Origin: Bryobacterales bacterium
Lineage (GTDB): Bacteria; Acidobacteriota; Terriglobia; Bryobacterales; Bryobacteraceae
Direction: 5' to 3'
DNA: 64,000 bases
Assembly (NCBI GenBank): GCA_003142185.1
Contig: PLOR01000057.1
Span: 32,869 to 96,868 of the forward strand
Of this stretch, positions 1-64,000 are shown one piece after another. Position 1 is the first letter of the stretch. The number at the start of each line of letters is the position of its first letter. Below the pieces are notes generated by a model. The model made no database searches, was not told the DNA's origin, and was given only the letters and a program-made list of their open reading frames with translations. Made by a program: the position numbers and the translations under genes.

Positions 1-16
1 CGCCTGCCCCACTTTG
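1..16 (+). repeat. REP family A, half copy cut by the window edge
   Basis: The first 15 bases, CGCCTGCCCCACTTT, recur exactly at 528-542 on the other side of the transposase gene. They form the right half of the family A palindrome, so the transposase fragment is bracketed by two copies in the same orientation. Confidence 0.7.
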
Positions 17-505
17 TCGGCGGGCCGGGCTTTCGTCGCTTTGGATCGCGAAATGGATAAGGCTGCTTACGGGCCAGTGTGGCTGCGGGATGCCCGTATC
101 GCGCGGGTGGTGGCTGATGCCCTCCTGTATGGCGAGAGCGGTCGGCACTTCTATCAGCTCCGAGCCTGGGTCGTCATGCCCAATCACCTGCATCTACTTC
201 TGCGACCACTAACCGCGCTGCCGGTGATTACGCGCTGGCTGAAAGGCTCTACGGCCCGGCAATCCAACCTGGTTTTGGGCCGAACGGGACAGGTATTCTG
301 GCAAGATGAATCTTTCGATCACCGCGTGCGGGATGAAGAGGAATTGGAGCGGATCGCCCGTTATGTGGAACACAACCCGGTAAGCGCTGGCCTGTCGGTG
401 AGTCCAGGCGACTGGCCATGGTCAAGCGCAGGGTTGGCAGGCGGAAGCGGCATCGGAGCCGAAAACCGCGGCGCCTTTCCCACTGTGCAGAACATGAGCC
501 GGTGA
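14..505 (+). CDS. REP-associated tyrosine transposase (RAYT, Y1/HUH family), probably 5'-truncated
   Basis: This is a single-strand DNA transposase of the Y1 (HUH) superfamily of the type linked to REP palindromes. Visible signatures are the histidine motif in WVVMPNHLHLLL, the family motif FWQDESFDH, and a catalytic tyrosine context ARYVEHNPVSAGL. The reading frame is open to the window edge, and the TTG at 14 follows directly on a REP half copy. Full-length relatives carry an extra N-terminal segment, so the gene is probably a 5'-truncated remnant. Its last codons overlap another partial REP (431-449), and a complete hairpin copy follows the stop. Assignment to the family is secure; activity is doubtful. 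Confidence 0.85.
   Translation: MSAGRAFVALDREMDKAAYGPVWLRDARIARVVADALLYGESGRHFYQLRAWVVMPNHLHLLLRPLTALPVITRWLKGSTARQSNLVLGRTGQVFWQDESFDHRVRDEEELERIARYVEHNPVSAGLSVSPGDWPWSSAGLAGGSGIGAENRGAFPTVQNMSR
431..449 (+). repeat. REP family A, half copy inside the transposase 3' end
   Basis: The sequence GGGTTGGCAGGCGGAAGCG matches the left half of the complete copy at 511-539. It is read through by the transposase gene and encodes part of its C-terminal tail. Confidence 0.6.
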
Positions 506-510
506 GGGCG

Positions 511-539
511 GGGTTGGCAGGCGAAAGCGCCTGCCCCAC
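511..539 (+). repeat. REP family A, complete hairpin copy
   Basis: A perfect 8-bp stem, GGCAGGCG (516-523) with CGCCTGCC (528-535), closes a four-base AAAG loop. It is preceded by GGTT and followed by CCCACTTT. Copies occur at 6962-6987, 16586-16611 and, degenerate, at 28537-28561. This copy ends one base before the stop codon of tsaC, so it lies between two converging genes and may also act on transcript ends. Confidence 0.85.
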
Positions 540-540
540 T

Positions 541-1173
541 TTACTGCAGACACTCCGCAATCGCCTTCTCATCAACGGCGCCGGGTTTGATCAGGCGCCA
601 GTAGGGTTCGGTGATATCGACCGTGGTCGAACCGAGGCCGGTGCAGGGGCCGCCATCGAGCACCAGGTCCACGCGGCCATCCATCAGGGCGAAGACATCG
701 ATACCGCTCGCGCAGGTGGGGCTGCCGGAGATGTTGGCGCTGGTGGCGATGAGCGGCTGGTTGGTGAGCGCCACAAGCTGACTGGCGATGGCGGAGCGCG
801 GCTGGCGCATCGCCAAGCGGCCGGTGTTGCCGGTGACCTTCAGCGGCACTCGGGCCGAAGCCGGCACGATGATGGTGAGCGGGCCCGGCCAGAAGCGGCG
901 CGCCAGCAGGAAGAAGCGGTTGTTTAACTCGCTGGACAGTTCTTCGGCCATCAGCGTATCGCGGATCAGGATGGGCAGCGAGAGTTGCGGCTCGCGGCCT
1001 TTGGCCTTGAACACCTGGGTGACGGCTCGCAGGTTATACGGGTCGGCCACCAGCGTGTAGAGCGCATCGGTGGGGATGGCCACCACCTGGCCGCGGCGAA
1101 TGGCGGCGGCGGCTCGCTCCAGCACTTCCGGCTGGGGCGACTCGGGATCGACTTCGACCAGGTCGGTTGCCAT
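541..1173 (-). CDS. tsaC: L-threonylcarbamoyladenylate synthase (Sua5/YciO/YrdC family)
   Basis: The enzyme makes threonylcarbamoyl-AMP from threonine, bicarbonate and ATP, the first step of the t6A37 modification of ANN-decoding tRNAs in the cytoplasm. The 210-residue protein is one YrdC domain. Visible landmarks are the substrate motif PTDALYTL (family PTDTxYGL), the KAKGRE region with the nucleotide-binding lysine and arginine, and SANISG. It is the short TsaC form, with no C-terminal Sua5 domain. The gene starts 6 bp after the methyltransferase/MTHFR fusion ends on the same strand, so the two probably share a transcript. A REP palindrome abuts the stop codon. Confidence 0.93.
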   Translation of the reverse strand: MATDLVEVDPESPQPEVLERAAAAIRRGQVVAIPTDALYTLVADPYNLRAVTQVFKAKGREPQLSLPILIRDTLMAEELSSELNNRFFLLARRFWPGPLTIIVPASARVPLKVTGNTGRLAMRQPRSAIASQLVALTNQPLIATSANISGSPTCASGIDVFALMDGRVDLVLDGGPCTGLGSTTVDITEPYWRLIKPGAVDEKAIAECLQ

Positions 1174-1179
1174 GAATTG

Positions 1180-3048
1180 TCAGCGCGGTCCGATGGCTTC
1201 GGCTACGTCGAGCGCCATCTGGTAGCGGCCGAACGGCGCGCTCAATTGCACACCCTGCACCATTGTACGAATGCGCTCCACCATCTGGCGCGCAATGGCG
1301 ACGCCTTCGGCGCGAGCTTTGTCGGCGTCATCCACGCGGCGCATACGCTCCATGAATTCTTCCGGGACCGGCACGCGCAGCTCATTCACCATGAACTCGG
1401 CGTTGCGGTAACTGGTGAGCGGCCAGACGCCGCAGATCACCGGCAGCTTGGCGTGCTCGATACGCTTCAGGAAAGCTTCGAGCAGGTTCAGATCGAACAC
1501 CGGCTGGGTGACTACGTATTCGGAGCCAGCTTCGGTTTTCCAATCGAAGCGGCGGATTTCCTCGTCCATATTCATCGCGCCCGGATTGGCGCCCACGCCA
1601 GTGAGCAGGGCGGTCTGCGAACCCATCGGGTTGCCGCCGATGTCGAGGCCGTGATTCAAATTGCGCACGATATTGACCAGGCCGATGGCGTCCACATCGA
1701 AAACCGCGGTGGCATCCGGGTACGCGCCCATGCGCGGCGGATCGCCGGTGATGCAGATCAGGTTGCGAATGCCGGCGGTGTGCGCGCCGAGCAGCTCGGA
1801 CTGGATGCCGAGGATATTGCGGTCGCGGCAACAGAAGTGAAGCACGGCCTCGATGCCGGCGTCCCGCTGGATGAGTTGGCAGGTGACCTGAGCGCTCATG
1901 CGCGCGCTGGCGCGAGGTCCGTCGGGAACGTTGATGGCGTCGATGCCGGCTTCGGCGCAGCGGCGGGCGCCTTCGATTTCGCGCGAGGCTTCCACGCCGC
2001 GCGGGGGGAGAATCTCGACGAAGGCCACGAACTTTCCGGCGGCCAGTTTGGCGCCGAGCTTGGATTTCTGCTCGATCGGCACCGGGGCGAGCGCGTGCGG
2101 CGGCGTCTCGCGGTCACTCACCGTCACCGCCAGCGACTTTTGCCCCGGCTGCAGAGACCGGGTTTCCGAGCGAATCAGCTTGATGTGATCCGGCGTGGTG
2201 CCGCAGCAGCCGCCGACGATTTTCACGCCCGCCCACAGCATGCGGCGCGCGTATTGCGCCATGTACTCGGGCGAGGAGAGATACATATTGCGGCCCTCCA
2301 CGCGCATCGGCAAGCCGGCGTTGGGCATGGCGCTCATCGGCTTGGAGGAAACCGCCAGCATCCGCTCGATGGTTTCGAGAGTGGCCTTCGGGCCCACCGA
2401 ACAATTCAGGCCGATCACGTCCACCGGCCACGAATCCATCTCGCGGGTGAAGGTTTCCGTATCGGCGCCGCCGGGCAGATGGCCGAAATCGTCGATGGTG
2501 ACCTGGGCGATGATCGGAACGGCGTCGCCAATCGAGTCGCGCGCTGCCAGCACCGCTTCGCGCAGCTCATCCAGGTTGCCGAAGGTCTCGAAGATCAGCA
2601 CGTCCACGCCGGCTTCCGCCAGCGCATCCACCTGCTCGCGGAAGGCGGCCCGCGCTTCGGCGAATGAGGTTGGGCCGAGCGGTTCAATGCGCACGCCCAG
2701 CGGACCCACGGCGCCAGCCACGAAGGCCGTGTCGCGCGCCGCTTCGCGCGCCAACCGCACACCGGCGCGGTTGATATCCTTCAACTTCTCGGCCATGCCG
2801 AATGCGGCCAGCCGCACGCGGTTAGCGCCGAACGTGTTGGTTTCCAGGATCTCCGAGCCCGCCTTGATGTAGTCCTGGTGGATGCCGCGTACCAGGTCCG
2901 GCGCGGAGAGATTCAGCTCGTCGAACGAGCGGTTGAGGAACACCCCACGGGCGTACAGCATGGTGCCCATGGCGCCATCGGCAACCAGCACGCGGCGCGA
3001 CAATTGGTCGCGGAACTCCTGGGCGCGTGTGCCAGTGGCTGCCATCAT
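1180..3048 (-). CDS. Bifunctional homocysteine S-methyltransferase / methylenetetrahydrofolate reductase
   Basis: The N-terminal half is a homocysteine S-methyltransferase barrel and the C-terminal half a 5,10-methylenetetrahydrofolate reductase, an arrangement known from YitJ-type proteins. Zinc-ligand cysteines are visible in GLNCSVGP and GGCCGTTPDH (C240, C305 and C306 counted from an upstream in-frame ATG at 3120). The reductase half starts near KLGAKLAAGKFVAFVEILPP and includes ITGDPPRMGAYPD. I place the start at the ATG at 3048, because the residues before it do not resemble the family and homologs begin close to DQLSRRVLVADGAMGT. The protein links one-carbon metabolism to methionine synthesis; tsaC lies immediately downstream. 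Confidence 0.9.
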   Translation of the reverse strand: MMAATGTRAQEFRDQLSRRVLVADGAMGTMLYARGVFLNRSFDELNLSAPDLVRGIHQDYIKAGSEILETNTFGANRVRLAAFGMAEKLKDINRAGVRLAREAARDTAFVAGAVGPLGVRIEPLGPTSFAEARAAFREQVDALAEAGVDVLIFETFGNLDELREAVLAARDSIGDAVPIIAQVTIDDFGHLPGGADTETFTREMDSWPVDVIGLNCSVGPKATLETIERMLAVSSKPMSAMPNAGLPMRVEGRNMYLSSPEYMAQYARRMLWAGVKIVGGCCGTTPDHIKLIRSETRSLQPGQKSLAVTVSDRETPPHALAPVPIEQKSKLGAKLAAGKFVAFVEILPPRGVEASREIEGARRCAEAGIDAINVPDGPRASARMSAQVTCQLIQRDAGIEAVLHFCCRDRNILGIQSELLGAHTAGIRNLICITGDPPRMGAYPDATAVFDVDAIGLVNIVRNLNHGLDIGGNPMGSQTALLTGVGANPGAMNMDEEIRRFDWKTEAGSEYVVTQPVFDLNLLEAFLKRIEHAKLPVICGVWPLTSYRNAEFMVNELRVPVPEEFMERMRRVDDADKARAEGVAIARQMVERIRTMVQGVQLSAPFGRYQMALDVAEAIGPR

Positions 3049-3204
3049 GGGGTGACTCGAGGCCGCACGGGCCATCGGCGGCCCGGACGCGGCATTTGTG
3101 ATTGTAGCGCACTCGGCCAAAATGAAGAAATTTCAGGGGATTGGTGGGGAGGGCTTCAGCTTGCAGGCCACACGGAATTGCACGCCTGCCGCTGGCGCGC
3201 GGAA

Positions 3205-3237
3205 GACAGTCGACAAGAAACGATCGACTGTCCTACC
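3205..3237 (+). repeat. Repeat family D hairpin, overlapping the O-GlcNAc transferase stop codon
   Basis: A 9-bp stem, GACAGTCGA with TCGACTGTC, closes a loop ending AAACGA and is followed by CTACC. It is the same layout as the copies at 13650-13683 and 46411-46444, with compensating base changes in both arms. On the minus strand the TAG stop of the transferase gene lies inside the GGTAGGACAG end of the element. Confidence 0.75.
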
Positions 3238-5128
3238 AGTCGATCGGAGCCACCGTAAAAGGCCGCGGCGATTCCCCTGCCACGCGCATGCGCCACATAG
3301 TCTCGAACGCGGATTCCAGGTGACGCGTGAACCGGCGGCTGTCGAACAGCGCCGTGGTAAGCCGGTTGGCCTGCAACTTTTCTCGGATCGCCCGCAAGCG
3401 GAGCGGATCGAGCGCGAGCTCGAACGCCAGGGCCTCGAAGTCCGCTGGCCGTTGGGTCACCAGTTCCGGCAATCCCACCGCTCGCAGCAGGCTCGCCGCC
3501 ACGCGCCCCGGAAACGCCCGGCCCACGCACGTGATCACCGGGCATCCGCCCCAAAGCGCATCGCTCGCGAGGGTATGTGCGTTGTAGGGAAGCGTGTCGA
3601 GAAACAGGTCGGCCAGCCCCAAGCGTGCCAGATGCTTCGGATTCGCGAGCGACGACGCGAACACCAAGCGCGCCGCCCCGCCAGCGAGCCTCGATTCCGC
3701 CTCGCGCCGCAGATTGGCCGTCGCCGTCCGGTTCGGCTCCAGCAACCACAGCACACTTCCCGGCACACCGCCCAGCAGGCGCATCCAGATATCGAACATT
3801 GGCGCCGTGATCTTGTATGCAGAGTTGAAACAGCAGAACACGAACGCCGTTTCCGGCAGCCCGCACTCCGCCCGCGCCGGTATGCGTGGTGCGATCGGCC
3901 GCCGGCGGTCGTTCACCTGGTAGCAATCCGGAAGGTGCACGAGTTGTTCGGTGAAGTACCGCTGCTCGTCCGCTGGAACCACTTGCCGGTCCACCAACAC
4001 GAAGTCCACCGCGTCCGTCCCCAAGGTGCCGGGATAGCCGAGATAGCTCACCTGAACCGGCGCTGGCCGCAGATGGAGTATCTCCGGCCGCGCATCGGTC
4101 GTGTAACCCTTCAGGTCCACCAGGATGTCCACTCCGTCCGCCCGGATCCTGGCGGCGGATTCGACGTGCGAACAATCGAGCAGATCCACGAACTCGTCGA
4201 ATGACTCGCTCAACTGCCGGCGGGCCGAGCCGCCATCGTCCCGCCCATAGGAATACCCGATCACCCGAAACCGCCCGCGATCGTGCAACTGAAACAGTTG
4301 CGCGGTCAGGTGTGCGGTGGCGTGCTCCTGAAAGTCCGCGGACAAATAGCCGATTGTAATGCGGCCCTTGCCTTGGGACGCTTCGGGCCGTTCGCCCGTA
4401 GCGCCCAGTTGATCGGCCGCCCAACGTTTCGCGCACAGCCACTGCTGGCGCGGTGTGGTGTCCAGGCTCAGAAACACGAACGGGTTTACCGCCGCGGAAC
4501 CCGACTCGACAATCCCGATCAGTTGCGCCGTCAACTCGTCCAACTGGGTCCAATCGCAAAGCTCTTTCAACAGGTGCGCCAATTGGGATATCGCCGCGGT
4601 GAACGCCGGATCGATCTCGAGCGCCGTACGGAGCGCCGTCACAGCTTCATCCAGCCTGCCGAGCCGGCGCAAAGCGCTGCCCAGGTTGCGGAACGCTTCG
4701 GCGTAGCCAGGCCGCAGGCCCACCGCGGTGCGATAGCGCGCCACCGCTTCTTCGAGTGCGCCCGTCATCTGCAGCAGATTGCCCAGATTGTTGTGCGCCT
4801 CGGCGAAGTCCGGCGCCTGTGCGATCGCTTGGCGGTAACTGGCGGCTGCTTCGGCCAGCGCACCCTGCAGCGCCAGCGCACTACCGAGGTCGTTCGACGC
4901 CACCGCGAAGTGAGGATCGCTCCGGACGGCCCTGCGCAGCAACTCCACCGCCTCGCCCGGATGGCCTTTCTGCAACGCGGCCATCCCAAGCAAGTGCAGC
5001 GCCTGCGGCTGGTCCGGAGCCACCTGCAAAACCTTGACGCAGATTTGGGCTGCGCCGGTCAGATCGCCCGACCGCGCCAGGTCGCGCGCCAGAGCCATGG
5101 CTTCTTCGACCGTGAGGGGTTGCGGCAC
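3233..5128 (-). CDS. TPR-containing O-linked N-acetylglucosamine transferase, SPINDLY-type (GT41)
   Basis: A run of about five tetratricopeptide repeats (for example AEAHNNLGNLLQMTGALEEA) is followed by a GT41 catalytic region containing IGYLSADFQEHATAHL, VDILVDLKGYT, PAPVQVSYLGYPGT, FCCFNSAYKI and DTLPYNAHTLASDALW. Relatives transfer GlcNAc or related sugars to Ser/Thr; the acceptor here is unknown. The reading frame is open up to 5260, but its first codons come from a family B repeat, and a TATACT box lies at 5135-5140 (minus strand). I therefore prefer the GTG at 5128 (VPQPLTVEEAMALARDL), which fits homolog starts; ATGs at 5098 and 5191 are alternatives. A family D repeat supplies the stop codon. 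Confidence 0.88.
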   Translation of the reverse strand: MPQPLTVEEAMALARDLARSGDLTGAAQICVKVLQVAPDQPQALHLLGMAALQKGHPGEAVELLRRAVRSDPHFAVASNDLGSALALQGALAEAAASYRQAIAQAPDFAEAHNNLGNLLQMTGALEEAVARYRTAVGLRPGYAEAFRNLGSALRRLGRLDEAVTALRTALEIDPAFTAAISQLAHLLKELCDWTQLDELTAQLIGIVESGSAAVNPFVFLSLDTTPRQQWLCAKRWAADQLGATGERPEASQGKGRITIGYLSADFQEHATAHLTAQLFQLHDRGRFRVIGYSYGRDDGGSARRQLSESFDEFVDLLDCSHVESAARIRADGVDILVDLKGYTTDARPEILHLRPAPVQVSYLGYPGTLGTDAVDFVLVDRQVVPADEQRYFTEQLVHLPDCYQVNDRRRPIAPRIPARAECGLPETAFVFCCFNSAYKITAPMFDIWMRLLGGVPGSVLWLLEPNRTATANLRREAESRLAGGAARLVFASSLANPKHLARLGLADLFLDTLPYNAHTLASDALWGGCPVITCVGRAFPGRVAASLLRAVGLPELVTQRPADFEALAFELALDPLRLRAIREKLQANRLTTALFDSRRFTRHLESAFETMWRMRVAGESPRPFTVAPIDW

Positions 5129-5226
5129 CGGATCAGTATAGCTGTTGGCAAGCCAAGCATGCCCCACCAACGCGCCGCTTCCAGCTATCATCAGCGTGGG
5201 ATCGGCAATCGCCGACAGCCGCGTAT

Positions 5227-5251
5227 CGGAGCCGCGACCAAAGGGAGCGGT
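5227..5251 (+). repeat. Repeat family B
   Basis: CGGAGCCGCGACCAAAGGG followed by AGCGGT recurs at 20074-20099, 36346-36369 and as an inverted pair at 43488-43560. Here it lies in the space between the divergent O-GlcNAc transferase and GH78-like genes and creates false N-terminal extensions on both strands. Confidence 0.8.
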
Positions 5252-5288
5252 TGGTTCCACGGCTCACGTTTTCGAAGAGGCAGTTACT

Positions 5289-6911
5289 TTGAATCGTCGT
5301 GATTTTGTCAAAGCTGCGACTTGTGCGGCAGTGTCTCCGGCTCTTGCCGCTTCGTCCGATTCATCGAACGAGCAACGGTGGCTTGCCGTTGCAGTGAGCT
5401 TGAAGCCGCGCCTTCACCGGACGCCCGTGTTGCCGGCCGGCATCGTTAAAATGGTCGCCGATGGCACTGCGTTTCTGCGCTGGCGCGTCGAGCCAGTCTC
5501 TCCGGTTGATGCCCTGAGCGAGCGCCTGCTGCGGCGCGGCGACGCTGCCATTATCGACTTCGGCCGCCATCTTACCGGCCATTTTTCCTTCTCGATCGCG
5601 GGCGAAGGGCGTGGCGTCGATGCGCCGGCTCGATTGAAGCTGACCTTCGGAGAAGTGCCGGCCGAAGTTGCGGAGCCTCTCGACCCCTACAGGGGCGGTC
5701 TCAGCCGGGCCTGGCTCCAGGACGAAGTGATCAACATCGACGTGCTGCCGGCAGTCGTCGAGATGCCTCGCCGGTATGCGTTCCGCTACGTGAAGCTGGA
5801 GATCGTCGATACCTCTCCCAACTACGCCGTACGCATCGCGCGGATAAAAGCAACAGCGCTGTCTTCCGCCGGAGCGGATCCACCGCTCCTTCCGGAGACA
5901 GTGCCTGCGCGATTGCGGCAGATCGACAAAGTCAGCATCGCCACATTGCGGGACTGCATGCAGACTGTGTTCGAGGACGGCCCTAAGCGCGACCGGCGTC
6001 TCTGGATCGGCGATCTTCGCTTACAGGCATTGACGAACTACGCGACCTTCCGTAACAACGATCTGGTCAAGCGGTGCCTCTACCTGTTCGCCGCGTTCCC
6101 TCGCGAGGACGGCCTGCTGCCCGCATGCGTGTTCGAAGATCCCGAGGCTCATCGCGGGCACGAGTACATCATCGACTACGCCGCGTTGTATGCTGCGGCG
6201 GTGCTGGACTATGCCAAAGCCACCGGCGATTGGAACACCGCCAACGATCTGTGGCCAGCCGTGCGGAAACAAATGGAACTGCTCTCCGCCTATGTCGGGC
6301 CGGATGGAGTTTTCGCCGCCCCGCCGCGCAGTTGGGTATTCATCGACTGGTGCGACGCGCTCGATCGCGCTGTTGCGATCAATGGCGTCTTCGTGTTCTC
6401 GCTCCGGCGGGCGGCCGAACTCGCGCGCCACTGCGGGGCGGAGGATGATGCCGTAAAGTACGAGCAGTTGATCGCCCGCATGACGGCCGCGGCGCGCAGC
6501 GTCTTCTACGATTCGTCGCGAAAAGTGTTTGTGAGCGGCCCCAAGCGCCAGGTCTCCTGGGCCTCGCAGGCGTGGATGACGCTGAGCGGCATCGCCACCA
6601 ACGAGGAGGCCGCGCAAGCCTTCCACGCCGTCGCGGCACAGGCGGATGCAGTGCGCCCCGGAGCGCCGTATCTTTACCACTACGTTGCCGAAGCCATGTT
6701 GCAGTGTGGGCTGAAGCAGGAAGCGAAACAATTGGTTGAAACATATTGGGGCGGCATGGTGAAGGCTGGCGCCGACACGTTCTGGGAAGTTTACGACCCG
6801 TCGAATGCCGGCCTCTCGCCCTACGGCAGCACGCTGGTCAACAGCTACTGCCATGCTTGGAGTTGCACGCCGGCCTATCTGCTGCGCAGCCTCGATCTGG
6901 CCGGGAAATGA
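5289..6911 (+). CDS. Tat-exported alpha-L-rhamnosidase-like six-hairpin glycosidase (GH78-like)
   Basis: The protein has a beta-sandwich N-terminal part and an (alpha/alpha)6 barrel of the bacterial rhamnosidase type. Landmarks are DFGRHLTGHFSF, the catalytic-region motif DGPKRDRRLWIGD, and late barrel motifs DTFWEVYDP and SYCHAWSCTPAYLL. I choose the TTG at 5289 because it gives a twin-arginine leader (NRRDFVKAA, then APALAAS-like cleavage context); the upstream 48 codons are partly repeat-derived. It would remove terminal rhamnose or a related sugar from glycans in the periplasm or outside the cell. A glucanase/pectate-lyase-like gene follows 107 bp downstream, suggesting joint plant or microbial polysaccharide breakdown. 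Confidence 0.8.
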   Translation: MNRRDFVKAATCAAVSPALAASSDSSNEQRWLAVAVSLKPRLHRTPVLPAGIVKMVADGTAFLRWRVEPVSPVDALSERLLRRGDAAIIDFGRHLTGHFSFSIAGEGRGVDAPARLKLTFGEVPAEVAEPLDPYRGGLSRAWLQDEVINIDVLPAVVEMPRRYAFRYVKLEIVDTSPNYAVRIARIKATALSSAGADPPLLPETVPARLRQIDKVSIATLRDCMQTVFEDGPKRDRRLWIGDLRLQALTNYATFRNNDLVKRCLYLFAAFPREDGLLPACVFEDPEAHRGHEYIIDYAALYAAAVLDYAKATGDWNTANDLWPAVRKQMELLSAYVGPDGVFAAPPRSWVFIDWCDALDRAVAINGVFVFSLRRAAELARHCGAEDDAVKYEQLIARMTAAARSVFYDSSRKVFVSGPKRQVSWASQAWMTLSGIATNEEAAQAFHAVAAQADAVRPGAPYLYHYVAEAMLQCGLKQEAKQLVETYWGGMVKAGADTFWEVYDPSNAGLSPYGSTLVNSYCHAWSCTPAYLLRSLDLAGK

Positions 6912-6961
6912 ATCGGACGAAGCGGCAAGAGCCGGAGACGCTGCCCGCTGTGTCCAATTGT

Positions 6962-6987
6962 GGGGCAGGCGCTTCCGCCTGCCAACC
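6962..6987 (-). repeat. REP family A, complete copy (reverse orientation)
   Basis: The reverse complement reads GGTTGGCAGGCGGAAGCGCC then TGCCCC, matching the copy at 511-539 with one loop change. It lies between the two glycan-active genes. Confidence 0.8.
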
Positions 6988-7018
6988 GATTGTTTCACAG
7001 TCCCGTCGGAGATCATTC

Positions 7019-9985
7019 ATGCTGAAACGAGTTGTCCCGTTCCTCGCCGCACTGGTGGCAGCCATCCCATTGTGGGGAGCCTCTTATTACACCGTCCGTT
7101 TGGATGACCCCAAAGCGGTCTACTTGACGCGGGATGATTTCGCCGTGCATGGTGACGGTCTTGCCGATGACACCGACGCCCTTCAGCAGGCGATCAATAA
7201 AGTCCAGGAGACCACCAACCAGGGAATCGTCTTCGTTCCCGAAGGTCGATACCGCCTGTCCAAAACGATCTACATCTGGCCCGGCATCCGCGTGATCGGG
7301 TACGGGGCCACCCGACCGGTGCTGGTGCTGGCGGAAAACACTCCGGGTTACCAGGACAACGAGCATGAGAAGCTGATGGTGTTCTTCGCGGGCTGGCGTC
7401 CTGGCGCCGGCCGCGGCCCCAGCATCGCCGGCGGTCCGCCAGGCCCGCTCCCGGGCAGACGTGGCACAGCCGGCGACCAAGCTCCGGATGCCGGGCCGGG
7501 TACCTTCTATTCGGCCTTGAGCAATATCGATCTGGAAATCAAAGACGGCAATCCCGGTGCTGTTGGCGTCCGCGCCCACTACGCGCAGCACTGCTTCCTG
7601 GCACACATGGACTTCCACATCGGTTCCGGCCTGGCGGGCGTTCATGAGGGCGGAAACGTCGCCGAGGATGTGCACTTTTACGGCGGCCGCTACGCCATTT
7701 GGACGCGCACGCCTTCGCCCGGCTGGCAATTCACGCTGGTCGATGCCACGTTTGAAGGGCAGCGCGAGGCCGCCATCCAGGAAGGCGCCGCCGGCCTCAC
7801 CCTCATCCGGCCGCGGTTCCGCAACGTTCCCACGGCAATCGCCATCGAACCCGGCTTTCCGGACGAGCTCTGGGTGAAGGATGCCCGCATGGAGGACATC
7901 TCTGGTCCGGCGGTCGCCATCAGTCTCGAAGATAGCCCTCGCACGGAAATCAACATGGAAAACGTGGTGTGCAGCCATGTGCCCACGTTTGCCTTCTTTC
8001 GTGAAAGCGGCAGAAAGACCACTGGGCCTGCGTCCATGTACGGCGTAAAAGTATTCTCACATGGACTGAACTATGCCGACATCCGCGCAGTTCCGCAAAT
8101 CAAAGACATTTTTTCAACCACCGTCCTGAGCGCCTTGCCCGCTGCGGTGGAATCCGATCTGCCCGATCTGCCGGCCCGCGACACCTGGGTGAATATTCGC
8201 TCCCTGGGCGCCAAGGGCGACGGAGCCACCGACGATACCGAGACGTTTCGCAAAGCGATTGCCGAGCACCGCACCATCTACCTTCCGATGGGCAGGTACG
8301 TTGTCAGCGACACGCTTGTACTCCGGCCGGACACCGTCCTGATCGGCCTGCACCCCAGCGCCACCCAGATCGAGCTGCTCGATTCCACTCCCGCGTTTCA
8401 GGGTATCGGCTCGCCCAAGGCGATGATCGAAGCGCCCAAAGGCGGCACCAACATCCTGATCGGGATCGGGCTTTACACGAACGGCATCAACCGGCGCGCA
8501 GTAGCCGCCAAGTGGATGGCCGGCACGAATTCGATGATCAACGACGTCCGCTTTCTGGGCGGCCACGGCACCGCGAAACTCGACGGAAGCCGCGACAATC
8601 CCTACAACAACACCCACACGGCCGATCCCGACCTCAATCGCCGCTGGGACGGACAGTATCCCAGCCTGTGGGTGACGGATGGCGGAGGCGGAACGTTTTT
8701 CGATATCTGGACCCCCAGCACCTTCGCCCATGCCGGCATGCTGGTATCCGATACTGCGACTCCCGGGCGGGTTTACCAAATGTCGAGCGAACATCACGTC
8801 CGCCACGAAGTGCAACTGCGCAACGTCTCCAACTGGCAGATTTACGCGCTGCAAACCGAAGAGGAGCGCGGCGAGGGCGGCTTCGCGCTGCCGCTCGAAA
8901 TCGATAGCTCCAGCAATATCACCCTGTCCAACTTCCATATCTATCGCGTGATTAGCTCGTTTCAGCCGTTCCCTTGGGCCATCAAGGTTTCGCGGTCGAA
9001 GAACATCCGGTTCCGCAACGTCCACTGTTACAGCAACAGCAAAGTCTCCTTCGACAATGCGGTTTACGATTCCACTCACAATGCCGGGATTCGCCAGCGG
9101 GAGTTTGCCTGGCTGAACCTGTCCGGCGACGCCCCCGCGGCTCCCGCCAAAGCGCCATCCCCGGTGCTCGCTGCCGCCAGGTTGGAGAAACTCGCCGGGG
9201 GCTTCTTCAATATCTCCGGCGGTGCGGCCGATCCTTCGGGCGATTTCTACTTTGTGGATGCCCATTGGCAGCGCATCTACCGCTGGTCGGCGACAAACCG
9301 TCAACTCTCCACCGTGCGCGACAATCCGTTGGACCCGATCAATCTGGCCTTCGATCGGGCCGGCAACCTGATGGTGATTTCATACGCCGGCAACGGGACG
9401 GTCTACTCCTTCAAGCCGGGATCGCCCGATGACGCCATTACAACCTTGCAGCCGGAATCGGTGGCGCCGCGGCCCGGCATGACTGCCATGCTGCCGGTGG
9501 GCGATTGGCGCGTTAACGCCGCCGCGCTCCAACAGCCCTATCGGCAGTATGTCTCCCCGGATGGCACCACCTTCATTCCCGCCGGCCAGGATTTCGTCAA
9601 CGGCGCAACCTCGTGGGGCATCAAGAGCAGCGCCCTGCTGCGGGGGTTCGGACTCGCCCGCGCCGTTGCTGGAAGGCCGTTCTATATCACCGACGAAGCC
9701 CAGATGACGACCTGGGTCGGCGCCGTCCAACCCGATGGCAGCATGCCGGAGAGGGAAATTTTCGTCAACCAGGGTGGCGAGGCAGTCACAACCGACGCCC
9801 AAGGCAACGTGTATCTCGCCGCCGGCCAAGTCTACGTGTACAATCCCACGGGCAAGCTGATCGATACTATCGAGGTCCCGGAGCGTCCCCTTCAGTTGGT
9901 GTTCGGCGGCAAAGACCGGCAGACGCTGTTCATTCCCGCGCGCACTTCGTTGTACGCGGTGCGCACCCGGTTCAAGGGGTGGTAG
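7019..9985 (+). CDS. Secreted protein with two pectate-lyase-3/GH55-type beta-helices and a C-terminal propeller
   Basis: A signal peptide (MLKRVVPFLAALVAAIP, then LWGA) leads to two right-handed beta-helix modules with the hallmark DFAVHGDGLADDTDALQQAI and SLGAKGDGATDDTETFRKAI. The last third, from about residue 720, resembles SMP-30/gluconolactonase-type beta-propellers (GGAADPSGDFYFVDAHWQRI). Paired helices are typical of GH55 exo-beta-1,3-glucanases, but I cannot see enough to name the substrate. A glycine/proline-rich insert (GWRPGAGRGPSIAGGPPGP) interrupts the first helix. The ATG at 7019 is chosen for the signal peptide; the upstream open frame belongs to the preceding gene and a REP. 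Confidence 0.78.
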   Translation: MLKRVVPFLAALVAAIPLWGASYYTVRLDDPKAVYLTRDDFAVHGDGLADDTDALQQAINKVQETTNQGIVFVPEGRYRLSKTIYIWPGIRVIGYGATRPVLVLAENTPGYQDNEHEKLMVFFAGWRPGAGRGPSIAGGPPGPLPGRRGTAGDQAPDAGPGTFYSALSNIDLEIKDGNPGAVGVRAHYAQHCFLAHMDFHIGSGLAGVHEGGNVAEDVHFYGGRYAIWTRTPSPGWQFTLVDATFEGQREAAIQEGAAGLTLIRPRFRNVPTAIAIEPGFPDELWVKDARMEDISGPAVAISLEDSPRTEINMENVVCSHVPTFAFFRESGRKTTGPASMYGVKVFSHGLNYADIRAVPQIKDIFSTTVLSALPAAVESDLPDLPARDTWVNIRSLGAKGDGATDDTETFRKAIAEHRTIYLPMGRYVVSDTLVLRPDTVLIGLHPSATQIELLDSTPAFQGIGSPKAMIEAPKGGTNILIGIGLYTNGINRRAVAAKWMAGTNSMINDVRFLGGHGTAKLDGSRDNPYNNTHTADPDLNRRWDGQYPSLWVTDGGGGTFFDIWTPSTFAHAGMLVSDTATPGRVYQMSSEHHVRHEVQLRNVSNWQIYALQTEEERGEGGFALPLEIDSSSNITLSNFHIYRVISSFQPFPWAIKVSRSKNIRFRNVHCYSNSKVSFDNAVYDSTHNAGIRQREFAWLNLSGDAPAAPAKAPSPVLAAARLEKLAGGFFNISGGAADPSGDFYFVDAHWQRIYRWSATNRQLSTVRDNPLDPINLAFDRAGNLMVISYAGNGTVYSFKPGSPDDAITTLQPESVAPRPGMTAMLPVGDWRVNAAALQQPYRQYVSPDGTTFIPAGQDFVNGATSWGIKSSALLRGFGLARAVAGRPFYITDEAQMTTWVGAVQPDGSMPEREIFVNQGGEAVTTDAQGNVYLAAGQVYVYNPTGKLIDTIEVPERPLQLVFGGKDRQTLFIPARTSLYAVRTRFKGW

Positions 9986-10066
9986 GCTGGGTCGTTCCCG
10001 GGGCGCGCCTCCAGCGGCGCAGGGATTGACCTACACGGATCGGGGAGGGGCAGCGTCAAACCTTTT

Positions 10067-10699
10067 GTGAGCGTAGCTCGCCTATGGACGGGACTGCTGG
10101 CGGTGTCGGCTTTTGCCGCCGATCCGCAGTTGGGCAATCTGCTGGCCACCGTGGAGGCCCGGTATAACCACGCGAAGACGCTCGAAGTCGTTTTTCAAGA
10201 ACAATATACGCGGCAAGGCGAACCGCATCGCGCGGAGGGGGGACGGCTCCAGTTGCGCAAGCCGGGCAAAATGCGATGGGATTACACCGAGCCCCAGGGT
10301 AAGCTGTTCATCTGCGACGGCAAGTATCTTTACCTGTATACGCCGGCCGATAACCGGGCGCAGCGAATGAAGCTGAAGGAAACCGACGATATGCGGGCGC
10401 CGCTGGCCTTCCTGCTGGGCAAATTGCATTTCGAGCGGGAGTTCCGCAATTTGCAGGCGAATCGGGTGGGCGGAAACTGGCGCGTCACGGCCGAACCGAA
10501 AACCGACGATCTACCATACCGGGCGGTGGAATTCGTGGTGGCGCAGGATGGGCGGATCGAAGAGGTCAAGGTGACCAGCTACGATCAGGCGGTGCTGGAT
10601 TTCCACTTCGACCGGGAGAAGGTGGATCCGCCGCTCGGCGCCGGGCTGTTCCAATTTCAGTTGCCGCCGGGGGCGCAGTTGACCGAGGGGGACCAATAA
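10067..10699 (+). CDS. lolA: Outer-membrane lipoprotein carrier protein LolA-like
   Basis: LolA shuttles lipoproteins across the periplasm. The 210-residue protein has a signal peptide ending AVSAFA, followed by family blocks LLATVEARYNHAKTLEVVFQ, LRKPGKMRWDYTEP and DGKYLYLYTPADNRAQ, and a C-terminal FHFDREKVDPPLGAGLF. The start is a GTG at 10067; a purine-rich GGGGAGGGG lies about 16 bases upstream, rather far for a ribosome site. The stop is two bases before gspF, so it heads the secretion cluster and may serve assembly of that machine's outer-membrane lipoproteins. Confidence 0.88.
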   Translation: MSVARLWTGLLAVSAFAADPQLGNLLATVEARYNHAKTLEVVFQEQYTRQGEPHRAEGGRLQLRKPGKMRWDYTEPQGKLFICDGKYLYLYTPADNRAQRMKLKETDDMRAPLAFLLGKLHFEREFRNLQANRVGGNWRVTAEPKTDDLPYRAVEFVVAQDGRIEEVKVTSYDQAVLDFHFDREKVDPPLGAGLFQFQLPPGAQLTEGDQ

Positions 10700-10701
10700 G
10701 G

Positions 10702-11898
10702 ATGGCCGAATTCGTCCTCAAGTACGCCGATGGGCGCGGCGAGATCCACCAGCAGGTGGCGACCGCCGGCTCGGAAAAAGAGCTGCGCGACCGGTACACT
10801 TCCCAGGGCTTCCTGGTGTACACCGTGAAGACGCGGAGCGCGGGAGGCGGCTTCGGGCGGAAGAAGAAAGTCAACCTGGAGAAGTTCCTGATCTTCAACC
10901 AGCAGTTCGTGACGCTGATCCGCGCCGGCCTGCCGATTCTGAAGGGGCTCGATCTGCTGGCCGAGCGGCTGACCGATCCCAAGCTGGGCCCTTATATCAA
11001 GGCGGTGCGGGACGAAGTACACTCGGGCACGCTGCTTTCGCAAGCCTTCCGCCAGCAGGGCGTGTTCCCGAAGATCTATGTGACTTCGGTGATGGCGGGG
11101 GAAAAGAGCGGCAGCCTGACGGAAGTGCTGGACCGGTACATCACCTACCAGAAGATCTCGCTGGCGGTGAAGAAGAAGGTGATGGTATCGCTGCTGTACC
11201 CGAGCGTGCTGATCGTGCTGGTGATCATCCTGATGGTCTTCCTGGTGACCTACGTGGTGCCGACGTTCGCCACGCTCTACACCAGCATGCACGCGCAACT
11301 GCCCGCGTTGACGGTGTTCCTGATCGCGGTCGGCACGGGGGCGCGCAGCTATATTCTGGCGCTGGCGGGGACGCTGGTGGCGGGGATTGCGGGATTCCGC
11401 TGGTGGTCGCGGCGGGAGGCGGCGAGGAACCGGCTGGACCGGATCAAGATGAAACTGCCGGTGGCGGGCGAGATCTGGCTGAAGTACCAGGTGGCGCAGC
11501 TTTCGCGAATCCTCAGCACGCTGCTAACAGGTGGCATTCCGCTGGTGCAGTCGCTCGAGACGGCGGCCGATTCGCTGTCGACGCCGGTGATGAAACAAGC
11601 GATTGAGACGGCGGGCAGAATGGTGCGCGAGGGGCAGCCGCTTTCGGCGTCGCTGCGGGCCTCGAAAATGTTCCCGCCGCTGGCTCTCGACATGATCGAA
11701 GTGGGGGAATCGACCGGCGCGCTGCCGGCGATGCTCAACAGCGTAGCGGAGTTTTTCGAGGAAGACGTGAATACGCGCATGACGGCGACTCTGTCGCTGA
11801 TCGAGCCAGCGATCATGATCGCGATGGGCTCGGTGGTGGCGTTCGTACTGATTGCGCTCTACCTGCCGATCTTCTCATTGGCGGATACGATCCGGTGA
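10702..11898 (+). CDS. gspF: Type II secretion / type IV pilus inner-membrane platform protein (GspF/PilC family)
   Basis: The polytopic platform protein couples the assembly ATPase to pseudopilin polymerisation. Two T2SF domains are visible: residues about 60-190, starting LEKFLIFNQQFVTLIRAGLP, and about 260-390, with YQVAQLSRILSTLLTGGIPL and the conserved LDMIEVGESTGALP. Transmembrane segments lie near residues 165-190, 215-235 and at the C-terminus (MIAMGSVVAFVLIALYLPIF). The length of 398 residues is normal. It is followed 8 bp later by the ATPase gene. Confidence 0.93.
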   Translation: MAEFVLKYADGRGEIHQQVATAGSEKELRDRYTSQGFLVYTVKTRSAGGGFGRKKKVNLEKFLIFNQQFVTLIRAGLPILKGLDLLAERLTDPKLGPYIKAVRDEVHSGTLLSQAFRQQGVFPKIYVTSVMAGEKSGSLTEVLDRYITYQKISLAVKKKVMVSLLYPSVLIVLVIILMVFLVTYVVPTFATLYTSMHAQLPALTVFLIAVGTGARSYILALAGTLVAGIAGFRWWSRREAARNRLDRIKMKLPVAGEIWLKYQVAQLSRILSTLLTGGIPLVQSLETAADSLSTPVMKQAIETAGRMVREGQPLSASLRASKMFPPLALDMIEVGESTGALPAMLNSVAEFFEEDVNTRMTATLSLIEPAIMIAMGSVVAFVLIALYLPIFSLADTIR

Positions 11899-11906
11899 AC
11901 TGACGA

Positions 11907-13532
<1,626 letters not shown>

Positions 13533-13539
13533 AACCATG

Positions 13540-13599
13540 CCGCCGTGGCGCGGGCTGTCAAGCCTGCTGTGTCGAGAGTCGTCTCGACATTTCTTCGCC
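13540..13599 (+). repeat. Repeat family C with internal hairpin
   Basis: The element starts CCGCCGTGGCGCGGGCTGTC and contains a stem GTCGAGA/TCTCGAC followed by a T-rich tail. The copies at 16498-16565 and 54272-54324 have CCGAGA/TCTCGG at the same place, so the outer stem pair has changed on both sides. Confidence 0.7.
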
Positions 13600-13601
13600 C
13601 T

Positions 13602-13683
13602 TAGGTGGGATAGACGATCGGTTCTCGTCGTTTGTCAAGGCGCCGGCATGACAGACCACGAAAAGCGATGGTCTGTCCTACCT
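13602..13683 (+). repeat. Repeat family D inverted pair (REPIN-like)
   Basis: A reverse copy (13602-13636) is followed by a forward copy (13650-13683), whose stem GACAGACCA/TGGTCTGTC is perfect over 9 bp and ends CTACCT. The same reverse-forward arrangement occurs at 46352-46444. It separates gspE from the pilM-like gene without breaking the operon order. Confidence 0.75.
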
Positions 13684-13700
13684 GGACGCGGAGGCTCGTG

Positions 13701-14594
13701 GTGCTGCTAGATCGCCTCAAGGCTTACATCCAGGACCCGCCGGCGAATCTGGCGGTGGAGATATCCGAAGCTGGCCTGGCGGGGGCGCGGCTCGGAACCA
13801 GGACCGAGCTCGGCTTCGCGCCGCTCAAGCCGGGCGCGCTGGCGGTGTCACCGGTGCAGGAAAACCTGATCGACCCGGATGAATTCTCGCGCGCGGTGCG
13901 AGCGCTGGCCGGAGTGGAGACCGGCCGCAAGCGCCGCGACGTGGCTCTCATTCTGCCGGATTACTGCACGCGCATCGCGGTGCTGGATTTCGATTCGTTT
14001 CCGGGCGATGCGAAAGAGCAGGCGTCGCTGATCCGCTTCCGCCTGAAGCGGAGCGTGCCGTTCGACGCCGAATCGGCGGCGCTGAGTTACTGGGCGGAGC
14101 CGGGCGGCACGGGGAAGAAAGTGGACGTGCTGGTGGCGATGGCGCCGCTCGAAGTGGTATCGCGGTACGAAGCGCCGTTCCGCGCGGCGGGAATGAACCC
14201 GGGGCTGGTGATCCCCTCGTCGCTGGCGGCGATTGAGCTGGCGCCGGACGGCGGATTGAGCTTGCTGGCGAAACTGACCGGGCGCGTGCTCACCGTGGTG
14301 GCGCGGCAGGCGGGTGTGCCGAAGCTGGTGCGCTGCCTGGAGCTGCCGGTCTCCGACCTGGACGAGATAGCGGCCGTGCTGGCGCCCACCCTCGTCTACC
14401 TGGAAGACAACCTGGGAGGCAAGGCGGAGAAACTGTACCTGTGCGGCTTCGGCGCGGAGACGAACGAAGCCGAGCGGCGCTTCGCCGAGGAATTGGCGGT
14501 GGCTGTGGAAACGGTGCGGTCGCCCTTGGGCGTGCCCGGGGAAAGTAACGCCGGCCTGTTGGGCTATTTGCGGTCGATCGCGAGAAACAATTGA
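13701..14594 (+). CDS. PilM-like actin-fold pilus assembly protein
   Basis: By position and sequence this is the cytoplasmic actin-fold component that binds PilN in type IV pilus-type machines. Its start region contains VEISEAGLAGARL, with later blocks DVALILPDYCTRIAVLDFD, EQASLIRFRLKRSVPFDAE and the C-terminal LYLCGFGAE. The GTG at 13701 is preferred, because GGAG lies about seven bases upstream and the earlier in-frame ATG would translate a family D repeat. The protein is 297 residues, somewhat shorter than typical PilM. One base separates its stop from the pilN-like start. Confidence 0.78.
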   Translation: MLLDRLKAYIQDPPANLAVEISEAGLAGARLGTRTELGFAPLKPGALAVSPVQENLIDPDEFSRAVRALAGVETGRKRRDVALILPDYCTRIAVLDFDSFPGDAKEQASLIRFRLKRSVPFDAESAALSYWAEPGGTGKKVDVLVAMAPLEVVSRYEAPFRAAGMNPGLVIPSSLAAIELAPDGGLSLLAKLTGRVLTVVARQAGVPKLVRCLELPVSDLDEIAAVLAPTLVYLEDNLGGKAEKLYLCGFGAETNEAERRFAEELAVAVETVRSPLGVPGESNAGLLGYLRSIARNN

Positions 14595-14595
14595 G

Positions 14596-15162
14596 ATGAG
14601 GATTCCGATCAACCTGGCGAGCCAGCCGTTCCGGCGCGACCGGCCGATGCTGTTGGCGTCGGCGGTGGTGTCGGCCGCGCTGTTGCTGACGCTGGTGCTG
14701 CTCATTTACCTGGCGCTGCTCGACCGGGCGCAGCTCGAGAGCCTGCGCGGCGACGTGAGCCGCCTGGATAGCCGCCTGCGGGTGGTGCGGGCGGAGCAGG
14801 CGCGCATGGACGCGGTGCTGCACCAGCCGGAGAACGCGAGCGTGCTGGAGCGCAGCGTCTTTCTCAACGATCTGATCTATCACAAGGCGATCAGTTGGAG
14901 CCGCATGTTCGCGGACCTGGAAAAGACGGCGCCGTACAACGTGCGCATCACGGCGCTGCACCCGACCATCGATTCGCGCAACCAGGTGATGCTGGATATG
15001 ACGGCGGCGTCGAACGAGCCGGAGGGGATTGAAGACCTGCTAAAGGCGCTGGAGGCGTCGCCGATTTTCGGCTACGTGTACCAGCACAGCACGCTGCCGC
15101 CCACGCAGGCCGAGCCGCAATACCGCAGCCGCATCACGGTGCCCTATGACCAGAAACTTTGA
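14596..15162 (+). CDS. PilN-like inner-membrane assembly protein
   Basis: A bitopic protein with the PilN signature start (MRIPINLASQPFRRDRP), one transmembrane helix at residues 18-40, a coiled coil (LRGDVSRLDSRLRVVRAEQ) and a small periplasmic ferredoxin-like domain. It should bind the PilM-like protein through its N-terminal INLAS segment and pair with the PilO-like protein. Its last 17 bases overlap the next gene. Confidence 0.8.
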   Translation: MRIPINLASQPFRRDRPMLLASAVVSAALLLTLVLLIYLALLDRAQLESLRGDVSRLDSRLRVVRAEQARMDAVLHQPENASVLERSVFLNDLIYHKAISWSRMFADLEKTAPYNVRITALHPTIDSRNQVMLDMTAASNEPEGIEDLLKALEASPIFGYVYQHSTLPPTQAEPQYRSRITVPYDQKL

Positions 15163-15742
15163 GTGGGCCAAAATCGACAGGATCAAGGAACCGCGCGTGG
15201 CGATGCGCGCGCTGATCGGCGTGCTGGTGGCGGCGAACCTGGCGGCGGCGGTGATGGCATTCCGGCCGTTCGGCGGGTCGGCGGAAGATCTGCGGCGGCG
15301 GGCCGGCGGCTTGCAGGATCAACTGGCGGCGGCGCAGGCGCACGTGGTCATCACACGGAAGCTGGTGGAGAAGGTGGAAGGGGCACGGCGCGACGGCGAC
15401 CAGTTCCTGGCCCGGTACGTAGTGGACCGCCGCAAAGCTTCCTCGGCGTTGAACGAAGAGTTGTTCCGCATGGCGGCGGAGGCCGGCGTTAAGCCGGGGC
15501 AGATTGCGAACGAATATGAGGCGATCGAAGGCAGCGATACGCTGCAAATGGTGAATATCCAGGTGGCGTTTGAAGGATCGTACCAGAATCTCACGCGGCT
15601 GGTGGACCTGATCGACAAATCGCCGCGGTTTCTGATGATCGAGAGCCTGCAGACGGCGGCGCCGCAGGGGAACTCGGGGCTCATGGCGGTCCAGTTCAAG
15701 ATCCACACGTTTGTGCGGGGCGCGCTGGAGGATGCGCCGTGA
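15146..15742 (+). CDS. PilO-like inner-membrane assembly protein
   Basis: A single transmembrane helix (residues 20-40) is followed by a coiled coil (EDLRRRAGGLQDQLAAAQ) and a periplasmic domain with VNIQVAFEGSYQNLTRLVDL, matching PilO organisation. It overlaps the pilN-like gene by 17 bp and the next gene by 4 bp (GTGA), which implies coupled translation and a shared complex. Confidence 0.8.
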   Translation: MTRNFEWAKIDRIKEPRVAMRALIGVLVAANLAAAVMAFRPFGGSAEDLRRRAGGLQDQLAAAQAHVVITRKLVEKVEGARRDGDQFLARYVVDRRKASSALNEELFRMAAEAGVKPGQIANEYEAIEGSDTLQMVNIQVAFEGSYQNLTRLVDLIDKSPRFLMIESLQTAAPQGNSGLMAVQFKIHTFVRGALEDAP

Positions 15743-16485
15743 AGACTGGCCTGGAAGATAAGAGAAAGGTAGCCGCGCTGGCAGTGCTCGGGCTGGTGGC
15801 GGCGTATTTCTTTTACGCCAATGTGCTGGCGCCGCAGGGTGGGACGCCAACGAGTGGGGGTGCGGCGGCAGCCAGCGCTCCCGACGAGCATCCCACGGAT
15901 GCCGGGGCGGCGCATCGAACCGTTGCCGCGCCGGCAGCCGAGCCATCGCCGCGCGTGGCAGCGCGGGCGGCCCGGCCGGCGGAGCGCAACCGGAACGAAG
16001 AGTTCCACCCGGTGCTGCATTCCAAGAATCCGGAGGAGCAGATCGATCCCAACACAGTGGATCCCCGGATCCGGCTCGACCTGCTGGCCAAATTGCAGAG
16101 CGTGGCGCCGGCCGGCGGTGGGCGCAACCTTTTTCAGACAGGCCCGGCGCCGCCACCGAAGCCGAAAGGGCCGGAGCCGATCATCAAGCCGAACAAGCCG
16201 CTGCCCGGCCCCCCGGACGTCTTTCACACGGACCCGGTGGTGGCGCAGGGTCCGCCGCCGCTGCCTCCGATCACGTTCAAGTATTATGGGCTCACCACGA
16301 TTCGAAGGAACGGTAAGCGCACCGCGTTTTTCATGAGCGGCGAAGAGATTCTGATTCGGGCGGTGGGCGACACGGTGGTCGGCAGCTACAAACTGGTGAG
16401 TATCGGCCTGACTTCGGCGGTGGTCGAGGATACGCAGTCGAAGCGGCAACAGACAGTGCCGCTGGCCGAGGAAGCGCAGGTATGA
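15739..16485 (+). CDS. PilP/GspC-like periplasmic linker protein (putative)
   Basis: The 248-residue protein has one N-terminal transmembrane helix (VAALAVLGLVAAYFFYANV), a long Ala/Pro/Gln-rich linker and a short C-terminal beta domain (ITFKYYGLTTIRRNGKRTAF ending ...VVEDTQSKRQQTVPL). That layout fits PilP or GspC homology regions, which contact the secretin; similarity is weak, so the name rests mainly on gene order. It starts at a GTG overlapping the previous stop, and its own stop overlaps the next ATG. Confidence 0.6.
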   Translation: MKTGLEDKRKVAALAVLGLVAAYFFYANVLAPQGGTPTSGGAAAASAPDEHPTDAGAAHRTVAAPAAEPSPRVAARAARPAERNRNEEFHPVLHSKNPEEQIDPNTVDPRIRLDLLAKLQSVAPAGGGRNLFQTGPAPPPKPKGPEPIIKPNKPLPGPPDVFHTDPVVAQGPPPLPPITFKYYGLTTIRRNGKRTAFFMSGEEILIRAVGDTVVGSYKLVSIGLTSAVVEDTQSKRQQTVPLAEEAQV

Positions 16486-17936
16486 GGACGAACGCACCGC
16501 GCCGTGGCGCAGCCTGTCAAGGCTGCAGAGCCGAGAGTCATCTCGGCTTTTCTTCCCGCTGCGCCGGCGCGTCTTTCAATGGAGCGGTTGGCAGGCGAAA
16601 GCGCCTGCCCCGCGAAGGCGAGCGCGGCTTCGCCCTGCTGCTGGTGTTTCTGATGGCGGCGGTGATCGGCATTACGCTCTACGCGGAGCTTCCGCGAGTG
16701 GCCATCCAATCGCAGCGCGCCAAAGAACAACTGCTGGTCGAGCGCGGCGAGCAGTTCAAGCGGGCCATCCAGCTCTTCCTGCGGGCCAACAAAGGGACGC
16801 GGTTCCCGGCCGATCTGGACGATCTCGACCGGGGATACAACAACCTTCGTTTCCTGCGCCATCGCTACAAGGACCCGATGACGGGCAAGGACGAGTGGCG
16901 CATCATCCACATGCAGGGCGGCGTGCTGACCGATTCGCTGCTGAACAAGCCGAAGGACAGCGATAAGCAGGAAGCATCCACGCTGGGGCAGAACATCAGC
17001 GCGCAACTGGGGCTGGGGGAAACGGCCAGCGCGGGCCAGGCGCAGCCGAACGCGACGAACCGGCGCCGGCCGAGCGAAGGCGGCACCGGCGGAGGAATCG
17101 GCCCGGACGGGCAGCCGATCCAGCCGGCCGACCAGGGGAATGGGACGCAGCCGGACGCGGGACCCGGCGGAACGGCGCCGTCGCAGCCGCCGGGAACTCC
17201 CGGCATGCCGGGCGGCCCTGGCTCGCCCTTTGGCGCTGCGCCGGGCTCAGCCCCTTTTCCGGGGATGCCAGGCGCGCCGGGTCAGTTCCCAGGCCAGTTT
17301 CCGGGCCAGCCGCCAGGCATGCCCGGCGGGACGAACGCCGGCAACACGGGAGACAGCGGGTCAACGGTCGGCGGCTATGGTTCGACGGTGGGAAACGGCG
17401 CGGCGACCGGTGGGCTGAATCCGGCAAATGCCGGCAGCGCGGCAAATCCGATGGTGCCGGGGCAGAACACTGCGGCGCAGAACATGCTTCAAAACCTGCT
17501 GGGAACTCCGCGGCCGAACGGCGCTCCTCCGGGGATTGGCCAAGGTCAGGGCACGGTGATCGGCGGCGGCATGGCCGGCGTGGCGAGCAAGATGGATGCC
17601 GAGGGTCTGATGGTCTATAACGACCGAACCAATTACAAGGAGTGGGAGTTCGTTTACGACCCCACCAAAGACCGCCCGCGCCAGGACCCGCGCAGCATGC
17701 TGGTCGGCAACCAAATGGGCACGCCATCGACTCCCACGCCAGGCACGACGACGACACCCAGCCAGTCGGGGACGTTCAGCCAATCCGGACAGAGCGGAAC
17801 GAGCGGACAGATGGGAACCAGCGGAACGGGCGGAACCAGCGGACAGACGGGAACGAACGGGCAGACCGGCACGCCTTCGGGCACCGGCACCTCCAGCCAG
17901 GGCGCACCGATCGACATCCGGCCAGGAAAAAAGTAG
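16482..17936 (+). CDS. Prepilin-type (pseudopilin) protein with repeat-derived leader and Gly/Pro/Thr-rich tail
   Basis: A prepilin peptidase site is visible at ERG|FALLLVFLMAAVIGI (G49/F50), followed by the pilin stalk helix and RYKDPMTGKDEWRIIH, typical of GspG-like acidobacterial pseudopilins. Position +5 is leucine instead of glutamate. The ATG overlaps the preceding stop (ATGA), so it is the natural coupled start; codons 6-44 are encoded by a family C repeat and a family A REP, giving an unusually long 49-residue leader. The C-terminal 300 residues are low complexity (PGMPGGPGSPFG; GTSGQMGTSGTGG). The protein would be polymerised by the upstream GspE/GspF machine. No secretin gene follows. 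Confidence 0.8.
   Translation: MRTNAPRRGAACQGCRAESHLGFSSRCAGASFNGAVGRRKRLPREGERGFALLLVFLMAAVIGITLYAELPRVAIQSQRAKEQLLVERGEQFKRAIQLFLRANKGTRFPADLDDLDRGYNNLRFLRHRYKDPMTGKDEWRIIHMQGGVLTDSLLNKPKDSDKQEASTLGQNISAQLGLGETASAGQAQPNATNRRRPSEGGTGGGIGPDGQPIQPADQGNGTQPDAGPGGTAPSQPPGTPGMPGGPGSPFGAAPGSAPFPGMPGAPGQFPGQFPGQPPGMPGGTNAGNTGDSGSTVGGYGSTVGNGAATGGLNPANAGSAANPMVPGQNTAAQNMLQNLLGTPRPNGAPPGIGQGQGTVIGGGMAGVASKMDAEGLMVYNDRTNYKEWEFVYDPTKDRPRQDPRSMLVGNQMGTPSTPTPGTTTTPSQSGTFSQSGQSGTSGQMGTSGTGGTSGQTGTNGQTGTPSGTGTSSQGAPIDIRPGKK
16498..16565 (+). repeat. Repeat family C inside the pseudopilin leader
   Basis: It begins GCGCCGTGGCGCAGCCTGTC and contains the hairpin CCGAGA-GTCA-TCTCGG followed by CTTTTCTTC, which would look like an intrinsic terminator if it were not inside an operon. 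It corresponds to the copies at 13540-13599 and 54272-54324. Confidence 0.75.
16586..16611 (+). repeat. REP family A, complete copy inside the pseudopilin leader
   Basis: The stem and loop GGCAGGCGAAAGCGCCTGCC are identical to those of the copy at 511-539. The copy is read in frame as GRRKRLP of the pseudopilin leader. Confidence 0.85.
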
Positions 17937-17976
17937 CGCCGGGCGGTGGATCGTGCTGCCGTATCCGACCGCCAAA

Positions 17977-17995
17977 CGCAGGCCGGTGGCCTGCG
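17977..17995. terminator. Hairpin between converging pseudopilin and mutL genes
   Basis: CGCAGGCC and GGCCTGCG form a perfect 8-bp stem with a GGT loop in the 73-base gap between the two stop codons. There is no T-run, so it may stop transcription poorly or be a REP-like element. Confidence 0.35.
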
Positions 17996-18009
17996 CCACA
18001 CTGCGCCAC

Positions 18010-20049
18010 CTACATCCGGTGAAAGGCTTTCAGGATTTCCCGCGTGGAATAGTGCATGGCGATGGGGCGGCCGTGCGGGCAGCTCATGGGGCAATCGGTT
18101 TCGGAAAGCGCGCGCAGCAGCCATTCCATTTTGGCGGCGTCGAGGTGGGTGTTGATTTTGATGGCGGCGCGGCAGGCGATGCCGGCGGAAATTTCGCGGC
18201 GCAGATCGTCGAGCGAGCGCTGGCGCAACTCGCCTTCGGCGATTTCCAGAATCTCGAAGAGGATCTGCTCCAGATCGGCGGCGCCGATGGCGGCTGGCGC
18301 GGATTTCACGGCAATGGTGCGGTTGCCGAAGGGCTCGGTTTCAAAGCCCGAGGCGCGCAACTCATCGGCGATGCGGGCGTAGTCGATCTGCTGTTCGGCG
18401 GTGAGCGTGAGAATCATCGGCATCAGCAGGCGCTGGGTTTCCACGGTTCCGGCGGCGCGTTGCTTGAGGACCTGCTCGAACAGGATGCGCTCATGCGCCA
18501 CGTGCTGATCGATGATCCACAAGCCGTCGCGGCCGGCGGCGACAATGAAGCTCTCGTGAATCTGGCCAAGCGGACGTAGATCGGATAGCACCGAAAGCGA
18601 CATTTCGGGCGGCGGAACGGCCTCCGGCGGGAATTCGCCATGGGCATCGAGGCGCCGCGAAAGCTTTCCGGAAGGCCGCGGGCCGGGCGCCACTTCAAGC
18701 GGCGGTGCGCTGAAATCGAAGCGCGGCGAAGGGCCGGCGGTGGGGCGCAGGGCGAACTCTGGAGCCGGCGGCTCGCCTGGCGCGAGCGGCGTTTCGAGTG
18801 GCGCGGTTTCGCCAGTCCCAACTGGAATATGCCCGATTGGAACCGGCTCGGCGTCCACCAGGCTGGCTGCATCGGGCGCCTGGTTCTCGATCATCTGGCT
18901 GAACTCGGAATACGGCAGTTGCGCAGCGGCCTGCCCGGCAGTGGGGTGTGGGGCGAGCGAGAACGAGGGCGCCGGACGGCTTTCCATCAAGCGGTCGCGA
19001 ATCGTGTCGCGGACGAAATCGTGAACGAACGAGCCGTGGCGGAAGCGGACTTCGGTTTTCGAAGGATGCACATTGACGTCCACCTCCTCGGCATCGCACT
19101 CGAGAAACAGGAGCGCGAAGGGGTAGGCGGCGGGCGGCATCAGGTTGTGATATGCCGAGGAAAGCGCGTGCAGCAGCAGGCGGTCGCGAATCAGCCGGCC
19201 GTTGACGAAGATGAAAACCGAATTGCGATTGGCCTTCTGCACCTGCGGGCGGGAGAAGAAACCGTTCAGGCGGAAGCGGCGGGTGGGCGGCTCGTCCGGC
19301 TCGGCGCGGTATTCGGCGATGGCTTGCGAGGGCGGTGCGCTCGGCTGGGCCATGAACAGATCCTTCTCGCGGTCGCCGATCTCGACCAGGTCTTCCAGCG
19401 TGCGGCCGCCGAAGACCTGGTAGACGCGCTCGGCGAGAGTGGCGACCGGCGTCACGTACAACAACTCGCTCGCGCCGCTGATCAACTGAAAGGTCTTCTC
19501 CGGGTGAGCGAGGCTGTAGTGAGTGACCAGGCTGGCGATGTGGGCGAGTTCGGTCGGCTCGGTGCGCAGAAATTTCTTGCGCGCGGGAACGTTGTAAAAG
19601 AGGTCGCGGACGGTGATGGCGGTGCCGCCGCCCAGCGCCGCTTCTTCGCAGCGCAGCATCTTGCCGCCGGCGATTTCGATGCGCGTGCCGGTGGTCTCTT
19701 CGGCGGAACGGGTTTCGAGCAGTAGCCGCGATACGGATGCGATGGAAGGGAGAGCCTCGCCGCGGAAGCCGAGCGTGGAGATCGAGAGCAGGTCCTTGAC
19801 GTCGCGCAGCTTGCTGGTGGCGTGGCGCTCGAAGGCCAGCAGAGCATCGTCGCGGAGCATGCCGCAACCGTCGTCGGCGATGCGGATCAGGCGGCGGCCG
19901 CCGGATTCGACCTCGATGCGCAACTCGGTGGCCCCGGCGTCGAGCGAATTCTCGAGCAGCTCTTTGACGACCGAAGCGGGGCGCTCGACGACTTCACCGG
20001 CGGCGATCTTGTTGGCGACCTGGTCGGGCAGGATGCGGATGCGGCCCAT
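18010..20049 (-). CDS. mutL: DNA mismatch repair endonuclease MutL
   Basis: The N-terminal GHKL ATPase motifs are all present: KELLENSLDAG, RIADDGCGM, and STLGFRGEALPSI. The C-terminal domain carries the endonuclease metal motif as DQHVAHERILFE from D514 (consensus DQHAxxExxxxE, with Val for Ala) and CPHGRP near the end, so it should nick the daughter strand. A Pro-rich linker at about 340-450 joins the halves. The length of 679 residues is normal. A 16-bp palindrome and a family B repeat lie directly upstream. Confidence 0.95.
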   Translation of the reverse strand: MGRIRILPDQVANKIAAGEVVERPASVVKELLENSLDAGATELRIEVESGGRRLIRIADDGCGMLRDDALLAFERHATSKLRDVKDLLSISTLGFRGEALPSIASVSRLLLETRSAEETTGTRIEIAGGKMLRCEEAALGGGTAITVRDLFYNVPARKKFLRTEPTELAHIASLVTHYSLAHPEKTFQLISGASELLYVTPVATLAERVYQVFGGRTLEDLVEIGDREKDLFMAQPSAPPSQAIAEYRAEPDEPPTRRFRLNGFFSRPQVQKANRNSVFIFVNGRLIRDRLLLHALSSAYHNLMPPAAYPFALLFLECDAEEVDVNVHPSKTEVRFRHGSFVHDFVRDTIRDRLMESRPAPSFSLAPHPTAGQAAAQLPYSEFSQMIENQAPDAASLVDAEPVPIGHIPVGTGETAPLETPLAPGEPPAPEFALRPTAGPSPRFDFSAPPLEVAPGPRPSGKLSRRLDAHGEFPPEAVPPPEMSLSVLSDLRPLGQIHESFIVAAGRDGLWIIDQHVAHERILFEQVLKQRAAGTVETQRLLMPMILTLTAEQQIDYARIADELRASGFETEPFGNRTIAVKSAPAAIGAADLEQILFEILEIAEGELRQRSLDDLRREISAGIACRAAIKINTHLDAAKMEWLLRALSETDCPMSCPHGRPIAMHYSTREILKAFHRM

Positions 20050-20057
20050 GGGCGATC

Positions 20058-20073
20058 TTATAGTTCACTATAA
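20058..20073. promoter_or_regulatory. Perfect palindrome in the mutL promoter region
   Basis: TTATAGT-TC-ACTATAA is a perfect inverted repeat 9 bases upstream of the mutL start. On the minus strand it supplies TATAGT and TATAAG, both usable as -10 boxes, so it may be a promoter, an operator, or both. Confidence 0.4.
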
Positions 20074-20099
20074 CGGAGCCGCGACCGAAGGGAGCGGTC
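20074..20099 (+). repeat. Repeat family B
   Basis: CGGAGCCGCGACCGAAGGG followed by AGCGGTC differs from the other copies at one position. It lies between mutL and the VOC-family gene. Confidence 0.8.
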
Positions 20100-20126
20100 G
20101 TCGGCGAACTCCCCGGCGTTCCCTAA

Positions 20127-20552
20127 CTACCCTTGCTGAGGCTTCCCGAGGTTGAGCATCCAACGAATGCCGAACCGATCCGTGAGCATCCCGAAGCGAG
20201 TGGCCCAAAACGTCTCCTGCAAGGGCATCGTGATCTCGCCGTTATCGCCGAGTGCCGTGAACAAGGCGTCAATTTCCTGAAGGCTTTCGCAATGGATCGT
20301 CACCGAGAAATTGTTGCCTTGCTGGAAGGGTCTGCTAGATATCGTGTCCGCCCCCATCAGAATCGTAAGTGATCCCTTGGTAAGCGACGAATGCATGATC
20401 TTGTCCTTCGTTTCCTCGGTTACCCAAGGAAAATCGCCGGGCGCTTCCGAGTAGGGCAGGAGGAACACTTCAGCCGCGAAACATGTCTTGTAGAATTCCA
20501 TGGCTTCGCGGCAGTTGCCGTCAAAGTTCAGGAAGGTGACGATCTCTTTCAT
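20127..20552 (-). CDS. PhnB-like VOC (glyoxalase/bleomycin-resistance fold) family protein
   Basis: The protein opens with FLNFDGNCREAMEFYKTCF and contains SSLTKGSLTILMGAD, the PhnB subgroup pattern of the vicinal oxygen chelate fold, and ends with DRFGIRWMLNL. Members are mostly uncharacterised; some are annotated as 3-demethylubiquinone methyltransferases without good evidence. The 141-residue length is typical. A GGAG ribosome site lies about seven bases before the ATG. No functional partner is evident nearby. Confidence 0.85.
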   Translation of the reverse strand: MKEIVTFLNFDGNCREAMEFYKTCFAAEVFLLPYSEAPGDFPWVTEETKDKIMHSSLTKGSLTILMGADTISSRPFQQGNNFSVTIHCESLQEIDALFTALGDNGEITMPLQETFWATRFGMLTDRFGIRWMLNLGKPQQG

Positions 20553-20649
20553 GATTGGCTCCGTCTGGCATCATCTCACAAAGGGCAAAGCGGGTACAGG
20601 CACGAAGTTTCGCAAGAGCAGCGAAATTCGTGCCAGTCCCCGCTTTGGG

Positions 20650-21798
20650 CTACGCGGCCTTGGGTTTCGCCAGCAGTCCGACGGCGGTGACGTAGCCGAT
20701 GGCGGCCAGCGGGACGACGAAACCGATCAACACCGAGCTATGGTCGGCGACCAGTCCCATCAGTGGGGGCAGAATAGCGCCGCCTACGATGGCGGTGACC
20801 ATCAGGCCGGAAAGCTCGTTGGTGTGTTGCGGCAGGGCCTCGACGGCGGTGGAAAAGACGAGCGGGAAGATGTTGGCGAATCCCAGGCCAACGACGAAAC
20901 AGGCGGCAACAGCGAGGGCCGCGGTGGGCAGGAAGAGGCCAAGCAGTCCCACGATGGAAACCCCGCAGGTTAGGGCGAGAAACTTGCGCGGCGCCATCCA
21001 GTTCAAAATCACGCCGCCGGAAAACCGTCCGATGGTAAGGGCGACGAAGAACAACAAGGTGCCGAACAGGCCCAGGCGCGCAATATCGATGCCGAACTGC
21101 TCCTTGAGGAACAGTGGAATGTTGGCGCTCATGCACACTTCGGCGCCGACGTAGAAAAAGATGGCGCCCACCATGGCCAACACGTAGCGGTCGCTGAGCA
21201 GCGCCAGGCAGGAACCGACCGTGGCGGACTTGCGCTCGCCGATGTCTTTTTTCACCTGCAGCAGCGTGCCCACGGCGAGAACGGTAACCGCCAGGGCGAC
21301 CGCGTAAATGGGGAACATGACTTGCCAACTGGCGTGGAAGTAGCGGCCGGCGACCAAGGGGATGAGGGGCCCGGAAGCCGATCCGATGGCTTTGACGAAC
21401 TGCCCGAGTGAAAGATTGCGCGGATACTTACCGGGCGCGGAAACGTCGCGCATGATGGGGTTGCCGGCCACCTGCAGGATGGCGGCGCCGGCATCGAGCA
21501 ACAGCACAGTCAGCAGAAAGCGCATGAAGGTAGTGAGGCCGAAGCTGGCGTTGAGCAGTCCGACCAGCGCGATCACGAGTCCGAGCATCAACACGGTTTT
21601 CTTGCCGCGCCGGTCTTGAAAGACGCCCATCGGCACCGAGAGCAGGCCGAACATGCTGAATCCGACGAAGGGAATCAGCGAGGCCACCGCGTTGCTCAAG
21701 TGAAATTGATCTTTCGCCAGGCTGACGAAGGGGCCGACGGCGTCGCCGAAGCCCATCGCGAGAAAAGCCAGAAAAACCGGGAAGGTGCGTATCTTCAT
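20650..21798 (-). CDS. FucP/FHS-type sugar:proton symporter (MFS)
   Basis: A 12-helix inner-membrane transporter of the fucose-galactose-glucose symporter subgroup. The family shows in LSVPMGVFQDRRGKKTVLML, ILQVAGNPIMRDV and GLGFANIFPLVFSTAVEALP. I place the start at the ATG at 21798; a TTG two codons upstream is possible. It would import a monosaccharide released by hydrolases such as those at 5-10 kb, though no link beyond proximity is visible. Confidence 0.85.
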   Translation of the reverse strand: MKIRTFPVFLAFLAMGFGDAVGPFVSLAKDQFHLSNAVASLIPFVGFSMFGLLSVPMGVFQDRRGKKTVLMLGLVIALVGLLNASFGLTTFMRFLLTVLLLDAGAAILQVAGNPIMRDVSAPGKYPRNLSLGQFVKAIGSASGPLIPLVAGRYFHASWQVMFPIYAVALAVTVLAVGTLLQVKKDIGERKSATVGSCLALLSDRYVLAMVGAIFFYVGAEVCMSANIPLFLKEQFGIDIARLGLFGTLLFFVALTIGRFSGGVILNWMAPRKFLALTCGVSIVGLLGLFLPTAALAVAACFVVGLGFANIFPLVFSTAVEALPQHTNELSGLMVTAIVGGAILPPLMGLVADHSSVLIGFVVPLAAIGYVTAVGLLAKPKAA

Positions 21799-21835
21799 AG
21801 CCAATCGCCGAATTGTAGCAACTCGCCGCGCGGGC

Positions 21836-21860
21836 GGGCAGGCGCTTCTGCCAGGCGAGG
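21836..21860 (-). repeat. Degenerate REP family A copy
   Basis: GGCAGGCGCTTCTGCCAGGCG keeps the left arm and loop of family A in reverse orientation, but its right arm carries insertions. It lies between the sugar porter and the cytochrome operon. Confidence 0.35.
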
Positions 21861-21912
21861 GTCCGCCCCGGATCTCTTGCGGCAGGCTATGGGATTGCGG
21901 ACTCGCTCCACG

Positions 21913-22956
21913 CTATCTGCCAGCCACCGCATTGCGCTTCTTCGGCACGCCGTGAGTATGGCAGTCGACGCACTGGAAGAAGTGGATGTTGTGGCGGCTC
22001 GAGCGCGAGCGGAAAGTGGTATCCATCTTCTCGACGTCCAATCCGCAGTTGGACATCTTGGGATGGCAATTGGCGCAGGAAGCGCGCGTCTGCTCGCCGT
22101 GGCCCTGATGGCAGGCCAGGCAACTGATGCCTTCGTGGATGCCGATGGGCGTTCGGTCGTCGCCGTCGCCAGCCTGCATGGCGGCGCTCGAGGCGTGGCA
22201 TTGGTAGCAGAGCGCCTGGCGCTGATCGGGACTCGTCTTCACCCGCCGCGTGCCCTGCACCATCTCCGGCAGCGGCAGCAACGCGAGCGCAATGTGGCCC
22301 TGCGCCCGGCGATCGAACAGAGCCAGCGATGGGGACGCCGTGGCTTGCAGGCTGCCGGCCGTATCCGGCCGGCGCACGCGCGGCCCTTCCGGCTGTCCCG
22401 GCCGGTGCATCTGGTGGCAGGTCAGGCACGGAATCGCCGCGCGGTCCGTCCAGCGCGCATCCACCAGCCGCCACGGCCCTTTCGTATCGACAGGCACAAC
22501 CATGTCGCGCAGGCCGCCCTGAAAGTGCATCCCGTGGCAGCGGAAGCAGTCTTCCATCAGGATGCGCTTGCGGTTGTGCTCCTTGTCGGTAAACGCCTGG
22601 GCGTAGGTCATGGCGTGCGGGCCGGCGCGCCACGTGGCGAGCTCCTGCTGGTGGCAGTTGCCGCACCGCTCCACCACGGCTTCCACATCCGACCATTGGT
22701 GGAATCGGATTTGCTCCGACACCACGCCGTGCGCGTGCTGATCCAGGCGCCGCGCGTTGCCCGGTTGCAACATCCCGCCGTGACAGTCGGAGCACGCTAT
22801 ATCGCGATGCGCCGAGCCCAGCCACGCCGCGCTCGAATCGCCCATTTCGTGGCAGTCCCCGCAATACCCCACGGTCTGCGGCTTGGGACGCATATGCGGA
22901 TAGACGATCGCCACCGCAATCGCGATCACCGCCAGCGCGGCAAGCCAGTACTTCAT
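21913..22956 (-). CDS. Membrane-anchored nonaheme c-type cytochrome
   Basis: Nine CxxCH heme motifs are visible: CGDCH, CSDCH, CGNCH, CFRCH, CLTCH, CYQCH, CLACH, CANCH and CVDCH. One N-terminal helix (residues 4-22) anchors the 347-residue protein in the inner membrane with the hemes in the periplasm, a layout like NapC/NrfH and related quinol-linked multihemes. Its ATG overlaps the stop of the GMC oxidoreductase gene (ATGA), so it is almost certainly the electron acceptor of that enzyme. A 70-residue heme-free stretch between motifs 5 and 6 may separate two heme lobes. Confidence 0.9.
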   Translation of the reverse strand: MKYWLAALAVIAIAVAIVYPHMRPKPQTVGYCGDCHEMGDSSAAWLGSAHRDIACSDCHGGMLQPGNARRLDQHAHGVVSEQIRFHQWSDVEAVVERCGNCHQQELATWRAGPHAMTYAQAFTDKEHNRKRILMEDCFRCHGMHFQGGLRDMVVPVDTKGPWRLVDARWTDRAAIPCLTCHQMHRPGQPEGPRVRRPDTAGSLQATASPSLALFDRRAQGHIALALLPLPEMVQGTRRVKTSPDQRQALCYQCHASSAAMQAGDGDDRTPIGIHEGISCLACHQGHGEQTRASCANCHPKMSNCGLDVEKMDTTFRSRSSRHNIHFFQCVDCHTHGVPKKRNAVAGR

Positions 22957-24593
22957 GCGCGCCGCTCCTTGACGATGGCCGCCGCCACGCGGTACGCATT
23001 GGCCAATATGGTTAGCGCGGGATTAAACCCGCCGTTAGTGACGTGCACGCTGGCATCGGCCAGATAGATGTTGTCGGCTTCGTGGATGCGGCAATTGCGG
23101 TCCACCACGCTCGACCGCGGATCGTTCCCCATGCGGCAGGTGCCCGCCTGGTGCTGGCCGCCGCTCAGGTCCAGGCCGGGCACGTTGGTCCACGTGCGAA
23201 TGGCGCCGGCCTCCTGCAGCCATTCGGCCGCTTTCACTACCACGGCGCGCGCCACTTCCACGCTATGCGGATGGCGCCCGCCGGAAAGCCGCGCCACCGG
23301 AATGCCCCAGAAATCCTTCACCCGCGGATCCAGTTCCGCCCGCGCCTCAAACACCGGCATCTCCTGCACCGGACCCATCACCGCAATCGAGCGGCGGTAG
23401 AACTGGCGCATGTAATCCTTGTGCTCGTGACCCCACCGCGGCGTATCCGGCGGTGTCATTCCGGTGAACTGGATCGGCAGCCGGATGAATTCGTTGGCCA
23501 GCATGGCGCCGCCGCGCAAACCCGGATTGCCGTGATTGAAATCGCAGATGGCGATGCTGGCCCCCGGTCCCACATCGTCGTAAGTGTCGTGATCGAACAG
23601 CCCCACGGCGCGCGGATAGGCGTGCCCTTGCAGGTTGCGGCCCACCCAGTCGTAGCGGTTCCCCAGGCCGTTGGGATGCAATCGGCTCTTCGAATTCAGC
23701 AGCAGGCGCGCGGTTTCGATGGCGCCCGCGCTCACCACCACCAGCCGCGCCGGCTGCGTCTGCAGGTGGCTGCCAGCGTCGAAGTAGGTCACCGCGGTCG
23801 CGTGTCCGCGCGCATCCAGCACAATCTCCCGCGCCATCGCATCGGTGCGCAGTTCGCACAGGCCAGTCGCCATGGCGGTGGGAATCACCGTGTTTTGCGT
23901 GCCGTTCTTGGCGTTGACTTCGCAGGCGAACCCCACGCACCAGCGGCACCGCATGCACGGCCCGCGGCCATTATAGGGTACGCTGTTGCGCAGCATCGGA
24001 ATGTCGAAAGGATGCCAGCCCTTGCGCAGCGCCGCCGGCTTCAGAATTTCGTATTCGCGGTTCGGCGGTAGCGCCGGCATCGGCAGGCCGCGCCGCCGCG
24101 GCGCGTGAAACGGATCGGGCGCGACATCGCCCGAGACGCCCATCTCCCACTCGGCTTTTTCGTAGAACGGTTCCAGGTCGTCGTAGGTGATCGGCCAATC
24201 GTCGAGCGTGCTTCCCGGCGGGCATCCATAAATGGACTTCATGCGGAAGTCCTGCGCCATGTACCGCCAGGCCATCGCGCCGTAGCTTACCGTGCCGCTG
24301 CCCACGCACGCGGCGTTGTTCGAGTAAGCGCCATCGCTCGGCAGCACAACCAGCTCGCGCCCGCGGCGGTCCACGGCCACTCGCGGATTGCGCTCGTCAT
24401 CGGGCCCGAACGGCGCTCCCAGTACGCTGGTGCGCTGGTTCCTCAGGTCGTCCTTGTGATCGTCCCACGCGGTTATCCAGCGTCCCCGCTCGAGCAGCAC
24501 CACGCGCATGCCGGCGCAGGCCAGTTCCTTGGCGATGACGCCGCCGCCGGCGCCCGCCCCAATCACCACCGCATCCACCGGATCGAGCGCCAC
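22953..24593 (-). CDS. GMC-family FAD oxidoreductase (gluconate/sugar dehydrogenase catalytic subunit type)
   Basis: An FAD dehydrogenase of alcohols or sugars in the periplasm. The N-terminal dinucleotide fold starts AVVIGAGAGGGVIAKELA and the C-terminal active-site block is GGQHQAGTCRMG with the final VTNGGFNPALTILANAYR. A four-cysteine cluster-like segment (RGPCMRCRWCVGFACEV) matches the iron-sulfur motif seen in membrane-bound GMC dehydrogenases. The start is the GTG at 24593, with AAGGAG eight bases upstream; the longer open frame is noise over the neighbouring gene. It has no signal of its own, so it is probably exported with the Tat-tagged partner. Confidence 0.88.
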   Translation of the reverse strand: MALDPVDAVVIGAGAGGGVIAKELACAGMRVVLLERGRWITAWDDHKDDLRNQRTSVLGAPFGPDDERNPRVAVDRRGRELVVLPSDGAYSNNAACVGSGTVSYGAMAWRYMAQDFRMKSIYGCPPGSTLDDWPITYDDLEPFYEKAEWEMGVSGDVAPDPFHAPRRRGLPMPALPPNREYEILKPAALRKGWHPFDIPMLRNSVPYNGRGPCMRCRWCVGFACEVNAKNGTQNTVIPTAMATGLCELRTDAMAREIVLDARGHATAVTYFDAGSHLQTQPARLVVVSAGAIETARLLLNSKSRLHPNGLGNRYDWVGRNLQGHAYPRAVGLFDHDTYDDVGPGASIAICDFNHGNPGLRGGAMLANEFIRLPIQFTGMTPPDTPRWGHEHKDYMRQFYRRSIAVMGPVQEMPVFEARAELDPRVKDFWGIPVARLSGGRHPHSVEVARAVVVKAAEWLQEAGAIRTWTNVPGLDLSGGQHQAGTCRMGNDPRSSVVDRNCRIHEADNIYLADASVHVTNGGFNPALTILANAYRVAAAIVKERRA

Positions 24594-24595
24594 GG

Positions 24596-25108
24596 CTATG
24601 ACTCCTTCCCTTGGCGCAGATCGTATAGGATGCGCCCGCGCACCGGCGAAGCCGGCACGCGCAGCATTCGCCAGCTCGCGTAATCGCGGTTGCCGCCGTG
24701 CCGCGGGCTGCCGTAAAAGCCCTGCATGGTGTGGGCCAGCACCATCTCGAAGAACGGCCGCGCGTCTCTTTCGAGGCGGGTGACCACGGCCAGCCGCCGA
24801 TCGCCTGTGAGTTCGTTCAATGGCTTGCCAAACATCTTGCGGCTGAGAGCGGCGGCGCGCGCCAGGCCTTCGCGGTAAGCGCGCCGGTAACGGGCGTACG
24901 GACCGGCCAGTTGGCGGTCGATGAACACTACAGCGCCAGTCGCCGCCGCGCCCGGGTCCTGGTCGGCGGGAATCAACCGATCGCAGATCGCGTCCAGTGT
25001 GCGCGCCTCCTCGCCCGTCAGCGCCAGCCGCGCTCCTGTATCCCGGCGGCAGCCGGCAGTGCCCAGCACGGCTCCGGCGAGAAACGAACGGCGGGACGGT
25101 TTCCGCAT
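24596..25108 (-). CDS. Gluconate 2-dehydrogenase subunit 3 family protein (Tat leader)
   Basis: This is the small partner of the GMC dehydrogenase. A twin-arginine leader (RKPSRRSFLAGAVLG, then TAGC, possibly a lipobox) precedes family blocks LTGEEARTLDAICDRLIPAD and VVFIDRQLAGPYARYRRAYR. The stop lies two bases before the GMC start. In characterised systems this subunit carries the signal that exports the catalytic subunit. Confidence 0.88.
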   Translation of the reverse strand: MRKPSRRSFLAGAVLGTAGCRRDTGARLALTGEEARTLDAICDRLIPADQDPGAAATGAVVFIDRQLAGPYARYRRAYREGLARAAALSRKMFGKPLNELTGDRRLAVVTRLERDARPFFEMVLAHTMQGFYGSPRHGGNRDYASWRMLRVPASPVRGRILYDLRQGKES

Positions 25109-25163
25109 ACCACTTGCTCCTGTGCCGACTCAGCCGGAATAGTATCACGCGGCAACCCCGGTT

Positions 25164-25289
25164 GCCGCCGTGGCGCGCGCAGTCTTGCGTGCAAGGTCGG
25201 CATTCTTGCGACTTATTTGGTTCTCCGGGGCGAAGACAGGTCGAGACGACACTCGACCCTGCACGCAAGACTGCGTGCGCCACGGCGGC
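25164..25289. repeat. Repeat family F, 126-bp inverted-repeat element
   Basis: The two 36-bp arms (25164-25199 and 25254-25289) are reverse complements with two mismatches and start GCCGCCGTGGCGC. The 54-bp centre has no coding potential. The right arm ends at the last base of the DJ-1 gene stop codon. The size and perfect ends fit a MITE or REPIN; no target duplication is obvious. Confidence 0.75.
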
Positions 25290-25837
25290 TATCCCAGAAC
25301 GGTGAAGATCTCGCGGTAGAACTCGGGGTGGGCGCGCCAGGATTGGGCGGTGACGAGATTACCATCGCGAACCGCCGGCTGGGGGCTGAAGATGCCGCCG
25401 CTGCGCTCCACTTCAATGCGCACGTTGGCGTGGCAGGTGACGGTGCGGCCCTTGGTCAGTCCGACCGCGGCCAGCACCTGAATGCCGTGGCCGACGGCGC
25501 AGATGCATTTGCCCTGCGCGGCGAAATCGCGCACCAGTTCGAGCACGTCGGGATCGTTGCGCAGATACTCTGGAGCGCGGCCTCCCGGGAACAACAGCGC
25601 GCCGAATTCGCTGGCCGCGACCGCGGCAATCACGACGTCGGCATCCAGGCGCGGCCCCGGGCGTTCGACGTAAGTTTCCCAGCCGGGCTCGGCGTCGAAG
25701 AAGACCAGGTGCAGAGGTCTGCGCGATGGCGCCGCCACCACGGGCTCCCAGCGGGCTTCCTGGAAACGGTGGTAGGCGTAGAGGGCTTCATAGCCGTCTC
25801 CGCCATCTCCGGTGACGATCAGCACCTTCTTGCTCAT
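25289..25837 (-). CDS. DJ-1/PfpI family protein lacking the nucleophile cysteine
   Basis: The 182-residue flavodoxin-like protein has the family layout, with KVLIVTGDGGDGYEALYAY, GALLFPGGRAPEYLRND and the elbow region ICAVGHGIQVLAAVGLTKGR. In DJ-1/PfpI enzymes the elbow reads A-I-C-H-G; here residue 116 is glycine, so the usual cysteine chemistry is not possible at that site. Cysteines at 111 and 113 lie just before it. The ATG at 25837 has GGAG about seven bases upstream; the open frame beyond it is not family-like. The substrate is unknown. Confidence 0.8.
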   Translation of the reverse strand: MSKKVLIVTGDGGDGYEALYAYHRFQEARWEPVVAAPSRRPLHLVFFDAEPGWETYVERPGPRLDADVVIAAVAASEFGALLFPGGRAPEYLRNDPDVLELVRDFAAQGKCICAVGHGIQVLAAVGLTKGRTVTCHANVRIEVERSGGIFSPQPAVRDGNLVTAQSWRAHPEFYREIFTVLG

Positions 25838-26067
25838 GGGAGGCTCCGCTCCCGCCAGCATAGCAGCCCTGGAGCCGCATGGCGCGCGGCGTGATCGCCG
25901 GTTCCCAAAAACGAACAGCCGGGCGCAGGCCCGCGCGCCGGCTCTCACTGGAACCGCCGCGGCGTGCCCCGCAACCTTCCAGCCTCGCCGCAAGAAAAGA
26001 CAACATTTAGCGACGTCCCCACGCGCCCGCCGGCAGCCGACCGGCTTCCCCAGCGGCGCACCCGGTG
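25838..26067. other. Intergenic region without a recognisable gene
   Basis: The 230 bases between the divergent DJ-1 and ADOP genes are GC-rich and carry no convincing reading frame. The only clear signal is the sigma-54 box at their right end. Confidence 0.5.
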
Positions 26068-26083
26068 TGGCACGCCACTTGCA
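26068..26083 (+). promoter_or_regulatory. Sigma-54 (-24/-12) promoter of the ADOP permease
   Basis: TGGCACG-CCAC-TTGCA matches the sigma-54 consensus TGGCACG-N4-TTGCW exactly, with the invariant GG and GC ten bases apart. Counting 12 bases from the GC puts transcription start at about 26094, only four bases before the ATG at 26098. Confidence 0.75.
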
Positions 26084-26097
26084 CGCTTCGCCTAATT

Positions 26098-28491
26098 ATG
26101 CTGAGAGATCTGCGTCAAGCCCTGCGCGCGCTGCGCCGAGTTCCCAGTCTGACCGTGGTTTCGATTCTCACGGTCGCGCTGGGCGTCGGCGCCGGCGTCA
26201 GCCTGTTTAGCGTCGTCAAAGCGGTGTTACTGAACCCCCTGCCGTACCCGCAGGCCGGCCGGCTGACATGGATCGCGGAATCGAGCGACGGCTTCCCCAG
26301 ACCCGTCGCGTATCCGAACTTCGAGGACTGGAACGCGCAAAACCGCAGCTTCAGCGCCATGGCGGCCTACGGATTGGACGATGTCAACACCGGCGGCGAC
26401 CGGCCGCAGCGCACCTTCGCGGCCTCGGTCACGCCTGGATTCTTTGACGTGCTGGGCGTTCAACCGGAGCTGGGCCGGGCCTTTCTGCCAAGCGAGCAGA
26501 TCGCCGGCGCTCCTCTGCGCGTCATGCTCGGTTACGGTTTATGGCAACGCGCTTACGGCGGCGACCCGAAAATCGTCGGCCGCTCCCTGCGAATCAGTGG
26601 TTATCCCGTGACCGTCATCGGCGTGATGCCGCGCGGCTTCAGTTATCCGCCCAAGACCGAAATCTGGCTGTCGGTGACTGCTCTGGGCGAGGCCACGCCC
26701 AGCCGCACCGCGCACAACTTCCGGGTGATCGGCAGGCTGCGGCCGGGCGCTAGTATCGCCCGGGCTCAGAGCGAACTGGGCGCGATCATGCACCGGCTGT
26801 ACCTCCAGGAGCCCGGTCCTTTCATGAGTAAGGACGTTTCGATTGTTTCGCTCAACGCGCATATCGTCGGCAAGGTACGGCCGGCGCTGCTGGTGCTGTT
26901 CGGCGCAGTTGGTTTCTTGCTGTTGATCGTTTGCGTAAATGTAGCCAATCTTCTGTTGGTGCGTGTGACGGCGCGGGCCCGCGAGCTGGCGGTGCGGCGC
27001 GCCTTGGGCGCCGGCCACGCGCGCCTGTTTCGCCAGATGTTGACGGAAAGCCTGGTACTGGCCTTGGCGGGCGGCGCCGGCGGTCTGCTGCTGGCGCTGT
27101 GGTCCATGGACCTGTTGAAGGCCTTGCTGCCGGCCGAAGTGCCGCGCGCGGCAGACATCCGCATCGACATGGGAGTCATGATCTTCGCGCTCGCCATCAC
27201 AGCCGCCACCGGCGTACTCTTCGGGCTGCTCCCCGCCTGGCGCGCCGCCCGCATGAATATGAACGAAGCAATCAAGGGAGGCTCCCGCACTTACACCGCG
27301 GGCAGGCGGCCGCACCGGACGCAGTCGGCCCTGGTGGTTTCCGAGGTGTGCCTCTCTCTGGTCCTGCTGGCCGGCGCCGGCCTGTTGGTCAACAGCTTCC
27401 TCCGGCTGCGCGTTGTCGATCCGGGCTTCCGCGCCGATCACGTGCTGACCGCCGCTCTCTCGTTTGCTTCCACGGGTGACGACAAGGATGTGCCGCGGTT
27501 ACGGGCGGAGTACGCCAACCTGCTGGCGCGCGTGCGGGCCATCCCCGGCGTGCAAGCCGCCGGCACTACCGACACTCCTCCACTGGGCGACTGCTGCAGC
27601 GATGGCTCCTTCAAGGTCGAGGGACGCAAGCTTCCCGATGACGCGGACGCGGACTACACCGTAATTAGCGCCGGCTATCTTCGCGCCCTGCGCATTCCCA
27701 TCGTGAGCGGCCGCGATTTCACCGATGCCGATACCACAGGGAGTGGTGGAGTTGCCATCGTCAGTTCCGAAATGGCGCGCCGTTACTGGCCCGGCCGCAG
27801 CCCTCTGGGCGACCGCATTCAGTTCGACAGCATGTATGAAAAAAACGCACCCTGGTTGACCGTCGTGGGCGTCGCGGCGGATGTGCGCCAGAGCAGCCTC
27901 ACGGAGCCCACCATGCCGCAGGCCTACGTCTGCTACACACAGGCTAACCGCCTGCTGCAACCGGCGCTGATGATTCGTATACCGCTCGCTCCCGCCGGCT
28001 TGGCCAGTGCGGTGCGCTCGGCCGTTGCCGCCGTGGACCACGAAATCGCAGTGGAGTTCAAGACCATGGACGCGCAAATGGCCGAATCCGTGGCGCGGCA
28101 GCGCTTTCAAATGCAGGTGCTGGGCGGGTTCGCCGCGCTGGCGCTGCTACTGGCTGCGGTGGGCCTTTATAGCGTGCTTTCGTACCTGGTCGCCGCCGGC
28201 CGTGGGGAAATCGGCATTCGCATGGCTCTGGGCGCGCAGCCGCTGAGCGTGTTCCGTATGATCGCCGGGCGCGCGATACGCTTGTCCGCCATCGGCGCCG
28301 CGCTCGGGCTCGCCGGGTGCCTGGCGATGCGCCCCATCGTCGCGTCGCTCTTATTCGGCGTCGGCCCCAGCGACCCCGTCACGCTGGCCGCCGCCACCGC
28401 GGCATTGCTGGGCGTGGCGTTCGCCGCCAGCGCCTTCCCCGCTCTGCGCGCCATGCGCACCGATCCCGTCTCCGCCTTGCGCGAGGATTAG
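26098..28491 (+). CDS. ADOP-type ABC transporter permease (MacB/FtsX family)
   Basis: The 797-residue permease has the acidobacterial ADOP architecture: an N-terminal MLRDLRQALRALRRVPS helix, a MacB periplasmic domain (for example RNRSFSAMAAYG and NFRVIGRLRPGAS), an FtsX core (VNVANLLLVRVTARARELAV), a second periplasmic domain, and a final FtsX core (AAGRGEIGIRMALGAQ). No ATPase gene is adjacent. Such proteins export peptides, lipids or drugs, or act as mechanotransmitters; the substrate is unknown. The start at 26098 matches homologs and the sigma-54 promoter. Confidence 0.9.
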   Translation: MLRDLRQALRALRRVPSLTVVSILTVALGVGAGVSLFSVVKAVLLNPLPYPQAGRLTWIAESSDGFPRPVAYPNFEDWNAQNRSFSAMAAYGLDDVNTGGDRPQRTFAASVTPGFFDVLGVQPELGRAFLPSEQIAGAPLRVMLGYGLWQRAYGGDPKIVGRSLRISGYPVTVIGVMPRGFSYPPKTEIWLSVTALGEATPSRTAHNFRVIGRLRPGASIARAQSELGAIMHRLYLQEPGPFMSKDVSIVSLNAHIVGKVRPALLVLFGAVGFLLLIVCVNVANLLLVRVTARARELAVRRALGAGHARLFRQMLTESLVLALAGGAGGLLLALWSMDLLKALLPAEVPRAADIRIDMGVMIFALAITAATGVLFGLLPAWRAARMNMNEAIKGGSRTYTAGRRPHRTQSALVVSEVCLSLVLLAGAGLLVNSFLRLRVVDPGFRADHVLTAALSFASTGDDKDVPRLRAEYANLLARVRAIPGVQAAGTTDTPPLGDCCSDGSFKVEGRKLPDDADADYTVISAGYLRALRIPIVSGRDFTDADTTGSGGVAIVSSEMARRYWPGRSPLGDRIQFDSMYEKNAPWLTVVGVAADVRQSSLTEPTMPQAYVCYTQANRLLQPALMIRIPLAPAGLASAVRSAVAAVDHEIAVEFKTMDAQMAESVARQRFQMQVLGGFAALALLLAAVGLYSVLSYLVAAGRGEIGIRMALGAQPLSVFRMIAGRAIRLSAIGAALGLAGCLAMRPIVASLLFGVGPSDPVTLAAATAALLGVAFAASAFPALRAMRTDPVSALRED

Positions 28492-28536
28492 CTGCCGACC
28501 GGCGCCTCTAAACACCGTTTCGGCGCGGCAGAAATT

Positions 28537-28561
28537 GGGCCGGCGCTTTCGCCTTCCAACC
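28537..28561 (-). repeat. Degenerate REP family A copy
   Basis: The reverse complement begins GGTTGGAAGGCGAAAGCGCC, differing from the family A consensus at a few positions. It lies about 50 bp after the ADOP stop codon. Confidence 0.65.
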
Positions 28562-28618
28562 AGGCGTTCCCTGGATTCCAGACCATCCAGCGGCCCAACC
28601 GAAACGGTTGGCTAAAAG

Positions 28619-28656
28619 AAATACCCTCAAAAAATAAAGAAAATACCCTCAAAAAA
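28619..28656 (+). repeat. Two direct 16-bp repeats, 22 bp apart
   Basis: AAATACCCTCAAAAAA occurs at 28619-28634 and 28641-28656. The period of 22 bp is about two helical turns, as expected for paired binding sites of a dimeric activator. Confidence 0.6.
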
Positions 28657-28732
28657 ACCCTTCGTTGAAAGAACTAAGAATTAATGATTGCTTAATGCTC
28701 CGCCAAGGCGCACACTCGCCTTGCACGAGGAC

Positions 28733-28780
28733 TAACTAACGCAGTCCCGGGCGCCACTTAAATCATAGTTGCGTTAGTTA
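28733..28780. promoter_or_regulatory. 11-bp inverted repeat upstream of the response regulator
   Basis: TAACTAACGCA (28733-28743) and TGCGTTAGTTA (28770-28780) are perfect reverse complements 26 bases apart. The right arm also starts a second imperfect palindrome, GTTAGT...ACTAAC, ending near 28797. The site ends about 60 bp before the response regulator start and could be an operator. Confidence 0.5.
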
Positions 28781-28839
28781 TCACTGTATTACTAACCTGC
28801 GGATGCGGCGCATTCTGGCGGGACGCCACGGAGGCCTTA

Positions 28840-29871
28840 ATGGAAACGATCCTGCTTGTCGATGATGATATTCGGGTGGTCACCGCTTTACAGCGGAGCC
28901 TCCACAAGAGTTACCAGATCGAGATTGCAGGCAGTGCGGCAGAGGCTCTGGAAGCCATCGCCGGAACTTCCTACGCGGTGGTGGTTTCGGATATGAAGAT
29001 GCCCGGCATGAACGGCATCGAACTCCTAGGCAAAGTGAAGGAAACCTCTCCCGAAACCGTCCGCATCCTTCTCACCGGACAAGCGGATCTCGGCACGGCG
29101 ATTGCCGCCGTCAACGAGGGCAGCGTATTCCGATTCCTCACGAAGCCGTGTCCGGACGAGCTTCTCACGAAGACGCTGGATGCCGCGCTGGATCAGCATC
29201 GCCTGGTGATTAGCGAGCGGGATGTCCTGCAAGAAACTTTGATGAGCACGATCGGAGTGCTGGTCGAGATCCTCGCCGTGACCCAGCCGGTTGCATTCGG
29301 CCGGGCCTGGCGCGCGAGCCGGCACGTGCAGACGATCGCTCGGGAAATGAAACTCCCTGACTCATGGCAGTTCGAGGCGGCCGCCATGCTGTCGCAAATC
29401 GGGTGTATCTCCGTCGATCCGGCGGTGTTGCGGAAATACGACGCGGGTGAGAAGCTTTCCACCGCGGAAACGGCTCAGATGGTCTCGCACGCACAAGTGG
29501 GCCAGAGCTTACTGGAGAAGATTCCCAGACTCCAGGCCGTCTCGCAGATAATCGGGTGTCAGCATGATGCCTCCTTTGGCACGGGCGGTTTCCAGCCAGG
29601 AAGCTACGTAGTTGAATTGGGGGCTCAATTGCTCCATGTAGCGCTGGATTTCGACCGCCTGACGAGTATAGGCCGTTCGGCGGCGGACGCTCTCGGCGAA
29701 ATGCGGCGCAGCGCCCAATACAACCCGGACATGCTTGTCGCGATGGATCGCATGCAACATGAAGCGGAACTGGGCGCCGCCACCGAAGTTCCCGATCGCG
29801 AACCGAGCGGAGTGGAACGGCAATTGTTCCGGCCCATCTCCGAACAGGTGCTCCGCTCCTTGACGGATTAG
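28840..29871 (+). CDS. Response regulator with degenerate HD-GYP-like output domain
   Basis: Residues 1-120 are a receiver domain with acidic triad D8-D10, phosphorylation site D51 (VVVSDMKMPGMNG) and switch lysine in FLTKPC. The rest aligns with HD-GYP/RpfG output domains, but the metal-binding HD pair reads SQ (AAAMLSQIGCISVDP, normally LLHDIGK) and HHE is replaced by QHD before a shortened G-x-G loop. It is therefore unlikely to hydrolyse c-di-GMP and may act by protein contact. GGAGG precedes the ATG. It opens a sensory cluster with two kinases and a second regulator. Confidence 0.82.
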   Translation: METILLVDDDIRVVTALQRSLHKSYQIEIAGSAAEALEAIAGTSYAVVVSDMKMPGMNGIELLGKVKETSPETVRILLTGQADLGTAIAAVNEGSVFRFLTKPCPDELLTKTLDAALDQHRLVISERDVLQETLMSTIGVLVEILAVTQPVAFGRAWRASRHVQTIAREMKLPDSWQFEAAAMLSQIGCISVDPAVLRKYDAGEKLSTAETAQMVSHAQVGQSLLEKIPRLQAVSQIIGCQHDASFGTGGFQPGSYVVELGAQLLHVALDFDRLTSIGRSAADALGEMRRSAQYNPDMLVAMDRMQHEAELGAATEVPDREPSGVERQLFRPISEQVLRSLTD

Positions 29872-29874
29872 TGA

Positions 29875-30150
29875 ATGGAACCTGCGCCGCGCAGACCGGG
29901 GGACGCACCGTCTCGAAGGCATCGGCGGCAAGATGGTGACGCCGATTCGCAATTCCATTACTCGTACGCCTATCTGGAGAGCATGCAGTCCAGGGCTGGC
30001 CTCCCGGTTCTGTATCGTCAGGTATCGGCCAAGGGCCTGCAAGCGGGATTCTTCCGGTATCTCACCAAACCAATCAAGATCAATGAATTCATGCAGACGC
30101 TGGACGCAGCACTGGAATTCGCTCGACAAGAGGCGGGTCATGCCAGGTAA
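29875..30150 (+). pseudogene. Response-regulator receiver remnant
   Basis: Only the last part resembles a receiver domain: GLQAGFFRYLTKPIKINEFM followed by QTLDAALEFA is the alpha4-beta5-alpha5 end typical of hybrid-kinase receivers. The preceding 50 residues are Arg/Asp-rich and match nothing in the fold; the phosphorylation site is missing. I read it as the 3' end of a deleted response regulator or hybrid kinase. Confidence 0.6.
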
Positions 30151-30165
30151 ATCGGGACGAAGGTC

Positions 30166-32217
30166 ATGGTCAGTTTAGCCGACATTCTGAACGCCAGAAT
30201 CCTGGTGGTTGACGATCAGGAAGCCAACGTCCGTCTGCTGGAGGGCATGCTGCGTATCGCAGGCTATGCTTCCATCGAGTCTACGATGGATCCGCGCGAG
30301 GTCTGCGAACTTCACCGCAAGAACCGCTACAGCCTGATCCTGCTGGATCTCCAAATGCCCGGCATGGATGGATTCCAGGTGATGGACGGCCTGAAGGAAA
30401 TCGAAGAGGACGGTTATCTTCCGGTTCTCGTCATCACTGCGCAGCCGGCTCACAAGTCGCGCGCTCTCGAAGCCGGTGCTAAGGATTTCGTCAGCAAACC
30501 GTTCGATCTGGCCGAACTGCGCGCGCGTGTGCACAACATTCTGGAAGTGCGCCTGTTGCACCTGGAAACCAAGAACTATAGCAAAGCGCTGGAGGAGACG
30601 GTCCGGGAACTCGAGGCAAGCCGCGAGGTGGTTCGTCTTTTCGATATCGCGGAACACAAGGCAGCGGAAGAACGGCTGCATGTCCTCTCCGATGCCGTGG
30701 AACAGAGCCCGGTCAGCATCGTGATCACGGACTTGGAGGGCAACATCGAATATGTCAACCTCAGGACCACCGAGACCACCGGCTACACATTCGAGGAGTT
30801 GAAAGGGAAAAACCCTCGCATCCTGAAGTCGGGCTATACGTCGGACGAAGAGTACCGGAAGCTTTGGGCGACCATCCCCACCGGCGAGTGGCGCGGCACA
30901 TTTCACAACAAGAAGAAGAACGGTGAACTTTTTTGGGAAACCGCAAGTATCCGTCCCATTCTCGACGCTTCCGGCAAACCCGCCCACTATCTGGCGGTGA
31001 AGCAAGATGTCACCGAGCGCAAACTGGCGGATGATAAGATTGCCTGGCTGGCTTCCTTTCCCGAACAGAGCCCCCATCCCGTTGTAGAAATCGAAGGGCC
31101 AAGCGGGGTGGTCCGCTATGTCAATCCGGTAGCCCGAGACTTGTTTCCGGACCTGCAGCGGCAGGGATGGGCTCATCCTTGGCTGGCCGGCTTGGAACAG
31201 TTGGTGGAAGGGTTGACCCCGGCGGACGAGGACGAAGCGCGTCGGGACGTAACCGTAGACGATCGCTGTTGGGCTCGGAGCATTCAGTACCTTCCGGAGG
31301 TGCGGCGGTTGCGAGTCTATGGCACCGACATCACGGAACGTAAACGGGCGGAGGAGGCCCTCCGCCAGAGTGAAATCCAGCTCCTGATGGCGCAGAAGCT
31401 GGAGTCTATCGGACAGCTTGCGGCAGGGATCGCCCACGAAATCAATACCCCCATACAATACATCGGCGACAACGCCAAGTTTCTGGACGAAGCGTTCCGC
31501 GACCTGCTTCGCTTCGTCGAGCCAAATACGGAATTGGCCAGTGCCCTTCGCAACTCCGGCCGGCCCGATTTGGTAACCGCCCTGGACCAGACCGTGCAAA
31601 ACCTGGACCTGAACTACTTGCGCGACGAGATTCCCAAAGCCACCGAACAACTGCTCGAAGGCGTGGCCCAGGTCGCGCGCATCGTTCGAGCGATGAAAGA
31701 GTTCTCGCATCCGGGTCCCGTGGAGAAGGCGCCGGTAGACATTAATCGCGCCATCGAAAGCACCATCCTGGTCTCCAAAAACGAATGGAAGTACGTCGCC
31801 GGCCTGACCACCGACCTGGACCCGGAACTGCCACCCGTTCCCTGCATGGCCGGTGAGTTCAACCAGGTGATGCTGAACCTGATTGTGAACGCGGCCCAAG
31901 CGATTGGCGACGTGGTGCGCGGCTCGAACCGGAAGGGCTCCATCCGCATCGGCACGCGCCGCGATGGCGAGTGGGTGGAAGTCCGGGTGAGCGATACCGG
32001 AACCGGCATTCCCGAAGACATCCGGGCCAGGATGTTTACACCGTTCTTCACCACCAAGGAGGTGGGCAAAGGCACCGGGCAGGGCTTGGCGATGGCGCAT
32101 GCGGTGATCGTTAAGAAACACCAGGGTACTATCCGTTTTGAGTCCGAAACCGGCGTTGGCACCACCTTCGTGGTTCGACTTCCGCTAGGCGCTCCGCTCC
32201 TTGGAGGATTAAGTTAA
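30166..32217 (+). CDS. Histidine kinase with N-terminal receiver domain and PAS sensors
   Basis: The order is receiver (residues 10-128, D16/D17, D61 in LILLDLQMPGMDG, K111), coiled linker, PAS-PAC (about 172-290), a second PAS-like segment (about 300-395), then the kinase core with H424 in [18 protein letters not shown], an N box ([14 protein letters not shown]), VSDTGTGIPED and [15 protein letters not shown]. There is no transmembrane segment, so it is a soluble sensor that itself receives phosphate. From nucleotide 31006 on it is nearly identical to the downstream kinase. The stop overlaps the next ATG (TAATG). Confidence 0.92.
   Translation: MVSLADILNARILVVDDQEANVRLLEGMLRIAGYASIESTMDPREVCELHRKNRYSLILLDLQMPGMDGFQVMDGLKEIEEDGYLPVLVITAQPAHKSRALEAGAKDFVSKPFDLAELRARVHNILEVRLLHLETKNYSKALEETVRELEASREVVRLFDIAEHKAAEERLHVLSDAVEQSPVSIVITDLEGNIEYVNLRTTETTGYTFEELKGKNPRILKSGYTSDEEYRKLWATIPTGEWRGTFHNKKKNGELFWETASIRPILDASGKPAHYLAVKQDVTERKLADDKIAWLASFPEQSPHPVVEIEGPSGVVRYVNPVARDLFPDLQRQGWAHPWLAGLEQLVEGLTPADEDEARRDVTVDDRCWARSIQYLPEVRRLRVYGTDITERKRAEEALRQSEIQLLMAQKLESIGQLAAGIAHEINTPIQYIGDNAKFLDEAFRDLLRFVEPNTELASALRNSGRPDLVTALDQTVQNLDLNYLRDEIPKATEQLLEGVAQVARIVRAMKEFSHPGPVEKAPVDINRAIESTILVSKNEWKYVAGLTTDLDPELPPVPCMAGEFNQVMLNLIVNAAQAIGDVVRGSNRKGSIRIGTRRDGEWVEVRVSDTGTGIPEDIRARMFTPFFTTKEVGKGTGQGLAMAHAVIVKKHQGTIRFESETGVGTTFVVRLPLGAPLLGGLS
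31006..32187 (+). repeat. 1.18 kb kinase-core duplication, copy 1
   Basis: This segment and 33840-35021 align without a net gap at a constant offset of 2834 bp, with roughly nine of ten bases identical by eye. Both copies cover the last PAS-like segment, HisKA and HATPase domains. Confidence 0.85.
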
Positions 32218-35045
32218 TGGAGCCTGAGAGAGCTGCATTCGACCTTGGCGCCGCAGATGCCGCGGGTCCGGGCCCCGGCCCGGGCAGTCCCCTTTTTGAC
32301 CGCGCTCCGGTTCCCATGTGGGTCTTCGACCGGGAAAGTCTTCGCTTTCTCGCGGTCAACGATGCCGCAGTGGCGAAGTATGGGTATTCGCGCGAAGAAT
32401 TTCTGGCGTTGACCCTTGCGGACATCCACGCCCCGGCAGATGTCCCGCGGCTCCGGCGGGAATCAACACCTGTCCATGACGCTTCGCCCGTAAAGGGTGG
32501 CGAGTGGAAGCACAGGTCCAAAGCCGGCGAGATCTTCGATGTCGAGACGGCCTCCACCGCCGTTCGGTTCCAAGGTCGCGATGCCCGGATGGCGTTGGCC
32601 TACGACGTGTCGAAGCGCGTGCGCGAACAGCACGACGTTTCGGTTCGCTATGCGGTGACGCGCCTGCTCGCGGAGAGTCCCGGCGACATCACCGACAAGG
32701 CCATGCGGGTCCTGTGCGAATCGTTTGACCTGGTCGAATTGTGGCAATCCTACGAAGCCGACAAAATACTCTTTCGCAAGACGTTCTGGCAGCGCCCGGA
32801 CGATCGAGCCATCAGTCCGGTCGCTGCGCCCATTCCGCTGGAACCCGGCGCAGGCACGCTGGCGCAGACCTGGATCAGCGGTCAGCCGGCCTGGATCGAG
32901 GACTTCGGCCGCGAGCCGGGCTATCGGGACAGAGTAGCGGACCTGCAGAGAGCGGGAATATCGGAGGGCATTGTATTTGCCCTGCGGACCCGCGAAGCTA
33001 CCGCCGGCGTTGTCGCTTTGCTGAGCCGCGGAGGAAGCCAAAGGGATGCCCAGACGATCGAGCTGATGAGGGATCTCGGCACTCAGATCGGGCAGCACGT
33101 GGAGCGCTGCCGGGCCGAAGAGGAACTGCGCAAATCGAGGGAGGATTTCCGCGCCGTCTTCGACGAGGCGCCGATGCCGTACCACGAGATCGACCGTAAT
33201 GGAGTGGTGGTCCGTGTCAACCGTGCCGAATGCGATCTGCTCGGCATGAGCCCCTCCGACATGATTGGGAAGCCCGTCTGGGATTTCGCCGTTCCCGAAG
33301 AGCGCGAGGATAGCCGCGCGTCGGTCGGACGGAAGTTCGCCGAGGGGCGCGTGCAGCCCCCCCACAACCGAAGATATATCGCTGCTAACGGGGAAGAGCG
33401 CATCTTCCAGATTCACGAGCGATTGATCATCCAGCCAGACGGCGAAGTGACGGGTATCCGCACCGCCATGTTGGACCTGACCGGGGCGCAGGAATCCGAG
33501 AGGAAGATCAAGTTTCAGGCCGGCCTGCTGGAACAGGTGGGCGATGCCATCATCACCCTGGATCGCGACTACAGAGTCACCTACTGCAATGAAGCCGCCG
33601 AGCGCCTGTTCGGCATGGCGGCCGGGGAAGCGCTTGGCACGGACTACCGGTCCCTGGTCAGCGTAGAACCGGCCGCCTCGGAGCGCCAGGCGGTCTTCGC
33701 ACCGGTCTCCGAGCGGAGATTCTGGAAAGGCGAAATCGCGGTCACCAATCGCAACGGCAAGCGGACGGTGTTGGACGTCTCCGATTCGGCCTTGCGCGAC
33801 CAGAACGGCGATCTGCAGGGGATTATCGCGATCCTGAGGGATGTCACTGAGCGCAAACTGGCGGAGGACAAGATCGTCTGGCTGGCTTCCTTTCCCGAGC
33901 AGAACCCCAATCCCGTTATGGAAATCGAAGTGCGAAGCGGGTTGGTCCGCTATGTCAATCCGGTAGCCCGAGACTTGTTCCCGGACCTGCAGCGGCAGGG
34001 ATGGACTCATCCTTGGCTGGCCGGTTTGGAGCAGTTGGCGGAAGGGTTGACCCGGGCGGACGAGCACGAAGCGCGTCGGGATGTAATCGTGGATGATCGC
34101 TATTGGGCTCGGACCATTCAGTACCTTCCGGAGGCGCGGCGGGTGCGAGTCTATGGCATCGACATCACGGAACGTAAACGGGCGGAGGAGGCCCTCCGCC
34201 AGAGTCAAAGCCAGCTCCTGATGGCGCAGAAGCTGGAGTCCATCGGACAGCTTGCGGCAGGGATCGCTCACGAAATCAATACCCCCATACAATACATTGG
34301 CGACAACGCCACGTTTCTGGCCGAAGCGTTCCGCGACCTGCTTCGCTTCGTCGAGCCGCATACTGAATTGGCCAGCGCCCTTCGCAACCCCGGCCGGACC
34401 GATTTCGTAACCGCTCTGGAACAGACCGTGCAAAACGTGGACGTGAACTACTTGCGCGACGAGATTCCCAAAGCCACCGAACAACTGCTCGAAGGCGTGG
34501 CCCACGTCGCGCGCATCGTTCGAGCGATGAAGGAATTCTCACATCCGGGTCCCGCGGTGAAGGCGCCGGTAGACATTAATCGCGCCATCGAAAGCACCGT
34601 CCTGATCTCCAGAAACGAATGGAAGTACGTCGCCGAGTTGACGACCGATTTGGATCCGGAACTGCCGCCGGTTCCCTGCGTGGCTGGTGAATTCAACCAG
34701 GTGATCCTCAACTTGATTGTGAACGCGGCCTATGCGATTGGCGACGTGGTGCGCGGCTCGGACCGGAAGGGCTCCATCCGCATCGGCACGCGCCGGGATG
34801 GCGAGTGGGTGGAAGTCAGGGTGAGCGACACCGGCGCCGGCATTCCCGAAGACATCCGGGCCAGAATTTTTACACCGTTTTTCACCACCAAGGAGGTGGG
34901 TAAAGGCACCGGGCAGGGCTTGGCGATGGCGCATGCGGTGATCGTTAAGAAGCATCAGGGTACTATTCGTTTTGAGTCCGAAATCGGCGTTGGTACTACC
35001 TTCGTGGTTCGACTTCCGCTACAATGCGTGGGGGAGAAACCGTGA
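32217..35045 (+). CDS. Multi-PAS/GAF sensor histidine kinase
   Basis: The 942-residue soluble kinase has PAS (about 25-135), GAF (about 140-300), three more PAS segments (about 305-420, 425-545, 550-645) and a kinase core with H685 in [23 protein letters not shown] and [12 protein letters not shown]. No receiver domain is attached. A GGAGG site precedes the ATG, which overlaps the upstream stop; the downstream regulator starts at a GTG overlapping its own stop. It probably phosphorylates that regulator or the receiver of the neighbouring kinase. Confidence 0.92.
33840..35021 (+). repeat. 1.18 kb kinase-core duplication, copy 2
   Basis: This is the second copy of 31006-32187. Similarity is highest across the histidine box and ATPase domain and ends 22 bp before the start of the next gene. 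Confidence 0.85.
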
Positions 35046-35419
35046 AGCGTATTCTGTTCGTCGATGACGAGCCGAAAGTCCTCGATGGCCTCAGGCGGAT
35101 GCTCTACCCGCTGCGCGACGAGTGGCAAATCGTATTCGCTTCCAATGGCCACCAGGCCTTGCAATTACTCTCCGAATCGGATTACGACGTGCTTGTGACC
35201 GATGTTCGTATGCCGGACATGAGCGGAATTGAACTGCTCCAGGAGGTAGCTAACCAGTTTCCGCGGGTAGTGAGGCTGGTCTTGTCGGGTACCATGGATC
35301 CGGCCGCCCTGGTGCATTCCGCCTCGCTGGCCCACCGGTACCTGGTCAAGCCATGCGATCCCGCCACGCTTCGCGCCACCGTACAAGAGGCCATTCGCCT
35401 GCGTGAAACAGCTTCCTGA
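35042..35419 (+). CDS. Single-domain response regulator
   Basis: The 125-residue protein is only a receiver domain: D8/D9, D54 in VLVTDVRMPDMSG, a serine switch in LVLSG and lysine in LVKPC. It resembles the receiver of the regulator at 28840. The GTG at 35042 has a GGGGGAG site and overlaps the kinase stop (GTGA), so it is coupled to the kinase. Without an output domain it likely signals by binding a partner. Confidence 0.9.
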   Translation: MKRILFVDDEPKVLDGLRRMLYPLRDEWQIVFASNGHQALQLLSESDYDVLVTDVRMPDMSGIELLQEVANQFPRVVRLVLSGTMDPAALVHSASLAHRYLVKPCDPATLRATVQEAIRLRETAS

Positions 35420-35498
35420 GAAGCTGTGAAAAGCTCACTCAGATCGCCGGATTGACCGCCCCACGCCTGAAGTTTTCCACACTTTCGTGACAGATGCA

Positions 35499-35523
35499 GT
35501 AGCGCCGGCGGTCTTGCCGCCGG
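35499..35523 (+). repeat. Repeat family E hairpin
   Basis: GTAGCGCCGGCGGTCTTGCC then GCCGG holds the stem CCGGCGG/CCGCCGG. A reverse copy is at 37769-37793, and one with a compensated end pair (CCGGCGA/TCGCCGG) is at 61799-61828. Here it is followed by TTGTTTGCGAACAAACAA, another small palindrome, and may terminate the sensory operon. Confidence 0.7.
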
Positions 35524-35576
35524 TTGTTTGCGAACAAACAATCGTGCGCTAAGACCCGGAACCTTCTCAACGCCGT

Positions 35577-35687
35577 GTGGCGAATCGCCTCACGCTAGAA
35601 TCAGGTATCGGAATCACGGCCATAGTCTCGGTGCTGGCGGTGGTCGCTTTGCTGCTGCTCTGGGCGGCGGTGGCGCGCCGCAGGTGA
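35577..35687 (+). CDS. Small single-helix membrane protein (candidate)
   Basis: A GTG-started frame of 36 codons encodes a polar start (MANRLTLESG), one hydrophobic helix (ITAIVSVLAVVALLLLWAAV) and an ARRR end, the layout of small inner-membrane proteins with positive-inside topology. It ends 22 bp before the site-2 protease gene. No ribosome site is evident, so it may be non-coding. Confidence 0.35.
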   Translation: MANRLTLESGIGITAIVSVLAVVALLLLWAAVARRR

Positions 35688-35709
35688 ACCGGCAAGAAAA
35701 GGAGACGGA

Positions 35710-36339
35710 CTGCATCTCGCACAAATTCAGTACGCGTTGGTCAACGTCCTGCTGCTGTGGATGCTCACCGCGCCGCACGAGTTTGCGCACGCCTGGGTAG
35801 CCACCCGGTTGGGCGACGATACGCCGCGCAATGAAGGGCGCGTCACACTCAATCCGCTGGCCCACGTGGATTGGATTGGCACCGCCCTGTTGCCGTTTGT
35901 GACTTCGCTGATGGGCGGCGGCTTCCTGGGCTGGGGCAAGCCGGTTTCCACCAATCCGGCCAAGTTGCGCGGCGGTCTGAACGGCCTGGCATTGGTGGCG
36001 CTCGCGGGGCCAGCTAGCAATATCGTGATGGCGGTCTTGCTAGCCGCGGTCGCCATCGCCACCGTCCGCACCGCGCCCGGCCTCTCCGGGTTTGCGCAAC
36101 GCGGAGTGCTCTTGAGCCTCTACCTGGCGTTGTTCAATCTGCTGCCGGTGCCGCCGCTCGATGGCTCCAAGCTGCTGCTGGCTGCGCGCATCCCGATCGC
36201 GTTTTACCGGGAACTGGCGCGCGCCGGCTTTCTGGTGCTGGTGGTGCTGATGGTGGCCACGTCCCTGGGAAGCTATTTGGTTCTGTGGTCGGACCTGGCT
36301 GCGGAGGCGATTTTCCGCGCGCTGACCGCCGTCATCTGA
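35710..36339 (+). CDS. Site-2 protease family membrane metalloprotease (M50)
   Basis: An intramembrane zinc protease with the HExxH motif as PHEFAHAW and the third ligand region NLLPVPPLDGSKLL. Five or six hydrophobic segments are visible, and there is no PDZ domain, so it belongs to the small stand-alone class. No ATG lies before the first helix. A CTG at 35710 has an AAAAGGAG site and yields a complete first helix; a TTG at 35737 is the alternative. The substrate is unknown. Confidence 0.85.
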   Translation: MHLAQIQYALVNVLLLWMLTAPHEFAHAWVATRLGDDTPRNEGRVTLNPLAHVDWIGTALLPFVTSLMGGGFLGWGKPVSTNPAKLRGGLNGLALVALAGPASNIVMAVLLAAVAIATVRTAPGLSGFAQRGVLLSLYLALFNLLPVPPLDGSKLLLAARIPIAFYRELARAGFLVLVVLMVATSLGSYLVLWSDLAAEAIFRALTAVI

Positions 36340-36345
36340 CAAACA

Positions 36346-36369
36346 GAGCCGCGACCAAAGGGAGCGGTC
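36346..36369 (+). repeat. Repeat family B
   Basis: GAGCCGCGACCAAAGGGAGC followed by GGTC lies between the converging site-2 protease and maf genes. Confidence 0.8.
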
Positions 36370-36405
36370 AGTGCAGCATCGCGGAACGCCTCCTGATCCG
36401 CGCCT

Positions 36406-36954
36406 TCAGCCCAATCGCGCAAGATGGCGATACACCAGGGCCACCGGCAGCCCCATTACATTGAAATAGCAGCCTTCGATTCTCTCGACGAATTTCGACG
36501 CCAGCCCCTGGATCGCATACGCTCCGGCTTTGCCATCGGGTTCGCCGCTGACCACGTACTCATCGATTTCTTCAGAGCTGAGCACCTGAAACCACACCGC
36601 GGTGGTCGCGCAATCCGAAATCACCGAATCGCCTTTACGCAGACAAATGCCGGTGAGCACATCATGCCGCCTGCCGGAAAGAAGCGCCAGCATGCGGCGG
36701 GCGTCGGCCGCGTCGGCGGGTTTGCCGAGCAGTGCGCCGTCGATGGTCACGGTGGTGTCGGCGGCTAATACCGTTTCCTGCGGCCCGGCCGGCGCAGCCA
36801 GCGCCTTGGCCAGCGCCAGCCGCTCGACATAAGCGCGCGGGCTCTCGCCGGCGAGCGGCGTCTCATCCACCTCCACCGGACGAACAGTGAATGGAATACC
36901 GGCCTGGCGCAGAATTTCACTGCGGCGCGGCGATTGCGAGGCGAGGACGAGCAT
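36406..36954 (-). CDS. maf: Maf-type nucleoside triphosphate pyrophosphatase
   Basis: It hydrolyses non-canonical or dTTP/UTP-class nucleotides to the monophosphate. Family motifs are LVLASQSPRRSEILRQAG at the start, the ExxETP-like VEVDETPLAGE, LAADTTVTIDG, LGKPADAADARRML, SGRRHDVLTG and GKAGAYAIQG. The length of 182 residues is normal. The gene is monocistronic between a family B repeat and the divergent PaiB-like gene. Confidence 0.93.
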   Translation of the reverse strand: MLVLASQSPRRSEILRQAGIPFTVRPVEVDETPLAGESPRAYVERLALAKALAAPAGPQETVLAADTTVTIDGALLGKPADAADARRMLALLSGRRHDVLTGICLRKGDSVISDCATTAVWFQVLSSEEIDEYVVSGEPDGKAGAYAIQGLASKFVERIEGCYFNVMGLPVALVYRHLARLG

Positions 36955-36977
36955 AGGTTAATTATGGCGCGGCATCG

Positions 36978-37009
36978 GTGACATAGGGCGCAAGGACCTT
37001 TACTATAAC
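36978..37009 (+). promoter_or_regulatory. Putative promoter of the PaiB-like gene
   Basis: GTGACA (36978-36983) and TACTAT (37001-37006) are 17 bp apart; an overlapping TATAAC ends at 37009. A GGGGGAG ribosome site lies seven bases before the ATG at 37030. Confidence 0.45.
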
Positions 37010-37029
37010 GTGAGAGGGGGAGCGCGCGA

Positions 37030-37740
37030 ATGAACAGACGCAGTATGCTAGCAGGGATGGTCGCCGCTGGTTTCGACCTGGAGGCGCAGACGACTTCTTC
37101 AACCGCAGAATCGGTTTACATTCCCAAGGTCCAGCTTGTGGAGGATCGCAAGCTGCTGCACGACTTCATGGACGAGTTCTCCTTCGTCGATCTCGTCACA
37201 TCGGAGCCTTCTATTCGCATCACTCACATCCCGGTTGTGCTCGACCGCAACGCCGGCAAGAACGGCACAGTCATCGGTCACATCTCGCGCCAAAACCCGC
37301 AGACCGCGGCCATTCTGGCAGCCGCAAGAGCGGTGATCGTTTTTCACGGGCCTCACTCCTACATCTCGCCGACCTGGTATTCGAAACCGGAAGTTGTGCC
37401 GACGTGGAATTTTGCTGTCGTCCATGCATCGGGAAAACTGAAGGCCGTGACCGGCGAGGACGCCATGCGCGATTTGCTCGCCAAGCTCATCCGCAAGTTC
37501 GAGGAGCCGAACTCGCCGTATGATCTCGCCAAACTGCCTCAAAGCTACACATCCGGCCTGATCGGGGGCATCCTCGGCTTTGAAATGGAAATCGAGTTAC
37601 TGGAAGGCAAGTTCAAACTTGGGCAGGAGCGCAGCGAAGCCGATAAAGAGGGCATCCTGAAACATCTGCAGACCGAAAAGCCGGAGCGTTCCATTTACGA
37701 TCTGACGGCCAGCTTCTACGCGCGGCCCAAGAGCCAGTAG
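37030..37740 (+). CDS. PaiB-like FMN-binding protein with a Tat-type leader
   Basis: The split-barrel flavin fold of the PaiB family is clear from IVFHGPHSYISPTWY, VPTWNFAVVHASG and IGGILGFEMEIELLEGKFKL. PaiB proteins normally start directly with the fold (near VYIPKVQ) and were named as negative transcriptional regulators. Here about 30 residues precede it, beginning MNRRSMLAGMVAAG and ending in a plausible AQ cleavage site. That resembles a Tat leader and suggests an exported flavoprotein. Confidence 0.82.
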   Translation: MNRRSMLAGMVAAGFDLEAQTTSSTAESVYIPKVQLVEDRKLLHDFMDEFSFVDLVTSEPSIRITHIPVVLDRNAGKNGTVIGHISRQNPQTAAILAAARAVIVFHGPHSYISPTWYSKPEVVPTWNFAVVHASGKLKAVTGEDAMRDLLAKLIRKFEEPNSPYDLAKLPQSYTSGLIGGILGFEMEIELLEGKFKLGQERSEADKEGILKHLQTEKPERSIYDLTASFYARPKSQ

Positions 37741-37768
37741 GCGGCGAGCGCGACAACCTTAGAAGACA

Positions 37769-37793
37769 CCGGCGGCAAGACCGCCGGCGCTAC
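37769..37793 (-). repeat. Repeat family E hairpin (reverse)
   Basis: CCGGCGGCAAGACCGCCGG followed by CGCTAC is the reverse complement of the copy at 35499-35523. It sits between the PaiB-like gene and the permease gene. Confidence 0.7.
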
Positions 37794-37839
37794 CGGGTAG
37801 ACCGCGGCGTCACTCATCTACAATAACCTTAGGCCGCGA

Positions 37840-39234
37840 ATGCCCCTGACACAACCGCAAATTTCCCGCCCGGGGTTGCTTCGTCAACTCGGCTTCTTCA
37901 GCGCCACCGCGCTGGTGATCTCCAACATGGTGGGCACCGGCATCTTCGCCACCACCGGTTTCATGGCGGGCGACCTGGGCAGCGCGGCGCTGATCATCGC
38001 CTGCTGGACGGCTGGAGCGCTGTTCGCCTTCGCCGGCGCGCTCAGCTATTCGGAGTTGGGCGTCAACTTCCCCAGCTCCGGCGGCGAGTACGTTTACCTG
38101 ACACACGCCTTCGGCCCGGAGTGGGGATTCATGACCGGCTGGGTTTCCTTCTTCGCCGGTTTTTCGGCGCCGATTGCGGTCACGGCGCTGGCATTCACCG
38201 AATACCTCAGCCACTTTTTTCCGGTCCTGTCGCAGGCCAACACACCGATCGTGCTCGGCTCGGGAATTCTCTCGCTGCACCTGGGACCGGCCCAGGCGGT
38301 GGCGTGCGGCCTGATTGCCGTTCTCACGATTCTCAACTGCCTGGGCGTGGGGCTCACCGCCAAGGTGCAGAATTCGCTCACCCTCACCAAGATCTGCGTG
38401 ATTGTCGGTTTCGTGGTGCTGGGCCTGGCGTTCGGAACGGGAAGCTGGAGCCACTTTTCTCAGCACATCGCGCGCACGTCCACCGCCTCGCTGCCCGCGC
38501 AGTTCGCCATCAGCCTGCTGTGGGTGATGTTCGGATACAGTGGCTGGAACGCGGCAACGTATGTGGCTGAGGAAGTGCGCCGTCCGGAGCGCACGCTGCC
38601 GGCGGCGCTGGCGGCGGGCAGCGCGCTGGTGGCTGTGCTCTACCTCGGGCTGAACGTGGTCTACATTTATTCGACGCCGCTTGAGCAGATGAAAGGCGTC
38701 ATCAAAGTCGGCGCGCTTTCGGCGTCGAATCTGTTCGGGCCGGGCATCGGGGGCGTGTTTTCCGCGCTGATGGCGCTCTCCATCGTCGCTACGGTAAACG
38801 CCGAGTTGACCATCGGGCCGCGCGTTTATTACGCCATGGCCAAGAACCGCGCGTTCTTTCCAGCGGCCGCCAAAGTGAACCCGCGGTATCACACGCCGGT
38901 GTTCGCCATTCTCAGCCAGGGCCTGTGCGCCATGGCTATGACACTGACTTCGTTTCGCGATCTGCTCACCTACATCGGCATGAGTCTCACCATCTTCACC
39001 GTGCTTTCGGTCGCGGCGCTGATGGTGTTCCGGCGGCGGCGTCCGGGCTGGCAGCGGCTGCGGGCCATCGACTTCGCTTACCCGCTGCTGCCGGTTTCGT
39101 ATATTCTGGTAGGCGCCGCCATGGTGATCTTCGGAATCAAGGAAGCGACCGTCTCGTCGCTCACCGCGTTCGCCACCGTGGGCGTGGGTGCGCTGGTGTA
39201 CCGCTTCGTGCTCCGGCCGCGGCCGCAAGAATGA
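37840..39234 (+). CDS. APC-superfamily amino acid permease
   Basis: A 12-helix inner-membrane transporter of the amino acid-polyamine-organocation type. The first helix holds the substrate-backbone motif ISNMVGTGIFATTGF; later blocks are LWVMFGYSGWNAATYVAEEV and the family loop GPRVYYAMAKNRAFFPAAAK. A TACAAT box at 37817-37822 is a possible -10 element. It overlaps the next transporter gene by 4 bp (ATGA), so the pair is coexpressed. Confidence 0.9.
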   Translation: MPLTQPQISRPGLLRQLGFFSATALVISNMVGTGIFATTGFMAGDLGSAALIIACWTAGALFAFAGALSYSELGVNFPSSGGEYVYLTHAFGPEWGFMTGWVSFFAGFSAPIAVTALAFTEYLSHFFPVLSQANTPIVLGSGILSLHLGPAQAVACGLIAVLTILNCLGVGLTAKVQNSLTLTKICVIVGFVVLGLAFGTGSWSHFSQHIARTSTASLPAQFAISLLWVMFGYSGWNAATYVAEEVRRPERTLPAALAAGSALVAVLYLGLNVVYIYSTPLEQMKGVIKVGALSASNLFGPGIGGVFSALMALSIVATVNAELTIGPRVYYAMAKNRAFFPAAAKVNPRYHTPVFAILSQGLCAMAMTLTSFRDLLTYIGMSLTIFTVLSVAALMVFRRRRPGWQRLRAIDFAYPLLPVSYILVGAAMVIFGIKEATVSSLTAFATVGVGALVYRFVLRPRPQE

Positions 39235-40511
39235 GCCCCGCCGGAGTCGCCACCACCGAGCGGCCCACGCGGGTTCGCTATTGGGTGATCGTTTTCGCCG
39301 TCACGCTGGCGATCATCACTTATATCGATCGCGTCTCCATCTCCTACGCGGCGCTGTTCATCCGCCACGATCTGGGTCTTTCCCAATCCCAGATGGGCTG
39401 GGCCTTCGGCGCTTTCGGGCTGGCGTACGCTCTGTTCGAAATGCCGGGCGGGTATCTGGGCGACCGGATCGGCCCGCGCAAAGTGTTGCTGCGCATCGTG
39501 CTGTGGTGGTCGTTTTTCACGGCAGCCACCGGACGGGCGTGGAACCTGGCCTCCATCACCACCACGCAGTTCCTCTTCGGCGCCGGCGAGGCGGGCTGCT
39601 TTCCCAATCTGACGAAAGCCTTCACCATCTGGCTGCCCGCCCGCGAGAAAGTGCGCGCGCAAGGGATTATGTGGCTGAGCGCGCGCTGGGGTGGCGCCTT
39701 CACGCCGCCGCTGGTGGCGCTGGTGATGGGGTTCGTGGGATGGCGCAACGCCTTTGCGCTATTCGGTCTCATAGGCGTGGTCTGGGCGGTGCTGTTCTAT
39801 CGCTGGTATCGCAACGATCCGCGGGACAATGCGCGGTTGAACGATGCCGAGCGGCGCCTGCTGAGCCAAAGCGCGACGCTGGCCACCGGCCACGGCGACG
39901 TTCCCTGGCGCAAGCTGGTCGGTTCGCGCCAGGTGTGGATGCTCTGCTGGCAATATTTTTCGCTCTGCTACGGATGGTATTTCTACATCACCTGGCTGCC
40001 CACCTATCTGCGCGAAGCGCGCCATGTGCAGATGGGCGCTACCGCATGGCTCGGCATCCTGCCGCTGTTCTTCGGCGGACTGGGCAATCCCGCGTGTGTG
40101 GCGGCGCTGGGCTGGCTGCGGCGGCGCAATGTCAGCGTGACGCACGCCCGCCGCATCATGACCACCCTCGGTTTCGCCGGCGCGGCCTCGTTCCTGGTGT
40201 TCTCGACCACACGGACGGCCGCGCTGCCGGCCATGCTGGCCATCGCGATGGCGAGTTTCTGCAACGATCTGGTGATGCCCTGCGCCTGGGGCGCGGCGAT
40301 GGATGTCGGCGGCAAGTTCGCCGGCACGCTTTCCGGCGCGATGAACATGTGGGGCAACTTCGCCGGCTTCGTAGCGCCCGTCGTGATTGGCCACTTACTG
40401 GAGTGGACGCACAGCAACTGGAACCTGACGTTTTATGTTTCAGCCGGTGTGTATCTGACCGGCATCATCTTCTGGATGCTACTCGATCCGGTGACGCCGA
40501 TCGAGCGGTAG
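39231..40511 (+). CDS. MFS transporter, anion:cation symporter (ACS/hexuronate-like) family
   Basis: The 426-residue protein has the MFS 12-helix pattern. ACS-type blocks are TYIDRVSISYAALFIRHDLG, GYLGDRIGPRKVLLR and FLFGAGEAGCFPNLTKAF. It should import an organic anion such as a hexuronate with protons. The ATG is coupled to the preceding permease stop; the much longer open frame upstream runs over the permease gene and is not used. Confidence 0.88.
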   Translation: MSPAGVATTERPTRVRYWVIVFAVTLAIITYIDRVSISYAALFIRHDLGLSQSQMGWAFGAFGLAYALFEMPGGYLGDRIGPRKVLLRIVLWWSFFTAATGRAWNLASITTTQFLFGAGEAGCFPNLTKAFTIWLPAREKVRAQGIMWLSARWGGAFTPPLVALVMGFVGWRNAFALFGLIGVVWAVLFYRWYRNDPRDNARLNDAERRLLSQSATLATGHGDVPWRKLVGSRQVWMLCWQYFSLCYGWYFYITWLPTYLREARHVQMGATAWLGILPLFFGGLGNPACVAALGWLRRRNVSVTHARRIMTTLGFAGAASFLVFSTTRTAALPAMLAIAMASFCNDLVMPCAWGAAMDVGGKFAGTLSGAMNMWGNFAGFVAPVVIGHLLEWTHSNWNLTFYVSAGVYLTGIIFWMLLDPVTPIER

Positions 40512-40618
40512 CGGGCGCAACGCCACCTCGCGGCGAACCCGGCTGACGCTGGCTTGCCGGTATCATTCCTTGCGTCGCGGGGCTTCGTCCAGAGCGTTCG
40601 CCTCCGCTGGCACGTCGC

Positions 40619-41188
40619 TTATTGGTAAGCACAGGACATGTAATCCTGGGTGTACGTGGTCACGCCGGGCTGTCCTATCGGAATTGAAAGCTGAATTTTC
40701 ACACCATAGGCTTGGTAGCTGATTTGAAAAAGGCTGCTTACAACATAGTTTTGATAATAAGGCTGCGCCCAGGTAGTTTGACTGGCGCCGTTTATGCCGG
40801 TTTGATACGAGAAAGTTGGGGGCCCTGTGTTTGGCCAGCCCGCAGCCGCGACAACTGCTGCATAGCTGATAAACGCTCCGATGCTGCCAAGGTTCAAAAG
40901 GGCTGCCACGGCTCCAGGGGGCACGTAGTTGCATACCCCGGTCGCAGTCTCCGACCGTGTCGCCGGTGAGGCACCCCAGGTGCTACCTGGACATGCCGCC
41001 GAAGAGCACGTTGCCGAGTACGCGCCGGTAAAGTTAATAGACGATCCCAGCGCGCTGTTCGCGGAGCAAAACTGGGATTGCGACACGTTCACGGTGACCG
41101 ACGGCATCGTCTGCGAGAGGGCCCTCGGCACGATCAGGGTCAAAGCGCCCGATGCGAGTAGAGCCAATGTATTCTTTCGAAACGGCAT
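40619..41188 (-). CDS. Secreted protein of unknown function, 189 residues
   Basis: I do not recognise the family. A signal peptide (MPFRKNTLALLASGALTLIV then PRALSQ) precedes a small Ser/Ala/Tyr-rich domain with five cysteines, aromatic repeats (TWAQPYYQNYVVSSLFQISY) and IQLSIPIGQPGVTTYTQDY at the end. It lies 24 bp after another secreted protein gene on the same strand and appears to be the third gene of a small operon. Confidence 0.7.
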   Translation of the reverse strand: MPFRKNTLALLASGALTLIVPRALSQTMPSVTVNVSQSQFCSANSALGSSINFTGAYSATCSSAACPGSTWGASPATRSETATGVCNYVPPGAVAALLNLGSIGAFISYAAVVAAAGWPNTGPPTFSYQTGINGASQTTWAQPYYQNYVVSSLFQISYQAYGVKIQLSIPIGQPGVTTYTQDYMSCAYQ

Positions 41189-41212
41189 CGTTTTATACCT
41201 CCTACCTGGGAC

Positions 41213-42082
41213 CTACTGGCCGGCATACGCGGACAGGCGGCCGTAGACCGCCGTCTCCGCCTCGAGCTGCAGAATGACCGCCTTCAATCCGGAACTATCC
41301 GTCGGGCCGACCTGCCTCTTCAGCAGCAACAACTGCTCTCGCCGCCACATTCGCCGGGATTCAGGGTTGTCGATGAGGACATGCGTCTGCCCCGGCAGAA
41401 GCTTCGCCGCGGGAAGTGAACTCGGGGGAGTCGTCAAGAGAGCATTCAGGCGCTCGTCGAGTGCCCCGGCTGGGTTGGCGCTCGCCTCAATCAAGCGTAA
41501 GTCGTCGATCAAAAGGGTGCGTTTCGTCAGGTTGTCATTCCTGCCGGAGAAAATGACCGCAACGTCATTTGGGTCTCCGCCGGATCTACCGTCGTCTGTT
41601 ATGACGGTAACAGGGGCGGCGGTGATAGACTCAGGGGCAACCCCGCTTAGGGAACTCGGAGGGGAGTATGTATCGCGCCGAGTTGCTCCCGGCCCGAAAG
41701 ACGGATCTTCTCCGCGGCTGATGTTCACGTTGAGTTCCGGCCTCGCGAAGCGAAGATAGTCGGCCATCGCCAGAATGCCGGCCTGCCCGGCGAGTAGCGG
41801 GCCCAGATCGAAAGTTACGCCAGAATTCTTCGTCGTTCCGTCGGGATAATGGCAAACAACCGAGACGCCGTAGGCGGTAATCGCGGTCTGCGAGGTGTTT
41901 TCGACCTCGATTGTCCAAAGCCCGCTGTCAGAGGCCGCGGGCTTGTACAGTTGTTTGACACGCAGCACCTGCGCCGGAACGATGGTTTGCGCCGTCACGG
42001 AAGCACTGATGGCTGTAACGACAACCGCCGCGCCGAGAAGACGGCTGATTGCCTGAATTGTTATGTGTTTTGTGTGCATCAT
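41213..42082 (-). CDS. Secreted protein of unknown function, 289 residues
   Basis: The ATG at 42082 is preceded by AGAGGA and gives an export signal ending AISASVTAQ. The first half looks like an immunoglobulin-like or DUF-type beta domain (SGLWTIEVENTSQTAITAYG); the C-terminal 80 residues are helical (RMWRREQLLLLKRQVGP). No enzymatic motif is seen. It sits between the chimeric thioredoxin-like gene and the 189-residue secreted protein, all on the same strand with short gaps. Confidence 0.72.
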   Translation of the reverse strand: MMHTKHITIQAISRLLGAAVVVTAISASVTAQTIVPAQVLRVKQLYKPAASDSGLWTIEVENTSQTAITAYGVSVVCHYPDGTTKNSGVTFDLGPLLAGQAGILAMADYLRFARPELNVNISRGEDPSFGPGATRRDTYSPPSSLSGVAPESITAAPVTVITDDGRSGGDPNDVAVIFSGRNDNLTKRTLLIDDLRLIEASANPAGALDERLNALLTTPPSSLPAAKLLPGQTHVLIDNPESRRMWRREQLLLLKRQVGPTDSSGLKAVILQLEAETAVYGRLSAYAGQ

Positions 42083-42161
42083 AAGATATTTCCTCTTAAG
42101 GACCTGCGCCAGAAGCGACCGCACGACTAATCCAGAGAGCGCCACCCGCCTCATCGGTTTC

Positions 42162-42689
42162 TCATCTCACCGCAGCCAGGCGAGCGGTCGCCCCATCCAG
42201 CGCGTCCTCCAAGCGCCGGTGCAACTCGGCGGCGTCAGGCAGTCCGGTCAGCGGTTCGCCGTTGATGAACATGGTCGGCGTGCCTTTCACCCCGAGAGTC
42301 GTTCCGAGCTGCCGGTCGCGAAGGACCATGCCGTTGCCGTCACGGTCCAGCGCCAACCAGGCATTGGAGTAGTCCGCATCGGTCCAGCTCGTTTGCACAA
42401 AACTCGCACCGAACGTGAATTTGACTCCGCCTTTCATGCTGGTCAGGTGAAACCCCTGGTTCTTGGCGTCGATAATGATCGGCGTCGTCGGGCAATAGGG
42501 CTCCGTACCACCCACGCACTCGATCGGATTTTCCGGGCAATTTGCACACACCATGCCATCAAGGCATACATTGCCGCACATGTTTTGGCACGTCTGCCCG
42601 CAGGTGCAGTTTTCGCACTGCGCCGACGCAGGCGAAGCTATCAGACCCAACATAAGTGTGGCGATTAACAACGGAAAGTAAACCTTCAT
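42162..42689 (-). CDS. Secreted Cys-rich protein with DsbA-type C-terminal segment (chimeric)
   Basis: After a signal peptide (ending ASPASAQ), about 45 residues contain ten cysteines (CENCTCGQTCQNMCGNVC). A middle block, IIIDAKNQGFHLTSMKGGVK to LALDRDGNGMV, matches the start of a common secreted calcium-binding family. The final 50 residues, QLGTTLGVKGTPTMFINGEP onward, match the cis-proline end of DsbA-like thioredoxins, but no catalytic CxxC of that fold is present. The junction is abrupt, so I read it as a fusion or internal deletion product. Confidence 0.65.
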   Translation of the reverse strand: MKVYFPLLIATLMLGLIASPASAQCENCTCGQTCQNMCGNVCLDGMVCANCPENPIECVGGTEPYCPTTPIIIDAKNQGFHLTSMKGGVKFTFGASFVQTSWTDADYSNAWLALDRDGNGMVLRDRQLGTTLGVKGTPTMFINGEPLTGLPDAAELHRRLEDALDGATARLAAVR

Positions 42690-42912
42690 AAGTTCGCCTT
42701 TTTAAGGGGTGAGTATTGCACGTTTCCTGGGGGGGGGCAAGAAATATTTGGACTTTTCTTATCCCACTTAGTACTGTCTAAATAGACGGCACATTAGAAT
42801 TCGAAATAATCAAACAATGTGTCGAAATTCGCGTGACTAGGATGACCGCAGCCGCGACGATGGATCGATAAATGGAGATCATACATCCAAAGATTGAGGA
42901 TAGAATCGAGAG

Positions 42913-43446
42913 ATGTCTTTCGATCTTCAGCCCATCCTGAAAGGCGAACTCGTGGAACTCAGGCCGCTTCGGGAAGAGGATTTTCACGAGCTTTACGCGG
43001 TAGCTTCGGATCCGCTCATTTGGGAGCAGCATCCGGCCAGCGACCGCTACCAGGAAGCGGTGTTCCGGGCATTCTTCCGTGGGGCCATGGAATCCGGTGG
43101 AGCGTTCCTCGTCATCGATTCCAAAGACGGCCGGGTCATCGGGTCGTCGCGATTCTGCGGATACGACGAAGCGAAAAGAGAGATCGAAATCGGCTGGACG
43201 TTCTTGGCCAGGTCGCATTGGGGCGGCATTTACAACCGGGAAATGAAACACCTCATGCTGCGGCACGCTTTCCAGTTCGTTAGTAGCATCGTCTTGCTGG
43301 TTGGTCCGAGGAATTTGCGCTCGCAGCGCGCGGTGGAAAAGATAGGCGGCGTCCGTGTGGGAACCAGGCCCGACGGCGCCGGCGGCCATGACAACGTCGT
43401 CTACCAAATCACGGCGTCAAATTTCGCGCAGCAGGCTGGCGCCTGA
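42913..43446 (+). CDS. GNAT family N-acetyltransferase (RimJ-like)
   Basis: The GNAT fold is visible as VELRPLREEDFHELYAVASD, GRVIGSSRFCGYD, EIEIGWTFLARSHWGG and a C-terminal RNLRSQRAVEKIGGVRVG. The acetyl-CoA loop is less canonical than in RimJ. At 177 residues the length is normal. It stands alone between AT-rich DNA upstream (42690-42912, no gene seen) and an inverted pair of family B repeats downstream. Confidence 0.85.
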   Translation: MSFDLQPILKGELVELRPLREEDFHELYAVASDPLIWEQHPASDRYQEAVFRAFFRGAMESGGAFLVIDSKDGRVIGSSRFCGYDEAKREIEIGWTFLARSHWGGIYNREMKHLMLRHAFQFVSSIVLLVGPRNLRSQRAVEKIGGVRVGTRPDGAGGHDNVVYQITASNFAQQAGA

Positions 43447-43487
43447 GAGGGCAACTTGCGACCGCAAGTGTCCGCACCACGCCCAGT

Positions 43488-43560
43488 GACCGCTCCCTCT
43501 GGTCGCGGCTCCGATGTGCGCTCGGGATGCCTTTCGGAGCCGCGACCAAAGGGAGCGGTC
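43488..43560. repeat. Repeat family B inverted pair (REPIN-like)
   Basis: Arm 43488-43513 and arm 43535-43560 are 26-bp reverse complements with one mismatch, separated by 21 bp. The pair lies between the converging GNAT and alcohol dehydrogenase genes and could fold into a large cruciform or serve as a two-way terminator. Confidence 0.85.
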
Positions 43561-43586
43561 TGTTCGGCTGGTGTGAAACGTCGCCA

Positions 43587-44618
43587 TCACGGTTGCAAGA
43601 TCACTTTCATCAACCCCGGCTCGCGGGCGTACAGGCGCTCGAACCAGGCCGGGCCTTCGGCTAACGGGGCGACGGCGCTGATGAGGGGCTCGACGCGGAT
43701 AGCGCCGCGCGCCAGTAAGTCGATGCAAGTTGGATATTCGCCCGATGACGCGCAGGAGCCGAACAGACGAAGCTGGCGAGTAACGACGGCTTGCAGCGGT
43801 AACTCGATCTTAGGCGCAATGTTACCCACCAAAGTAAGTGCGCCACCTTTGCGCAGCGCCGCGATGGCGGTTTGAATCGGTTCGGTGGCGCCGACCGCTT
43901 CCACGGCGACATCCGCGCCGCGCCCGCTGGTGCGCCCGCGCACGAACTCCGCCACGTCGCCCTCTTTGGGATTGATCACGGCGGTGGCGCCAAGATCGAG
44001 CGCCATTTTCAGTCTGCCTGCATCCACATCGGCGACGATCACCTGCGCGCAGCCGGCCAGTTTAAGCGCCTGTAACGCGAGCGTTCCGATCATACCGGCG
44101 CCCACCACCAGCGCGAAATCGCCCAACCGCACCAGCGTCAATCCCACCGCGTGAACGGCCACCGAAACCGCCTCGATCATGGCGGCGTGCTCGAAGCGCA
44201 GCGCATCCGGCAAGTGATACGTGATGCGCGCCGGCGCCACCACGTACTCGGCGAACGCGCCGTGGCGGCGGTAATCGCCGCAGGAGACGCCCAGCACCTG
44301 CCGGTTGTCGCAGAGGTTGACTTCGCCGCGCGCGCAGAAAAAGCACGCGCCGCAATACACCGTGGAATCGAAAGTGACGCGGTCGCCTCCGCGGAAGCCG
44401 ACGACGCCAGCGCCCACGCCGGCCACAGTCCCGGCGGCTTCGTGCCCCATAACGAGCGGCGGCTGGCGGCGTCCGGTGCTGCCATCGAAGCCGTGGACGT
44501 CGCTGCCGCAAATGCCGCAGGAATGGACCCGCACCAGCAATTCGCCGGGCCCCGGCGCAGGCGCGGGCATATCCACCAGATCCAGGTGGCGATATTCTTT
44601 CATCAGAAGTGCGTTCAT
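43587..44618 (-). CDS. Zinc-dependent medium-chain alcohol/polyol dehydrogenase
   Basis: The catalytic zinc site is CGICGSDVHG and GHEAAG, the structural zinc lobe CGACFFCARGEVNLC, and the NAD fold starts LVVGAGMIGTLALQALKLAG. The 343-residue protein resembles sorbitol or threonine dehydrogenase-like enzymes; the substrate cannot be told. The gene start is duplicated in degraded form just upstream. No ribosome site is clear before the ATG. Confidence 0.9.
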   Translation of the reverse strand: MNALLMKEYRHLDLVDMPAPAPGPGELLVRVHSCGICGSDVHGFDGSTGRRQPPLVMGHEAAGTVAGVGAGVVGFRGGDRVTFDSTVYCGACFFCARGEVNLCDNRQVLGVSCGDYRRHGAFAEYVVAPARITYHLPDALRFEHAAMIEAVSVAVHAVGLTLVRLGDFALVVGAGMIGTLALQALKLAGCAQVIVADVDAGRLKMALDLGATAVINPKEGDVAEFVRGRTSGRGADVAVEAVGATEPIQTAIAALRKGGALTLVGNIAPKIELPLQAVVTRQLRLFGSCASSGEYPTCIDLLARGAIRVEPLISAVAPLAEGPAWFERLYAREPGLMKVILQP

Positions 44619-44744
44619 AAGAGGTTATGTGGCAGTTCAGCGCGCATCACGGCAAGGGCTCATCAGAATAAATGCGTCTGTCCCCTTTTGGCAATTCCGG
44701 TATTGTTGCATCAGTAGCGCGTTCATATATGGTTGGTCATGCCA
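44591..44744. repeat. Imperfect direct repeat of the dehydrogenase start flanking a REP-like insert
   Basis: Segments 44591-44634 and 44699-44744 are about three-quarters identical, and both contain a minus-strand start reading MNALLM. Between them lies a different short element, with minus-strand CAAAAGGGGACAGACGC (ending at 44692), of the kind often seen as an intergenic REP. Confidence 0.55.
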
Positions 44745-44761
44745 CCTGCAGCACCTAACGC

Positions 44762-45367
44762 CTATTTGTCTTTGCCGACGGTCTTGGTTCGCTCCATCAC
44801 TACCTTGATGTCGATCTCCTCGGTTGCTTTGCACTGGGCAGCGGTCACCCCATCCTCGAAACCCGCCTTCTTAAGGATGATATCCCGACTGCCCCGATAT
44901 AGGCCCTGAAAGCGGCCGAAAGAATCTGTTCTTGCCAGAGTACCTGGGCTGGGGTGGAACAGAATCTCTGCGTCCGGCACCGGGACGCCCAGGCTGTCGA
45001 CAGCGCGTAGGTAGAGTAGGCAGGCGCTCCTGAAGGTGTCTTGGTATCCACAGTTATTCAGCATCACGTTCAAGTGAAGGGGCCTTCCAAGGACGACTCT
45101 CAGATTGGAGATGGAGATTGGCAGGCACTCGTTGGTCCCAACCCGGAGCGTGTGGGGACCAAAGCCAAAGTCGCAGATCTTGAGCGTCGCGCCGTGCACC
45201 TGCTCCAGTCGCTCAGCCGTGCCAGACTCATCGACAAGTTCCACCCACGTGCTATACGGCGGAAGGCCGCGGGAATCCACTAGGTTCAGGGTCAACGCGC
45301 AAAAGTCTTCTCCGGTGGCGCATGAGGCACCCAGCAGCAAACAGAATGTAACCGCATACAGAGGCAT
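44762..45367 (-). CDS. Secreted carboxypeptidase-regulatory-like protein
   Basis: A signal sequence (MPLYAVTFCLLLGASC) leads to two beta-sandwich-like units. The second has the carboxypeptidase-regulatory pattern RAVDSLGVPVPDAEILFHPS ... RTDSFGRFQG. No catalytic motif is present. Such proteins are abundant and mostly uncharacterised in Acidobacteriota. I take the ATG at 45367; a start 15 codons upstream is possible. Confidence 0.7.
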   Translation of the reverse strand: MPLYAVTFCLLLGASCATGEDFCALTLNLVDSRGLPPYSTWVELVDESGTAERLEQVHGATLKICDFGFGPHTLRVGTNECLPISISNLRVVLGRPLHLNVMLNNCGYQDTFRSACLLYLRAVDSLGVPVPDAEILFHPSPGTLARTDSFGRFQGLYRGSRDIILKKAGFEDGVTAAQCKATEEIDIKVVMERTKTVGKDK

Positions 45368-45449
45368 TGTCGTACGGTTACTCGGGATCGGGAGTCGGGT
45401 TAACGTAATCATGTTGAAGAAACACGAAACCGCCTTGCGTACGCTCCGC

Positions 45450-46241
45450 CTATGCCAGCAACTCCGCCCGCATCACAGTGACCGCCTGGCCGCCTAGGAT
45501 CACGCGGTCGCCGTTTAACCTCACGCGGACTATGCCGCCGCGCGCGGAAGCCTGGTAGGCGGTGAACTCGGTTTTGCCCATGCGCGCCGCCCAGTAAGGT
45601 CCCAGGGCGGTATGCGACGAGCCCGTGACCGGGTCCTCATCTATCCCCGAGCCGGGCGCGAAGAACCGCGAGACGAAATCGAAGCCAGTGGTGGAGGCGC
45701 GGGCGGTGACGATGATGCCGCGCGCTCCGACTTTCTTCAAGGCGGTGAAATCCGGCGCGGCGGCGCGCACTTCCTCTTCCGACGCCACTTCCACCAGGTA
45801 ATCGAACTGATTCTTCGCGACGTTGGCGGCCTTGAGGCCGAGCGCGGCAACCATGCCCGCCGGCGCTTCCACGGTGGCCGCAGCCTTAGCTGGAAAATCG
45901 AGCTCGATCCATTTGCCGCGCTGCTCGGCCAGCAGCAGGCCGCTGCGTGTGTGGAAGCGCGCCTGCTTGTCCGCGGGCAAGTGGCCGTCCTCCCACAGCA
46001 CGTGCGCGCTGGCGACGGTGGCGTGGCCGCACAAATCCACCTCAACCGAAGGCGTGAGCCAGCGCAGGCGGTAGCCGCCGTCTTCCGGATGCAGAAAGGC
46101 GGTCTCCGAAAGGTTCATTTCGCGCGCGACGTCGCGCATCCAGGCATCCGGGCGCGGTTCGGAAAGAACGCAAACCGCCGCCGGGTTCCCGGCGAAAGGC
46201 CGATCGGTGAAAGCGTCGACTTGGACGATGTGAACGGACAT
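45450..46241 (-). CDS. PhzF family isomerase/epimerase
   Basis: The diaminopimelate-epimerase-like fold is shown by VQVDAFTDRPFAGNPAAVCV, the catalytic glutamate in NLSETAFL, VDLCGHATVASAHVLWE and DEDPVTGSSHTALGPYW. PhzF relatives isomerise small hydroxy- or amino-acids; the substrate is open. The ATG at 46241 begins the conserved fold, and the open frame beyond runs into repeats. It is divergent from xdhC. Confidence 0.9.
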   Translation of the reverse strand: MSVHIVQVDAFTDRPFAGNPAAVCVLSEPRPDAWMRDVAREMNLSETAFLHPEDGGYRLRWLTPSVEVDLCGHATVASAHVLWEDGHLPADKQARFHTRSGLLLAEQRGKWIELDFPAKAAATVEAPAGMVAALGLKAANVAKNQFDYLVEVASEEEVRAAAPDFTALKKVGARGIIVTARASTTGFDFVSRFFAPGSGIDEDPVTGSSHTALGPYWAARMGKTEFTAYQASARGGIVRVRLNGDRVILGGQAVTVMRAELLA

Positions 46242-46351
46242 GATAGTAGCCGGTTTACCTCCGATCTGGAGACGCGATCTAATTAGTCTACTGTAGGCGG
46301 CGCGCGTGGCGCACGCACTCGTGCGTGCCGCGCCGGCATTCGTGCCGGCGC

Positions 46352-46444
46352 AGGTAGGACAGACCATCGCCTTTCGTGATCTGTCACGCCTCGCCTAGGC
46401 GTAAAAGCCTGACAGACGACAGAAACCGATCGTCTGTCCTACCT
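46352..46444. repeat. Repeat family D inverted pair (REPIN-like)
   Basis: A reverse copy (46352-46385) faces a forward copy (46411-46444, stem GACAGACGA/TCGTCTGTC, then CTACCT). The layout matches 13602-13683. A GC-rich palindromic stretch at 46298-46350 adjoins it. Together they fill the gap between phzF and xdhC. Confidence 0.75.
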
Positions 46445-46473
46445 CTCGCACGCCCTCAACTGTCTCCGCACGT

Positions 46474-46479
46474 TATAAT
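46474..46479 (+). promoter_or_regulatory. Perfect -10 box ten bases before xdhC
   Basis: TATAAT is followed by only ten bases before the ATG at 46490, so a normal start site would give a nearly leaderless transcript. No good -35 box is seen. Confidence 0.45.
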
Positions 46480-46489
46480 CGCTAACGTA

Positions 46490-47326
46490 ATGGATGTATT
46501 CGAGGAGTTGGTGCGCCTGCGCGGGCTCGGTCAAAAGTGCGCGCTGGCCACCATCGTGGAGGTGCGCGGCTCGATTCCCAGCTACGAAAGCGCCAAGCTG
46601 CTGGTGCGCGAGGACGGCTCCATGTTGGGCACCATCGGCGGCGGCTGTGTGGAAGCGGAAGTCTGGAACGCGGCGCGCGAAGTGATGGAAACCGAAAAGC
46701 CGAAGCATCTCACGTTCAGCCTGGGCCAGGATGCGGCTTATGACAACGGCCTGATTTGTGGCGGCCAGCTTGACGTTTTTGTGGAAGCGGTGCTGCCCCT
46801 GCCGCACGCGTTTATCTTCGGTGCGGGACACATCTCCAAGAGCCTCTCGAAAGTGGCCAACCTAGCCGGCTTCTCGACGGTGGTGATCGACGACCGCGAG
46901 AGTTTCGCCAACCGCGAGCGCTTTCCGGAAGCCGCGGCGGTGCACGCGGGCGAATACGAAGCCGTGTTTCCGACGCTCGCGATCAACGAGACCAGCTTCG
47001 TGATCATCGTCACGCGCGGCCATCGCGACGATATGCGCGTGCTGAAGCTGGCGGTCGCGACGCCGGCCCGCTATATCGCCATGATCGGCAGCAAGCGCAA
47101 AGTGCTCAACGTGGTGAAGGAACTGGAAAAGGAAGGCATGGCGCGCACCGCCTTGAAGCGCGTTCACGCTCCGATGGGTCTGGACATCGGCGCGATTTCG
47201 CCCGAGGAGATCGCCATCGCGGTGGCGGCGGAAATGATCGCGGTGCGCCGCAACGCGGCGTCCAACTGGCGCGCCCTATCGCTTTCGGTGCTGGCCGGGA
47301 AGTCCCCCGCCGCCGTCTCGCAGTGA
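46490..47326 (+). CDS. xdhC: XdhC/CoxI family molybdenum cofactor insertion protein
   Basis: XdhC-type proteins bind molybdenum cofactor, assist its sulfuration and hand it to xanthine-dehydrogenase-family enzymes. The XdhC_CoxI domain (VRGSIPSYESAKLLVREDG, GTIGGGCVEAEVW) is followed by a Rossmann domain (HAFIFGAGHISKSLSKVANL, YIAMIGSKRK). The protein is 278 residues. A GTGA overlap couples it to the mocA-like gene. No molybdenum hydroxylase structural gene lies in the window. Confidence 0.9.
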   Translation: MDVFEELVRLRGLGQKCALATIVEVRGSIPSYESAKLLVREDGSMLGTIGGGCVEAEVWNAAREVMETEKPKHLTFSLGQDAAYDNGLICGGQLDVFVEAVLPLPHAFIFGAGHISKSLSKVANLAGFSTVVIDDRESFANRERFPEAAAVHAGEYEAVFPTLAINETSFVIIVTRGHRDDMRVLKLAVATPARYIAMIGSKRKVLNVVKELEKEGMARTALKRVHAPMGLDIGAISPEEIAIAVAAEMIAVRRNAASNWRALSLSVLAGKSPAAVSQ

Positions 47327-47940
47327 CCGCCGGACTCATTCTGGCCGCGGGCGTTTCGCGCCGCATGGGCACGTCCAAGGCGCTGCTGCGGTATCGCGGC
47401 GAATCGTTCCTCGATACGCTGATCGGCTTGTTCCAGGCGCGCTGCGCGCCGGTGATCGTGGTGCTGGGAGCGGCGGCGCAGGACGTCCGCGCCGCCACCA
47501 GCCGCGCGGCGGCGTTCGTCGAAAATGAGCTTTGGGAGAGCGGCCAGACCAGCTCCATGCAATGCGGGTTGCGGGCTGTGCCAGACGAGGCCACGGGAGT
47601 GCTCTTCACGCTGGTGGACCATCCGGCGGTGAGGATGGAGACAATCGACGCGCTGTTGGAGGCGGACGTTAGGGGTGGTGCGGAGACGGGCAAGCTAAAG
47701 CATGCCCCACCACGGCCGCCGCTGCGCGTGCCGGTTTACCGCGGGCGCAACGGGCATCCCATCTGGTTCTCGCGCGGTTTGATTTCCGAATTCCTGGCAC
47801 TCCCTGAATCCGGCGCCGCGCGCGACGTGGTGCGCGCGCACGCGAGCGTTACCGACTTCGTGAACGTGGACGACCCAGGCGTGCTGGCCGATATCGACGA
47901 TCCGGCGGCGTATCGCGCCCTGATCGAGGCTGAGCCATGA
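47323..47940 (+). CDS. mocA: Molybdenum cofactor cytidylyltransferase-like (MocA/MobA family)
   Basis: The nucleotidyltransferase signature LILAAGVSRRMGTSKALL is at the N-terminus, with FTLVDHPAV and GRNGHPIWFSRGLI following the MocA pattern. It would convert molybdopterin cofactor to its cytosine dinucleotide form for hydroxylases served by XdhC. About 20 residues near position 110 (RGGAETGKLKHAPPRPP) look like an insertion. It overlaps xdhC by 4 bp and the asmA-like gene by 4 bp. Confidence 0.88.
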   Translation: MTAGLILAAGVSRRMGTSKALLRYRGESFLDTLIGLFQARCAPVIVVLGAAAQDVRAATSRAAAFVENELWESGQTSSMQCGLRAVPDEATGVLFTLVDHPAVRMETIDALLEADVRGGAETGKLKHAPPRPPLRVPVYRGRNGHPIWFSRGLISEFLALPESGAARDVVRAHASVTDFVNVDDPGVLADIDDPAAYRALIEAEP

Positions 47941-50273
47941 AGGTGCGCACCGGCACGGTGTGGAAACTCGCCGGGATTGCCGCGGCGGTCGTAGTAGCAG
48001 CCGGCATTGTCGTGCCTTATATCAACACCGGCTCGTACGGCGAGCGCTTGCGGAGCTCGCTCGAGCGCGCCCTGGGACGGCGGGTGGAATTCCGCGGGCG
48101 CGTGCGCTTCAGCCTGTTCAGCGGTCCGGGATTTTCGGTGGACGACGTGGTGATCCACGAAGATCCATCCATCGGCCTGGAGCCGATCGCGTACATGGAC
48201 ACGATGACGGTGCGGCCTAGCCTGTGGTCGCTGGCCGGGGGCCGTTTCGTGATTGCCTCCCTCAAGTTGGATGGCGCGAGCATCAACCTGGCCAAGTCCG
48301 GCCCGGCCGCGGAGTGGGGCCGCTGGAATTTCGCGTCGCTCGTCAATCGCTCGGTGATGAGCCGCGCGCCCTCGCTGCACGTGCGCAACGGCCGCATCCA
48401 TTTCAAATTCGGCGACGAAAAGTCGGTGTTCTATCTGACTGAAACCGACCTCGACATTTCACCGCCGGGAGCGGCGGGTGGCGGATGGGTTCTCGATTGC
48501 TCGGCCCAACCGGCGCGCACCGATCGCGCCGCGCAAGGGCTGGGAGAATTCCGTTTGCGGGGCCGCTGGTACGTGGCGCCGGAGCGGGTGGATCTGAACC
48601 TGGAGATTGATCGCACGCTGCTGGGCGAGATGACGGCGCTGCTGCGCGGCCAAGCCGGCGGCGTGCACGGGAGGATCTCGGCGCGGCTGCACCTGGCCGG
48701 GCCGATCGACCAGATCGGCATCGCCGGCCGGCTCAACATCGAAGATGTGCACCGCTGGGACCTGATGCCGCCGTACGGGCAGGGATGGCCGCTCGACGTG
48801 CGCGGCCGGCTGAATTTGCCCGGCCAGGATCTGGAGATCGAATCGGGCTCGGTGAACGGCGCGGCGTTGCCGCTCGAGGTGCGGCTGCACGCCAGCAATT
48901 ACTTGGCGCAGCCGCGCTGGGCGGCGTCGATCCGTTGGAATCGTTTCCCGCTGGGCCCGCTGCTGGAACTGGCGCGGCATATGGGGCTGGAAGTTCCGCC
49001 CAAGCTGGAGTTGGATGGCGCGGTGGACGGTGCCGTCGGCTACTCCGGCGCGGGCAGCCTGCAAGGTCAACTGGCGCTGCACGACGCAGCGGTCACCATT
49101 CCGGATGCGCCGCCGCTTACGCTCGATCAGGCCAGCATCGTACTCGATGGCGGCCATGCGCGGCTGGCGCCCACGCTGGTGCGCACCGCGGGCCAGGACC
49201 AGGCGCAAATCGAAGCCGATTATGCCTTCGGCGATGGCGCGTTCGATATCACGATCTCCGCCGGGCGCATGAAGGTGGCGGCCCTGCGCGCGCAGGTTAC
49301 GCTGGCGGCTGTTCCCTGGCTGGAACAGGTTAGGAGCGGCGATTGGAGCGGCCAGTTGCGCTACCATCGCGATGCCGGCACAGCGGGATGGACCGGCAGC
49401 CTGCAGGTCAATCAGGCCGAAATTCCGGTGGATGGCCTCCCCGATCCGCTGCGCATCGATTCCGCGCGGGTCGAGATCGATGGCGCGCGGGTGACCATCG
49501 ACCGGCTGCGCGGCGCCGCCGGCAAACTCAGCTTCACCGGCGATTACACATATCTGCCGGGAGCGCCGCACCCGCACCGCGTGCACCTGCGCGCGGCGGA
49601 ATGGGACGCAGCCGATGTGGAAGCGGAATGCCTGCCGATGCTACGCCGCGGATCGAGCCTGCTGGCCCGCGCCCTGGGCCGCACCACGCTGCCCGGTTGG
49701 TTGAAGGAGCGCCAGGTGGAGGGCACCATTCAGATCGATCGCCTGGCGCTCGACGGCGCGCGGCTGAACGCCGTGCGCTCGCGCCTGGAATGGGACGCGG
49801 GGCACGTAGAGTTCGGCAACTTCGAAGCCATGCTCGCTCACGCCGCCATCAAGGGCCGCCTGGCGGTGAATCTGAGTGGCTCGTTGCCGGCCTACCGCTT
49901 CACCGGACAAGTGAAGAACTTGCCGTGGCAATCGGGCGGCCTCGATGCGGAGGGTTCGCTCACCAGTTCCGGCATTGGCGCGCAGTTGGTGGCTAACCTG
50001 GCTTCGACAGGCACCTTCTCCGGGACCGCTCTCGACTTCGGCGCGGCCGCGCCTTGCCGCGCCACCGGCAACTATAGCCTGGCGTGGGCGCGCGGCGTTC
50101 CGCAGCTCAAACTCACCGGCCTCAACCTGCGCACCGCCGACGAAATCTACAGCGGCCGCGGCGCCACCCAGAACGATGGGAAGCTGCTAATCGTTCTGAC
50201 CAGCGGCGCCAAGGAACTGCGCGTGGCCGGCATCCCCGGCAAGCTGAAAGTGGAAGACACCGCGCGGCAGTAA
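47937..50273 (+). CDS. AsmA family protein
   Basis: A large inner-membrane-anchored periplasmic protein with one N-terminal helix (KLAGIAAAVVVAAGIVVPYI) and long beta-rich AsmA-type repeats, including ALGRRVEFRGRVRFSLFSGP and SLKLDGASINLAKSG. Members form bridge-like structures and take part in phospholipid transport or outer-membrane biogenesis. At 778 residues it is a mid-size member. The ATG overlaps the mocA stop; no functional tie to molybdenum metabolism is evident. Confidence 0.85.
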   Translation: MKVRTGTVWKLAGIAAAVVVAAGIVVPYINTGSYGERLRSSLERALGRRVEFRGRVRFSLFSGPGFSVDDVVIHEDPSIGLEPIAYMDTMTVRPSLWSLAGGRFVIASLKLDGASINLAKSGPAAEWGRWNFASLVNRSVMSRAPSLHVRNGRIHFKFGDEKSVFYLTETDLDISPPGAAGGGWVLDCSAQPARTDRAAQGLGEFRLRGRWYVAPERVDLNLEIDRTLLGEMTALLRGQAGGVHGRISARLHLAGPIDQIGIAGRLNIEDVHRWDLMPPYGQGWPLDVRGRLNLPGQDLEIESGSVNGAALPLEVRLHASNYLAQPRWAASIRWNRFPLGPLLELARHMGLEVPPKLELDGAVDGAVGYSGAGSLQGQLALHDAAVTIPDAPPLTLDQASIVLDGGHARLAPTLVRTAGQDQAQIEADYAFGDGAFDITISAGRMKVAALRAQVTLAAVPWLEQVRSGDWSGQLRYHRDAGTAGWTGSLQVNQAEIPVDGLPDPLRIDSARVEIDGARVTIDRLRGAAGKLSFTGDYTYLPGAPHPHRVHLRAAEWDAADVEAECLPMLRRGSSLLARALGRTTLPGWLKERQVEGTIQIDRLALDGARLNAVRSRLEWDAGHVEFGNFEAMLAHAAIKGRLAVNLSGSLPAYRFTGQVKNLPWQSGGLDAEGSLTSSGIGAQLVANLASTGTFSGTALDFGAAAPCRATGNYSLAWARGVPQLKLTGLNLRTADEIYSGRGATQNDGKLLIVLTSGAKELRVAGIPGKLKVEDTARQ

Positions 50274-50318
50274 CGTGACTCGCGGGTGCCGGCGCTAACA
50301 TGAGTGGGCTATAATGAA

Positions 50319-50348
50319 GGCAGGTTGTAGGGGAACTGCCCTTTTTTT
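50319..50348 (+). terminator. Hairpin plus seven Ts directly before fmdB
   Basis: GGCAG (50319-50323) and CTGCC (50336-50340) enclose a 12-base loop containing the purine-rich AGGGGAA that would be the fmdB ribosome site. C and seven Ts follow up to the fmdB ATG. It can act as the asmA terminator or as an attenuator; a TATAAT box lies at 50310-50315. Confidence 0.5.
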
Positions 50349-50684
50349 ATGCCCCTTTACGAATATCTTTGTCACCGGTGCGGGAAAAACTTCGAGGTTC
50401 TCCAAAAGTTCGCCGATGAGGCTCTGACTCTGCACCCGGAGTGCGGCGGCGAAGTGGAACGGCTGGTGTCGGCTCCCGCGCTCAAGTTCAAGGGGTCCGG
50501 TTGGTACATTAACGACTACGGAAGCGGCAAGGCTTCCGCGCCGGATTCCAAGAACGGACACGCAAACAAAACCGGCAGCAAGCCGGAGTCGAAGCCCGAA
50601 ACCAAGTCTGAAAGCAAGTCGGAGAGCAAGTCCGAAAGCAAGTCCGAAAGCAAACCCGCCCCTGCCGCAAGCGTAGAGAAGTAG
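50349..50684 (+). CDS. FmdB-type zinc-ribbon protein with Lys/Glu/Ser-rich tail
   Basis: The first 45 residues are the FmdB regulatory-protein ribbon: MPLYEYLCHRCGKNFEVLQK, then HPECGGEVERLVSAPALKFKG. The usual CPxCGG has become HPECGG, so one ligand may be histidine. The tail is a low-complexity SESK repeat (KSESKSESKSESK) made by a 12-bp tandem DNA repeat near 50606-50653. The function of the family is unclear. The start codon lies right after a terminator-like hairpin. Confidence 0.85.
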   Translation: MPLYEYLCHRCGKNFEVLQKFADEALTLHPECGGEVERLVSAPALKFKGSGWYINDYGSGKASAPDSKNGHANKTGSKPESKPETKSESKSESKSESKSESKPAPAASVEK

Positions 50685-50752
50685 CTACTTTCCTGCGCCG
50701 TCCTGCTCCTGGCCGGCTATCATTTCTCCGTCACATTCGAGTGATAGCCTAA

Positions 50753-52273
50753 ATGGTCATGAGAAAGATCCTGGCCTTAATCCTGATGGCGGTCAGCCTG
50801 TTGGGCGCCGCTCCGAAGAAACCGAAACTGGTGGTGGCAATCGTCATCGATCAGTTCCGCTATGACTATCTCACCCGCTACCGCTCGGACTATCACGGCG
50901 GTTTCGACCTGCTGCTGACCAAGGGCGCCCGATTCACCAACGCCCGCTACCAGCACTTCCCCACCGTGACCGCGGTGGGCCACAGCATCTTCCTCTCTGG
51001 CGCCATGCCCGCGCTCAGCGGCATAGTCGCCAACACATGGTACGACCGCGAGGCGGGCATGCAAGTCAGCAGCGTCTCCGATCCGGAGACAACGCTGGTG
51101 GGAGGGCTGCCGGGCGTGGGCTCCTCGCCGCGACGCATGCTGGTGGACACGGTGGGCGACGAGTTGAAGATCGCGGATGACAGCCAGTCGCGCGTGATCG
51201 GCATCTCGCTCAAGGACCGGGCCGCCATCCTGCCGGCCGGTCACATGGCCAACGCGGCTTATTGGTTCGACAGTAAGAGCGGCAAATTCGTTTCCAGCAC
51301 TTACTATTTCGCAGAGGCGCCGGCGTGGGTCAAAGAGGCGAACGCCACGCGCCCCGCCGACCGTTACGCCGGCCAGACCTGGTTGGGCCACCAGATGCCG
51401 CAGGCCGGCCAGTTGTATAGCGCGATCGAAGCCACGCCGTACGGCAATGAGATCGTCGAAGACTTCGCCGAACGTGCGCTGGCCGCAGAGCAACTGGGCC
51501 AGCGCGGCGTCACCGACCTGCTGGCGGTGAGTTTTTCTTCCAACGATTACGTCGGGCACGCTTATGGCCCGGATTCACCCGAAGCGCGAGCTATTTCGGC
51601 AGCTACCGACGAGTTACTGGGAAAGTTCTTCAGCGCGTTGGACCGCGCGGTGGGTCTCGATAACGTGCTGGTGGTGCTCACCGCGGACCACGGCGTGGCT
51701 CCCGTTCCCGAGGTGAACGCGGCTCGCCATATGCCGGGCGGCCGCATGCCGGATGGAGTCATCGCCAAGACAGTGCAGGACACCCTTAGCAAGAAATACG
51801 GCAAATTCGACTGGATCACCGCATCGCTCGAATCGGTGGTCTATCTCAATCGCGAGCTGATTGCCGTCAGGAAGCTCGACCTCGCCGAGGTGGAGCGCAC
51901 GGCCGCCGAGGCGTTGCGTAACGTGCCGCATGTCTTCCGCGTCTTTACCGGCGCCCAACTGGCAACCGGCGAGGCGCTCGAAGACTCGGTGGGACGCATG
52001 GCGATGAACGGCTATTTCCCACGCCGCGGCGCCGACCTGGAAGTGCTGACCGACCCTTACTGGATCTTCGGCAGTACGGGCACCACACACGGCCTTCCGT
52101 TTGGCTATGACACCCACGTACCCGTGATCTTCCTGGGCTCCGGCATTCGCGCCGGCGAGTACGACAACAACATCACACCGAATGATATAGCTCCTACGCT
52201 GGCTACCATCCTGCGCGTGGAAACCCCCAGCGGCGCGGTAGGCCGCGTGCTAGTGGAGATGTTCGGGCAGTAA
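50753..52273 (+). CDS. Secreted alkaline-phosphatase superfamily phosphodiesterase (PafA/NPP-like)
   Basis: A signal peptide (MRKILALILMAVSLLGAA) is followed by the metal-binding VAIVIDQFRYDYL, the nucleophile threonine in HFPTVTAVGHS, FSSNDYVGHAYGPDS, VLTADHGVAPVPE and a late histidine in GTTHGLPFGYD. The protein should hydrolyse phosphate mono- or diesters in the periplasm. The start may be the ATG at 50753 or the one two codons later. The 506-residue length fits the PafA-like group. Confidence 0.88.
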   Translation: MVMRKILALILMAVSLLGAAPKKPKLVVAIVIDQFRYDYLTRYRSDYHGGFDLLLTKGARFTNARYQHFPTVTAVGHSIFLSGAMPALSGIVANTWYDREAGMQVSSVSDPETTLVGGLPGVGSSPRRMLVDTVGDELKIADDSQSRVIGISLKDRAAILPAGHMANAAYWFDSKSGKFVSSTYYFAEAPAWVKEANATRPADRYAGQTWLGHQMPQAGQLYSAIEATPYGNEIVEDFAERALAAEQLGQRGVTDLLAVSFSSNDYVGHAYGPDSPEARAISAATDELLGKFFSALDRAVGLDNVLVVLTADHGVAPVPEVNAARHMPGGRMPDGVIAKTVQDTLSKKYGKFDWITASLESVVYLNRELIAVRKLDLAEVERTAAEALRNVPHVFRVFTGAQLATGEALEDSVGRMAMNGYFPRRGADLEVLTDPYWIFGSTGTTHGLPFGYDTHVPVIFLGSGIRAGEYDNNITPNDIAPTLATILRVETPSGAVGRVLVEMFGQ

Positions 52274-52388
52274 AGTCTCGGGGACGGAGTAACTCGCCTG
52301 TTCACGCCCTCCCGCCGTTCGATCCGTGTTTCGACCAGTTACAATTCAGATGTAGGGTTCCGCGACGGACGCGAGCTCCTGGAGGCGC

Positions 52389-53033
52389 ATGTCTCGTTCA
52401 CTCTTTTCAGTCCTGGCTGCGGTGGTGACTGTGGGCGGGCTCGCTGCTGTCGTATGGGCCTCGCGTCTCGCCGGTGCTATCTCACCTTCGCGGAGAAGGC
52501 TGCTTGCCGTCGCCTTGCTCCTCGCTTATGGCGCGGCGCTCTTTCTCCGGCCATCGCCGTGGCCGGTGATTGACCTCGCGGTTCTCGCGGGAGCCGTCGG
52601 TGGTGTGCTCTTAATCGAAGGCGGACTCCAGACTCCTGCATCTGTCGCCGTGTTTCTTGCCGTGGCAGCGGTTGTCGACCTCCTGTCATTTTCGGGTGGA
52701 TTCACCCACATACTGATACAGCGACACGCCGCCGGCTCCGGCAACTTACTGCTTTACCTCTGCCTGGTCATGCCGGTTCACGGGCACGCCATTCCGATCG
52801 TGGGAATCGGCGACCTGTTCGTCGGCGGAGCGGCCGCCACGGCGCTGCTCCGGCTCGGTCTGCGGCCGGCCGCTGTCATGGGGATGATCGCTGTGGGGCT
52901 TCTGAGCGCTCTCGCGTATGGGCTCTGGCGCGGTGGAGCGCCGGCCCTGCCGTTCATCGCGGTTGCCGTCTTCTTTCTGGTTTGGCGGACGCGGGCCGGG
53001 CGTGCCCGGCCCCTCCGGGCGGCGCGAGGATAG
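52389..53033 (+). CDS. Integral membrane protein of unknown function
   Basis: The 214-residue protein has about six hydrophobic helices and no recognisable family motif. Notable points are a conserved-looking SFSGGFTHILIQRHA loop and an Arg-rich C-terminus. GGAGG lies five bases before the ATG, and TACAAT at 52340-52345 is a possible -10 box. It is followed 34 bp later by the thioredoxin-like gene. Confidence 0.7.
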   Translation: MSRSLFSVLAAVVTVGGLAAVVWASRLAGAISPSRRRLLAVALLLAYGAALFLRPSPWPVIDLAVLAGAVGGVLLIEGGLQTPASVAVFLAVAAVVDLLSFSGGFTHILIQRHAAGSGNLLLYLCLVMPVHGHAIPIVGIGDLFVGGAAATALLRLGLRPAAVMGMIAVGLLSALAYGLWRGGAPALPFIAVAVFFLVWRTRAGRARPLRAARG

Positions 53034-53067
53034 CTACGAATTTGCGAGATGATGTAGTCAGTGAGCT

Positions 53068-54237
53068 ATGAGGTTACTCTTCGCACTCTTCGCTTCGGCG
53101 GGCATGGCCCTGGCAACCGGTTTCGATGGGACATGGGACGCCACCATACTCGCCGGTGGTGATCTGGTTCCCTTTCGGCTGGAAGTCAGCGAATCTCCCG
53201 CGCGCGTCTGCTTCTTCGAAGATACACAGCCGGTGTGTTCCACGGCGGCCCGCATAGAGGCGGGCAAACTGATCGCGCAGTGGGACTATCTTCGCCGCGA
53301 GCTGCGCCTGGAGATCGCCGGCGGTGGTTTGCAGGGCGTTTACCACAGCTTGCGGACCGGAAGCGATCTCGCGGTCCAGGCCAAGCCCCATCAGCCGCCT
53401 TCGCAGCAAGCGCAGCCGGCCGTGGATCTCGCGGGCGAGTGGGAGATCCATTCGAAGGAAAAGCCCGCGCTGGCCTGGCAGCTTCTGCTGCGCCAGAACG
53501 GCCACGAATTGAAGGGCACCATTCTGCGCGTGGATGGCGATGACGGAACGCTGGTGGGCACTGCGGCGGTGAAGCATTTTCTCGTCAGCCATTTTTCGGG
53601 CGACCGGCCGGTGATGCTCGAGGGCACCTTGGCCGACGACGGCAGCCTGGACCTGAAGTTCGAAGGCGGCCCTCTGTTTGCCCTGCGCCCGGCCGCGGCG
53701 CGCGCCCGCAACCTGGCGCCGCCGGCCGATCCGGCCACTTACGCCCGCGCCAAGGATCCCGCCCAGCGGTTCCGTTTCCGGCTGCCCGATCTCAACGGCC
53801 GCATTTATACCGAAGCCGATTTCCGAGGCAAACCGCTGGTAATCAGCATCACCGGAAGCTGGTGTCCGAATTGCCGCGACGAGGCGCCGTTTCTGGCGGA
53901 GCTTTACCAGCGCTATCACGCCGCCGGCCTGGAACTTGCGGCTTTCTGTTTCGAGCCGGCCGACAATACCGATCACGCGCAGTTGCGCGCCTTCCTGCGC
54001 CGGTTCAAGATCGCGTATCCGGCGCTGCTGGCGGGCGACCCTTCCACCCTCAAGACCGCGCTTTCCCAAATCGACAACATCGGCGCGTTTCCCACCACTA
54101 TCTACATCGGCAAGGACGGCCGTGTGCGCACCGTGCACACCGGCTTCCCCAGCGCCGCAAGCGGCGAGGAGTTGACGCGCGTGAAACGGGAAATCCGCGA
54201 GCTAGTGGATCGCATGCTCGCCGAACCGCCGGCGTAA
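53068..54237 (+). CDS. Periplasmic TlpA/redoxin-family thiol-disulfide protein with N-terminal beta domains
   Basis: A signal peptide (ending GMALATG) and two beta-rich lipocalin-like segments (DGTWDATILAGGDLVPFRLE, DLAGEWEIHSKEKP) precede a thioredoxin fold from residue 230 with the redox pair in ITGSWCPNCRDEAPFL and the cis-proline in GAFPTTIYIGKDG. It would reduce or isomerise disulfides of exported proteins. The N-terminal extension has a form seen in acidobacterial relatives. Confidence 0.85.
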   Translation: MRLLFALFASAGMALATGFDGTWDATILAGGDLVPFRLEVSESPARVCFFEDTQPVCSTAARIEAGKLIAQWDYLRRELRLEIAGGGLQGVYHSLRTGSDLAVQAKPHQPPSQQAQPAVDLAGEWEIHSKEKPALAWQLLLRQNGHELKGTILRVDGDDGTLVGTAAVKHFLVSHFSGDRPVMLEGTLADDGSLDLKFEGGPLFALRPAAARARNLAPPADPATYARAKDPAQRFRFRLPDLNGRIYTEADFRGKPLVISITGSWCPNCRDEAPFLAELYQRYHAAGLELAAFCFEPADNTDHAQLRAFLRRFKIAYPALLAGDPSTLKTALSQIDNIGAFPTTIYIGKDGRVRTVHTGFPSAASGEELTRVKREIRELVDRMLAEPPA

Positions 54238-54271
54238 TTTGTGGGGCGGCTCCCCTGGACCGCGCCCCGCA

Positions 54272-54324
54272 GGAAGAAAAGCCGAGATGACTCTCGGTTC
54301 AGCAGCCTTGACAGGCCGCGCCAC
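54272..54324 (-). repeat. Repeat family C (reverse)
   Basis: On the minus strand it starts CGTGGCGCGGCCTGTCAAGG and holds the CCGAGA/TCTCGG hairpin with a T-rich tail. It ends three bases from the rluD stop codon, in the gap between converging genes. Confidence 0.7.
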
Positions 54325-54326
54325 GA

Positions 54327-55247
54327 CTACGGCGCACCGCTCGATGCGGCCATCCACTCTTCCAACCCCCGCGGCAGCGGGGAGACCACTGTGACGGGTT
54401 CTCCATCGGCGGGGCGGAAGAAGCGGATGCGGTGGGCGTGCAGGAAATAGCGGCCTAACGCGGGGCGGCCGGGGGCTTGGGCGGGCGCGCCATAGAGCGT
54501 GTCGCCGGCGACGGGGTGGCCGATGCTGGCCAGGTGCACGCGGATCTGGTGGGTGCGGCCGGTGCCGATTTTCACTTCGAGAAAGGTGAAGCCGGGCAGG
54601 CGCGCGGTGACGCGGTATTCGGTGTGCGCGGGGCGTCCATCGCGGAGGCGCGCCGTCATTCGGGTGCGGTGGATGGGGTCGCGCGCAATAGGCCGGTCAA
54701 TGACGCCGCTTTCCTGCTTCACCACGCCGTGCACCAGCGCCAGGTAGACCTTCTCCACGCGGCGGCCGGAGAACTGGGCGGCCAGCTTTTGGTGCGCGGC
54801 ATCGTTCTTAGCGACCAGAATCACGCCGCTGGTGTAACGGTCGAGACGGTGGACGATTCCCGGCCGCATCTCGCCGCCCACGGCGGAGAGCGCGCCGAAG
54901 CGGTGCAGCAGCGCGTTCACCAGCGTTCCGGAATGGACGCCGGCGCCGGCGTGGACCACCATCCCAGCGGGCTTATCCACGGCCACCACGTCATCATCTT
55001 CGTAGAGGATGGTGAGCGGGATTTCCTCCGGCTCGGCGCGCAGGGGCGGGGGCTCGGCTGGTTCCACCTGGATGGATTCGCCGCCGCGGAGCAGGTAGGA
55101 AGCGCGCGCCGCCGCGCCGTTCACTAGCACGCGGCCATTGCGGATCCACTGCTGAATACGGGAACGGCTGTATTGCGGCAGACGTTCGTGGAGAACCTGG
55201 TCGATGCGCCTGCCGGCGTCGCCGCGATCGGCGGTGAAGTCCGCCAT
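54327..55247 (-). CDS. rluD: RluD-type 23S rRNA pseudouridine synthase
   Basis: An S4 RNA-binding domain (residues 12-70, [20 protein letters not shown]) precedes the RluA-family catalytic domain with the active aspartate in [19 protein letters not shown], later [18 protein letters not shown]. It isomerises uridines of helix 69 of 23S rRNA if it is a true RluD. The start is seven bases after the stop of the zinc-ribbon gene, implying a shared transcript. Confidence 0.92.
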
Positions 55248-55253
55248 AAGCTC

Positions 55254-55631
55254 CTATGCCGAGGTGTTTCCGGCCACGGCCTCAGGTTGAGAGGGCGGCT
55301 CCAAGGGCCGCGAAACAAGCGGCCGGCGGTCGTAAAACTGCACCCGGCAGAACCTGCAATGATACAGGTTTCCGTGAGCCAACCGTTCGATCAGGTTCCA
55401 CAAGCCGCCCTGGATGCGGTCCACCACGTCAGGCTCGCCGAGACGCTTCAGCCGAAACGTTCCGCACTTCGGGCAGCGCGCGTGTGGCCCCAAGTGGAGG
55501 CGATACGGCCGCGCCAGATGCTGCTCGCGCTCGCACACGCAGCATTGAAAGATTCCCAGATAGGAAAAGTGTTCGATCAGCGTGCGGTGGACCCGCCGCA
55601 TCTTTCCTCCGCAGTGTATGCACTTTCGCAC
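55254..55631 (-). CDS. Zinc-ribbon protein of unknown function
   Basis: The 125-residue protein has four CxxC knuckles (CIHC, CCVC, CPKC, CRFC) and basic patches, suggesting two zinc ribbons and nucleic acid or rRNA contact. The start is a GTG. It lies directly upstream of rluD on the same strand, so a role near the ribosome is possible, but only context supports this. I do not recognise a named family. Confidence 0.65.
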
Positions 55632-55725
55632 GGGGCTCCGACAATTAGTTTTAGCTCAATTTGCGGAACCGGCACAACTGGGGTCACAATAAGAAGTTCG
55701 CCCTTTCCACCCGAAGCAAGCCCTT

Positions 55726-58484
<2,759 letters not shown>

Positions 58485-58488
<4 letters not shown>

Positions 58489-59444
58489 GCCGGTACACGA
58501 AGCAACCGCTCGATTTCGCCGGGTTGCACACGGTTGGGCTGCGCGAGCGCGGCGGCAAAATCAGGACTGCGGACTTCGCGTCGCCGTACGTCAAGGGATC
58601 CGGCATGGGCGCGTGGCTGGATTCGCTGCCTCGCATCCTGGCGGGCGCGGACTTGCGCAAGGTAGCGGACGCCATCGCCGCCGCGCGCGCCCGGAAGCGC
58701 GCCATCATCTGGGCCTTGGGCGGCCACGTCATCAAGTGCGGCCTGGCGCCGGTGCTGATCGACCTGATGCGGCGCGGCTACGCCACCGTGTTCGCGCTGA
58801 ATGGTGCGGCGGCCATTCACGATTTCGAGATCGCGCTGGCCGGGCATACCAGTGAGGACGTGGAGGCGGCGCTACCGGACGGCCGCTTCGGATCGGCGGA
58901 AGAAACCGGCCGCGAAATGAATGATGCCATAGCCGTTGGTGTGCGCGACGGCCTGGGAATCGGCGAAGCGCTGGGCCGGCGCCTGGAAACTTTGGCCGAC
59001 CCGGCCTGCGCGCCGTTCAGCCTGTTGCTGCAGGCTTACCGCGCCGCCGCGCCCGTCACCGTACACGTGGCGATTGGAACCGACACGCCGCACACGCATC
59101 CGGCCGCAGATGGGGCGGCCATCGGCGCCGGCTCGCACCATGATTTTCGCCTGCTGTGTTCCTATGTCGCGGATCTCGACGATGGCGGCGTGTATCTGAA
59201 CGTGGGATCCGCGGTGGTACTGCCGGAGGTTTTCCTGAAGGCCGTTTCCGCGGTGCGCAACCTGGGCCACCCGTTGAGCGGATTCACCACCGCCAATTTC
59301 GATTTTCTACAACACTACCGGCCGCGGATGAACGTGGTGCAACGTCCCCACGCCGGTTCCGGTGGCGCCGGCTATGCCATCACGGGACATCACGAGCTGA
59401 TGATTCCCTTGCTGGCCGCGGCGCTGATCGAGAAGGATTCATGA
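58485..59444 (+). CDS. Deoxyhypusine-synthase-like protein of unknown function
   Basis: Conserved blocks [58 protein letters not shown] and the C-terminal [19 protein letters not shown] suggest the deoxyhypusine synthase fold with an NAD-binding core. Bacteria lack eIF5A, so the natural reaction is unclear; some bacterial relatives act on homospermidine, others are orphan. The ATG overlaps the uvrA stop (ATGA) and its stop overlaps the next ATG. Confidence 0.65.
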
Positions 59445-60247
59445 CGCCGGAAGAGCCGCCTGTGAATCCCCCGTCAGCCGCCGGCCGGCCGGTGGCCCCA
59501 GCCGCGCCGGAGGCCGCGCCGGAGTTTCCCTCCGCCCTGCCACCCCCGCCGGAGCGCGATCCGTTCTGGGGCTACAGCGACCTGCTCTGGTTGTTCGGCC
59601 TGGCGATCGCCAGCGTGCTGTCGGCTTTGGCCGTCGAGCGGATCGCCCTGAAGTTGTTCAAATTGGAAGTGGCAAGCATTGCCGCCGGGATGTTGGTGTT
59701 GTACGGTCTCTTGTGCGGCTCGCTGCGAATGATGTTTCGGGTGCTGTATGATCGCCCGTTCTGGCGCTCGCTGGGCTGGACACCTATCCGCATGCCGGTG
59801 ATGTGGGTGATACTGTGCGGCATGATGACCGCGGTCCTGGTGGCGGTGGCGAGCAGCCTGATCCACACGCCGACCGGCGACAACCCGATGACGCGACTGA
59901 TGGAGACGCGCGCCGATGTGCTGGTGATGGGCGTGCTGGGCATCACTCTGGGGCCGCTCTGCGAGGAATTGGTCTTTCGCGGATTTCTGCAGCCGCTGCT
60001 GGTCCGCAGCCTGGGCGCGGCGCCCGGCATTGTGCTGGCTGCCGTACCGTTCGGGCTGCTCCATCTCCAGGAGTACGGCAACTCGTGGCGTCACGCGCTG
60101 ATCATCGCAATGGCCGGCGCGGCCTTCGGATGGATGCGCCAGGCCACCGGTTCCACCAAGGCTGCCGCGATCATGCACGCGGCGTACAATTCGCTCTTCT
60201 TCATCGCGCTCATGACGGAAAAGAGGATTCTGCCCCAACTATGGTAG
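59441..60247 (+). CDS. CPBP family intramembrane metalloprotease
   Basis: The Rce1/CAAX-protease-like motifs are all present: [25 protein letters not shown] and [14 protein letters not shown] Pro-rich 45-residue cytoplasmic start precedes six or more helices. In bacteria the family is linked to membrane protein processing or self-immunity; no bacteriocin gene is nearby. It overlaps its neighbours by 4 bp (upstream) and 7 bp (downstream). Confidence 0.88.
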
Positions 60248-61281
60248 AGACGATTCAATGGATTGACGGCGCGGTGGTGATGATCGACCAGACGCGGCTG
60301 CCGCTCGAAGAAAAGTACGTCACCTGCCGTAGCTACCAGGACGTGGCCACGGCCATCCGCGACATGACGATTCGCGGCGCGCCCGCCATCGGTGTGGCGG
60401 CGGCGATGGGCGTGGCGCTCGGCGTACTGCACGCTTCGGAAACCGATCTCGACGCACGGACGCTCGACACCCAGATGGAGGAGATTTGCGCGACACTGGC
60501 GGCCACGCGTCCCACCGCAGTCAACCTCTTTTGGGCGATCGACCGGATGAAGCGGGTGTACGCAAGCGTGGCCGGCCAGCCGATCGGGGAGATCCGCCGG
60601 CGCCTGGTGGAAGAAGCGCTGCTGGTGCGCGAGGAAGATATTGCGATCTGCCGCGCCATCGGCCGCAATGGAGCGGTGCTGGTGCCGGATCGGAAAACCG
60701 TGCTCACCCATTGCAACGCCGGTGCGCTGGCGACTGCGGGCTACGGAACCGCGCTAGGCGTGATTCGGGCGGCTGTGGAAGCCGGCAAGCAGATCGATGT
60801 CTTCGCCGATGAGACCCGCCCGTTCCTGCAAGGCGCGCGGCTGACGGTGTGGGAATTGCAGCAGGACGGCATTCCCACCACGCTCATCACCGACAACATG
60901 GCCGGCCACTTTCTGAAATCCGGGCGCATCGGCTGCGTGGTGGTGGGCGCGGACCGCATCGCCGCAAATGGGGACGTGGCCAACAAGGTGGGAACCTACT
61001 CGGTAGCCGTGCTGGCGAAGGAGAACGGCGTGCCGTTTTTTGTCGCCGCGCCCATTTCGACGCTCGACCTGAGCCTCGCTTCGGGCGGCGCGATCCCCAT
61101 CGAACAGCGCGCCGCCGAGGAAGTAACCCACGTTTTCGGCCACCGCATCGCCCCGGAAGGAACAGTGGTCGAGAACCCGGCATTCGACGTCACGCCGGCG
61201 CGCTACGTCGCCGCCATCATCACCGAAGAGGGCGTGGCCCGCGCCCCGTATGAAGAATCACTCAAAAAACTGGTAAGTTGA
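60241..61281 (+). CDS. mtnA: S-methyl-5-thioribose-1-phosphate isomerase
   Basis: It converts methylthioribose-1-phosphate to methylthioribulose-1-phosphate in methionine salvage. Motifs are [16 protein letters not shown], the catalytic cysteine in [15 protein letters not shown] and the aspartate in [20 protein letters not shown]. The length of 346 residues is normal. No other mtn gene is in the window; it is part of the uvrA-led overlapping operon. Confidence 0.95.
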
Positions 61282-61289
61282 AAAGTGAA

Positions 61290-61790
61290 ATGCGAACCAT
61301 CCTGATTACTCTCTTATGCTCCCTGACGCTGGCGGCCGGCGACGCCGCGCGGCGCGCTCCGGGCTTTGCCCTCCCCGACATGAAACTCCAGTTTCACGAT
61401 CTGGCCGATTATCGCGGCAAAGTGCTGGTCCTGGAGTTCTTGAAGACCGACTGCCCGCACTGCGCCGCATTTGCGGAAGTCTTGGCTCAGATTCAGCCGA
61501 AGTATGGCGACAAGGTTGCAGTGCTTGCGGTGGCTCACATAGGTGGCACGGACTCGCCGCAGAACGTCGCGCAATATATAGCCGGACACCAACTGACCTA
61601 CCCGGTGGTGCTCGACGAGGGGCAGATGATGTTCTCCTACGTGCTCGCGCAAAAAAGTGATATGCCCCGCGTGTTCGTCATCGATGCCGGCGGCTTCATC
61701 CGCGCGGACTATGAGTACAGCGTCCTGACGCGCGAGGTCTTCGAGGGCAAGGCCCTGTTTACCGACATCGACAAGCTGCTGAAGAAATAG
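61290..61790 (+). CDS. Exported peroxiredoxin/TlpA-like thioredoxin-fold protein
   Basis: A signal peptide (MRTILITLLCSLTLAAGDA) precedes a redoxin domain with YRGKVLVLEFLKTDCPHCAA, holding the CxxC pair, and a cis-proline in KSDMPRVFVIDAGG. The ATG at 61290 is preferred; a TTG at 61278 overlapping the mtnA stop is also in frame. It closes the uvrA-led gene chain. Confidence 0.8.
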   Translation: MRTILITLLCSLTLAAGDAARRAPGFALPDMKLQFHDLADYRGKVLVLEFLKTDCPHCAAFAEVLAQIQPKYGDKVAVLAVAHIGGTDSPQNVAQYIAGHQLTYPVVLDEGQMMFSYVLAQKSDMPRVFVIDAGGFIRADYEYSVLTREVFEGKALFTDIDKLLKK

Positions 61791-61798
61791 CGGCAGTG

Positions 61799-61828
61799 GT
61801 AGCGCCGGCGATCGGTTTTTGTCGCCGG
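61799..61828 (+). repeat. Repeat family E hairpin, variant
   Basis: GTAGCGCCGGCGATCGGTTT continues to GTCGCCGG, giving the stem CCGGCGA/TCGCCGG. Compared with 35499-35523 the last stem pair differs on both sides. It follows the redoxin stop by eight bases and may terminate the uvrA operon. Confidence 0.6.
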
Positions 61829-61839
61829 TCTTCGCCAGT

Positions 61840-61873
61840 GGCAGTCCACAAAAAGCGATGGTCTGTCCTGCCT
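61840..61873 (+). repeat. Repeat family D, partial copy at a stop codon
   Basis: AAAAAGCGATGGTCTGTCCT is nearly identical to 13660-13679; the left arm is degraded. The TAG stop of the minus-strand gene at 61872 lies at its end, as for the O-GlcNAc transferase gene. Confidence 0.6.
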
Positions 61874-62258
61874 ATTTCTTGCTACTCAGCTTCAGATTGA
61901 TGGTCGCCAGTTTGCGCGTGTCGAAGGAACTGAGGGTGTGGGCGCCGCTCGATGCGCCATTATATTCGGCCTTCAGCTCATAGTCGATATCGGGGCTGAG
62001 GTCGTGAAAATAGTAGCTGCCGTCCTTCTGGGTAAAGAACGAGCGAATTTGCAGGCTCTTGGTGTTCTTCAGATAGACGACGGCGCCGTTCACCAGGCTG
62101 TCGTCCGGCGCGGTGACGGAGCCCTGCACGGTGCGCGTCTGGGGGTCCTTGGCGAAACCGGCGGTGACAGCGAACAGCAGGGCAGCCGCCAGCAACGCCA
62201 GCCCGGCGACCGAAAAGGCGCGCACGCGTCCGTGAACGCGTGGAATTATGGATGGCAT
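61872..62258 (-). CDS. Exported carboxypeptidase-regulatory-like single-domain protein
   Basis: After an N-terminal helix (AGLALLAAALLFAVTAGFAK), one 90-residue beta sandwich follows: TVQGSVTAPDDSLVNGAVVY, KDGSYYFHDLSPDIDYELKA, ending in NLKLSSKK. The fold is the carboxypeptidase regulatory-like type without enzyme. It starts one base after the stop of the LysW-like gene on the same strand and is likely coexpressed. The ATG at 62258 is preferred over an upstream in-frame one. Confidence 0.78.
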   Translation of the reverse strand: MPSIIPRVHGRVRAFSVAGLALLAAALLFAVTAGFAKDPQTRTVQGSVTAPDDSLVNGAVVYLKNTKSLQIRSFFTQKDGSYYFHDLSPDIDYELKAEYNGASSGAHTLSSFDTRKLATINLKLSSKK

Positions 62259-62259
62259 C

Positions 62260-62481
62260 TTATTTCCATTCCTCGTCTTCGGCTTCTTCTTCGTCTTCGT
62301 CCTCGAAGAGTTCCGCATCCTCTTCGTCCTCGGCCAACTCCTCGGCCGTTTCCAGCTCCAGAGGATCGGTGCCGACTACCCGGAGATCCGCTCCGCACTC
62401 ATCGCAACTGAGCGGGTCGCCCTCGTCGAGGTCTTCTTCCTCGACATCGATCTCGCCTTTGCATTCCGGACACTTGACCAT
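62260..62481 (-). CDS. LysW-like acidic zinc-ribbon protein
   Basis: The 73-residue protein starts with a LysW/ArgW-type ribbon, MVKCPECKGEIDVEEEDLDE then LSCDECGADLRVVGTDPLEL, and continues as an almost purely acidic tail ending DEEWK. LysW proteins are carriers that hold amino-acid intermediates on a C-terminal glutamate (EDWGE); here the last residue is lysine, so the canonical attachment site is absent. A GGGAGG site precedes the ATG. No lysX or argX partner is nearby. Confidence 0.72.
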   Translation of the reverse strand: MVKCPECKGEIDVEEEDLDEGDPLSCDECGADLRVVGTDPLELETAEELAEDEEDAELFEDEDEEEAEDEEWK

Positions 62482-62555
62482 CGATCCATGCCTCCCAAAA
62501 CTACTCTTATACGATAGATTGCCGCCAAAGCAAGTGCGTTTCCGGCTATCGGACC

Positions 62556-63071
62556 CTATTCGGCGGCGGCCAGCCGCGCCAGGCGCCGCCGCGTGGTGGC
62601 CGGTACGATCCCTTTCATGCGCAGATACGTAAACAACTGCTGGCGATGGGTCAGTTCATGCTCCGCGACCCATAGCAACATCTCCAGCCGCGTGACCATC
62701 GCGCCATCCACGCGCTTCATCATCCCAGCCCAGAACTCGGGCTTCTGTGCGGCCAGTTGCGGGGCGCGCTCGTCCACGGATTCGCGCAACCGGCGGACCA
62801 GCTCGGCCGGCTCCAGGGTCTCTGGGATGTGGGCCGTGTGGGTGGCGATACGCGCGCGAAAATCGGGGCCGGCGAAATCGGTATCGCCCGCCAGCAGCAT
62901 GCCGGTCAGGCCGTGGGTGGACACCAGGATGTGGCGGCCGATCTGGCCGAAGGTCTGCAAGTCGGCCGCCGGACTATATCCAAATTCGCCCGCCGGGAAC
63001 TCCTCCACGGCGGCGATCGTATCCTGGCGCACGTTCTTCCAGGAATCGATGATGTACTCCGCTCTCACCAT
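62556..63071 (-). CDS. DinB-family four-helix protein
   Basis: The DinB/YfiT-like four-helix bundle shows in DSWKNVRQDTIAAVEEFPAG, the first metal histidine in IGRHILVSTHGL and the paired histidines in EHELTHRQQLFTYLRMKG. Family members include thiol-dependent metalloenzymes; many have no known role. The ATG at 63071 starts the conserved fold; the open frame upstream covers the divergent ribbon-helix-helix gene. Confidence 0.85.
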   Translation of the reverse strand: MVRAEYIIDSWKNVRQDTIAAVEEFPAGEFGYSPAADLQTFGQIGRHILVSTHGLTGMLLAGDTDFAGPDFRARIATHTAHIPETLEPAELVRRLRESVDERAPQLAAQKPEFWAGMMKRVDGAMVTRLEMLLWVAEHELTHRQQLFTYLRMKGIVPATTRRRLARLAAAE

Positions 63072-63156
63072 GTCCTCATTGTACCCGCACGATGGCTGGT
63101 GGCGACGGCGATGAGCTATGCGTTCCTGGCAGCAGCGTTGGACGTGGACAGGCGAG

Positions 63157-63186
63157 TTGCGAAAATGCATCGACGTGAGGCATACT
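63157..63186 (+). promoter_or_regulatory. Putative promoter of the ribbon-helix-helix pair
   Basis: TTGCGA (63157-63162) and CATACT (63181-63186) are separated by 18 bp. The -10 box lies inside the inverted repeat at 63174-63204. Confidence 0.4.
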
Positions 63187-63204
63187 GATGATATATGCCT
63201 CACG
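63174..63204. promoter_or_regulatory. Operator-like inverted repeat over the start codon
   Basis: CGTGAGGCATA and TATGCCTCACG are perfect 11-bp arms around a 9-base spacer. The right arm contains the ATG at 63195. A ribbon-helix-helix dimer bound here would block its own promoter and start codon. Confidence 0.6.
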
Positions 63205-63527
63205 CCGTTACGACAACTAAAGGCAGCCTTGGTCCAAAGTCCAGGGGAAATCATCCGGACAAAATCGAGTCGCGTCGCGGCAAAGTCGAATTCCGGTACA
63301 CCGTCGGACTTGTCCCCAACCTTGCGAATCAAGTCAAGCGGTACGCCGAGACAGTTGACGTGAGCATGAGCAAAGCGATCGCAGGGCTGGTTCGTCTCGG
63401 GCTGGAGAGCCAGGAGAACCGCAAGCGGGAATTCTTCAAGAAGCTGAAAGAGAATCTTGCCGAAGACGGCCCGAACCAGCAGGATCGACTGGTCGATGAA
63501 TTCCGCACACTGATACTCGGCCGCTGA
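63195..63527 (+). CDS. Ribbon-helix-helix protein (putative antitoxin/autorepressor)
   Basis: Residues about 30-72 read as a ribbon-helix-helix unit: VEFRYTVGLVPNLANQVKRY, then DVSMSKAIAGLVRLGLES. A basic N-terminus and a helical Lys/Glu-rich tail flank it. The start codon lies within an inverted repeat, as expected for autorepression. The next gene begins 3 bp after its stop, giving a two-gene unit with the shape of a toxin-antitoxin pair, though toxicity is not shown by sequence. Confidence 0.68.
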   Translation: MPHAVTTTKGSLGPKSRGNHPDKIESRRGKVEFRYTVGLVPNLANQVKRYAETVDVSMSKAIAGLVRLGLESQENRKREFFKKLKENLAEDGPNQQDRLVDEFRTLILGR

Positions 63528-63530
63528 ACG

Positions 63531-63773
63531 ATGCCCAAGATTCAGTGGGAACGGCTTCCCAGAGAGAAGTGGGCCCACCTTCGCGACCGCGCAAAGGAGC
63601 GGCTGATCTCCGAGGCGGATTTATTCGAATTGGCTGAGTGGAAGGCGCAGGGTTTCGACGTGCCCGATGGCGACTGGTACAAGGATTTCGGAACGTTTAA
63701 GCTGTGCGGCACCGGCAGATATCCAAGTACGTTTCTGGTTGCCGGACAAGCCGCGCGCGGCAAGCGGTTGTAA
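63531..63773 (+). CDS. Small conserved protein paired with the ribbon-helix-helix gene
   Basis: The 80-residue protein has a helical N-terminal half (IQWERLPREKWAHLRDRAKE) and a conserved-looking aromatic end (DGDWYKDFGTFKLCGTGRYP). I recall similar small orphan proteins but no assigned function. Being the second gene of a tight pair, it could be a toxin-like partner; it has no nuclease motif that I can see. Confidence 0.6.
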   Translation: MPKIQWERLPREKWAHLRDRAKERLISEADLFELAEWKAQGFDVPDGDWYKDFGTFKLCGTGRYPSTFLVAGQAARGKRL

Positions 63774-63807
63774 CCGGCCCCGCCTGAGCCCACCGGCTCT
63801 CCGCCGG

Positions 63808-63813
63808 TATAAT
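63808..63813 (+). promoter_or_regulatory. Perfect -10 box eleven bases before aceE
   Basis: TATAAT is followed by AATAGGTACCA and the ATG at 63825. A start site seven bases downstream would leave a leader of about five bases. Confidence 0.45.
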
Positions 63814-63824
63814 AATAGGTACCA

Positions 63825-64000
63825 ATGCACTTGAAACGCGACGAGAGGGTTGTCGACCCGAATCCGCAGGAGACTTCGGAGTGGGTGGAAGCGCTGGATC
63901 AGGTCCTGGACGAAACCGGCCCGGACCGCGCGGCATATCTGGTCGAGAGGCTGTCGGAGCGCGCCAGGACCGGCGGCGCGGAACTGCCCATCCACCTGAA
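63825..64000 (+). CDS. aceE: Pyruvate dehydrogenase E1 component (homodimeric type), 5' part
   Basis: The 58 visible residues match the N-terminus of AceE-type E1: DPNPQETSEWVEALDQVLDE and GPDRAAYLVERLSERART, then GGAELPIHLN. The full enzyme of about 890 residues decarboxylates pyruvate with thiamine diphosphate and runs off the right edge. Downstream E2/E3 genes cannot be seen. Confidence 0.85.
   Translation, partial: MHLKRDERVVDPNPQETSEWVEALDQVLDETGPDRAAYLVERLSERARTGGAELPIHL

Follow-up and report, generated by a model that had tools for sequence, protein, structure and literature searches.

Palindromic repeats in frame within the prepilin-like leader of a Bryobacterales pseudopilin

Palindromic repeats lying in frame inside otherwise normal genes have been described in Rickettsia, where they are known as RPEs (reviewed in PMC10969869; PMC3733652). 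The RAYT-associated REPs and BIMEs (GTAG and CGTC REPs) are likewise short palindromes with many copies, mostly intergenic and in part adjoining Y1 genes; intragenic and N-terminal copies are also known, and the survey that treated them held many of the N-terminal ones to be probably untranslated (PMC3733652). Class III leaders, the third element of the present case, are cytoplasmic and variable in length (6-26 residues; PMC4471445), end in Gly and are removed (PMC4471445, PMC10191384). A very long leader of this class occurs in Streptococcus sanguinis (PMC10191384).

The locus described here resembles the RPEs in behavior, with palindromes in frame within an otherwise normal gene, and no sequence relation to RPE-1 to RPE-10 is claimed. 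RPEs are spread across many unrelated genes, whereas here many repeat families, unrelated to each other, fall on a single type of site, the removable prepilin leader. With REPs and BIMEs the repeats share their short palindromic form, their many copies outside genes and the copies next to Y1 genes; the survey doubts the translation of N-terminal copies, but the frame statistics presented below argue for it. As in other class III proteins, a hydrophilic leader ending in Gly is followed by a hydrophobic helix, the difference being that length is gained by repeat insertion and reaches 49-100 residues.

The window, a stretch of 64,000 nucleotides, belongs to a genome of 5.79 Mb in 119 contigs (G000), and among named collections its nearest relatives are Bryobacterales metagenome genomes. 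It contains an operon (10702-17936) of GspF-like, GspE-like, PilM-, PilN-, GspM- and GspC-like genes with a pseudopilin at the end, and its repeat-bearing junction is composed as follows.

15739-16485, forward strand: GspC-like gene, its stop overlapping the pseudopilin start (ATGA), an arrangement that orthologues conserve.
16482-17936, forward strand: pseudopilin coding sequence, 484 aa, last gene of the GspF-GspE-PilM-PilN-GspM-GspC-like operon, without Glu at +5.
16482-16628, forward strand: prepilin leader, 49 codons, net charge +8, GERG before the cleavage site.
16499-16589, forward strand: long-form C repeat, with hairpins at 16509-16526 and 16527-16550, an outer stem pairing 16498-16504 with 16565-16571, and a terminator-like T tract at 16547-16554.
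16586-16611, forward strand: family A REP, with a hairpin at 16590-16609, encoding the RRKRLP stretch.
16612-16628, forward strand: retained ancestral leader end, matching CGCGATGGCGAGCGCGGC of the sister genome, with cleavage between G49 and F50.

While the operon neighbors match T2SSF, T2SSE and GspM, the pseudopilin itself could be assigned to no Pfam or PDB family at the cut-off used; a sub-threshold GspK-type match lies at its N-terminus, and a PDB sequence search with a 10-sequence profile returned no credible relative. The AF2 model, of low confidence (pLDDT 54), shows a disordered leader, a helix at 45-102 and then a three-stranded sheet, which would be consistent with a pseudopilin fold at that low confidence. 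The cleavage motif GERG/FALL (the slash marks the cut) falls at residues 49/50, as the first-pass annotation had placed it; the Gly is conserved in the orthologues read and G49 is invariant across a 10-sequence alignment. A class III (prepilin-like) signal has a leader ending in Gly or Ala ahead of some 20 hydrophobic residues, and GERG/FALLLVFLMAAVIGITLY has this form. At +5, where Glu is frequent in this class but not universal, the protein has Leu, and its orthologues a hydrophobic residue. GspK-type pseudopilins also lack Glu at this position. Since Glu5 is dispensable for prepilin processing (review PMC4471445), its absence does not exclude a class III signal.

Two palindromic repeats make up an uninterrupted composite (16499-16611) that accounts for about 113 of the 147 nt of the leader. 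The first-pass annotation recognized both, a C repeat at 16498-16565 and an A REP at 16586-16611 supplying RRKRLPRE in frame, and both are present; the stretch 16566-16585, left between them, is also repeat, since the match to long-form C copies at other places extends to about 16589-16599. Folding of a 115-nt stretch gives -64.6 kcal/mol against -48.8 ± 3.8 for shuffled sequences (z -4.2). The terminator-like hairpin attributed to the C repeat exists (GCCGAGA-GTCA-TCTCGGC followed by TTTTCTTC, z -4.5), though a simple scan did not list it, and the family A hairpin reaches z -4.0. An Rfam search of 13500-17000 gave no match at E up to 1. ATG 16482 overlaps the upstream stop (ATGA) and is the probable coupled start. 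No ATG, GTG or TTG follows it in frame ahead of the cleavage site, and a single CTG at 16605 is a formal possibility.

The sole sister genome of the genus compared (G001) has the same locus without the composite. Its upstream and pseudopilin genes are 85-90% identical to those of the window and share the ATGA overlap, and its leader is repeat-free and 16 codons long (MKTARTKVAARDGERG/FALL); the locus is the same as that on fen_298 contig PMKM01000170. About 12 nt stand in the place of the composite, a net gain of 99 nt or 33 codons in the window, with the frame kept. An insert inside an open reading frame, a preserved frame and a homologue lacking the insert are also the marks of RPE-like elements. 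Leaders were read at 86 orthologous loci, 85 of which entered the distance statistics: the median distance from upstream stop to cleavage site is 38 nt, and most of the 85 have leaders of 8-20 codons. Where this gap is below 60 nt (66 orthologues), the median leader has 11.5 residues and a net charge of +3. The short repeat-free leader of the sister, a comparison with one genome, and the typical length in most orthologues support insertion of the composite into the leader in this species with the frame kept. The homolog alignment proposed in the first-pass annotation thus found the short leader that an in-frame REP insertion predicts, and this particular leader is absent from distant relatives.

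Both repeats have further copies, including the following in the window.

13541-13601, forward strand: further C copy, between GspE and PilM of this operon; the leader repeat is 84% identical to its part 13541-13596 over 56 nt.
54269-54325, reverse strand: C copy closest to that of the leader within the window (57 nt, 93%).
1-541, forward strand: REPtron, a Y1 (RAYT-like) transposase gene (2-505) with family A REP on both sides, at 1-12 and at 512-537, the latter identical to the leader copy.

The C repeat matches three other places in the window, and more than 40 relatives were scored in the genome, with matches down to E 7e-26; each genome search scores its 40 best candidates (for C, the 40 best of 304), and the copy numbers are therefore minimum values. 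The A REP of the leader is one of four copies in the window, being identical over 26/26 positions to 512-537 and differing by one mismatch from 6962-6987. Family A shows the features by which REPs are known: a short palindrome, many copies, and copies flanking a Y1/RAYT gene. The gene at 2-505 is one of seven Y1_Tnp matches in the genome, and the REPtron is a likely source of mobility. Family C is palindromic with more than 40 copies, one of them reversed and within the 3'-terminal part of a Y1_Tnp reading frame (L020 964-1590, contig C51), which suggests that this Y1_Tnp may mobilize family C.

A frequent location of C copies within real genes was considered for 30 copies and rejected: most frames across them have no Pfam domain, or the copy lies upstream of the domain, and in the PdxS and FG-GAP genes near C copies the gene start is downstream of the copy. 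A LamG/VanZ-type membrane protein (L025 376-1611) has an N-terminus that reads through a reversed C repeat before its first membrane helix, and an ATG (MTLGSRGL...) is available within this repeat as well. For PilM, the likely start codon (ATG 13668, MVCPTWTRRLVVLLDRLKAYIQ) is part of a different dispersed palindrome, of family D3 (13646-13683; window 13632-13700), and the last possible start of GspH in the same genome (MVRPTSG/VTLIEML) also comes from a palindrome similar to D3; in both cases the start codon seems to be donated by a repeat. The window further holds two 300-nt stretches (D1; 31006-34139) that are 91% identical and 2.8 kb apart.

The insertion had been noted as a single case. 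It is real, but recurrent, with unrelated repeats in other genomes and other pseudopilins. Genome-wide searches, several of them run with concatenated leader queries on what are mostly draft or metagenome assemblies, give repeat-built leaders of 20-100 codons in eight genomes, with repeat families differing from genome to genome: 49 codons in the window, 100 in G031, 91 in G014, 60 in G065, 60 in G101 (ATTGCGGATT-type repeats), 49 in G009 (where another possible ATG lies 8 codons ahead of cleavage), 20 in G063 and 27 in bog_224/G121. Mapped onto a tree built from PilM, PilN, GspM and the mature pilin, the repeat-built state requires 8 changes, at least 7 of them forced by well-supported branches. 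Long leaders are scattered over the tree in a minority of orthologues. A repeat origin of all long leaders was considered and rejected: those of G067, G034, G027 and G042 are unique in their own genomes. The repeat origin of the G122 leader is doubtful, and the G052 (L127) leader was assessed by a local repeat test only.

Other pseudopilins show the same pattern. Among 12 relatives with a gap of at least 60 nt before GspK, the coupled frame is open in 9, and in none when the frame is shifted. GspK leaders of 40-73 codons contain repeats, confirmed genome-wide or locally, in G037, G002, G021, G031, G038, G004 and G020, and that of G021 contains the family A REP of the window. Repeat-built leaders have thus arisen independently, from different repeats, in a dozen or more related genomes, and in a second pilin gene. 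The genome of the window has its own examples in the main T2SS cluster.

L211 7382-9678 (contig C10): GspK and GspJ genes with repeat-filled 5' regions.

Here GspK follows a gap of more than 530 nt with two large repeat blocks, a 280-nt repeat family (more than 30 copies) and a C composite, the C copy sitting before the gene. The coupled frame is broken, and the start must fall within the repeats; counted from an ATG that the reversed C hairpin supplies, the leader has 42 codons. The 34-codon leader of GspJ, which has 12 codons in the sister genome, falls mostly within a dispersed repeat, and in GspH a repeat occupies the leader end. As read from these sequences, four of the six pseudopilins of this genome are predicted to carry repeat-encoded leaders.

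Are the inserts translated? A restart downstream of an insert would leave its frame free, so frame statistics provide a test. Of the 19 orthologues with a gap of at least 60 nt, 14 have an in-frame ATG at the upstream stop and no stop codon from there to the cleavage site, against 0/19 and 0/19 when the frame is shifted by 1 or 2. Control junctions in the same operon (PilM/PilN, GspF/GspE and PilN/GspM), at which the N-terminus of the downstream gene is conserved, show a coupled open frame in 1 of 24 long gaps (Fisher, p ~2e-6 for the pseudopilin gene alone and 8e-8 with GspK added, the threshold for a long gap being slightly different at pilin and control junctions). Of nine coupled leaders at gaps of at least 90 nt, six lack a nearer start within 20 codons, and in several genomes the 34-59 codons that precede cleavage contain no start. 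This comparison points to insertions that stay intergenic at control junctions and may become protein at the pseudopilin. A rule by which junction repeats are always read in frame was rejected, given the control junctions (1/24) and the broken GspK frame of G000, which also tells against universal frame keeping.

The strongest objection is that the composite is a 5' untranslated insertion, with translation restarting, for example, at CTG 16605, and that the open frame is accidental. The resulting leader (LPREGERG/FALL) would have 8 residues, a length common among orthologues, and this counts against the reading preferred here; usable starts after or inside the insert occur also in G009 and in GspK of G000. 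CTG starts are rare, however, and the frame counts at both genes and the start-free leaders described above run against a restart. Although published work cautions that REPs annotated at N-termini frequently go untranslated (PMC3733652), such a restart is considered unlikely for this gene.

It is also conceivable that the repeats are useful, a basic stretch or a translated hairpin aiding targeting, processing or polarity control, with leaders selected as a home for repeats. The A REP does bring RRKR near the point of cleavage, where the last 12 residues have a net charge of +4, and ribosomes reading through would presumably open the terminator-like hairpin. Against this, a basic charge next to the site is absent from other repeat leaders (L152 -1, L133 0, L004 0), sister genomes do with short leaders, and long leaders are a minority. 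A benefit of this kind is doubtful, a shade more so than the restart, and because those other leaders are not basic near the cleavage site, tolerance is likelier than benefit for RRKRLPRE, which the first-pass annotation had regarded as suited to the site.

Repeats collapsed or misjoined at this junction, which a draft in 119 contigs invites since repeats promote misassembly, are a most improbable source of the pattern: the 113-nt insert is short and mid-contig, both flanks are orthologous to the sister genome, and the same pattern recurs in few-contig assemblies (G009, 2 contigs) and with different repeats.

The reading favored with considerable confidence is that a mobile composite, C plus the RAYT-associated A REP, lies in the prepilin leader, is nearly neutral if in frame, and is translated from ATG 16482. 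Two mobile palindromic repeats would have landed as a composite in a short pseudopilin leader. That leader is expected to be cytoplasmic, free in length, mainly hydrophilic with Gly at -1, and discarded by prepilin peptidase, and for this reason an in-frame insertion would be nearly neutral and survive. A ribosome arriving from the upstream gene would start at ATG 16482, pass through the repeat, which fills about 38 of the 49 codons, and arrive at an intact cleavage site, so that in-frame elements in the leader would be invisible in the mature subunit. As the coupled genes have almost no spacing, the leader may catch repeats that seek junctions. From these observations we infer translation of the long form, its correct processing, and neutrality or mild benefit.

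A broader proposal, put forward with some preference and less assurance, is that Acidobacteriota prepilin-like leaders are a general, convergent landing site where unrelated palindromic repeats become translated sequence. In-frame palindromic insertion itself is known; no report of repeat-built prepilin leaders was found in the open-licence papers searched, and the recurrent concentration of in-frame repeats in these leaders appears to be new.

For annotation, it follows that the start codons of such genes may be wrongly assigned and that some of these repeats are not extragenic. The orthologues provide a natural series, with one gene, many unrelated inserts and short-leader sisters, in which the freedom of the leader can be tested, and which bears on how prepilin peptidase handles leaders of 50-100 residues and on how non-coding repeats become code. 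The finding suggests a rule on where bacterial proteins tolerate mobile repeats, namely in parts that are made by translation and later cut away. If leaders are indeed a general landing site, the prepilin leader would be a removable testing ground for mobile DNA turned code.
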